34,190 nt of DNA, taken from the NCBI GenBank assembly GCA_903870175.1, contig CAIQBY010000058.1, forward strand, positions 1 to 34,190. Reading direction: 5' to 3'. Below are positions 1 to 34,190 of the stretch, piece after piece (position 1 is the first letter of the stretch; every line of letters begins with the position of its first letter). Made by a program: the position numbers and the translations under genes. The DNA comes from an uncultured Bacteroidota bacterium. Its GTDB lineage: Bacteria > Bacteroidota > Bacteroidia > 2-12-FULL-35-15. The notes under the pieces were generated by a model that was not told where the DNA came from, made no database searches, and saw only the letters and a list, made by a program, of their open reading frames with translations.

Positions 1-9
1 AACTTTTAT

Positions 10-783
10 TTACAACATCAAAACGCTAATGTTATTTATTATTTCCTTATTTATTTGAACTTCATTTTTTTTTCTGAGTGACTCACCTTTAATTTCTATA
101 CGATAAGCACTGTGCACTATTCTATCTAAAATAGCATCTGCCACTGTTTGTTCACCAATAACTTCATGCCATTTGCTTACAGGAAGCTGTGATGTTATTA
201 TAGTTGCACTTTTCCCGTGACGATCTTCAATAATTTCCATAAGTATATTACGGTTAGTAGTATCTAAAGGTTGTAAGCCAAAATCATCAAGTATAAGTAG
301 ATCCTGACGTTCTATCTTAGCCATTTCTTTTACATAAAGCCCATTGGCTTTGGCCATTTTTAATCGGGAGAATAGTTTGCTTGTATTGGCATACATTACT
401 TTGTAACCAAGTATGCAAGCCTGATTTCCAAGTGCAGTGGCGATATAACTTTTGCCAATACCTGTGCTTCCTGTAATGAAAATATTTTCATATGTCTTGA
501 TGTAAGAACAGTCAGCATAGCGTAAAATTTGATTTTTATCTAAGTTGCGATTGTTGCTATAATGCAACGATTCAATACTTGCATTATAGCGAAAACGAGC
601 GTTTGTAATCAGCCGAAGGGTGGTTCGATTCTGCCTATCATCCCATTCCGACTGAATTAGAAAGGCTACCATTTCATCTGGAGTGTACTTATTCAGTTGT
701 TCATTTTCTAGGCTTGTTGTAAAGGCACGAACCATTCCTGATAATTTCATGTCTTTCATTTGTTTAATTGTTTCTTCGTTCAT
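10..783 (-). CDS. istB: IS21-family helper ATPase IstB
   Basis: This 257-residue protein is the AAA+ helper of IS21 transposition. In the family it assembles on DNA with the IstA transposase and remodels the target. The Walker A motif GSTGIGKS is at about residues 105-112 and the Walker B motif LLILDD at about 162-167. The N-terminal part matches the usual IstB N-terminal helical domain (MVAFLIQSEWDDRQNRT). The length is close to the family norm (about 245-260). It lies 35 bp downstream of istA on the same strand, so the two are probably cotranscribed. No frameshift or premature stop is visible. The family assignment is firm; activity is inferred from intactness. Confidence 0.95.
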   Translation of the reverse strand: MNEETIKQMKDMKLSGMVRAFTTSLENEQLNKYTPDEMVAFLIQSEWDDRQNRTTLRLITNARFRYNASIESLHYSNNRNLDKNQILRYADCSYIKTYENIFITGSTGIGKSYIATALGNQACILGYKVMYANTSKLFSRLKMAKANGLYVKEMAKIERQDLLILDDFGLQPLDTTNRNILMEIIEDRHGKSATIITSQLPVSKWHEVIGEQTVADAILDRIVHSAYRIEIKGESLRKKNEVQINKEIINNISVLML

Positions 784-818
784 TTTGTTTGTTCTTAATT
801 ATTATTAATTGTTTATTG

Positions 819-2369
819 TTATTGATAATATTCTTCTCCTCTGATATTTTCATGGTCAGGAATAGTAAGTTGTTCTTCCTTTTCGGTGTTACTAAACTGG
901 TCCATTCTTGTATCAAGTATATTTTGAATGATTTTGTAATTGTAAATGCCATAATCCAATGCTCTTTGACAAGCGCCAATAAGCCTTTCTTTCCCCACTT
1001 TCTTTTCAAAACTTAATACCCCCATACATGATTTATAACTTTGTTCGGGATGTTTTTTCCTTTCAAGAATATTAGTAATAAACATTTTTACATCCGGGTG
1101 AATGGCTTCAGCCCAGGCTATAAACTTTTCAGGTGTCCATTCGCTTACAAACTTATGAGCAGAGGCTAGATGGTCAGTTACTGTTGTATAATTGTATGGA
1201 CTTTTAATTCGGTCGTGAGAAGCAATCATTTCAAACCGATAGTAAATTTCAACCTTTGTAGGTGAATAAATCACCTTTACCTTCTTGCTGATGTAATTGT
1301 AAGGAACGCTATAATAATGTTTATCTACGCTTAAACAGATGTGTCCGTTTTTCATTACGGTTAAAATCTGCTGTTTCTTAAATTCGTAACGAAAGAGAGG
1401 CAGAGGCATTAATGAAGCTTTTTCAACTTCATCAAACTGCTGCTTTCGTGAAAAACTTCGGCCTTTCATCAGCCTATTATTGTGTAGTTCCAATTCCTGC
1501 CAGACGGCATGATTTAGCTCTTCTAAAGAGAAAAATGTTTTGTTATGAATGACTGTATAGATTCGATTATAAATAATCTTTACAGCTCCTTCTACTAAGG
1601 ATTTATCCCGAGGGCGGTAAGCGCGTGCTGGCAATAACGCTGTTTGGTAATGTTCTGCAAAGTCAGCGAAGGTTTCATTAAGTGTCGGTTCATACTTACT
1701 GCTTTTTGTTACTGCTGACTTTAAATTGTCTGGTACGATTGCTGACGGCACTCCTTGGTAATAATGGAGTGCGTTTTCACAAGCGATGATAAAGTCTTCT
1801 TTCTTTTGACTGGATGTGGCTTCAACATATGTTAGTTGACTTGCTCCAAGTATCGCTACAAACACTTCTGCTGAAAGCAATTCTCCTGTTTCTTTATCAA
1901 CTGTATACAGTTTTTCACCGGCAAAATCAACATACATTTTATCACCCGCTTTATGTATCATGTGCATTAACGGAGATGTTTTCTTGACCCATTTATTATA
2001 ATGGTGATAGAATTGAGTCTTTGCGTAACCAGATGGAAATTGACTCCTGTATAGCTCCCACATCATCTGTAAGGTAACTCCTGTGCGCTTTATTTCTCGT
2101 TCTACTTTTGGTAAGAAAAGTTGAAGGTCTTTTTCCCTTTGTGTTGGAATCAAAGGAACTTCTATACTAAATAGTTTATTTAAATCATGGTCGTTTAACA
2201 AACTCATTTCTGCGCTTGTCATCCGCAAATGATGAAACTGTTGAATGTATTTTGATACTGTGTTACGTGCTACACCTGCCTGTTGACTGATTAACAACTT
2301 GCTTTTCCCTTGGGTGTGCATCCTGAGCACTTGACGAATTTTATTCATATCGATAGTTTTGTTTGCCAT
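819..2369 (-). CDS. istA: IS21-family transposase IstA
   Basis: This 516-residue transposase cuts and joins the IS ends. An N-terminal helix-turn-helix is visible around residues 20-45 (LLISQQAGVARNTVSKYIQQ). The DDE integrase core follows, with candidate catalytic residues D148 (YVDFAG), D214 (IVPDNLKSAV) and E260 (KSLVEGAVK). The C-terminal beta-rich region (DKHYYSVPYNYISKKVKVIY) is typical of IstA. The chosen start ATG gives MANKTIDMNK and faces the terminal repeats. The gene is full length and intact, and precedes istB in the same transcription unit. Confidence 0.95.
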   Translation of the reverse strand: MANKTIDMNKIRQVLRMHTQGKSKLLISQQAGVARNTVSKYIQQFHHLRMTSAEMSLLNDHDLNKLFSIEVPLIPTQREKDLQLFLPKVEREIKRTGVTLQMMWELYRSQFPSGYAKTQFYHHYNKWVKKTSPLMHMIHKAGDKMYVDFAGEKLYTVDKETGELLSAEVFVAILGASQLTYVEATSSQKKEDFIIACENALHYYQGVPSAIVPDNLKSAVTKSSKYEPTLNETFADFAEHYQTALLPARAYRPRDKSLVEGAVKIIYNRIYTVIHNKTFFSLEELNHAVWQELELHNNRLMKGRSFSRKQQFDEVEKASLMPLPLFRYEFKKQQILTVMKNGHICLSVDKHYYSVPYNYISKKVKVIYSPTKVEIYYRFEMIASHDRIKSPYNYTTVTDHLASAHKFVSEWTPEKFIAWAEAIHPDVKMFITNILERKKHPEQSYKSCMGVLSFEKKVGKERLIGACQRALDYGIYNYKIIQNILDTRMDQFSNTEKEEQLTIPDHENIRGEEYYQ

Positions 2370-2453
2370 AATGATTACTTTTGTAATGGAAGTTTATTCC
2401 AACAAGGTAAAAATTATGTCAACTATCGTAACTTTTTCTAGCTTCTTATACGG

Positions 2454-2634
2454 TGCTCAATTTGCTCCGAAACGGAGTGCTCAATTTACTCCGAATTACA
2501 CTGCTCACTTTAAACCGAAATACTATGCTCAATTTGTCCGAAATCTCCAATCAATTATTGTAACTAATAAAGAGCTTAACTTTTACTACTCAATTTGCTC
2601 CGAAATGATATGCTCAATTACACCGAAAATATCC
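2454..2634. repeat. IS21 right-terminal multiple repeats
   Basis: Four motif copies start at 2454, 2478, 2502 and 2526 with an exact 24-nt spacing. Two more start near 2588 and 2611. The core is TGCTCAATTTnCTCCGAAA with variation. IS21 elements carry several repeated transposase-binding sites inside each terminus, and this arrangement fits. The outermost copy ends in GAAAATATCC at 2634, which I take as the IS edge. An ORF can be read across this region, but it is repeat-driven and I do not regard it as a gene. Confidence 0.8.
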
Positions 2635-2679
2635 ATTTAATCGCTAATAACTTTAATTTGTTTTACTAAATCTCAATTT

Positions 2680-3306
2680 TTGAAACTTGAAGGAGCCAAG
2701 ATTATAGTGAGCAATCAATTAATTATGAAACTACATCAAAACAAAGAAGTATTCAAAGAAACAATAATGTCAACCGCTAAATATTTTGATATTTATTTTG
2801 GGAGAGTAGAAAGTGATTATTGGATTACTTATGTTCTAAATAATATTGCTTTATCAAAGCATCAAGACATTGTTGTTCTTGCGCGAGGTACTGCCATTTC
2901 AAAAGGATTTAACACAATAAATTTATTTTTAGTTGATATTGATCTTGAGATTATTCAGCCAGAACAAACGCCTACACTTGAAGTTAAAAATTTACTGCAT
3001 GAAATTGAAATAGAAATCACGACAGGGCTTTCAGAAAAGATAGTTACTTATATAACAAATATAGGACCTGATTTCCGGAACACTGTATTTGAATATTCAA
3101 GCTTAATTGATAATAGCGATTTTGGAATGGTAAATAATCAATTATTGATCGAAATAAAATCAAATTCAACACCTAATACTTTTAAGAAAATGCCTATTCA
3201 AAGTTTTATAACTGAATATCTATTGGCAAATGGGCACATAAAGGAAATTGATCTTTATGAAATGAAACCATTTTACTTGAATACTCTTATAGGTTTTGCA
3301 CTTTAA
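2680..3306 (+). CDS. hypothetical protein, possibly 5'-truncated by the IS
   Basis: I do not recognise this 208-residue protein. It is soluble in appearance, without signal peptide or membrane segments, and mildly acidic with mixed alpha/beta character. The frame is open leftward to about the IS edge at 2641. The first possible start is a TTG at 2680 and the first ATG is at 2725 (MKLHQNKEVF). The weak start, together with the adjacent IS terminus, suggests that the original 5' end was removed by the IS insertion. It converges with the sigma-factor stub 12 bp away. It may therefore be a relic instead of a working gene. Confidence 0.55.
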   Translation: MKLEGAKIIVSNQLIMKLHQNKEVFKETIMSTAKYFDIYFGRVESDYWITYVLNNIALSKHQDIVVLARGTAISKGFNTINLFLVDIDLEIIQPEQTPTLEVKNLLHEIEIEITTGLSEKIVTYITNIGPDFRNTVFEYSSLIDNSDFGMVNNQLLIEIKSNSTPNTFKKMPIQSFITEYLLANGHIKEIDLYEMKPFYLNTLIGFAL

Positions 3307-3317
3307 TAGGAACATAT

Positions 3318-3518
3318 TCACTGTAAATAAGATTTTAATATTTTTGTTTTCGAAGACTGACGTAATCTTATTATTGCTCTATCCTTTATCTGTCTGATAC
3401 GCTCTCTTGTCAGATTAAGTTTTGTTCCAATTTCATCATTAGATAAATTATTATTAATTCCAATTCCGAAAAACATCCTTAAAATCTCTTGTTCCTTTGA
3501 TGATAAGGTGGAAAGGCG
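3318..3518 (-). pseudogene. C-terminal stub of an RpoD/SigA-type sigma factor (region 4)
   Basis: On the minus strand 66 codons read from RLSTLSSKEQEILRMFFGIG through LTRERIRQIKDRAI to a stop at 3318-3320. This is region 4 of a sigma-70-family factor, the domain that contacts the -35 element, including the helix-turn-helix signature LTRERIRQIK. Regions 1-3 are missing. The similarity stops exactly where a 33-bp relic of an IS21 end begins (3518). Upstream sequence does not continue the sigma reading frame. It is therefore a disrupted gene, with no start codon or promoter visible. Confidence 0.85.
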
Positions 3519-3550
3519 GATATTTCGGTGTAATTGAGCATATCATTTCG
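3518..3550 (-). repeat. solo inverted copy of the IS21 outer terminus
   Basis: The segment GGATATTTCGGTGTAATT... to ...TATCATTTCG is the reverse complement of 2601-2634 with one T missing. It is in inverted orientation, with its outer edge facing the sigma stub. Sequence to the right (after 3550) does not match the inner part of the IS, so only the tip of a second copy remains, or a left end followed by a deletion. Confidence 0.8.
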
Positions 3551-3692
3551 ATAAAATCTCTGGAAATACACACTGTATTCATTTCCCAACTTTTTAGTAT
3601 AAAAGTGATAATGGTTATTATAATACAAATTGAAATTTTTTAATAATCAAAGAAGTTGAGAATTTCCAACCAATGCAAAATTATTGAATTCC
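3551..3692. other. spacer without recognisable gene
   Basis: This AT-rich stretch lies between the IS-end relic and the Cys-rich gene. I see no coding frame continuing the sigma factor and no clear terminator. It may be the scar of an internal IS deletion. Confidence 0.4.
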
Positions 3693-4106
3693 TCACCTCT
3701 CTACCAGCCATGACATAACACTATTTCGCGTTATTGTATTTTCACCAATTTGCATTGATTCATAAATCTTCATTTCCTTTAATGATTTTAATGTGATATT
3801 AATATTCATTTCAGAGAAGTATTGTTGGACATTTCTGCAGCCCACAATTTTTTCGCTTTTACGTTTTTTTGCTTTTGAATTTTGAATTCCGTTAAAATCA
3901 CGTGATTTTTCCGTGACTTTTCTGTGATAATCACGTTTTTCATTTATTTCAATTTCTTTCCGCTTTAAATATGCATTGTGCCGACAGAGGCCGGAACAAT
4001 ATTTTGCTGTTTTATATTTTGCATATGATTTCGTATTACACCAATTGCAATAAAATGCTGTAATTTTTGCGTTGTGGGGATAATTCTCTTTAGTTAATGT
4101 TGGCAT
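3693..4106 (-). CDS. Cys-rich putative zinc-binding protein of the integrative element
   Basis: This 137-residue basic protein is not assigned to a named family. An N-terminal treble-clef-like pattern is visible: FYCNWCNTKSY (CxxC) followed by KYCSGLCRHNAY (CxxxC), both within residues 18-45, likely binding one zinc ion. A Lys/Arg-rich linker follows. The C-terminus (LKSLKEMKIYESMQIGENTI, then TRNSVMSWL) resembles the wing and last helix of excisionase or MerR-type DNA-binding domains. It is transcribed divergently from the MerR-like gene at 4211 across a 104-bp spacer. A role as regulator or directionality factor of the neighbouring recombinase is inference. Confidence 0.7.
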   Translation of the reverse strand: MPTLTKENYPHNAKITAFYCNWCNTKSYAKYKTAKYCSGLCRHNAYLKRKEIEINEKRDYHRKVTEKSRDFNGIQNSKAKKRKSEKIVGCRNVQQYFSEMNINITLKSLKEMKIYESMQIGENTITRNSVMSWLVER

Positions 4107-4186
4107 TTGTATTTCTTATTAATTAATAACAGTGCAAAATTACAAAATATTATTAATACCATAGTGGGTATATCTAATATATTGTA

Positions 4187-4194
4187 TATATTTG
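4187..4194 (+). promoter_or_regulatory. candidate Bacteroidota -7 box
   Basis: TATATTTG matches the Bacteroidota -7 consensus TAnnTTTG exactly and lies 17 bp before the ATG at 4211. A clear -33 TTG is not visible at the usual distance. The site falls in the divergent spacer shared with the Cys-rich gene. Confidence 0.5.
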
Positions 4195-4210
4195 CATTCA
4201 AATAAAAACT

Positions 4211-5218
4211 ATGAGTGCTACAAAAAATTCAGAAAGTTTCCTAAAAGCCCTTTCAAAAATGGATTTCGCGGATTATTTCCCGCAATATACTGCCTTGTCA
4301 AAAAAGCAGTTTTTAAATCGGGACCTTAAAATATCTCCAAGGTTGCATCAACAATGGAAAGAATTAGGAATTACACCTTCCGTTGAAACGGCAACATCTA
4401 AAGGCGTCAAGCGAGAATGGGTAAAGCTTGATTTTGTTGAATTCCTATGGATGAAAATTGTCATTTCGCTCCGGGAATTAGGATATCCTTATGAAGATAT
4501 TAAGAAGGCAAAGGAATTTCTGTTTACCCCACACGATCTCGGCATATCTATGGATAGAGCGAAAGAAGATCCTGAACTTATAAATGGCTTGTTAGACCAT
4601 TATACCAAAAACACTCAGTCAGATGAAATGAAAACTGTTCTGATTGAGGCGCTCAAGAATCCTGTAATTATTGATAAAATAAGTAGTCTCTTCTCTAAAC
4701 AGAGACCTTTGCTTGAGTTGATTGTTTTTGAAGCGATAGACAAAAAAAAATCAGAAATAGGCATAGGTTTTTTTGAGAAAGGGGAATGCCTTCCCTTTCA
4801 ATGGGATTTACTAGTCACTTTTGACAAATGGGGGGCTGGTATAAATAAAGATGATGTATTGAACAACACCATTAGAAAACCACACATTTATATTTCCGTT
4901 ACAAAATTCATCATTGATTTTATTGCAGAAGATGATAAACGAGGGCGGGAACTAATATTTTCCATACTTAACGAAGAAGAGAAAATGCTATTAAGGGAAT
5001 TGAAAAATAAGGATTATAAAAATATTACCCTCAATTACGATAAAGGAACCGATACTAAAATTATCAAAACAGAGCGGGAGAAGAAAATAAAGGAATCGGA
5101 GATAAAGGACTTTATTAAGAATATTGTATTTGCTCCCAATTGCAAGACAACTTATACAAAAACAATAAAAGGAGATTTAATAATAAACACGATTAGCACA
5201 AAAAAATTAAATACGTGA
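4211..5218 (+). CDS. MerR-like HTH regulator of the integrative element
   Basis: This 335-residue protein has a winged-helix domain of the MerR type near residues 30-100. A DNA-reading part (KISPRLHQQWKELGITP) is followed by KREWVKLDFVEFLWMKIVIS and the helix LRELGYPYEDIKKAKEFLF, the order seen in MerR family N-termini. The remaining 230 residues are alpha-rich with a Lys/Glu-rich tail and match no domain I know. It stands upstream of the small ORF and the serine recombinase on the same strand, so it probably controls element integration or excision. I see no ligand-binding Cys or His cluster. The DNA-binding assignment is good; the target is inferred. Confidence 0.75.
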   Translation: MSATKNSESFLKALSKMDFADYFPQYTALSKKQFLNRDLKISPRLHQQWKELGITPSVETATSKGVKREWVKLDFVEFLWMKIVISLRELGYPYEDIKKAKEFLFTPHDLGISMDRAKEDPELINGLLDHYTKNTQSDEMKTVLIEALKNPVIIDKISSLFSKQRPLLELIVFEAIDKKKSEIGIGFFEKGECLPFQWDLLVTFDKWGAGINKDDVLNNTIRKPHIYISVTKFIIDFIAEDDKRGRELIFSILNEEEKMLLRELKNKDYKNITLNYDKGTDTKIIKTEREKKIKESEIKDFIKNIVFAPNCKTTYTKTIKGDLIINTISTKKLNT

Positions 5219-5219
5219 A

Positions 5220-5274
5220 ACTGCACACCACAGACCATAGCAAACAACAATGCTTTTTTACTGCACATCACAGA
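5220..5274. repeat. 40-bp-spaced direct repeat between regulator and recombinase genes
   Basis: ACTGCACACCACAGA (5220-5234) recurs as ACTGCACATCACAGA (5260-5274), 14 of 15 bases identical and starting exactly 40 bp apart. It fills the short spacer between the MerR-like gene and the next ORF, where an operator for that operon would be expected. Confidence 0.45.
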
Positions 5275-5297
5275 AGAGAGCGAAGTAGCTATTTTAA

Positions 5298-5552
5298 ATG
5301 TCAAACCAAAATAATGTAAAAAAATACAAAAGATTAACAAAAGAAGAATTAAGAAATTGTAAAGGATTAGAAAATTATTCGGATGAGCAAGCTGAAGAAG
5401 CTATCCAAACAATAGAGAAATTATCTATTCTGTTTTATGAGCTCTACAAAAAGGAAAAACAAACATCTGAAGAAAAAATAAACAGAAATCACAAATTAAA
5501 ATATGATAAAGATGAAGGAAAAGAAAATATCAAAAAACGAAATGTTGCTTAA
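5298..5552 (+). CDS. small recombinase-associated protein
   Basis: This 84-residue, highly charged protein begins MSNQNNVKKYKRLTKEELRN and contains a predicted helix (EQAEEAIQTIEKLSILFYEL). It ends in a Lys-rich tail that overlaps the start of the recombinase by about 50 bp in another frame, which implies translational coupling. Small ORFs of this kind are often found just upstream of Bacteroidota serine recombinases, as I recall, and may assist or regulate them. No enzymatic motif is visible. The gene is credible from its context and amino-acid composition; its function is unknown. Confidence 0.7.
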   Translation: MSNQNNVKKYKRLTKEELRNCKGLENYSDEQAEEAIQTIEKLSILFYELYKKEKQTSEEKINRNHKLKYDKDEGKENIKKRNVA

Positions 5553-7404
5553 TCAGTTTGCCAAGGGTAAAAGCAATGACGCTAAAATAATCGGTGTTCA
5601 AAATTGTGTAATATACACAAGGGTTAGTTCCAAGGAGCAGATGGATACCAACCAAAGTCTGGAATGGCAGAAAAAGTTCTGTACAGAATATGCACAAAAA
5701 AATCAATTTGTCATCAAAGGTTACTTTGGAGGAACATTTGAGAGTGCAAAGAGTGATGAGCGAAAAGAATTCAACCGCATGCTCAATTTTGTTAAAGCGA
5801 GTAAAGCAAAGATCTCATTTATCTTAGTATATAGCCTTGATCGTTTCAGCAGAACGGGAGATAGTGCAATTTATATCGCAAGTGAACTGAAGAAAACCGG
5901 AGTAAATATTGTTGCTGTTACCCAACCAATAGATACTAATTCTCATTCAGGAACCCTTCAACAGAACATCCAATTTATTTTCGGAAAATACGACAATGAC
6001 TTGCGCAGACAGAAGACTATTGACGGAATGCGTGAAAAATTGTTGAGGGGAGAATGGATTGGTCCTGCACCAACTGGCTATTCATTTGTTAAGGGTGCCG
6101 TAAAGCAAACCATTATAATAAATGAAAAGGGGGAGTTAATAAACCTAGCTTTTAATTGGCGTGCAAAGGGAATGACCTATGAGCAAATTATTGGGAAGTT
6201 GAATGGATTGGGTATGAAAATGGCAAAACAGACATTGACGGAAATTTTTAGGAATCCTTTCTATTGTGGTTTTATGGCGCATAATTTACTCAATGGCGAG
6301 GTCATCAAAGGGAATCATCCTGCATTGATTGAACAGAGTTTATTTTTAAGAGCAAATGAGCAAAAGAAAACAGATGGGTACAGTAGTCATAAGGCGAATG
6401 ATTATCTTCCGTTAAAGATTTTTGTAAAGGATGCGGATAGTGGTGCTCCCTTTACAGGCTATTTAGTAAAGAAGAAAGGCCTTTACTATTATAAAGTGAA
6501 CAGAACAGGGGTAAAAATAAATCGGAGTGTTAAAATAATGCACGACAGGTTTAAGGATTTACTTAAGGCATATACAATTGATTCCACTTTTATAGAACCG
6601 TTGAGCATTCAATTGGGGTATACTTGGCAAAATTTAACAGAAAGCAATACCAGCGAGAAAAAAATGCTTGGTTTAAAACTAAACGAAGTGGAGGCTGAAT
6701 TTTACAACTTGAGAAAAAGACATGCCCTAGGAAATGTAAGTTTTGATATTTACGAGGAATTTTCGGCAGAAATGAATGCAAAAAAAGAGTCCATTTTGAA
6801 ACAAATTGAATCACTCGAAAAAAAATTATCGAACCCTAAAGAACTGATAAATTACTCTCTTAAATTAGCTTCAAACCTCGCTCCTATATGGGAGTCTGGA
6901 GATTTCTACCAAAAACAGATTTTGCAAAATACCTTATTTCCGAACGGTTTGGTATATGATGCTAAAAAAGATAATTATCGAACCCCGGTTGTAAATTCAG
7001 TGATCCTCTGTATTGCTGATTTAGCAAGGGATTTGGAGAAAAATAAAAGCCGAACTTCTCAAAATTTCTTCGAAAAGTCCGGCTCTGTACCCGGGATCGG
7101 ACTTGAACCGATACGTCCGCAATGGACACAGGATTTTAAGTCCTGCGTGTCTACCAATTCCACCACCTGGGCATTTTTTCTCGGCAGTCAAAAAAAATCC
7201 TCCTCTTATTCAGAGAAGGTATTCTCTTGGAGCGAAAGACGGGGTTCGAACCCGCGACCTCGACCTTGGCAAGGTCGCGCTCTACCAACTGAGCTACTTT
7301 CGCTTGAATTTCGGACTGCAAAAGTAAGTAAATTTTTAAACCGACAAAATTATTTCTGTAAAATCGTAAAATTAATGTTGATAAATATCATATTCTTTAA
7401 TTAA
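5503..7404 (+). CDS. large serine recombinase (element integrase) with junction-encoded C-terminus
   Basis: The 633-codon frame encodes a serine site-specific recombinase. The resolvase catalytic domain begins with CVIYTRVSSKEQ (R40 and nucleophile S42) and includes YSLDRFSR. A recombinase domain follows (LLRGEWIGPAPTGY, and later RNPFYCGFMAH). A coiled-coil-like segment is at about 390-450 (LKLNEVEAEFYNLRKRHALG). Recognisable recombinase sequence ends near residue 515-525. The last 100 or so codons are read antisense through a terminator and two tRNA genes (GIGLEPIRPQWTQ comes from tRNA-Leu), so they are not a protein domain. The natural C-terminus must differ when the element is excised. 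The start is uncertain among M1, M4 and M14. It integrates or excises the element at the tRNA-Leu locus, by inference. Confidence 0.88.
   Translation: MIKMKEKKISKNEMLLNQFAKGKSNDAKIIGVQNCVIYTRVSSKEQMDTNQSLEWQKKFCTEYAQKNQFVIKGYFGGTFESAKSDERKEFNRMLNFVKASKAKISFILVYSLDRFSRTGDSAIYIASELKKTGVNIVAVTQPIDTNSHSGTLQQNIQFIFGKYDNDLRRQKTIDGMREKLLRGEWIGPAPTGYSFVKGAVKQTIIINEKGELINLAFNWRAKGMTYEQIIGKLNGLGMKMAKQTLTEIFRNPFYCGFMAHNLLNGEVIKGNHPALIEQSLFLRANEQKKTDGYSSHKANDYLPLKIFVKDADSGAPFTGYLVKKKGLYYYKVNRTGVKINRSVKIMHDRFKDLLKAYTIDSTFIEPLSIQLGYTWQNLTESNTSEKKMLGLKLNEVEAEFYNLRKRHALGNVSFDIYEEFSAEMNAKKESILKQIESLEKKLSNPKELINYSLKLASNLAPIWESGDFYQKQILQNTLFPNGLVYDAKKDNYRTPVVNSVILCIADLARDLEKNKSRTSQNFFEKSGSVPGIGLEPIRPQWTQDFKSCVSTNSTTWAFFLGSQKKSSSYSEKVFSWSERRGSNPRPRPWQGRALPTELLSLEFRTAKVSKFLNRQNYFCKIVKLMLINIIFFN
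7041..7084 (-). terminator. rho-independent terminator of the tRNA-Leu/Gly unit
   Basis: On the minus strand AGCCGGACTT pairs with AAGTTCGGCT through a 17-nt loop and is followed by TTTTATTTTT. One pair is G-U in minus-strand RNA but would be A-C in plus-strand RNA, so it works leftward. It starts 4 bp after the tRNA-Leu 3' end and lies inside the recombinase reading frame. Confidence 0.75.
7088..7172 (-). tRNA. tRNA-Leu(UAA)
   Basis: This 85-nt class II tRNA starts GCCCAGGTGGTGGAATTGG. The anticodon stem-loop CAGGACTTAAAATCCTG gives anticodon UAA. A variable arm and the T-arm (ATCGG, TTCAAGT, CCGAT) are present. The acceptor stem pairs GCCCAGG with CCCGGGT, giving a G1-U72 wobble and an A5-C68 mismatch. 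No CCA is encoded. It lies downstream of tRNA-Gly in the same leftward unit and is the likely integration site of the serine-recombinase element. Confidence 0.93.
7231..7303 (-). tRNA. tRNA-Gly(GCC)
   Basis: This 73-nt tRNA has the acceptor stem GCGAAAG paired with CTTTCGC and the D-arm AGCTCAGTTGGTAGAGC. The anticodon stem-loop CGACCTTGCCAAGGTCG gives anticodon GCC, and the T-loop is TTCGAAC. All stems pair. It is 58 bp upstream of tRNA-Leu in the same direction, so the two form one transcription unit. No CCA is encoded. Confidence 0.96.
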
Positions 7405-7411
7405 ATTTTGT
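7379..7411 (+). promoter_or_regulatory. candidate promoter of the TerB-like gene
   Basis: TTG at 7379-7381 and TTAAATTTTG at 7402-7411 resemble the Bacteroidota -33 TTG and -7 TAnnTTTG boxes, the latter with one extra base. The distance to the ATG at 7443 is about 30 bp. Support is modest. Confidence 0.35.
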
Positions 7412-7442
7412 CCGTACATTTAAACATTCAAATAAAACAACA

Positions 7443-7805
7443 ATGACAAAATTAAATAAAGTAATGGCAGGATACCACATGTTGGTTATACTGTCACAGG
7501 TAGATGGTAAGTTTGACCCCGCGGAAGGAAAGGTAATTGTAAATTATTTGAAAGATTCCTTTCCCTTTCGTTTCAATTTAGATCACGAAATGGACATTTT
7601 AAGTAATTTACCTAAAGAAGACTATTTTTTGCACTTCAATAATGCAATGAATGACTTTTATGAAGACTCCACAGTAGAGGAACGTACCGACTTTTTAAAT
7701 TACGCCGTAAAAATGGTTATGGCAGATAAAAAGCTCACCAAGGATGAAAACAAATATTTGAAAGAATTGTTTTTTGCCTGGGAACCTGAGTTTGAAGGTG
7801 TTTAG
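7443..7805 (+). CDS. TerB-like protein
   Basis: This 120-residue soluble, acidic protein is of the TerB type. TerB-fold proteins are small all-helical domains, first named from tellurite-resistance operons and often linked to stress or membrane complexes. The helical segments include [20 protein letters not shown], with the acidic D-G-x-F-D-P-x-E turn typical of this fold, and a second similar turn, [20 protein letters not shown]. No other ter genes are nearby. The stop codon overlaps the stop of convergent mutS (7802-7805). The precise role is unknown. Confidence 0.75.
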
Positions 7806-10495
7806 CCTCCTATCATTTTTTTAATTTCATTCAGCTTCATCAAAGCTTCAACAGGTGTTAATGTATTAATATCTGTTTTTTGCAGCTCCTCCTTTATATT
7901 TTCTAAAACAGGGTCGTTTAATTGAAAAAAACTTAATTGTAAATTATCTGATGTTGCACTTTGGCTTTTCGTTGTAGTCTTCCAGCCTTCCTCATTCTTG
8001 TTTTTTAATTTCTGTTCCTTGCCCTCCCCTATCTCTTGTCGTCCACCTGAATCTTTTGTTTTTTCAAGTTGAGCAAGTATCTCGTTTGCCCTGTCCAATA
8101 CTATTCGCGGCATACCAGCCATTTTTGCCACATGAATTCCAAAGCTATGTTCGCTGCCTCCTGCAACTAATTTCCGCATAAACAAGACTTTGTTTCCAAC
8201 TTCTTTCACAGAAACATTAAAGTTTTTGATACGAGGCATTGAATTAGTCATCTCATTCAATTCATGATAATGAGTGGCAAACAAAGTTTTTGCTTTTAAA
8301 GGATTTTCGTGAATAAATTCAGCTATTGCCCAAGCTATTGAAATACCGTCGTACGTGCTTGTTCCTCGACCTATTTCATCGAGTAAAATCAAACTCTTAT
8401 TTGACAGGTTATTCAGAATAGAGGCTGTTTCATTCATCTCCACCATAAAAGTGGATTCGCCTGAAGAAATATTATCCGAAGCGCCTACTCTGGTAAACAC
8501 TTTATCCACCAATCCAAGATTAGCATGCTTTGCAGGAACAAAACTTCCCATTTGCGCCATCAATACTATTAATGCCGTTTGGCGCAACAGTGCTGATTTA
8601 CCTGACATATTGGGTCCTGTGATAATTATAATCTGTTGTTTTTCATTATCAAGATAAACATCATTTGTAATGTACACCTCACCTGTCGGCAACTGCTTTT
8701 CAATGACAGGATGACGGCCATCTTTAATATCTAAAACATCATTTTCGAGAAGATGAGGTCGCACGTAATTATTCTTTTGAGCAATAGTCGCAAATGAAAG
8801 CATGCAATCCAAACGAGCTATTAGCGATGCATTCAACTGTATAGTTGGAATAAAATCCATTAATGAAATTACCAAATCATTAAATAGTTTTACTTCCAGA
8901 GCAAGAATTTTTTCTTCTGCTCCTAATATTTTTTCTTCATATTCTTTAAGTTCAGGAGTTATGTAACGCTCAGCATTAGAAAGAGTTTGCTTACGCATCC
9001 AATCGGCTGGAACCTTATTTTTATGTGAATTTGTGACTTCCAGATAATAACCAAAAACGTTATTAAAGGCTACTTTTAAAGATGTAATTCCTGTGCGTTC
9101 AATTTCCCGTTGCTGAATCTGCAATAAATAATCTTTACCAGAACCTGAAATTTTTCTCAATGCGTCCAGTTCATCATTTACTCCATTTGCAATAACATTT
9201 CCTTTATTAACAAGATAAGGCGGATCGGGCATTATTTCTTTTTCGATACGTTCTATAACTGATTTACAGGGATTGAGTTGTTCTGCAATTTTTTGTAACG
9301 ATTTATTATTTGAATTCTCGCAAGCCTCTTTTATCGGTTCTATTGCTGTCAATGCCCGTTTTAACTGAACCACTTCTTTTGGAGAAATACGTGCTGTAGC
9401 AACTTTTGAAATGATGCGTTCCAAATCTCCGATAAGTGAAATTTGTTCCGTAACAATTTCATTAAATTCCTGTTTTGATAAAAAATAATCAACAACATCC
9501 AATCGTTCTTCAATTGGTGCTTTATCTTTTAACGGCAATGCCAGCCATCGTCTCATCATCCTTCCCCCCATCGGAGAAACCGTTTGATCTATTACATCTA
9601 TCAATGTTTTTGCATTATCATTATGTGAACCAAACAACTCTAAGTTACGAATTGTAAACCTGTCCAGCCATACATATTTTTCTTCTTCGATACGGGAAAT
9701 TGTGGAAATATGTTTAACTTTATCATGAGCTGTATCTGCAAGATAATGCAATGCAGCGCCGGCAGCTATAATTGCAGAGTCAAGGTTTTCAATTCCAAAT
9801 CCTTTCAAAGAATTAACTTCGAAATGTTTCAATAATATATTTGTTCCGAAGTCGGAAGTGAAAGCCCAGTCATCCAATCCGTAGATATAAAACTTTTCTC
9901 CGAAGTTCTCAACGAATATTTTCTTCTTACTTTTCTGAAATAAAATTTCATTTGGACGAAAACTTTGAAGCAATTTATCAATATATTCAAGGTTACCCTG
10001 AGCTACAAAAAATTCACCGGTAGAAACATCAAGAAAAGAAACACCTGAATTTTTAGCATCGATATATACAGAAGCCAAAAAATTATTTGCCTTATTATCC
10101 AAAACTTTCTCGTTGTAAGAAACTCCCGGAGTAACCAATTCGGTAACGCCCCGTTTTACAATCGTCTTGGTTAATTTAGGGTCTTCGAGCTGATCACAAA
10201 TAGCAACCCGCTGACCGGCACGCACTAGTTTCGGAAGATAGGAATCCAAAGAATGATAAGGGAAACCGGCTAACTCGACAAAAGAAGCCGCTCCATTGGC
10301 TCGTTTGGTAAGCACAATTCCCAGTATGTTGGCCGCTTTTATTGCATCGGCACCAAAAGTTTCATAAAAATCGCCAACTCGAAAAAGAAGTAACGCATCA
10401 GGATATTTTCCTTTTATGGTATTGTACTGTTTCATCAAAGGAGTTTCCACCTCAGCTGTTGCGCTCTTGATCATACTCCTATTTTTCATTGCCAT
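7802..10495 (-). CDS. mutS: DNA mismatch repair protein MutS
   Basis: This 897-residue MutS recognises base mismatches and small loops and starts repair with MutL. The mismatch-binding Phe-x-Glu motif lies in [16 protein letters not shown] near residue 40. The Walker A motif GPNMSGKS is at about 627-634, and the Walker B and signature region follow as [16 protein letters not shown]. Connector, core and clamp regions are all present, and the length fits the family (about 850-900). The C-terminal tail keeps the usual [18 protein letters not shown] helix. Starts at M1, M3 or M8 are all possible. Upstream, within 50 bp, begins the 21-nt tandem array. No truncation is visible. Confidence 0.97.
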
Positions 10496-10544
10496 AGCGG
10501 TAAAAATACGAAAGGTATCAAGATGAGCCGTGTAAAGTTTTTAA

Positions 10545-10754
10545 CATTATCGTAAAACTGTTGGAATCTTTGAAAAGGTAAATGGTATTCTGAAAATTGT
10601 AATTTGTATTTTGAAAATGCTAAATAGATATCCTAAAAAGGCAAATAGAATTACACAAAAGGCTAACGGAATTCTCAAAAAGGTAACTGACATTTTGAAA
10701 ATGTTAAACAGATATCCCAAAAAGGCAAATGGAATTTTGAAAATTCCTTTTACT
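10545..10754. repeat. 21-nt tandem array A, about ten imperfect units
   Basis: Units start at 10545, 10566, 10587, 10608, 10629, 10650, 10671, 10692, 10713 and 10734, each exactly 21 nt. The recurring core is TCAAAAAGGTAAC or TGAAAATGTTAAAC, followed by a purine-rich GA. Unit pair 10608/10629 is nearly repeated by 10692/10713, which suggests duplication of larger blocks. The array lies upstream of the mutS start and downstream of the GNAT gene. It happens to be open as a heptapeptide-periodic frame (RYPKKANGILK), but I do not regard that as a gene. Confidence 0.85.
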
Positions 10755-10819
10755 TTTTTGGAAAAAGCAGTTGCTTTTCTAGTCCTAATAAAAACATTTA
10801 GTAGTTAAATATCAGTTAC

Positions 10820-11416
10820 TTATGACAACAAATCTCGAAAATCACTCTTTCTGCTGCTGGAAATTTGATTTGGCTTCAATAAAGAATATACTTCAGTGTC
10901 CAGAAATTGTTCGTTAAAAAAATAATTTCCTTTATAATATGCCTCTTTAATAAAATTGTTTTTCAAAAGTAATTTTTTAGAATTAATATTCTCTGGATCA
11001 ATTTTCGCTTCAATACTGTACAAATTCATTTTATTAAAGCCATAATCAATAATCGAAGGCAGTACTTCGCTCAATATTCCTTTATTCCAGAAATTCGGAT
11101 GGATATGATAGCCTATTTCCGCCCTAAAATGAGGCTTTTCGATGTTATGAAAACTTACTGTTCCAATAATATTTTTCTGATTTCGCATTACAATTCCCCA
11201 AGTAATCGAATTATTTGATTTGATACCGTATAGTATTTTATTTATCAAGCTTTTTACTTCCGATATTTCCTTTGCCACCGGCTTCGCAATGTATTTCATC
11301 ACATCCGGATTTGCCCTAATTGTGAAAAGCGCAGGTGCATCTTTCAACGAAATTTTACGAAGAATTATTCGCTCTGTTTCTAAAGTTGGAAAGGGGTTAA
11401 AATTTAGTTTTAGCAT
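10820..11416 (-). CDS. GNAT-family N-acetyltransferase (RimJ/RimL-like)
   Basis: This 198-residue protein has the GNAT fold that transfers acetyl groups from acetyl-CoA to amines. The N-terminal strand LETERIILRKISLKDAPALF is characteristic of the RimJ/RimL subgroup. The region HFRAEIGYHIHPNFWNKGI contains the catalytic-core strand and the acetyl-CoA loop, though the usual Q/R-x-x-G-x-G/A is weakened to NKGILS. A final conserved asparagine block reads DPENINSKKLLLKNNFIKEA. It follows the exopolysaccharide genes on the same strand after 34 bp and may be the last gene of that unit. The substrate is unknown; it could be a ribosomal protein, a sugar or another small molecule. Confidence 0.85.
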   Translation of the reverse strand: MLKLNFNPFPTLETERIILRKISLKDAPALFTIRANPDVMKYIAKPVAKEISEVKSLINKILYGIKSNNSITWGIVMRNQKNIIGTVSFHNIEKPHFRAEIGYHIHPNFWNKGILSEVLPSIIDYGFNKMNLYSIEAKIDPENINSKKLLLKNNFIKEAYYKGNYFFNEQFLDTEVYSLLKPNQISSSRKSDFRDLLS

Positions 11417-11449
11417 TAATTAAAAAACTTAAATGATTTTTGTCTGAAA

Positions 11450-12517
11450 TTATTCTTTAGTAACAATCGAGTCATTATAAAAAGCACTAGTATTAATTAG
11501 AGAAATTGAATCTTTGTTTGCAATTACCTCTTTTCCGCCATAATTAATATCCCAATCATAAATATTAACATTTCCCTTTGGAATTTCCAACTTATACTTT
11601 TTCTTTTCATTATTTGTCAGAGAATTCGATTTCAACCAGGGATTGAATAATTTAAAAAGTAAATAATCCACACCTTGTTTTTTAGCAAAACCAGCCAAAT
11701 CATGAATTGTAGAATCAATTACAAGTTTTTTAGTTAACACAACAGGATATAAGTCTTTTTTACTAATCGAAAATCCATAAACTTTTGGGCGGGAAATAAT
11801 TTCCTTCATTGATAATAATCTGAAAATATATTTTCCAGTTTCCTGAGTCAAATTCAAATCGTAATAATTTTTCACTTTTTGTTTTTCCAATTGCGCCTGC
11901 ACTCCAGTCATTCCAAGATTATAAGAAGCTGCCACCAAAGTCCAATTATTAAATTGTTTATATGCTTCGTTAAAATATTTGCAGGCTGCTTCTGTAGATT
12001 TAGTGACGTTATAACGCTCATCTACTTCGTCATTTATTTCGAGGCCATAATCTTTTGCCGTAGGAATAATCAACTGCCAAAAGCCAGCTGCGCCTTGAGG
12101 AGAAACAATATTGGTTAGCTGGCTTTCAATCAATGCAATATATTTAAAGTCATCAGGAATATTATTTTGCTCTAAAATTGGTTCTATTAAAGGAAACCAG
12201 CGATTTGCTCGCTTGTGCAGCAATAAAATTTGAGCCTGCCAAAAGGTGCTTTTTAATAATTCTTTTTCCATAGCAGCCATACTGTTAAAATCTGCATGAG
12301 GAACAATTTCACCTGCAAAATTGAGGTTCTTGGGAATTTGAAAGTTTAAAGTTTTTGAGTTTTCATTAACAGTAAATGAGTCTGAATTGTTATTCGAACT
12401 GGAATATAAAATTAATTCCATCAAACTGATTGTAATCAAAATTAAACTAATTACAATAATAAACTTTAAAGAAGATGGTAATAGTTGAAGTGTTTTATAT
12501 AAACCTTTTTTAAGCAT
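11450..12517 (-). CDS. membrane-anchored lytic transglycosylase (MltD-like SLT domain)
   Basis: This 355-residue protein has one N-terminal membrane helix (FIIVISLILITISLMELIL) and a periplasmic SLT domain. The catalytic Glu is in YIALIESQLTNIVSP, followed by QGAAGFWQLIIPTAKDYGL and AASYNLGMTGV. These are the three motifs of family 1 (Slt/MltD) lytic transglycosylases, which cleave peptidoglycan glycan strands. The C-terminal part (VIDSTIHDLAGFAKKQGVDY) is MltD-like but has no clear LysM repeat. The start codon abuts the stop of the WecA-like gene, so they are cotranscribed. Its place in an export locus suggests local opening of the wall for the Wza/Wzc machinery, by inference. Confidence 0.9.
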   Translation of the reverse strand: MLKKGLYKTLQLLPSSLKFIIVISLILITISLMELILYSSSNNNSDSFTVNENSKTLNFQIPKNLNFAGEIVPHADFNSMAAMEKELLKSTFWQAQILLLHKRANRWFPLIEPILEQNNIPDDFKYIALIESQLTNIVSPQGAAGFWQLIIPTAKDYGLEINDEVDERYNVTKSTEAACKYFNEAYKQFNNWTLVAASYNLGMTGVQAQLEKQKVKNYYDLNLTQETGKYIFRLLSMKEIISRPKVYGFSISKKDLYPVVLTKKLVIDSTIHDLAGFAKKQGVDYLLFKLFNPWLKSNSLTNNEKKKYKLEIPKGNVNIYDWDINYGGKEVIANKDSISLINTSAFYNDSIVTKE

Positions 12518-13588
12518 TTAATGTCCATGTTTACGAGTCGGGACAAATAAGAACCAGAAAAGAGAAAGGAAATAAATTGAAAATAATGCGATATCAATAT
12601 AAGTCCATGTTTCGATATATTTTATTATTAGAAAATTAAAAAACATAGAAACAAAACAAATTCCAGCAAACAATATTGCAATACGTTTCTCGGTTAGCCC
12701 CATAAAAAACAAACTATGAGTTGTATGATCCTTTCCTCCAATAAATGGCGACTTCCCTTTTAAAATACGATTAATAAATACAATTGTTGTATCAATAATC
12801 GGTATTGCAAAAGCAAGAATCGCAGCAAAAAATTGTTTCGATTGAATTAATTTAGCGTGAACATCTGGGGTGTTCCAAAAGTAAATAATTCCAATTGCAG
12901 CCAAAAACAAACCAAGAAACTGGCTGCCAGTATCGCCCATAAACATTTTTGCTGGGTGCCAGTTAAAAATTAAAAAACCACAGAGTGCTGCAAGTACTCC
13001 AATCAATAGTATGATGTGAATGTTACGACCATCACTATTTAAATATAAAATTAATAATGCATTAAGTATAATTGTAATGGAGACAATTGCTGTAATTGCA
13101 TCCATATTATCCAACATATTTATTGAATTCATTAAACCGACAACCCAAAAAACAGTTAGAAAATAATTCACATAAATATTTGAAAATATTGAAATGTAAG
13201 TACCAGTAGATATTAATATTATTGCACATAAAACCTGAACAATAAATTTCAAAAGAGGTTTGGTATTATATGCATCGTCTGAAAGTCCCATCACAAATGC
13301 CAACGTAGTTGAAGCAAGTATTCCTAATAATTGTTTATTAAATAAAACCTGATGCTCTTCAAAAAATATGGGATAACTTGCAATGGAAATTAAAAAAATC
13401 AAAAAAAATGATATTCCACCTAATGAAGGTTTTGCTTCGGAACTCCATCTGATAAATGATTCATTGGGATTTCGAATTCCCAATGTTGAAGCAAATTTCA
13501 AAAACAATCCATTAATCATAAAGGATAGGATGAATGTGCTTAAAAAATAAGAGATATAAACTATAGTTAAATATAAAGTATCACTCAT
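12518..13588 (-). CDS. WecA/TagO-like polyprenyl-phosphate sugar-1-P transferase
   Basis: This 356-residue polytopic membrane protein belongs to glycosyltransferase family 4 of the MraY/WecA type. Such enzymes start polysaccharide synthesis by loading a sugar-1-phosphate onto undecaprenyl phosphate. About ten to eleven membrane segments are visible. The cytoplasmic motifs are MGLSDDAYNTKPLLKF (Mg-binding DD), NSINMLDNMDAITAI, KMFMGDTGSQFLG and GGKDHTTHSLF. The third residue of LDNMDAIT differs from the common LDGLDG form. It is directly followed by the transglycosylase and preceded by rfbC, so it is probably the priming enzyme of this exopolysaccharide locus. The sugar is likely an N-acetylhexosamine, but this is not proven. 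Confidence 0.93.
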   Translation of the reverse strand: MSDTLYLTIVYISYFLSTFILSFMINGLFLKFASTLGIRNPNESFIRWSSEAKPSLGGISFFLIFLISIASYPIFFEEHQVLFNKQLLGILASTTLAFVMGLSDDAYNTKPLLKFIVQVLCAIILISTGTYISIFSNIYVNYFLTVFWVVGLMNSINMLDNMDAITAIVSITIILNALLILYLNSDGRNIHIILLIGVLAALCGFLIFNWHPAKMFMGDTGSQFLGLFLAAIGIIYFWNTPDVHAKLIQSKQFFAAILAFAIPIIDTTIVFINRILKGKSPFIGGKDHTTHSLFFMGLTEKRIAILFAGICFVSMFFNFLIIKYIETWTYIDIALFSIYFLSLFWFLFVPTRKHGH

Positions 13589-13654
13589 TCTTTAGTATTT
13601 TGTATAATGAAGACGCAATATTGAAGCGAAAAGTTGCACAGGATTCATTCGCTT

Positions 13655-14197
13655 TTAAAAGGGGCTGATAAAATTTCTAAATGACTTTCCATTTTTATCT
13701 TTATCCGATAAGGAAGGTGTTTCAATATTCCAATTAATATTAATATCCTTATCATCCCATAATATGGAGTCTTCAGATAGTTTGTTATAAATATTTGTAC
13801 ATTTATAAGAAAATATTGTATTGTCTTCCAATGTTAAAAATCCATGTGCAAAACCAATAGGAATCCAAAGCATTGTTTTATTTTTTTCATTTAAAATAAT
13901 ATCAAAATGCTTTCCATAAGTTGGTGATTCTTTCCGAATATCAACTGCTACATCTAAAACTGCACCTTTAATAACCCTGACTAATTTTCCTTGAGCGTAA
14001 GGTGGGGTTTGAAAATGTAAGCCTCTTAACACGCCTTTTTGAGAAAGAGATTGATTGTCTTGAATAAATGGTTCGTTTATCCCGTTTTTTTTAAAATCAG
14101 CTTCATTATAAGATTCAAAAAAATAACCTCGATTATCTTCAAATATTTTTGGTTGTACTATAAATAAACCATTCAGGCCTGTTGAAATAATCTCCAT
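13655..14197 (-). CDS. rfbC: dTDP-4-dehydrorhamnose 3,5-epimerase
   Basis: This 180-residue RmlC-type cupin epimerises dTDP-4-keto-6-deoxyglucose at C3 and C5 on the way to dTDP-L-rhamnose. The N-terminal strand GLFIVQPKIFEDNRGYFFES and the catalytic-His region VLRGLHFQTPPYAQGKLVRV are intact, as is VDIRKESPTYGKHF. The C-terminal WIPIGFAHGFLTLEDNT is also diagnostic. The length is normal. The partner genes rfbA, rfbB and rfbD are not in the window, so they must lie elsewhere, or the product feeds another deoxysugar route. It lies 18 bp downstream of the wzc-like gene. Confidence 0.95.
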   Translation of the reverse strand: MEIISTGLNGLFIVQPKIFEDNRGYFFESYNEADFKKNGINEPFIQDNQSLSQKGVLRGLHFQTPPYAQGKLVRVIKGAVLDVAVDIRKESPTYGKHFDIILNEKNKTMLWIPIGFAHGFLTLEDNTIFSYKCTNIYNKLSEDSILWDDKDININWNIETPSLSDKDKNGKSFRNFISPF

Positions 14198-14215
14198 TAA
14201 GCAAAATTTTTATTT

Positions 14216-16651
14216 TTAAAAAAATGATTTTTTCTTACTTGATTTGTCTTTATCGTCGTCATAATAACCATAACTTGTACCGTAACCATACCCGTAGCCG
14301 TATCCGTAATTATAACCATAATTTTTTCTATCAATATCTACTCCATTCAGCATAACTGATAAACGTTGGATGTTGGCTTCATTAAAAAGACGGTCAACAT
14401 TTTGAATAAAGTTTCTTTTTGAATAATCAGCCCTGAAAATATATATTGGATAGTCTGCCTTTTGAATCATTGCAATACCATCACTCACTAATCCGACAGG
14501 AGGATTATCAATTATTATTACATCATAAATTGTTTTTAAATATTCCAATATTTCATCCATTTTTTTGCTAATGATTAATTCAGATGGATTAGGAGGAACT
14601 GGCCCGGCTGTAATAATATCCAAATTTTCAAGATTACTTTTTTGAATCGCTTCATTAACAGTATTTTTTCCAATTAATAAAGTACTCATTCCTATCGAAT
14701 TTTCAGCACCAAAACCAATATGTATTTTCGGCTTTCTCATATCTAAGTCAATAATTACAACTTTTTTTCCCGAAAAAGCAATAATCCCAGCTAAGTTGAT
14801 TGCAACAAATGTTTTCCCTTCCCCAGATATTGTAGAAGTAAGAGCAATAATTTTAGAACCTGGCTCATTTGAAATAAATTGCAAGTTAGTTCTTATAGAT
14901 CTAAAAGCTTCTGCTATCAATGATTTTGGACTTTTATCTACTAAAAGTTGGGAAACGGGAATATCTACTTTACATTTAGGAATTATCCCCAAAATACTAA
15001 TAGAAGCATGAGTGTATTTTGTAATTTCGTTTAAAGAATTTATTTCATTATGAGATAAATACCTAAAAAAAATAATTAGCAAACTAATAACCAAAGCCGT
15101 AACAAAATAAACTAAAAAAGTTGTTTTTCGATTTGGCGAAACAGGGCTCGTTGGAATATCTGCTTTTTCAAGAACTGAAATTGTTGAAACAAACCCTGCT
15201 TTAGAAATTGAATATTCGGTCTTTTTCTCTAAAAGTAAATTATAGTATTTTTCATTAATAGAAAATAGTCTTTGTAAACGGCCGTATTCGACCTCATTTT
15301 GAGGTAATTTATTATCTTTTTTTTCAACATCAATTGCTTTGCTTTTTAAATCCTCTTCTCTTGAATGAATATTTTCACGTAAAGATTTTAAACTTTCCTT
15401 CAATAGTTTCTTCTGTATATCAATTTGAAAATCGATCGCTCGTGTAGCCTCTGTATTTGGTTTTACATCAAATAGCATTTCTTCTTTCTGGATAAGTAAC
15501 CTGTGTAAATCTTCAACTACTGTTTTTACGCTCTCTTCCTCAGAAGAGCCTGCTAACAAGGCAAGAAAAGTGTATGTATCTGAACTTTTTGTATTTTGCA
15601 AATTTTTCTCAATATTGTTTAAAACATTTTCGTTTAATTGCAAACTAATTATTTGATCTTCTAATGAATTAATCCGATTGGTGTTAGATAGTATTACACT
15701 CTCATTTTCATTAACATTATTATTTTTTCTGAAATCCTGAATAGTGTCTTCCGAAGATTTTAATTGGATATAAACAGTATCCAACTGTGTATTAATAAAA
15801 TTAATAACACTTTTTGAACTTTCTCCTTTATGTTCAACTTCAAGACTTTTATATTCATCAGTTACAGATGTAACTATATCAGATGCCTTCTGAGGATTAT
15901 TATCCTTAAAGGATATTTTGATAGTTTTTGCAAGATCACTAAGAAGTTTGACATCTAAAAATGGATAATACTCCTCGATGATTGAGTTTGAATCATTAAT
16001 GACAAAAAAGAATGCATTTTTCTTTACAATGTTTTGTTGTTTCTTAATATCTTCATAATTTTCAATTTTCAGCTTAATAAATATTTCTGGAAACTCAATC
16101 CATTGATCAGTAAGATAGCTTTTGGAATATTTGTTACCTTCAAAAGTATAATTTAGGATTCCTTCATGATTGTTTTCAAAATCGACATAAATTTTTGAGC
16201 CAATAATTCCTGGATTTTTTATTTTTGTCTCGACAGTATATGGGGAACTTTTATATAATTCAAATACCTTGAATGTTCCTTCAGCATAATAGCTTACCTG
16301 AAGTGGCAGCCTGGAAAGTACTCTTTTAAAAAAAACTTTTGACCTCAACATTTCGACACTTTCTGCCAGACCATTTTCAGGTTCAGTAAGCGCATCAACA
16401 TTTAATACTTGCTTTGCCTGATTGTTCGATTGCATTTGAATAGTGCTGCTAGCTTCATAAACCGGAGGGGTATATCTTAAATATAAATATGCAGAAAAAA
16501 AAGATACACAAAATAATAGAATTATCCAAATTACGCTTTTCCTGGCTAAAAATAAAAATAAACCAAGTTCGAATTCACCACTAAAATTTGAAAGACGCTC
16601 TTTATAACGCTCAAAACTATCATTGGTGTTGGAAATATTTTCTTTAAGCAT
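14216..16651 (-). CDS. Wzc-like polysaccharide co-polymerase and tyrosine autokinase
   Basis: This 811-residue inner-membrane protein controls polymer length and export. The first membrane helix (VIWIILLFCVSFFSAYLYL) precedes a Wzz domain. A long periplasmic coiled coil follows, and then a second helix (FLVYFVTALVISLLIIFF) near residue 510. The cytoplasmic BY-kinase domain has Walker A SGEGKT (about 608), Walker A' VVIIDLDMRKP and Walker B VIIIDNPPVG. The tail is a tyrosine cluster of ten Tyr within about 23 residues, alternating with Gly (YGYGYGYGYG), then KDKSSKKKSFF. In such kinases the tail is the trans-autophosphorylation site. It lies between the wza-like gene and rfbC in one operon. 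Confidence 0.95.
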   Translation of the reverse strand: MLKENISNTNDSFERYKERLSNFSGEFELGLFLFLARKSVIWIILLFCVSFFSAYLYLRYTPPVYEASSTIQMQSNNQAKQVLNVDALTEPENGLAESVEMLRSKVFFKRVLSRLPLQVSYYAEGTFKVFELYKSSPYTVETKIKNPGIIGSKIYVDFENNHEGILNYTFEGNKYSKSYLTDQWIEFPEIFIKLKIENYEDIKKQQNIVKKNAFFFVINDSNSIIEEYYPFLDVKLLSDLAKTIKISFKDNNPQKASDIVTSVTDEYKSLEVEHKGESSKSVINFINTQLDTVYIQLKSSEDTIQDFRKNNNVNENESVILSNTNRINSLEDQIISLQLNENVLNNIEKNLQNTKSSDTYTFLALLAGSSEEESVKTVVEDLHRLLIQKEEMLFDVKPNTEATRAIDFQIDIQKKLLKESLKSLRENIHSREEDLKSKAIDVEKKDNKLPQNEVEYGRLQRLFSINEKYYNLLLEKKTEYSISKAGFVSTISVLEKADIPTSPVSPNRKTTFLVYFVTALVISLLIIFFRYLSHNEINSLNEITKYTHASISILGIIPKCKVDIPVSQLLVDKSPKSLIAEAFRSIRTNLQFISNEPGSKIIALTSTISGEGKTFVAINLAGIIAFSGKKVVIIDLDMRKPKIHIGFGAENSIGMSTLLIGKNTVNEAIQKSNLENLDIITAGPVPPNPSELIISKKMDEILEYLKTIYDVIIIDNPPVGLVSDGIAMIQKADYPIYIFRADYSKRNFIQNVDRLFNEANIQRLSVMLNGVDIDRKNYGYNYGYGYGYGYGTSYGYYDDDKDKSSKKKSFF

Positions 16652-16666
16652 TATTACGTCAAATAA

Positions 16667-17431
16667 TTATTTCGTAACCGACTTGCTATAAGTATATAAT
16701 ATAAACGTACTTGTTAAAAGACTTAAAATTGGAGCCGCTTCAATTAAGAACTTGGTACTATATCTTTTCCTAGGTTCAACATAAATAATATCATTAGCCT
16801 GAAGAACTGTACTTGCGTCTTTTATTCCTTGAATAGTTGATAAATCCATTAAAAAAACATCATGTTTGCCATCTTTGTCTCGAATTAGCTTTACACGTCT
16901 AGCTTTTCCGTCTTCAAAGATTCCTCCCGCCAATGCCAAAGCCTCAATTAAAGTAGTATTATTATTTAATAAAGGAATTACTTTCGCTTGTCCTGCTTGA
17001 CCGGGGAAAACAATTACTCGTCGGTTTGTTACATTTAATTCAACGAATGGCTTAATATAAAAGGCTGAATAGCTATCCTCTAGCATTAATTCAGCTTCAC
17101 GGATTGTTAAACCGCTTATTTTTTTTCGTCCTAGAATTGGTAATTTGACATTTCCATCTGATTCTACAAGGTATGTTAAGACAATATCTATTCTATAACC
17201 CATATTTTGAGTATTTAAGGAAGTTAAATCAATTAATTTAAATCCATCATTCGAATATATATTAAAAGAAATAATATCATTGGGAGAGATTTTATAATCC
17301 AATGTTCTTGTAGAATCAGGGTTTTTAGAGTATTGGTATCCTTTTTCAGTTTTAAGCATTATACTTGGATTAAGCCAGGCACAACTTGAAAAAAACAATA
17401 ACAATCCAGATAAATAGAGTAATTTGCGCAT
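16667..17431 (-). CDS. Wza-like polysaccharide export lipoprotein
   Basis: This 254-residue protein has a lipoprotein signal (LLYLSGLLLFFSSC, Cys at about 17). The Poly_export domain includes DYKISPNDIISFNIYSNDGF, and an SLBB-like domain includes VIVFPGQAGQAKVIPL and ALAGGIFEDGKARRVKLIR. The C-terminus has a hydrophobic segment (APILSLLTSTFILYTYSK), as in the Bacteroidota forms. The family forms the outer-membrane channel for polysaccharide secretion together with Wzc. It stands just upstream of the wzc-like gene, the usual order. A near-consensus TAACTTCG box 20 bp upstream may give it its own promoter. Confidence 0.93.
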   Translation of the reverse strand: MRKLLYLSGLLLFFSSCAWLNPSIMLKTEKGYQYSKNPDSTRTLDYKISPNDIISFNIYSNDGFKLIDLTSLNTQNMGYRIDIVLTYLVESDGNVKLPILGRKKISGLTIREAELMLEDSYSAFYIKPFVELNVTNRRVIVFPGQAGQAKVIPLLNNNTTLIEALALAGGIFEDGKARRVKLIRDKDGKHDVFLMDLSTIQGIKDASTVLQANDIIYVEPRKRYSTKFLIEAAPILSLLTSTFILYTYSKSVTK

Positions 17432-17496
17432 ATATTTTTTTTTAAACGTGCGAAGTTAAAAAAATATTCTGAAACACCGATAAAATAATAAGAACA

Positions 17497-18684
17497 CTAT
17501 GGCGTTAGCAACTTTTTATAAAGGTTATCCACATCGACTAATAATCTTGTATAATGAAATTTTTCTTTTACATGAATCCATCCGTTGGTTTGCATTACCT
17601 GCCTTATAGAATCATTTTCAATCAGTCTTAACAATTGGTTTGCAAATTCATTTACATTGTTGTTTTCACACAAAAATGCTGTATCGTCTTCAATAACTAT
17701 ATTTTCTATCCCGCCAACATTGGTAGTAACAATTGGTTTGTTGGCTGCCTGTGCTTCAATCAAACTAACGGGTGTTCCTTCATTAAAAGATGTTAGAGCG
17801 ACAATATCACTTCCTGCCAGAACAATATCAACTTCCTTTATCCATGAAGTAAATGTTAAAAGTTTTTTTTCATCGCTTTTAGTACCATCTATATAAGGAG
17901 CATTCAACTCATTTGCTTTTGCTTCTATCAATTGCCTGGATTCCCCATCACCCACAATAAATGCCCGGATTTTTTTTGTTGTCTTTTCTGAAACAATTTT
18001 CAATCCTTCAAGAAATAATACATGGTTTTTAACTGGAACCAATCTTCCAATAATCGATATAGCAATCTCATCAGAATCTAAATTATACCTTTTTCGGAAA
18101 TTTTCTCTTTTAATCTCTTGATTTTCATGAAACCGGACTAAATCAAATCCTAATGGAATGACATGGACTTTTTCGGCTTCACAAATTCTATGCTGCTTAA
18201 CCAATTCATCCTTTTGTATTTCACTTATTGCAATTATTGCCGTTGACTTTTTTGCAAGATATCTTTCAATGTACTTATAAAATGTTGTTTTCAACTTGCC
18301 GAAATACGAATGAAATACATGACCATGAAAGGTATGAACTACAACTTTAACACCACAGCTATACGCAGCCAATCTTCCCAAAGTACCGGCCTTTGATGCA
18401 TGTGTATGAACTATATTCGGTTTAAACTCTTTTATTATTTTCTTTAGCTTTTTGTATGCTATATAATCATTTCTTAGATTAATTTCACGCTTCATCTCTT
18501 CAATAATAATTGGCTTTAAACCCAATTCATTTAGAATGAAATCCGAACTCTCTTCACTGTCATCTTTCGCGCCTCCAACCAATAATGTTTCATATTCGGA
18601 AGGCAAATATTTGCTTAGATAGGCTACATTATACGTTGGACCACCAAGATTGAAACGATTAATTATTCTTAAAACCTTGACCAT
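17497..18684 (-). CDS. GT4-family glycosyltransferase
   Basis: This 395-residue GT-B glycosyltransferase likely adds a sugar to the lipid-linked repeat unit at the inner face of the membrane. The N-terminal acceptor domain has FNLGGPTYNVAYLSKYLPSE and NIVHTHASKAGTLGRLAA. The C-terminal nucleotide-sugar domain has ISIIGRLVPVKNHVLFLEGL and the retaining-enzyme E-x7-E motif in NEGTPVSLIEAQAANKPIV. No membrane segment is evident. It lies 3 bp from the asnB-type gene and 65 bp before the wza-like gene. Donor and acceptor cannot be read from the sequence. Confidence 0.93.
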   Translation of the reverse strand: MVKVLRIINRFNLGGPTYNVAYLSKYLPSEYETLLVGGAKDDSEESSDFILNELGLKPIIIEEMKREINLRNDYIAYKKLKKIIKEFKPNIVHTHASKAGTLGRLAAYSCGVKVVVHTFHGHVFHSYFGKLKTTFYKYIERYLAKKSTAIIAISEIQKDELVKQHRICEAEKVHVIPLGFDLVRFHENQEIKRENFRKRYNLDSDEIAISIIGRLVPVKNHVLFLEGLKIVSEKTTKKIRAFIVGDGESRQLIEAKANELNAPYIDGTKSDEKKLLTFTSWIKEVDIVLAGSDIVALTSFNEGTPVSLIEAQAANKPIVTTNVGGIENIVIEDDTAFLCENNNVNEFANQLLRLIENDSIRQVMQTNGWIHVKEKFHYTRLLVDVDNLYKKLLTP

Positions 18685-18687
18685 AAA

Positions 18688-20574
18688 TTATTGAATATTT
18701 TTTTTCCACCAGTACTGGAAAACTATTAATGCCCAAACCTGTTCTACCGCATCATTGGGATTGTTTGAGAATAATTTAATTTTTATATTTTTTATTTCTT
18801 CCATATTAAAAATGTTTTGCTGTTTAATAAATTCATCACTCAACAATTCATTTACTATCATTGATTTTAAATCTGTCTTAAACCATTTTAATAATGGCAC
18901 TTCAAACCCCTTTTTCCCTCTGTTAAATAACTCTTCCGGCAAGAAACTTTTGAAGGTATCCTTTAGTATTTTTTTTCTGTGAGAACTGTCAATCTTATAA
19001 TTCACAGGCAACGAGAAAGCGAAATCAACAATTTTATTATCAAGGAATGGAACTCGAACTTCAAGACTCTGGCTCATACTCATTCTATCTACTTTTACCA
19101 GCATATCGTTTTCCAACACCAATTGCAAATCAGTTAACAGAATAGAATTATAATCGGCATTTACATATTTCAATATCTCTTTCTTCCTTTTTTCTGCTTC
19201 CTTATTTCTCTCCTTATCATCTTTCTTAAATATTTCATACCCTTCGAAGCCAGCCCATTTAGCCCATTGCCAATATCTTTCCTTATTTTCCATACGCATC
19301 CCTTCCGAAAATTTATGCAGTTGTCGTATTCTATTTCCAGCTTTGCTATTACGCGATTTTGGCAACTGATTTAAGAACGGATGCGCTGATTTAACAAGAT
19401 TAGCACCAAAGCCGCCTGCTCTAACTCTTAATTCCGCAGCATGTTTGTTATACCCTGCAAATATTTCATCGGCACCATCGCCTGAAAGAGCAACTGTTAC
19501 ATGTTTTCGGGTATGCATGCTTAATATATTCACTGCCAAAGCGGAAGAATCTGCGAATGGCTCATCAATGTAATCAAGTACTGTATGAAGGTTTGCAAAT
19601 AAATCCTTATTCGTTAATTCAAATACGGTATGATTGGTTTTATATTTTTTAGCTACCAGATGCGCGAATTCTGTTTCGTCAAACATCGGTTCGTCTTTAT
19701 AACCAATAGAAAATGTATTTAAATGTTTGGTATGATGTGCGGCAATTGCAGTTATGATTGAAGAATCAATTCCTCCGCTTAAAAATGTACCCAACGGAAC
19801 ATCGGCAATCATCCGTTGTTGAACTGAATGTTCGAGCAGCTGTTTTAATTGTTTTTTTGCTGATTCATAATCAGGATGATGATTTAATTTTTCTTTATAG
19901 GGAATAGAATAATATGCTTTTGTATGTATTTCCTTTTTCGAATTAACAGTAAGGTAGCTGCCTGCATTAAGTTTCAAAACATTTTGAAATATTGAATAAG
20001 GTGCAGGTATGTAGTTTAAATGAAAATACAATTGCAGTGAAGCTTCATCAATTACTTTAGGCACACCAAAAGCCATTATAGCTTTCATTTCGGAAGCAAA
20101 TACAAAATGACTGTCATCTTTATAATAATAGAAAGGCTTTATCCCAAACCTGTCGCGGGCAGCAAACAATTCTTCCTTTTGATTGTCGTAAACAGCGAAA
20201 GCAAACTCTCCGTCTAATCTTTCAAGACATTTTTCCTTCTCCTGAATAAAAAGATATAGTAAAACTTCAGTATCACTGTGAGATTTAAAATGAACACCCT
20301 TATTTTCGAGTTGTTTTCTTATGGTCTGATAATTAAAAATCTCTCCGTTGAATACAATAGTATATCTTCCTGAAGCATCAGTAAAAGGCTGAGAAGCCGC
20401 CGAACTGGTATCTATAATAGATAACCGGCGATGCCCAAATGCAACTTTATCCTGTTTGTAAAATCCTTCTCCGTCAGGACCACGCTTGTTTAACAAAGCG
20501 GTTGCAACACCTATTTTCGATAAGTACTGCTTTCCTTTTTCATTAAAAGCAATTACGCCTGCAATGCCACACAT
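18688..20574 (-). CDS. asnB: asparagine synthase-type glutamine amidotransferase
   Basis: This 628-residue protein begins MCGIAGVIAF with the catalytic Cys2 of the Ntn-type glutaminase. The synthetase domain contains the ATP pyrophosphatase P-loop SGGIDSS (VPLGTFLSGGIDSSIITAIA) and ALSGDGADEIFAGYNKH. The length fits AsnB-like proteins. Homologues in exopolysaccharide loci often amidate sugar carboxyl groups instead of making asparagine. With wza, wzc and GT4 genes directly downstream, sugar modification is plausible here, but ordinary asparagine synthesis cannot be excluded. The next gene follows after 3 bp, so the operon appears to start with this gene. Confidence 0.93.
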   Translation of the reverse strand: MCGIAGVIAFNEKGKQYLSKIGVATALLNKRGPDGEGFYKQDKVAFGHRRLSIIDTSSAASQPFTDASGRYTIVFNGEIFNYQTIRKQLENKGVHFKSHSDTEVLLYLFIQEKEKCLERLDGEFAFAVYDNQKEELFAARDRFGIKPFYYYKDDSHFVFASEMKAIMAFGVPKVIDEASLQLYFHLNYIPAPYSIFQNVLKLNAGSYLTVNSKKEIHTKAYYSIPYKEKLNHHPDYESAKKQLKQLLEHSVQQRMIADVPLGTFLSGGIDSSIITAIAAHHTKHLNTFSIGYKDEPMFDETEFAHLVAKKYKTNHTVFELTNKDLFANLHTVLDYIDEPFADSSALAVNILSMHTRKHVTVALSGDGADEIFAGYNKHAAELRVRAGGFGANLVKSAHPFLNQLPKSRNSKAGNRIRQLHKFSEGMRMENKERYWQWAKWAGFEGYEIFKKDDKERNKEAEKRKKEILKYVNADYNSILLTDLQLVLENDMLVKVDRMSMSQSLEVRVPFLDNKIVDFAFSLPVNYKIDSSHRKKILKDTFKSFLPEELFNRGKKGFEVPLLKWFKTDLKSMIVNELLSDEFIKQQNIFNMEEIKNIKIKLFSNNPNDAVEQVWALIVFQYWWKKNIQ

Positions 20575-20737
20575 AATGTTAGTTCAAAGTTCAAAGTTTC
20601 AGGTTGTGTACATCTTTGTTGATATACTTTATTTTTAAAAGGGTAATTATAATGAATATTTAGTTTCCTTTGTTGTATTATAATATAAGGTGCAAAAGTA
20701 TAACATAATTTATAATTCATAATTTATTATTTCTGAA
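20575..20737. other. divergent spacer between asnB-type gene and symporter
   Basis: This 163-bp AT-rich gap must hold the promoters of both divergent units. I see a short direct repeat (TTCAAAGTTCAAAG near 20583) but no exact TAnnTTTG box that I would place with confidence. Confidence 0.4.
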
Positions 20738-22252
20738 ATGTCTTCAACAATAATTCTTATTTGTGTAATCGCCTATTCCGTTTTATTATTCGGAATCACA
20801 TGGGTTACTTCGCGCGGTGCTACCAATGAAAGTTATTATGTGGGTAACCGTTCTTCCAAATGGTACCTTGTGGCATACGGAATGATTGGTGCTTCTCTTT
20901 CGGGTGTCACTTTTATTTCTGTACCGGGCACTGTAGGGCGGCTGGATAGTTTCAACGGGCAGTTCAGTTATTTTCAGGTGGTATTGGGATACTTATTCGG
21001 GTATGTAGTAATTGCTTATTTATTGCTGCCATTGTATTACCGGCTTAACCTTACTTCTATATATTCGTATTTAAAAGATCGCTTTGGGCTGTATTCCTAT
21101 CGTACAGGTGCTTTGTTTTTTATTCTGTCGCGCACTATCGGTTCAGCATTCCGAGTATATGTGGTAGTAAATGTATTGCAGACTTTTGTTTTTGATGAAC
21201 TCGGAGTTCCTTTCTACGTTACAGTTGCTGTGTTTCTTGCTTTGATTTTATTATATACCTATCAGGGTGGTGTAAAAACTATTGTATATACCGATACGCT
21301 GCAAACCACATTCATGCTGCTTTCTGTTATCCTATCTGTCATATTTATCATGAAACAGTTGAACTTGAATGTAGGTGATATCTATGATAAAATTTCTCAT
21401 TCAAGTTATTCTCAAATAATATTTACAGATTGGAAATTGAAATCATTTTTTCCGAAACAATTCTTTGGAGGGATGTTTATTGCCATAGCAATGACAGGGC
21501 TGGATCAGGAAATGATGCAGAAAAACATCTCCTGTAAAAACGTTGGCGAAGCACAAAAAAATGTACTTACATTTACATTTGTATTGTTACTTGTAAATAT
21601 ATTATTCCTTGTGCTTGGTGCGCTGTTATATATATATGCTGCCGAAAGAAGCGTGCCGCTGCTGGTTGATTCGAGCATGAAAATAGTATCCGACAATGTA
21701 TTCCCCAATGTAGCTTTGCATTCTTTGGGAATGCTTTCGGGCGTATTCTTCATCATCGGATTAATATCAGCTGCTTATCCAAGTGCCGACGGCGCTCTCA
21801 CCGCATTGACTTCTGTATTCTGTATCGATTTTTTAGACTTGAAAGATGATGAAACAAAAACGGAAGAAGAGAAAAAGAAGATTCGATACCGGGTTCATTT
21901 TACGTTTGCAGGGATATTATTATTGGTAATAGTAATTTTCAAACTGGTGAATAATGAAGCCGTAATCACCAACCTGTTCACCTGGGCAGGTTATACGTAT
22001 GGACCATTATTAGGCTTATATTCATTTGGGTTATTCACCAAAAAACAAGTGCATGATAAATTGGTGCCGGTAATATGTATTCTTTCACCGGTTGCTTGTA
22101 TATTTTTAAATAATTATTCGAAAGAATTATTTAACGGTTATCGCTTCGGATTTGAAATGCTTATTGTAAATGGGCTTTTCACTTTTATTGGTTTGCTTAT
22201 TATTTCGAAGAAAAAGAATATGTGTATATATCCTAATCAATCGAATGAGTAA
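20738..22252 (+). CDS. sodium:solute symporter (SSS family)
   Basis: This 504-residue polytopic protein has about thirteen membrane segments and belongs to the SSS family (LeuT fold), which takes up sugars, acids, vitamins or other solutes with sodium. Family features are TNESYYVGNRSSKWYLVAYG, MIGASLSGVTFISVPGTVG near residue 55 and the long transmembrane series to the C-terminus. The sodium-site helix LISAAYPSADGALTALTSVF is intact. The substrate cannot be read. The last six codons (PNQSNE then stop) are formed by the first unit of the tandem array that follows, so the C-terminus has been shaped by repeat expansion. Confidence 0.93.
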   Translation: MSSTIILICVIAYSVLLFGITWVTSRGATNESYYVGNRSSKWYLVAYGMIGASLSGVTFISVPGTVGRLDSFNGQFSYFQVVLGYLFGYVVIAYLLLPLYYRLNLTSIYSYLKDRFGLYSYRTGALFFILSRTIGSAFRVYVVVNVLQTFVFDELGVPFYVTVAVFLALILLYTYQGGVKTIVYTDTLQTTFMLLSVILSVIFIMKQLNLNVGDIYDKISHSSYSQIIFTDWKLKSFFPKQFFGGMFIAIAMTGLDQEMMQKNISCKNVGEAQKNVLTFTFVLLLVNILFLVLGALLYIYAAERSVPLLVDSSMKIVSDNVFPNVALHSLGMLSGVFFIIGLISAAYPSADGALTALTSVFCIDFLDLKDDETKTEEEKKKIRYRVHFTFAGILLLVIVIFKLVNNEAVITNLFTWAGYTYGPLLGLYSFGLFTKKQVHDKLVPVICILSPVACIFLNNYSKELFNGYRFGFEMLIVNGLFTFIGLLIISKKKNMCIYPNQSNE

Positions 22253-22358
22253 CCGAATAGATTGAATGAGTGACCTAATCAATCGAATGAGTGACCAAAT
22301 GGATTGATTTGGTAACCTAATCAATCGAATGAGTTACTTAATCGTTGAATAATTAAAG
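22233..22358. repeat. 21-nt tandem array B, six units
   Basis: Units start at 22233, 22254, 22275, 22296, 22317 and 22338. The core is AATCAATCGAATGAGT followed by AC or GAC. Units 1, 3 and 5 are nearly identical (CTAATCAATCGAATGAG), while units 2 and 4 diverge, which hints at a 42-nt higher-order period. The array begins inside the symporter CDS and ends 9 bp before array C. Confidence 0.9.
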
Positions 22359-22367
22359 AAGAGCAAA

Positions 22368-22577
22368 AGAGGAGGCAACCTTTAGAAAAAAGGAGGGGAT
22401 GCTTAAATGGGAGGAGGAAATGACAGCTGTGGATCAGGAAATGTAAGCTGCAGAGGAGGTAATGCTAACAGGGAAGGAGGAACTGCCAGCTGAGGAGGAG
22501 GAAATGCCAGCTGAGGAGGAGGAAATGTCAGCTGAGGAGGAGGAAATGGCAGCTGCGGAGGAGGTTCTGGTCTTCTT
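22368..22577. repeat. 21-nt tandem array C, about ten units
   Basis: Units start at 22368, 22389, 22410, 22431, 22452, 22473, 22494, 22515, 22536 and 22557. The core is GGAGGAGGAAATGCCAGC followed by TGA. Central units 22494, 22515 and 22536 are almost identical, and the flanking ones decay outward. The array is strongly purine-rich on the plus strand, unlike the AT-rich surroundings. No start codon with a credible long frame exists. Confidence 0.9.
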
Positions 22578-22633
22578 CGATAGTTTTCAAATCATAAGTA
22601 CCTTATAATTAGCTTTTATCATTTAATGTTATT

Positions 22634-22676
22634 AAAGCCAATCCTGTTTCTGAAAAGGAACAGGGTTGGCTTTTTT
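22634..22676 (+). terminator. rho-independent terminator
   Basis: AAAGCCAATCCTGTTTC pairs with GAACAGGGTTGGCTTT across a short TGAAAAG loop, with one wobble and a small bulge, and is followed by TTTTTT. It is the first strong terminator after the symporter gene and lies beyond both tandem arrays, so the arrays are probably transcribed in the symporter 3' UTR. Confidence 0.85.
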
Positions 22677-23073
22677 AGTTTGAGGAAATGAGAAAAATGA
22701 ATTTGGCTTGACTTTGCCAAACTGAAATATCGATTTGTACACGAAAAATATTAGCACTTATCCATGCAGCTATTTTCAAAATAGTTTACTACCTCAGCCT
22801 TCCGAAAAAAAAGGGAAAGGTTGGGGATGAGGTCTTTTAGAAAAGTAAAAACTGAAACTTTTTTTAATTATTCACTTGAATCCTGAAACCTGACCCAATA
22901 ACGTCAGAAAGTAATCTACATCTTTTTTGTTCAGTATTAAACTATTTTCACTTCATCAAGTCAGAAACAGGTTGCGCTTTTTAAGCATCACCTTTTTGAT
23001 AGACGAATTGATATTGTTTGTGAAGATTATTTTTTTTTATAAATTATTAACCTGATATTAAATAATAAAAACA

Positions 23074-23081
23074 CATCTTTG
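23074..23081 (+). promoter_or_regulatory. candidate -7 box of the TonB receptor unit
   Basis: CATCTTTG differs from TAnnTTTG at one position and lies 20 bp before the ATG at 23102. No clear -33 TTG was seen. Confidence 0.3.
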
Positions 23082-23101
23082 CCGACTTTAATAACTTTAG
23101 A

Positions 23102-25837
23102 ATGAAAAAAATATTCGTCTTAACTGCATTAATTACGCTCTCATTTTTATCCAGCGCACAGCAAATATCAGATATCAAAGTAACAGAATATTTCAATTTC
23201 GTTTCTGCTGATCATGTATTCAAAACACTTGAAATAAAATACGGTATAAAGATAAATTACGACTCGGTACTTTGCAGCAGTTTCACAGGTTATACGCATA
23301 CATTTAGCGGTACTGATGCCAATCTGGTAATTATGAGTGTATGCCGGACATTTCATTTGACATATACGATTGATAAAAATAATGTTGTGTTGATACAGGG
23401 AGCCAAACAGGAACAAACTGACGATGGAACAAACACAGTAAAAAACATAAGCAAAAGCGCAACCAATATAAAATACAGTGGTGCATCCACGTCATCCAAC
23501 ATTACAGTTTCGGGCGTATTGAAAGATAAAAATACAGGGGAAGCACTGCCATTTGCAGCAATAAAAATAAAGGGGACAAGCAATGGCACTGTAACCAATG
23601 CGGATGGACATTTTACATTATTAAAAGTGCCTACCGATACCTCTACCCTATCCATTGCTTTTTTAGGATATGATAATGCTGAATTTTATCTGTCGCCTCA
23701 AATGTCGAAAACTAATCTTGTAGTAGAAATAGGCGCAGCCCATACTTTAAACGAAGTAGTTGTAACTGCAGAGCGCGAAGAATTAATGAGTGCCGGAATT
23801 AAAACGGAAGTAGGTGTAATAAAAATGTCTCCGCAAAAGATGGCTACATTGCCTAATTTAGGAGAAAAAGATGTGATGCGTTCCTTTCAACTGATGCCGG
23901 GAGTTGGCGGAAGCAACGAATCCTCATCCGGCTTATATGTTTTGGGCGGTACGCCTGATCAGAATCTTGTATTATATGATGGATTTACGGTTTATCATGT
24001 GGATCATCTTTACGGCTTTTTCAGTGCTTTTAATTCCAACGCGCTTAAAGATATGGAACTTTATAAAGGAGCGTATCCGGCTCTTTATGGGGGAAGATTA
24101 TCCAGTGTGCTTGATATTACTTCGAAGGATGGTAATCAGAAAAAAGTAAATGTTGGCGGAGATTTAAGTTTGTTGAGCTGCAATGCATTCGCCGAAATTC
24201 CTATCGGTGATAAATTCTCTTCATTCTTTGCTATCCGGCGCTCCTTTCAGGGACCGATATACAATGAAATTTTCAGAGAATTTAATAATAAATCTCAAAG
24301 TAGCGGTGCCGGAGGATTTGGAGGACGAGGAAGCTCATCCACTCCTACTTCCTATTTCTACGATTTGAATTGTAAACTTACTTATAAACCAACTAATAAT
24401 GATATTATTTCATTAAGTTTTTATAATGGAACCGATCATCTGGATAACTCTTTCGAAAGGTCGTCAGGCACTTCTGCTTTTTCATCTTCCACTACCAGTA
24501 GTTTTAGTTTTACCAATACTGACCTTACAAAATATGGAAATACCGGTTCAAGCCTTAAATGGTCGCATAAATACGGTGCACGATTATATGGCACAACGCT
24601 GATTAGTTATTCAAATTATTTCAGCGACAGAACACTTACTAATTCAGGCAGCATTACTTCCAGTTCGGGCGAAGTAAAGACATTCAACACCGGTACTTTG
24701 GAAAACAATAATTTAAAGGATTATAGTATAAAAACTGATTATTTATGGGATGTTTTCAAAAACAATCAAATTGGTTATGGCGCATTCTCTACTTATTATG
24801 ATGTGGCATACAGCTATAGTCAAAACGATACTTCAACCATTTTACAAAGGCATAACTTCGGTAATCTGACTGGAGTTTATTTACAGGACAGAATAAAACT
24901 TTTCCATAATTTCATGCAGCTTACTGCCGGTGTCAGAGAAAGTTATTTTAATATAACCAATAAACCATATACTGAGCCTCGCTTTTCAGCAATTTTCAAC
25001 TTAACCGATCGAATCAGTTTGAAAGCTGCAACAGGTCAGTTTTACCAATTTGCAAATAGAATAACACGTGAAGATATACTTTCCGGAAGCACTGACTTTT
25101 GGATACTCTCTGACAAAAATAACATACCAGTAAGTTCATCTATCCATTATATTACAAGTATTCAGTACGAAAGCAATCGTTTTCTATTTAGTGTGGAAGC
25201 CTATTATAAAGTATTATCCAATATTGCCGACTATTCTTTGCAATTTAACCGTGTAGGACAAACTTATCAGGCGGATGAAAATTTTTATACCGGCACAGGT
25301 ACATCAAAAGGGCTTGAATTTTTAGTTCAAAAAAAATATGGCAGGTTTACAGGCTGGGTAAGTTATACACTCGGGCAGGCACTCGACCATTTTTCAGCAT
25401 ATTCTCAAACTGACTTTCCGGCATCCAATGATGTAACCCACGAAATAAAAGTTGTGCTGCTTTATAACTGGAAACGCTGGGACTTTTCTACAACTTTTAT
25501 TTATGCAACAGGCGAGCCTTATACTGCGCCATCAGGTGCCTACCCCATTACTCTAATTGATGGCAATCAGCGTGATTATTTTACTGTATCATCAAAAAAC
25601 AGTTTGCGCCTGCCTGATTATAACAGATTGGACATTGCAGCAAGCTATAAACTTCTGGTGAATACCAATAGTGGTAAAAGAGAAATCGGCTCTATAGGTG
25701 TTTCCATTTTCAATGTTTATAATCAGACAAATGTCTGGTATAAAACCTACCAGATAATAGGTACACAGATTGTTGAAACCAATGTAAATTACCTTGGTCT
25801 GGTTCCAAATATTACCTTATCATTAAAATTAAGATAA
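23102..25837 (+). CDS. TonB-dependent outer-membrane receptor with STN and CarboxypepD_reg-like domains
   Basis: This 911-residue receptor imports a substrate across the outer membrane using TonB energy. A signal peptide (FVLTALITLSFLSSAQ) is followed by an STN-like domain at about 20-100. A CarboxypepD_reg-like beta domain runs about 138-210 (SGVLKDKNTGEALPFAAIKI). The plug has VVVTAEREELMSAG and VLGGTPDQNLVLYDGFTVYH. A 22-strand-type barrel ends in NITLSLKLR. The STN domain usually signals to a FecR anti-sigma factor, but none is nearby. It is adjacent to a DUF4249-like lipoprotein gene with no gap, the usual pair. The ligand is unknown. Confidence 0.94.
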   Translation: MKKIFVLTALITLSFLSSAQQISDIKVTEYFNFVSADHVFKTLEIKYGIKINYDSVLCSSFTGYTHTFSGTDANLVIMSVCRTFHLTYTIDKNNVVLIQGAKQEQTDDGTNTVKNISKSATNIKYSGASTSSNITVSGVLKDKNTGEALPFAAIKIKGTSNGTVTNADGHFTLLKVPTDTSTLSIAFLGYDNAEFYLSPQMSKTNLVVEIGAAHTLNEVVVTAEREELMSAGIKTEVGVIKMSPQKMATLPNLGEKDVMRSFQLMPGVGGSNESSSGLYVLGGTPDQNLVLYDGFTVYHVDHLYGFFSAFNSNALKDMELYKGAYPALYGGRLSSVLDITSKDGNQKKVNVGGDLSLLSCNAFAEIPIGDKFSSFFAIRRSFQGPIYNEIFREFNNKSQSSGAGGFGGRGSSSTPTSYFYDLNCKLTYKPTNNDIISLSFYNGTDHLDNSFERSSGTSAFSSSTTSSFSFTNTDLTKYGNTGSSLKWSHKYGARLYGTTLISYSNYFSDRTLTNSGSITSSSGEVKTFNTGTLENNNLKDYSIKTDYLWDVFKNNQIGYGAFSTYYDVAYSYSQNDTSTILQRHNFGNLTGVYLQDRIKLFHNFMQLTAGVRESYFNITNKPYTEPRFSAIFNLTDRISLKAATGQFYQFANRITREDILSGSTDFWILSDKNNIPVSSSIHYITSIQYESNRFLFSVEAYYKVLSNIADYSLQFNRVGQTYQADENFYTGTGTSKGLEFLVQKKYGRFTGWVSYTLGQALDHFSAYSQTDFPASNDVTHEIKVVLLYNWKRWDFSTTFIYATGEPYTAPSGAYPITLIDGNQRDYFTVSSKNSLRLPDYNRLDIAASYKLLVNTNSGKREIGSIGVSIFNVYNQTNVWYKTYQIIGTQIVETNVNYLGLVPNITLSLKLR

Positions 25838-26659
25838 ATGAAAAACAAAATTCAATTCATTTCATTATTCGCTTTTTTGCTTTTTATTGCTGCCTGCAAA
25901 AAAGACATTACACAACCAAGTTTTGTTGACATTCCTGTAATACAATCGTTTCTTCAGGTTGGGTCGCCCGCTTTGGTTACTATTAGCAAACAGATTGCTT
26001 TTAATCCTAATGCAAGTTATGCAAGTGACAATGTGAATACACTTAACGTCAGTATTTCCGCTAACGGGATTACATATATCTTGACTCCATTGGGCGGTGG
26101 AAATTATGTCGACAGTTCACTAATTATTTCAGATACACTTCAATATTCTTTGCAATTTAATTATAATGGTAAATCAGTAACTGCAACCAATAAAGCACTT
26201 TCAAAACCAACTGGTTTTGCGCAGTCGGCAACTGATATAAGTATTGCACAGGTGGCAGTAGGCTCTTCATCCTCCAGTACCTATTCGTCTTATCCGCTTC
26301 CACCAGCCATTACTTTTAACTGGACAAACGCAGATCATTCCTATTATATTGTTGTCGTTGAGAATACTGAAACCAACCCTGCTGCAATTAATTTAAATAA
26401 TACCGATGAACCTGCACGATTATTCAGAGGATCACCCACTCAGGATGATAACTATCAGTTGAACCCCAGAGAATTTCAATATTTCGGAATGCACAAAATT
26501 ACACTTTACCACATTTTACCTGATTATGCTGATTTATATATCAGCAACGGAACCAGCTCACAAAATCTGGCAACGCCACAAACCAATATTAACAATGGTT
26601 TGGGAATTTTCACAGCAATGAATAGTGTTGTTCTTTATGTAAATGTTCATAAATTATAA
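25838..26659 (+). CDS. DUF4249-like lipoprotein, receptor partner
   Basis: This 273-residue lipoprotein has the signal FISLFAFLLFIAACKKD (lipobox LIAAC-like, Cys at about 20). It then shows the beta-rich fold of DUF4249 proteins (DIPVIQSFLQVGSPALVTIS, and later YQLNPREFQYFGMHKITLYH). Such proteins are encoded directly after TonB-dependent receptors in Bacteroidota and probably sit on the outer membrane as a binding partner. The ATG follows the receptor stop immediately, so the two are cotranscribed. The function is not established; the family call is from pattern and context. Confidence 0.82.
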   Translation: MKNKIQFISLFAFLLFIAACKKDITQPSFVDIPVIQSFLQVGSPALVTISKQIAFNPNASYASDNVNTLNVSISANGITYILTPLGGGNYVDSSLIISDTLQYSLQFNYNGKSVTATNKALSKPTGFAQSATDISIAQVAVGSSSSSTYSSYPLPPAITFNWTNADHSYYIVVVENTETNPAAINLNNTDEPARLFRGSPTQDDNYQLNPREFQYFGMHKITLYHILPDYADLYISNGTSSQNLATPQTNINNGLGIFTAMNSVVLYVNVHKL

Positions 26660-26701
26660 TTGATTTGAGTATCCTGTATCTTTATTTATAAATGATATAA
26701 A

Positions 26702-27091
26702 ATGAATATAGGTAACGAAATACTGCTCATCAAAGGAGAAATAGCCGATTATTATCTGGATAGCGATGGAATATTATATTCATATTCTAAAAATCCAAGA
26801 CGCACTATTAAGAACATTTCGGAAAACATTGCATTGGTCAAACAAATTATCGGAAACAAAATAGTTCCTTTGTTGATTTATTTATGCGATTCTCCTGTTC
26901 CGGATAAGGAAACTCGTAAATTTTCAACTGAACAATTACCTAATGTTTATAAAGCAATGGCGATGGTTTCAAAACCGGGACTTTCAAAATTGATAATGAA
27001 TATTCTGTTTAAACTCAAGCAACCTCCTATTCCAATGAAATCATTTACAGATGAAAAACTGGCAAGAGAGTGGCTTAAACAATATTTATAA
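26702..27091 (+). CDS. STAS/SpoIIAA-like small protein
   Basis: This 129-residue soluble protein has an alpha/beta pattern. An N-terminal two-strand hairpin (GEIADYYLDSDGILYSYSKN) is followed by ENIALVKQIIGNKIVPLLIY, and it ends in SFTDEKLAREWLKQYL. This matches small STAS-like or SpoIIAA-like proteins common in Bacteroidota, whose last helix often reads F-x-x-x-x-x-A-x-x-W-L. The role is unknown, possibly regulatory. It lies 42 bp after the lipoprotein gene and could belong to the same unit. I see no catalytic motif. Confidence 0.65.
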   Translation: MNIGNEILLIKGEIADYYLDSDGILYSYSKNPRRTIKNISENIALVKQIIGNKIVPLLIYLCDSPVPDKETRKFSTEQLPNVYKAMAMVSKPGLSKLIMNILFKLKQPPIPMKSFTDEKLAREWLKQYL

Positions 27092-27336
27092 TACATTCGA
27101 TTATTAAACTCTTTCGAAATATTTTTATTTTGTTAATGCTATTTAGATAACTTCTTTATACAAATTAATTATGCTGTGTACTTCCATTTTTCTTAACTTT
27201 AAGTCCTGAAAGAATAGCTATGGCTTTTTGGGGAAAGCAATTCAATCAGTAGATAATGCAACTTTTAGAAAAAATTATGCATCAATCAAAATAAACTTAA
27301 CCTTGACCTTTGTGCCAAGAAATAATTTAAATAAAA
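27092..27336. other. spacer, nothing recognised
   Basis: The 245-bp AT-rich spacer shows no gene. TTGACCTTTG at 27303-27312 is a weak promoter-like string 25 bp before the next ATG. I see no strong terminator. Confidence 0.35.
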
Positions 27337-28986
27337 ATGAAAAAAATAATAGTTCTTAATATTTTAATTCTTTTCTCAGCTGCTACTTTTTCTCAAACAC
27401 CTCACTTTCAGTGGGCAAAAGGCTCTACAGGAAATAATAATGACAATGCTTATGGAGTAGCGACAGATCCATCGGGTAATGTATTTATAGCAGGGTATTT
27501 TATAAGTTCCACTATTACTTTCGGTTCTTTTTCTCTTACTAATGCAGGTTCTCAAGATATTTATCTGGTAAAATACGATGCGTCAGGTAATGTGTTATGG
27601 GCAAAGAGTGCAGGTGGCACCGGTTTTGACGATGCCTTTTCTGTTGCCACAGATTTATCCGGTAATGTATTTATCACTGGAATGTTTTCGAGCCCGTCAA
27701 TCAATTTTGATACTGTAAGTTTAACCAATCTTAGTGGTGCAGATATGTATCTTGCCAAATATGATGCCAATGGTAATGCACTTTGGGCAGTAAACACAGG
27801 CGGGTCAGGCTACCAGTCAGGACAATCGGTAGCAACTGATATTGCAGGTGACATATATGTGGCAGGTATTTTTGTAAGCCCGACCATTTCTTTTGGAAGC
27901 ACCACCTTTAACAATGCAGGATTACATGATATGTTTCTTGCTAAATACAAAAGTAATGGGGCACTTGTATGGGCTCGAAGTGCCGGAGGAACCGATCAGG
28001 ATCTTGCAGCTTCAGTTACCACCGATGTTTCCGGAAACGTATATGTTACTGGAAATTTCGAAAGCCCAACACTTTCATTCGGTTCTGTTACAATAACAAA
28101 GAGAGATACTTGTGAAATGTTTATTGTAAAATACAATACAAACGGAACGGCTCTTTGGGCCAGAAACGCAGGCACAACCAATGCAGATGATATTAATTGT
28201 GTAGTTACCGACCCAAGGGGTAATGTGTATGTTACGGGTAATTTTTCGAGCCATACAATGACGTTCGGAGGCACTTCAATCAACAATTCCGGCAGTGATG
28301 ATTGGTATATTTTAAAATTTAATACCGGAGGAAATCTGCTTTGGGCAAAAAGCGAAGGGGGAACCAATAATGATGATGCATTCTCCATTGCTACAGATGC
28401 TGATGGAAATGTTTACGTAGCAGGAGATTTTTTCAGTTCATCAATAACCATAGGCACTACCACAATGATAAATGCCGGCAGCAATTCTTATGACGCATGT
28501 ATTGCAAAATATGATTCGCTTGGAAATGTTAAGTGGGCAACAAGTGCAGGAGGAGTGTTAGGAGATATTGCTGCATCAATAACCACAGATGCATTTTCTA
28601 ACACTTATGTATTAGGTACATTCGGTAGTTCTTCAATTACTTTTGGGCCTACTACTTTGACGAACACAAGTGCAAACGATATTTATCTTGTGAAAATAGA
28701 TACTGCCTCAATAAATGTGGGAACACTTGAAATAAATAAAGATGATAATGGAATACTTATTTATCCTAATCCATTCAGTTCAAAAACAACTATACTGTTT
28801 TCTGAAGAACAAAAAAATACAGAGATAAAAATCACTGATGTGATTGGAAAAGTAATCAAGACGTTCATTATGAAAGATGAAAAAAATATTACACTTGAGA
28901 AAGGAGAACTTAAGGAAGGGATCTATTTTGTTCAGATTACAAATGAAATGAAATCTGTTGTAAATAAAAAAATTATAGTTCAATAA
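27337..28986 (+). CDS. SBBP-repeat secreted protein with type IX sorting domain
   Basis: This 549-residue protein has a signal peptide (IIVLNILILFSAATFSQ) and seven to eight repeats of about 57 residues. Each repeat has the pattern ATDxSGNVFIAGxF followed by xxLxKYDxxGxxLWAxxxGG, as in SBBP/beta-propeller-like repeats. The C-terminal domain (LIYPNPFSSKTTILFSEEQ, ending in KKIIVQ) is a type A type IX secretion sorting domain, so the protein is exported to the cell surface or medium. Repeats are similar at DNA level, so the copy number may vary. No catalytic motif is visible; an adhesive or scaffold role is inferred. Confidence 0.9.
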   Translation: MKKIIVLNILILFSAATFSQTPHFQWAKGSTGNNNDNAYGVATDPSGNVFIAGYFISSTITFGSFSLTNAGSQDIYLVKYDASGNVLWAKSAGGTGFDDAFSVATDLSGNVFITGMFSSPSINFDTVSLTNLSGADMYLAKYDANGNALWAVNTGGSGYQSGQSVATDIAGDIYVAGIFVSPTISFGSTTFNNAGLHDMFLAKYKSNGALVWARSAGGTDQDLAASVTTDVSGNVYVTGNFESPTLSFGSVTITKRDTCEMFIVKYNTNGTALWARNAGTTNADDINCVVTDPRGNVYVTGNFSSHTMTFGGTSINNSGSDDWYILKFNTGGNLLWAKSEGGTNNDDAFSIATDADGNVYVAGDFFSSSITIGTTTMINAGSNSYDACIAKYDSLGNVKWATSAGGVLGDIAASITTDAFSNTYVLGTFGSSSITFGPTTLTNTSANDIYLVKIDTASINVGTLEINKDDNGILIYPNPFSSKTTILFSEEQKNTEIKITDVIGKVIKTFIMKDEKNITLEKGELKEGIYFVQITNEMKSVVNKKIIVQ

Positions 28987-29219
28987 ATCAGCTTTTAAAC
29001 TTCAGGAATTAATTATTTCCAATTAATACTTATTGTTTGTTACCAATTTCATATTGAAAAATATTTTCAAAAATGAAAATAATGATAGTTGCTATAACTC
29101 AGTATAGTAAGAAATCTCAAAATAATCAAAATATTTTAATTTTTTGATGCAACTATTAAAGGCTTAAAAGAGTCTTATATTTTAGATAGGTAATTTTCAA
29201 TCGCATAAAATAGAAAGAT
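28987..29219. other. spacer, nothing recognised
   Basis: The 233-bp AT-rich spacer has one short frame (29072-29146, 24 codons) which I do not call. A weak hairpin (TTGAAAAATATTTTCAA near 29054) may end the preceding transcript. Confidence 0.35.
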
Positions 29220-29375
29220 ATGGAAAACAATACTAACACTTATACATTTGATTCTTCGTACAATGAAGAAAGGAAATCAAACCTTTTTTGGTTTAGAATA
29301 ATTTTAATAGGTGCTCTTCTTGGAGTCATTTTAGGGATGAGTCTTTTTTATTTTTTTAATTCCTCTTTATTCTAA
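29220..29375 (+). CDS. small single-pass membrane protein
   Basis: This 51-residue protein begins MENNTNTYTF and contains one membrane helix (IILIGALLGVILGMSLFYFF) after a short charged N-terminus (YNEERKSNLFWFR). Its stop codon overlaps the next start (TAATG), so the two genes are translationally coupled. The preceding AGAAAGAT could help initiation. The coupling and the clear membrane helix are the reasons to call so short a gene. Function unknown. Confidence 0.6.
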   Translation: MENNTNTYTFDSSYNEERKSNLFWFRIILIGALLGVILGMSLFYFFNSSLF

Positions 29376-29752
29376 TGAGTTACGAAATTATACTCTACAT
29401 TTATAATGTTGAAGTAAGACTTAGGCATAAAAAAGATAATTCAATTGACTTTTTTGAATACTATGAGAATCTGATTCCATTTAAAAAAGACAAGAAAGAA
29501 GAATTAAAAAAAGTTCTTATTGATATTGGTTTTCAGATTGTTCAGGAGATTAACGGTATGATTTCATTCCAATATACAGAAGATACTGGTCAAACTGCTT
29601 TATTAACAAACAGGTCTTTACGTTTTTCAACTACCGGTGATGTTTTTGAAATGAGTAAGATTGTCTCAAAATTTACCACTGATAAATTTCTCGCCATATA
29701 TAATCCGCAAACTGAACGGTGGGAAGAAGAATTGAAGGTAAGTGATTTATAA
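29375..29752 (+). CDS. hypothetical protein coupled to the small membrane protein
   Basis: I do not recognise this 125-residue protein. It is soluble, highly charged and has no signal peptide or membrane segment. A Lys-rich helix (DKKEELKKVLIDIGFQIVQE) is followed by a beta-rich half (FLAIYNPQTERWEEELKVSD). Its ATG overlaps the stop of the 51-residue membrane protein by one base, so they may form a complex at the membrane. It could be a cytosolic partner, but nothing proves this. Confidence 0.6.
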   Translation: MSYEIILYIYNVEVRLRHKKDNSIDFFEYYENLIPFKKDKKEELKKVLIDIGFQIVQEINGMISFQYTEDTGQTALLTNRSLRFSTTGDVFEMSKIVSKFTTDKFLAIYNPQTERWEEELKVSDL

Positions 29753-29803
29753 ATCCTTACTAAAACATGATATATTTCATCGTATTAAGCCTCTTAACTT
29801 TTG

Positions 29804-29811
29804 TATCTTTG
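29804..29811 (+). promoter_or_regulatory. candidate -7 box
   Basis: TATCTTTG matches TAnnTTTG exactly and lies 77 bp before the ATG of the DUF2889-like gene, implying a leader of about 70 nt. I found no good -33 TTG. Confidence 0.5.
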
Positions 29812-29887
29812 TACCGAATTTGAATCGACATTTTAATAAGATTCAACTCGTGAATGAACCCAAATCTTAATTAAAAATCAATATTAT

Positions 29888-30400
29888 ATGGAAGAGTTAA
29901 TTAACAATGAAAATATTTCCAGATTGGATAGAATCCCTGTAAAACGCCTTGTTTCGAAAAGAGATATAGGTATAGAAGCATTCGAATTGGAAAATGGGCA
30001 TTTGATGCTGGAAGCTACCTTTTTAGATCCCTATCATTTAATACGATTAAATATTCACATCGATCCTCATACAAAAGCTATAACAAACGCTAAAAGCGAG
30101 TTCGCAAGTCATCCTCATTCCATTTGCCCATTGGTTGCTGTTAAAGCAAAGCTATTGATTGGATTAAAAATTGAACGCGGCATTACCAAAATGGTGTCGC
30201 AGCGAATTGGTGGAAGTGATGGATGTATTCATTTAAGAGAACTTACGCTTGAGACTATAAACTTTGCAGCAACCACATTGATTGGTTTTGATGAAGGGTT
30301 TGGATTAATGAGCCGTGATTTTAATATACTTGCAGAAGAAAAGAAAATAGATATTTCAAAACATTTGCTTAAAAATTCCTGTTTCGTTTTTAAAGAATAG
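29888..30400 (+). CDS. DUF2889-like protein
   Basis: This 170-residue soluble protein resembles the DUF2889 family. Supporting parts are the strand-rich middle (LMLEATFLDPYHLIRLNIHI), the HSICPLVAVKAKLLIGLKIE region and RIGGSDGCIHLRELTLE, equivalent to the family's G-x-x-G-C-T-H-L-x-E-L signature, with Cys-Ile-His in place of Cys-Thr-His. The function of the family is unknown. The gene has its own promoter-like box and is followed by a strong terminator. Confidence 0.8.
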   Translation: MEELINNENISRLDRIPVKRLVSKRDIGIEAFELENGHLMLEATFLDPYHLIRLNIHIDPHTKAITNAKSEFASHPHSICPLVAVKAKLLIGLKIERGITKMVSQRIGGSDGCIHLRELTLETINFAATTLIGFDEGFGLMSRDFNILAEEKKIDISKHLLKNSCFVFKE

Positions 30401-30464
30401 AATAATATAATCTATAATTTAATAAACCTATTGATTATTTTATTTATGACTTTTATAAAAACAA

Positions 30465-30490
30465 AAAGCCCTGCAGAAATGCAGGGCTTT
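30465..30490. terminator. bidirectional rho-independent terminator
   Basis: AAAGCCCTGCA pairs perfectly with TGCAGGGCTTT across a four-base loop. Flanking A-runs and T-rich sequence allow it to serve both the rightward DUF2889-like gene and the leftward gene ending at 30511. Confidence 0.9.
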
Positions 30491-30510
30491 CTATTTTATT
30501 GAATTGTTAT

Positions 30511-31359
30511 TTAGTGAACTATCATTACTTTTTTAGTAACAGTATTATTACCGTCAGATAAGGTAACGAAATAAACTCCTGCTTCGTATTTACTCATATC
30601 AAAAGTTGATTTATAAGTCCCCGCATTTTTTCCATTTTCAGATAGTAATTCAGCTACTTCTCTTCCTTGTAAATCTATCATTTTAACAGAAACAGAAGAT
30701 GTTTGTGCTAAAGTATAATCCAAAGTAATCACATCCTTAATTGGATTTGGATACAAACTGATTTGTGGCTTATTACTTATTTCTGCCACTCCAAGAGTGC
30801 TTTCATTCACAGGAAGTGTGGCATCCACTATATGATCGCCTGTGGATAATAAATCATCGTTCGCACAGTTAAAAGCACCATAAAAAGTAAAACTTCCAGT
30901 TCCCGCTGCTGGAGCAGTCCAGGTAAAAGTCCAGGTATGAGAACCGGTAGATCCTGTTGTGCCTGCAGTAGTATGTGTTATCCAAACATCACCTGCCTGA
31001 CTTTTCACTTGTGAACCTGTACCTGCTGTCATTGTCCCTACCATAGTACCGGATACTGTTTGTGCTGAAATTTCAAAACCGAATTTAACAAGACTTGGAT
31101 AATTGGCTGTTGCCGTAATGGTATATGTTGTATTTGGAACATATCCTGTTCCCGGAATATTTGAAGTTATTGACGCTGTTGCACTTCCTATTGGTGTACC
31201 TGTATGGCAACCTCCAACCGAACAGTCGCCTCTATCATAAGCTGAGCCTGAACTGTAAGACGGAGAACCTGCTGAATTTCCCTGTGCCTGTTTATTAAAA
31301 TCTAATACTATTGCTGTAACCGCTACAACAACTAATGATAAGAGTACCTTTTTCTTCAT
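30511..31359 (-). CDS. type IX-secreted protein with CX4CH motif (choice-of-anchor V-like)
   Basis: This 282-residue protein has a signal peptide (LLSLVVVAVTAIVLDFNKQA). A segment SAYDRGDCSVGGCHTG at about residues 41-56 has the pattern C-x4-C-H. This is followed by a beta-sandwich (TYTITATANYPSLVKFGFEI) of the Reeler or choice-of-anchor V type. The C-terminus (SLYPNPIKDVITLDYTLAQ to KKVMIVH) is a type A type IX sorting domain. The Cys pair could bind heme in an unusual spacing or form a disulfide. It is surface-exposed or released. Substrate and partners are unknown. Confidence 0.85.
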   Translation of the reverse strand: MKKKVLLSLVVVAVTAIVLDFNKQAQGNSAGSPSYSSGSAYDRGDCSVGGCHTGTPIGSATASITSNIPGTGYVPNTTYTITATANYPSLVKFGFEISAQTVSGTMVGTMTAGTGSQVKSQAGDVWITHTTAGTTGSTGSHTWTFTWTAPAAGTGSFTFYGAFNCANDDLLSTGDHIVDATLPVNESTLGVAEISNKPQISLYPNPIKDVITLDYTLAQTSSVSVKMIDLQGREVAELLSENGKNAGTYKSTFDMSKYEAGVYFVTLSDGNNTVTKKVMIVH

Positions 31360-31511
31360 TTTAAAATGTTTTTTGTGTGAATATGAATAATTTTTTCGGG
31401 GTAAAAGTAACCTTTTTTATTATTCAAATTTTATTTTTAGACAAAATCCCATAATTTGAAGATATTTAAAATCAATTTAAATAATTTTGAAAAATAAAAA
31501 TAAGAATCGGA
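31360..31511. other. spacer, nothing recognised
   Basis: The AT-rich gap between two leftward genes probably contains a promoter for the gene at 31359. No exact -7 box was found. Confidence 0.3.
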
Positions 31512-32060
31512 TTAATTTTTTGGTGCAAGTAATAATATTTTATTTGCATCTTCAAGAAACTTTACCTGTTCCTTCCCAACTTCAGCGCCGGCAGGATAGC
31601 CTAATGAACCAATAGTTGAAAGATTATAATTATTCGTTGCCTCGTCTTTGGTAGTGTAAATAAACCAACAGGTAGGGTAACCTGTAACTCTTAATGCCTG
31701 CTGCATGCCATTGTTTTGCTGAGTTAATTCAGGAGATAATTTTTTAGTACGAGGAAAATCAAGTTCCAGTAAAATTACATTTTTACTTGCCCATTCCACG
31801 AATTCAGGTTTTGAGAAAACATCATTCTGTAACTTTCTGCACCAGCCGCACCAGTCGCTGCCGGTAAAAAAAGCAAAGATTGGCTTTTTTGTTGTCTTGG
31901 AAAGTTCATGTACTTCAGCCAAACTGGTATGCCAAACTAATTGCTTGGAAGGTGAAGGAGTGGAAGGACCAAAAAGCGGCGGCGTTGTTATTTCCTGTGA
32001 AAAAGCTTGTCTTCCAATACAGATGATAAATAGTAATGATATTAATAATATTTTTCTCAC
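31512..32060 (-). CDS. secreted thioredoxin-fold protein
   Basis: This 182-residue protein has a cleavable signal peptide (LLISLLFIICIGRQAFSQ) and a thioredoxin-like domain with the redox motif CGWC in FTGSDWCGWCRKLQNDVF at about residue 70. The cis-Pro is in RVTGYPTCWFIY. Such envelope thioredoxins reduce or shuffle disulfides in exported proteins. It is the only gene between the Cys-containing secreted protein and the ferredoxin gene, so the former could be a client, by inference. The form resembles the thioredoxin_7/DUF255-type of Bacteroidota. Confidence 0.9.
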   Translation of the reverse strand: MRKILLISLLFIICIGRQAFSQEITTPPLFGPSTPSPSKQLVWHTSLAEVHELSKTTKKPIFAFFTGSDWCGWCRKLQNDVFSKPEFVEWASKNVILLELDFPRTKKLSPELTQQNNGMQQALRVTGYPTCWFIYTTKDEATNNYNLSTIGSLGYPAGAEVGKEQVKFLEDANKILLLAPKN

Positions 32061-32153
32061 AATAATTTTTATTTATACGAACGTGTAAAGTTATAAATTT
32101 TCCAAACTCCTCTTATTTTTATTATGGAAAATATAAATTCCAATAACAATCCA

Positions 32154-32381
32154 TTATATTTTTTCTACTTTAATAATCTTTACCGGGCAATTATCAGCAG
32201 CATGTTTATTTTCCCTCCATTCGTCGTCGCCCACTGAAACAGTGTAAAATCCTTTATTATTCACTCCACCCACAAGTGTACTTTTACCGTCTTTGCGCGA
32301 CATTCGCCACCTGTTTTCGGCTACTTCAACACATAAATTGCAGCCAATACATTTCTCTCTATGATGTATAATTCTTATCAT
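32154..32381 (-). CDS. single-cluster ferredoxin
   Basis: This 75-residue protein has a 4Fe-4S ferredoxin pattern. CIGCNLC gives Cys 11, 14 and 17, and the fourth ligand is Cys66 in DNCPVKIIKVEK. Only one cluster is present, as the second CxxCxxC is missing. The central part is an acidic or tryptophan-containing insert (ENRWRMSRKDGKSTLVGG). It lies 18 bp downstream of the U32 gene on the same strand, so it is probably its electron-transfer partner, by inference. Confidence 0.9.
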   Translation of the reverse strand: MIRIIHHREKCIGCNLCVEVAENRWRMSRKDGKSTLVGGVNNKGFYTVSVGDDEWRENKHAADNCPVKIIKVEKI

Positions 32382-32399
32382 TTTATAATTTAATAAGTA

Positions 32400-33644
32400 T
32401 TATTTTGAGTCCACAAGCTTGTATAATTTATCCGAAGAACGAAGCTTTTCGAGCAATGGCAAGGTAAACACATCCCCTTTTTTTACACTGTCGGTATTAT
32501 TATTATTTATTCGCAACTCATCCACAAACGTCTGGATAACGCCTGTAGTAGGACCAATAACCATTACTTCATCACCAAGATTTATCGAATGGCTCTCCAT
32601 TTTAAATTCTCCAACTTTGGCATCTTCATAATATTTCAAGCCTTTTGCAATGTATATTTTTTTCTTTGTTGCCTTCGAGCCGTATTCATTATTCCATTCG
32701 CCAATCGTTTTGCCAAGGTAATATCCATCCCAAAATCCACGATTAAAAACAGTTGATAATCTATCTTTCCAGCCTTTCACTTTCTCCGGCGAATAGGTGC
32801 CATCGGCAATGGAATCAATTGCTTCGCGGTAACATTGAATAGTTGTGTAAACATAATCCGCACTCCTGCCACGCCCTTCAATCTTCAACACTTTAACTCC
32901 TGTTTCAATTACTTTATCAAGGAAATCTATAGTACATAAATCCTTGGCTGACATGATGTATTCATTGTCAATCTCAAATTCCACGCCATCTTCCTTATCA
33001 GTTACCACATAACTTTTTCTGCAATTCTGAACACATGCACCTCTATTTGCAGATGCATAATTGGAATGAAGACTAAGGTAACATTTGCCCGAAACAGCCA
33101 TACAAAGTGCACCATGCGCAAATATTTCCACTCTCATCAGTTCGCCCGAAACGCCGCGGATATTTCTTCTTTTTATTTCTTTTACTATTGATTCCACCTG
33201 TTTCAATGTCAGTTCGCGAGCCAGCACAACAACATCCGAAAACTGAGCGAAAAACTCAACACTATCAATATTGCTCACATTTGCCTGAGTGGAAATATGA
33301 ATCTTCACACCTTCTTTTTTCGCCTGATTGAAAACCGCATAATCAGACGCTATTACCGCATCAATCTTACTTTGTTTAACCGCCACAATAATTTTTTTCA
33401 TCAACGAAATATCGTGGTCATATAGTATTGTATTTAAAGTAAGATAGGTCTTTACCTTATGTTTACTGCATATTTCATGTATCTCAGATAAATCGTCAAT
33501 AGTAAAATTATTGGTAGAGCGCGCCCTCATATTCAATTGCTCGATACCGAAATAAACTGAATCTGCTCCTGCTTTTATAGCAGCAGCCAGCGATTCGTAC
33601 GAGCCGGCAGGCGCCATTAATTCTACTTTAGTGGTTTTTGTCAT
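32400..33644 (-). CDS. U32-family protein (YegQ/TrhP-like)
   Basis: This 414-residue protein has the U32 family TIM-barrel start VELMAPAGSYESLAAAIKAG. A Cys cluster around residues 175-205 (HGALCMAVSGKCYLS, then NRGACVQNC) likely ligates a 4Fe-4S cluster. Characterised bacterial members (TrhP, RlhA) are RNA hydroxylases; the old peptidase name is not supported for them. The C-terminal half (LKYYEDAKVGEFKMESHSIN and later GDEVMVIGPTTG) is the U32 beta-barrel extension. It is followed by the ferredoxin gene. A tRNA-modifying role is the best guess, but the substrate is unproven. Confidence 0.9.
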   Translation of the reverse strand: MTKTTKVELMAPAGSYESLAAAIKAGADSVYFGIEQLNMRARSTNNFTIDDLSEIHEICSKHKVKTYLTLNTILYDHDISLMKKIIVAVKQSKIDAVIASDYAVFNQAKKEGVKIHISTQANVSNIDSVEFFAQFSDVVVLARELTLKQVESIVKEIKRRNIRGVSGELMRVEIFAHGALCMAVSGKCYLSLHSNYASANRGACVQNCRKSYVVTDKEDGVEFEIDNEYIMSAKDLCTIDFLDKVIETGVKVLKIEGRGRSADYVYTTIQCYREAIDSIADGTYSPEKVKGWKDRLSTVFNRGFWDGYYLGKTIGEWNNEYGSKATKKKIYIAKGLKYYEDAKVGEFKMESHSINLGDEVMVIGPTTGVIQTFVDELRINNNNTDSVKKGDVFTLPLLEKLRSSDKLYKLVDSK

Positions 33645-33695
33645 AATTAATTATTAAAATTTCCTGAATTGTAATAAGGATAGAAATTTCGGGTG

Positions 33696-33703
33696 CAAAA
33701 ATA
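33696..33703 (-). promoter_or_regulatory. candidate -7 box of the U32-ferredoxin unit
   Basis: On the minus strand TATTTTTG matches TAnnTTTG exactly, about 50 bp upstream of the ATG at 33644. The expected -33 TTG is not obvious. Confidence 0.5.
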
Positions 33704-33997
33704 ATGAAAATATAGGTATTAATGGCAGTGAGTTTTGGCGGTGAGCCAATAATCATTCAATTGTAACATTACTATGATTACTTTTTGCTTCGCAATGCTT
33801 AAATGCTGACAATAAATATAAAATGATAATAGGTAAGTGAATAATAAGTAAAATGTAAAGTATATGAGATGTTTTAAACGAAGTTCCGAATAAGGGTACA
33901 TAAGTATGTTATTCGAAACTTTTGAGTGATTGAAGTTGCGATATAGATGTTTTCAGCTTACATAAGAACAGATATTTCTGTTCAAGACCTCATTTTA
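33704..33997. other. spacer, nothing recognised
   Basis: This AT-rich gap upstream of the U32 gene shows short frames only, with no support. Confidence 0.35.
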
Positions 33998-34054
33998 CTT
34001 TTTCAAAGAGTGCTACAACTTTTTCAAGGGGTGCTACAACTTTTTTAAGGGGTT
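33998..34054. repeat. 21-nt tandem array D, interrupted by an IS
   Basis: Units start at 33998, 34019 and 34040. The first two (CTTTTTCAAGGGGTGCTACA with small variation) are 21 nt each. The third starts the same way (TTTTTTAAGGGG) and then passes into the IS terminus near 34054. The array may continue beyond the IS, outside the window. Confidence 0.75.
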
Positions 34055-34190
34055 GTCTTGTCCTGAAATAGGTTTACACAAAAAAGTGTAAAAATGGACA
34101 AGAAAAAGAAAGAAAAAATCATTCAAAAATCAGCAAGGTATTATACCAGAACAGAGCGAGTAGAAATAATCAAGGAATATCTAACCAGCG
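34054..34190 (+). mobile_element. left end of an IS3-like insertion sequence, truncated by window
   Basis: The end starts about TGTCTTGTCCTGAAATAGG and contains a hairpin TTTACAC-N6-GTGTAAA (34073-34092) just before the first ORF. It lies in the third unit of the 21-nt array. The family call rests on the ORF and the general form of the end. Confidence 0.65.
34094..34190 (+). CDS. transposase orfA-like N-terminus, partial
   Basis: Thirty-two codons are visible, MDKKKKEKIIQKSARYYTRT then ERVEIIKEYLTS, running off the window. The basic start followed by a helix-turn-helix-like ERVEIIKEYL resembles the first ORF of IS3-type transposases in Bacteroidota. It begins 2 bp after the hairpin that may control its translation. 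The rest cannot be judged. Confidence 0.65.
   Translation, partial: MDKKKKEKIIQKSARYYTRTERVEIIKEYLTS

Follow-up and report, generated by a model that had tools for sequence, protein, structure and literature searches.

Integration of a mobile element appears to exchange the C terminus of the enzyme that carries it out. The window, which is the whole stretch of 34,190 nucleotides analysed here and one entire contig of a fragmented assembly (423 contigs), holds, as comparison with related Bacteroidota MAGs suggests, the attL (right-hand) junction of an integrative element that used its own large serine recombinase to enter a tRNA-Leu gene at the 3′ end. On this reading, attP would lie inside the 3′ end of the recombinase gene, and integration would swap a conserved tail for sequence read antisense from the tRNA, an explanation to which we give, as a whole, a probability of about 0.88. 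The features at the junction are as follows.

5503 to 7404, + strand: ORF of a large serine recombinase, 633 aa, integrated form (open frame; Resolvase and Recombinase Pfam domains)
5503 to 7086, + strand: element-encoded part of the recombinase, 528 codons (end placed at the att core; alignment with relatives)
7046 to 7086, − strand: hairpin and T-tract, putative element-borne replacement terminator of tRNA-Leu that also codes for the recombinase linker (terminator scan; fold; compensatory changes)
7087 to 7092, + strand: att core GTACCC (present at both attL and attR in the four elements that have their two ends on the same contig)
7087 to 7172, − strand: tRNA-Leu(UAA), the integration target, whose 3′ end is the attB core (ARAGORN; empty sites in relatives)
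7093 to 7401, + strand: host-derived antisense tail of the integrated recombinase (length variable in relatives; predicted disordered)
7103 to 7108, + strand: candidate T-arm recognition motif TTGAAC, 10 bp past the core (sequence; 5-bp rule from PMC3783163)
7228 to 7303, − strand: tRNA-Gly(GCC), chromosomal, probably crossed through the chance absence of an in-frame stop (ARAGORN; relatives with this tRNA pair have shorter run-ons)
7402 to 7404, + strand: stop codon TAA, chromosome-derived (sequence and open frame)

The recombinase has the domain order of large serine integrases, an N-terminal Resolvase domain (PF00239, residues 36–185, E 1.3e-25) followed by a Recombinase domain (PF07508, residues 208–289, E 3e-13), both above the Pfam cut-off. 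Zinc-ribbon cysteines (residues about 300–345) are absent in the clade of this window and kept in relatives at 40–52% identity. Codon 528 is the last that the element encodes, and 105 further codons lead from the 3′ end of tRNA-Leu to the TAA, which is the first in-frame stop. The first-pass annotation had described a frame continuing for about 100 codons through the terminator, tRNA-Leu and tRNA-Gly to a stop supplied by the chromosome, and both points hold, the TAA lying beyond the element boundary at the core. Because the run-on past the junction in relatives spans 2–95 codons with a median of 13, the frame here probably crosses the second tRNA by chance, at the long end of the run-on distribution, and the crossing is not a feature in itself.

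The boundary was located by comparison with relatives that lack the element, as had been proposed from the sequence. The same tRNA-Leu/tRNA-Gly pair and the downstream chromosomal genes occur without an adjoining recombinase in other genomes of the genus, and homology to the window starts within a few bases of 7087 in many of them (for example, G026, G014, G034, G004 and G005). An empty site could be read directly in one genome (G034:C241), which has the tRNA pair without the recombinase and carries a recombinase 99% identical over residues 1–538 at another gene, tRNA-Leu(CAA). Since relatives have the pair without the recombinase and their homology begins at the tRNA-Leu 3′ end, the arrangement that the first-pass annotation had named as fatal to its idea, a recombinase gene fixed beside the tRNAs with no boundary near 7040–7095, is not what the genus shows. 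GTACCC at the boundary is common to the tRNA-Leu junctions; junctions at tRNA-Met and tRNA-Phe carry the ends of their own tRNAs there. The genome from which the window comes was searched for the element's far end and yielded no tail and no second core-bearing copy; nor was an excised circle observed in reads. An IS21-type istA/istB pair (10–2369, − strand) sits at the left contig edge and is the probable cause of the assembly break, which would explain why the assembly lacks the element's left end.

The far end was found in relatives. At position 189109 of contig C32 in G002, 34 kb from the recombinase junction, a native tRNA terminator is followed by GTACCC and then by TATGGATTGAAATTATCGAAC..., and what follows this attR core keeps the recombinase reading frame and reads VPYGLKLSNFIDDFGRIRKLKAFMEIKQFA up to a stop. 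A longer tRNA-fragment match nearby (C32:190167–190216) had first been taken as attR and was rejected in favour of the tail-bearing site. Related elements likewise have at attR, in frame after the core, a tail of 28–30 codons with its own stop (VPYGLDLSNFIDDFQxLRILMNS...), which is exactly 30 codons long in 24 of the 32 distinct tails. With a permissive cut-off (E up to 0.1), profile searches placed tails of this kind in 19 of the 36 genomes of the genus; they also turned up in other families of the same class. Four elements, of 3.9, 24.9, 25.4 and 34 kb, each have their two ends on a single contig, and joining their attL and attR halves gave in-frame enzymes of 558–562 aa. In one locus (G033:C13) recombinase and tail are already fused in the assembly, in a protein of 559 aa; the fusion is most simply the junction of two tandem elements, equivalent to attP. 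The claim that integration changes the C terminus of the enzyme is thereby borne out, and the C terminus of the circular form, as reconstructed from the paired ends of these four relatives and seen in the fused locus, is a different, conserved tail in place of the antisense-tRNA sequence. The first-pass annotation erred in one respect: it had the protein family end before the terminator, whereas in the members examined the terminator codes for part of the protein, and the native stop lies 28–30 codons past the core.

The contig of the fused locus (L072, L086 and L106) has a tail site at 20764 and, at 53833, a second tail to which the recombinase is joined, an arrangement suggestive of elements in tandem at a single tRNA. 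In L231 and others, remnants of decayed recombinase ends next to attR suggest repeated rounds of accretion. Among five distant elements searched for attR, the one clear case was in Chitinophaga polysaccharea, whose recombinase, about 42% identical, lies at tRNA-Phe and whose candidate attR, 12.3 kb away, encodes VERSGEMSNFLEDFKRLNDALNG; the motif SNFxxDF is common to this tail and that of the family. The tail was not found for six recombinases of 23–27% identity by a heuristic that presumes the same arm motif and is a weak test.

The last ~14 element-encoded codons are at the same time the replacement terminator of the tRNA. The hairpin folds at −23.4 kcal/mol (z −5.0), and across 29 relatives 96.2% of cells are paired, with two-sided changes in 7 of 13 pairs and an observed covariation score reached by no shuffle; the loop varies in length by one base between members. 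This pattern argues for a hairpin in double use, as code for an enzyme linker and as terminator of the tRNA.

Overrun into a tRNA is a trait of the family. Scanning a single genome for each species yielded 80 loci in Bacteroidota, 75 of them with the ORF end inside the contig, and in 62 of these 75 the ORF runs antisense into an ARAGORN-called tRNA. The targets comprise 13 anticodon types, with five Leu isoacceptors and tRNAs for Met, Phe, Glu, Arg, Val, Ser and Ala among them. Two truncated genes, one that is fused to a native tail and several that still have a T-arm-like GxEP peptide are among the 13 exceptions. The overrun is thus beyond chance, and the length of the run-on is at chance level. 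Recombinases of 23–27% identity in this genus also run into a tRNA in 9 of 14 cases (14 of 20 with closer ones included). The distance from a conserved RT motif to the junction, about 34 codons, hardly varies among relatives, and the constant reading frame across tRNAs is for this reason weaker evidence than it appears. Among the matches listed for plasmids and phages, relatives were of only ~33% identity or less, and there were none in IMG/VR. A second large serine recombinase of the window's genome (G000:C327:20000–24700, L253) has an end peptide resembling antisense tRNA, VESERFELSSKQGINKLSTC, at a place where ARAGORN calls no tRNA.

The spacing of a short motif suggests how many tRNAs could serve one family. 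TNGAAC lies 10 bp past the core in the tRNA-Leu targets and TCGAAC 15 bp past the core in attR, where the first 30 bp are the most conserved part, and in the LI integrase the zinc-domain motif is shifted by 5 bp between site types (PMC3783163). The T-arm TNGAAC is thus probably the zinc-domain motif, mimicked in attP, and recognition of this conserved arm would explain why one family is able to use many tRNAs.

Beyond the att arm, the tail is under protein-level constraint, as judged by pN/pS. In codons 11–22, more than 30 bp from the core, pN/pS was 0.44 in frame (bootstrap over codons 0.28–0.66) versus 0.88 and 1.46 in the shifted frames, and in codons 11–30 it was 0.57 versus 0.91 and 1.19, all values coming from a short stretch of 32 distinct but related sequences. 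AlphaFold2, run on an alignment without the attR tails as separate rows, predicts in the fused form a low-confidence linker followed by a tail helix at 535–558 (block pLDDT up to 75), and in the window form an antisense tail with block pLDDT of 21–34; the models thus predict a helical native tail and a disordered replacement. Because model confidence is moderate (pTM about 0.4), we use only this local contrast and make no global reading. Long helices are predicted at 361–408 and 414–438 of the window form, and Foldseek matches are to SPbeta-type, Bxb1, phiC31 and LI integrases, with global TM-scores that are low (domain arrangement).

We suggest that in the circle the recombinase frame would run past GTACCC into the left end of the element, and so acquire the conserved helical tail of 28–30 aa and its own stop. 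Strand exchange at the core, with recognition probably via the T-arm TNGAAC 10 bp away in attB and its mimic 15 bp away in attP, would move the tail to the far end of the element, attR, and join the gene to the tRNA, leaving an integrated gene that would end in antisense-tRNA sequence of arbitrary length. The tRNA's own terminator would be displaced to attR and the in-gene hairpin would take its place. The source of tailed enzyme would then be the circle, or else a tandem junction. We infer that integration may depend on the tail and that losing it would make integration self-limiting or alter the action of the enzyme; by analogy with Mx8 and the archaeal suicidal integrases, the swap could limit or redirect it. 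Tentatively, and at somewhat under even odds, the tail helix may be a directionality control, in which tailed enzyme carries out attP x attB recombination and integration strips the tail from enzyme made later, leaving it silent or poised for excision. The first-pass annotation had likewise proposed a switch between an integrated and an excised form, and also that antisense transcription from the gene could interfere with the tRNAs; both ideas are hypothetical here. A short ORF just upstream may be a directionality factor or another partner of the recombinase.

5298 to 5552, + strand: small ORF, 84 aa, overlapping the recombinase start, candidate recombinase partner (homologous DNA in several relatives, blastn from about 5308 onward)

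A doubtful yet quite conceivable alternative is that the swap has no regulatory function, attP lying at the gene end for compactness and both enzyme forms behaving alike. The recombinase body is mostly intact in the integrated copies of the relatives scanned and the last residues of the tail are variable, as this would have it, but the constraint on the tail as protein, its kept length and stop and its predicted helix speak for a role. Plain self-inactivation, in which the tail-swapped enzyme is dead and the element locked in unless another copy supplies tailed enzyme, as proposed for the archaeal suicidal integrases, seems to us unlikely: integration always removes the tail, and tandem elements that would give the resident copy a native-type tail do exist (G033:C13), but most integrated genes are open up to the tRNA, and the altered Mx8 integrase is active with changed specificity (PMC6070905). 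Lower still is the chance that the conserved sequence past the attR core is an attP DNA arm only and is untranslated. Its most conserved 30 bp do fall in a serine integrase half-site, of about 25 bp (PMC3783163), but the in-frame constraint extends over codons 11–30, 30–90 bp from the core, 24 of 32 tails have their stop at the same position, and an assembled fused ORF exists. Last, the notion that there is no element boundary, the recombinase being a permanent neighbour of these tRNAs and the long overlap a product of chance in an AT-rich chromosome, could draw on the unusually long run-on through the second tRNA but is exceedingly improbable and was rejected, refuted as it is by empty sites such as G034:C241 and further opposed by the nearly identical recombinase in tRNA-Leu(CAA) of G034 and by the family-wide overrun.

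If the exchange of tail for antisense-tRNA sequence affects activity, it would be a directionality device within the DNA rearrangement itself, in a class of enzymes widely used for genome engineering. For annotation, integrated genes carry tRNA-derived C termini, and an integrase cloned from a genome annotation would have the wrong end. These serine integrases also appear to be tRNA-directed, a kind of targeting that a major island database omitted as not known (PMC4383910), and many Bacteroidota islands may therefore be unmapped. Family elements carry defence-like genes: an AbiEii-like gene in the element of the window, a type I restriction-modification set in the Chitinophaga polysaccharea element (L231:6005–11003) and a Fic-domain protein in a 4-kb element of G034 (L065:4295–5842).

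2680 to 3306, + strand: AbiEii-like gene, probable element cargo (PADLOC AbiEii E 6e-35)

In the Islander paper of 2014, serine recombinases were not known to target tRNA genes (PMC4383910); because work after 2014 may have changed this picture, we state novelty with caution. The literature searched, with most subscription journals outside its coverage, gave no account of tail exchange for serine recombinases. For tyrosine recombinases, exchange of the tail via an att site inside the integrase gene is already known. The myxophage Mx8 IntP, a tyrosine recombinase, has attP within its coding sequence and gains a new 3′ end on integration, and the enzyme so altered remains active but with another specificity (PMC6070905, citing Tojo 1996 and Magrini 1999). 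The family described here, as judged from the joined halves of four elements and the fused form, shares this att site inside the integrase gene and the new 3′ end, and differs from the phage enzyme in being a large serine recombinase family with many tRNA targets, a conserved tail encoded in the circle and a terminator within its coding end. Archaeal suicidal integrases of the SSV/pTN3/pT26-2 type are tyrosine recombinases with the recombination site inside the integrase gene, which integration likewise alters (PMC8371274); there the gene is split into two inactive halves, whereas here the catalytic and DNA-binding parts remain whole, with 528 of about 558 residues on the same side of the core, only the tail is exchanged, and the enzyme class is unrelated. 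With the large serine integrases (SPbeta, Bxb1, phiC31 and LI/A118) the family has in common the Resolvase and Recombinase domains and, apparently, a coiled coil, the overall fold matched by Foldseek and an offset of 5 bp in the zinc-domain motif from attP to attB; it is set apart from them by its tRNA targets, by an attP inside the gene and, in the clade of the window, by the loss of the zinc-ribbon cysteines.
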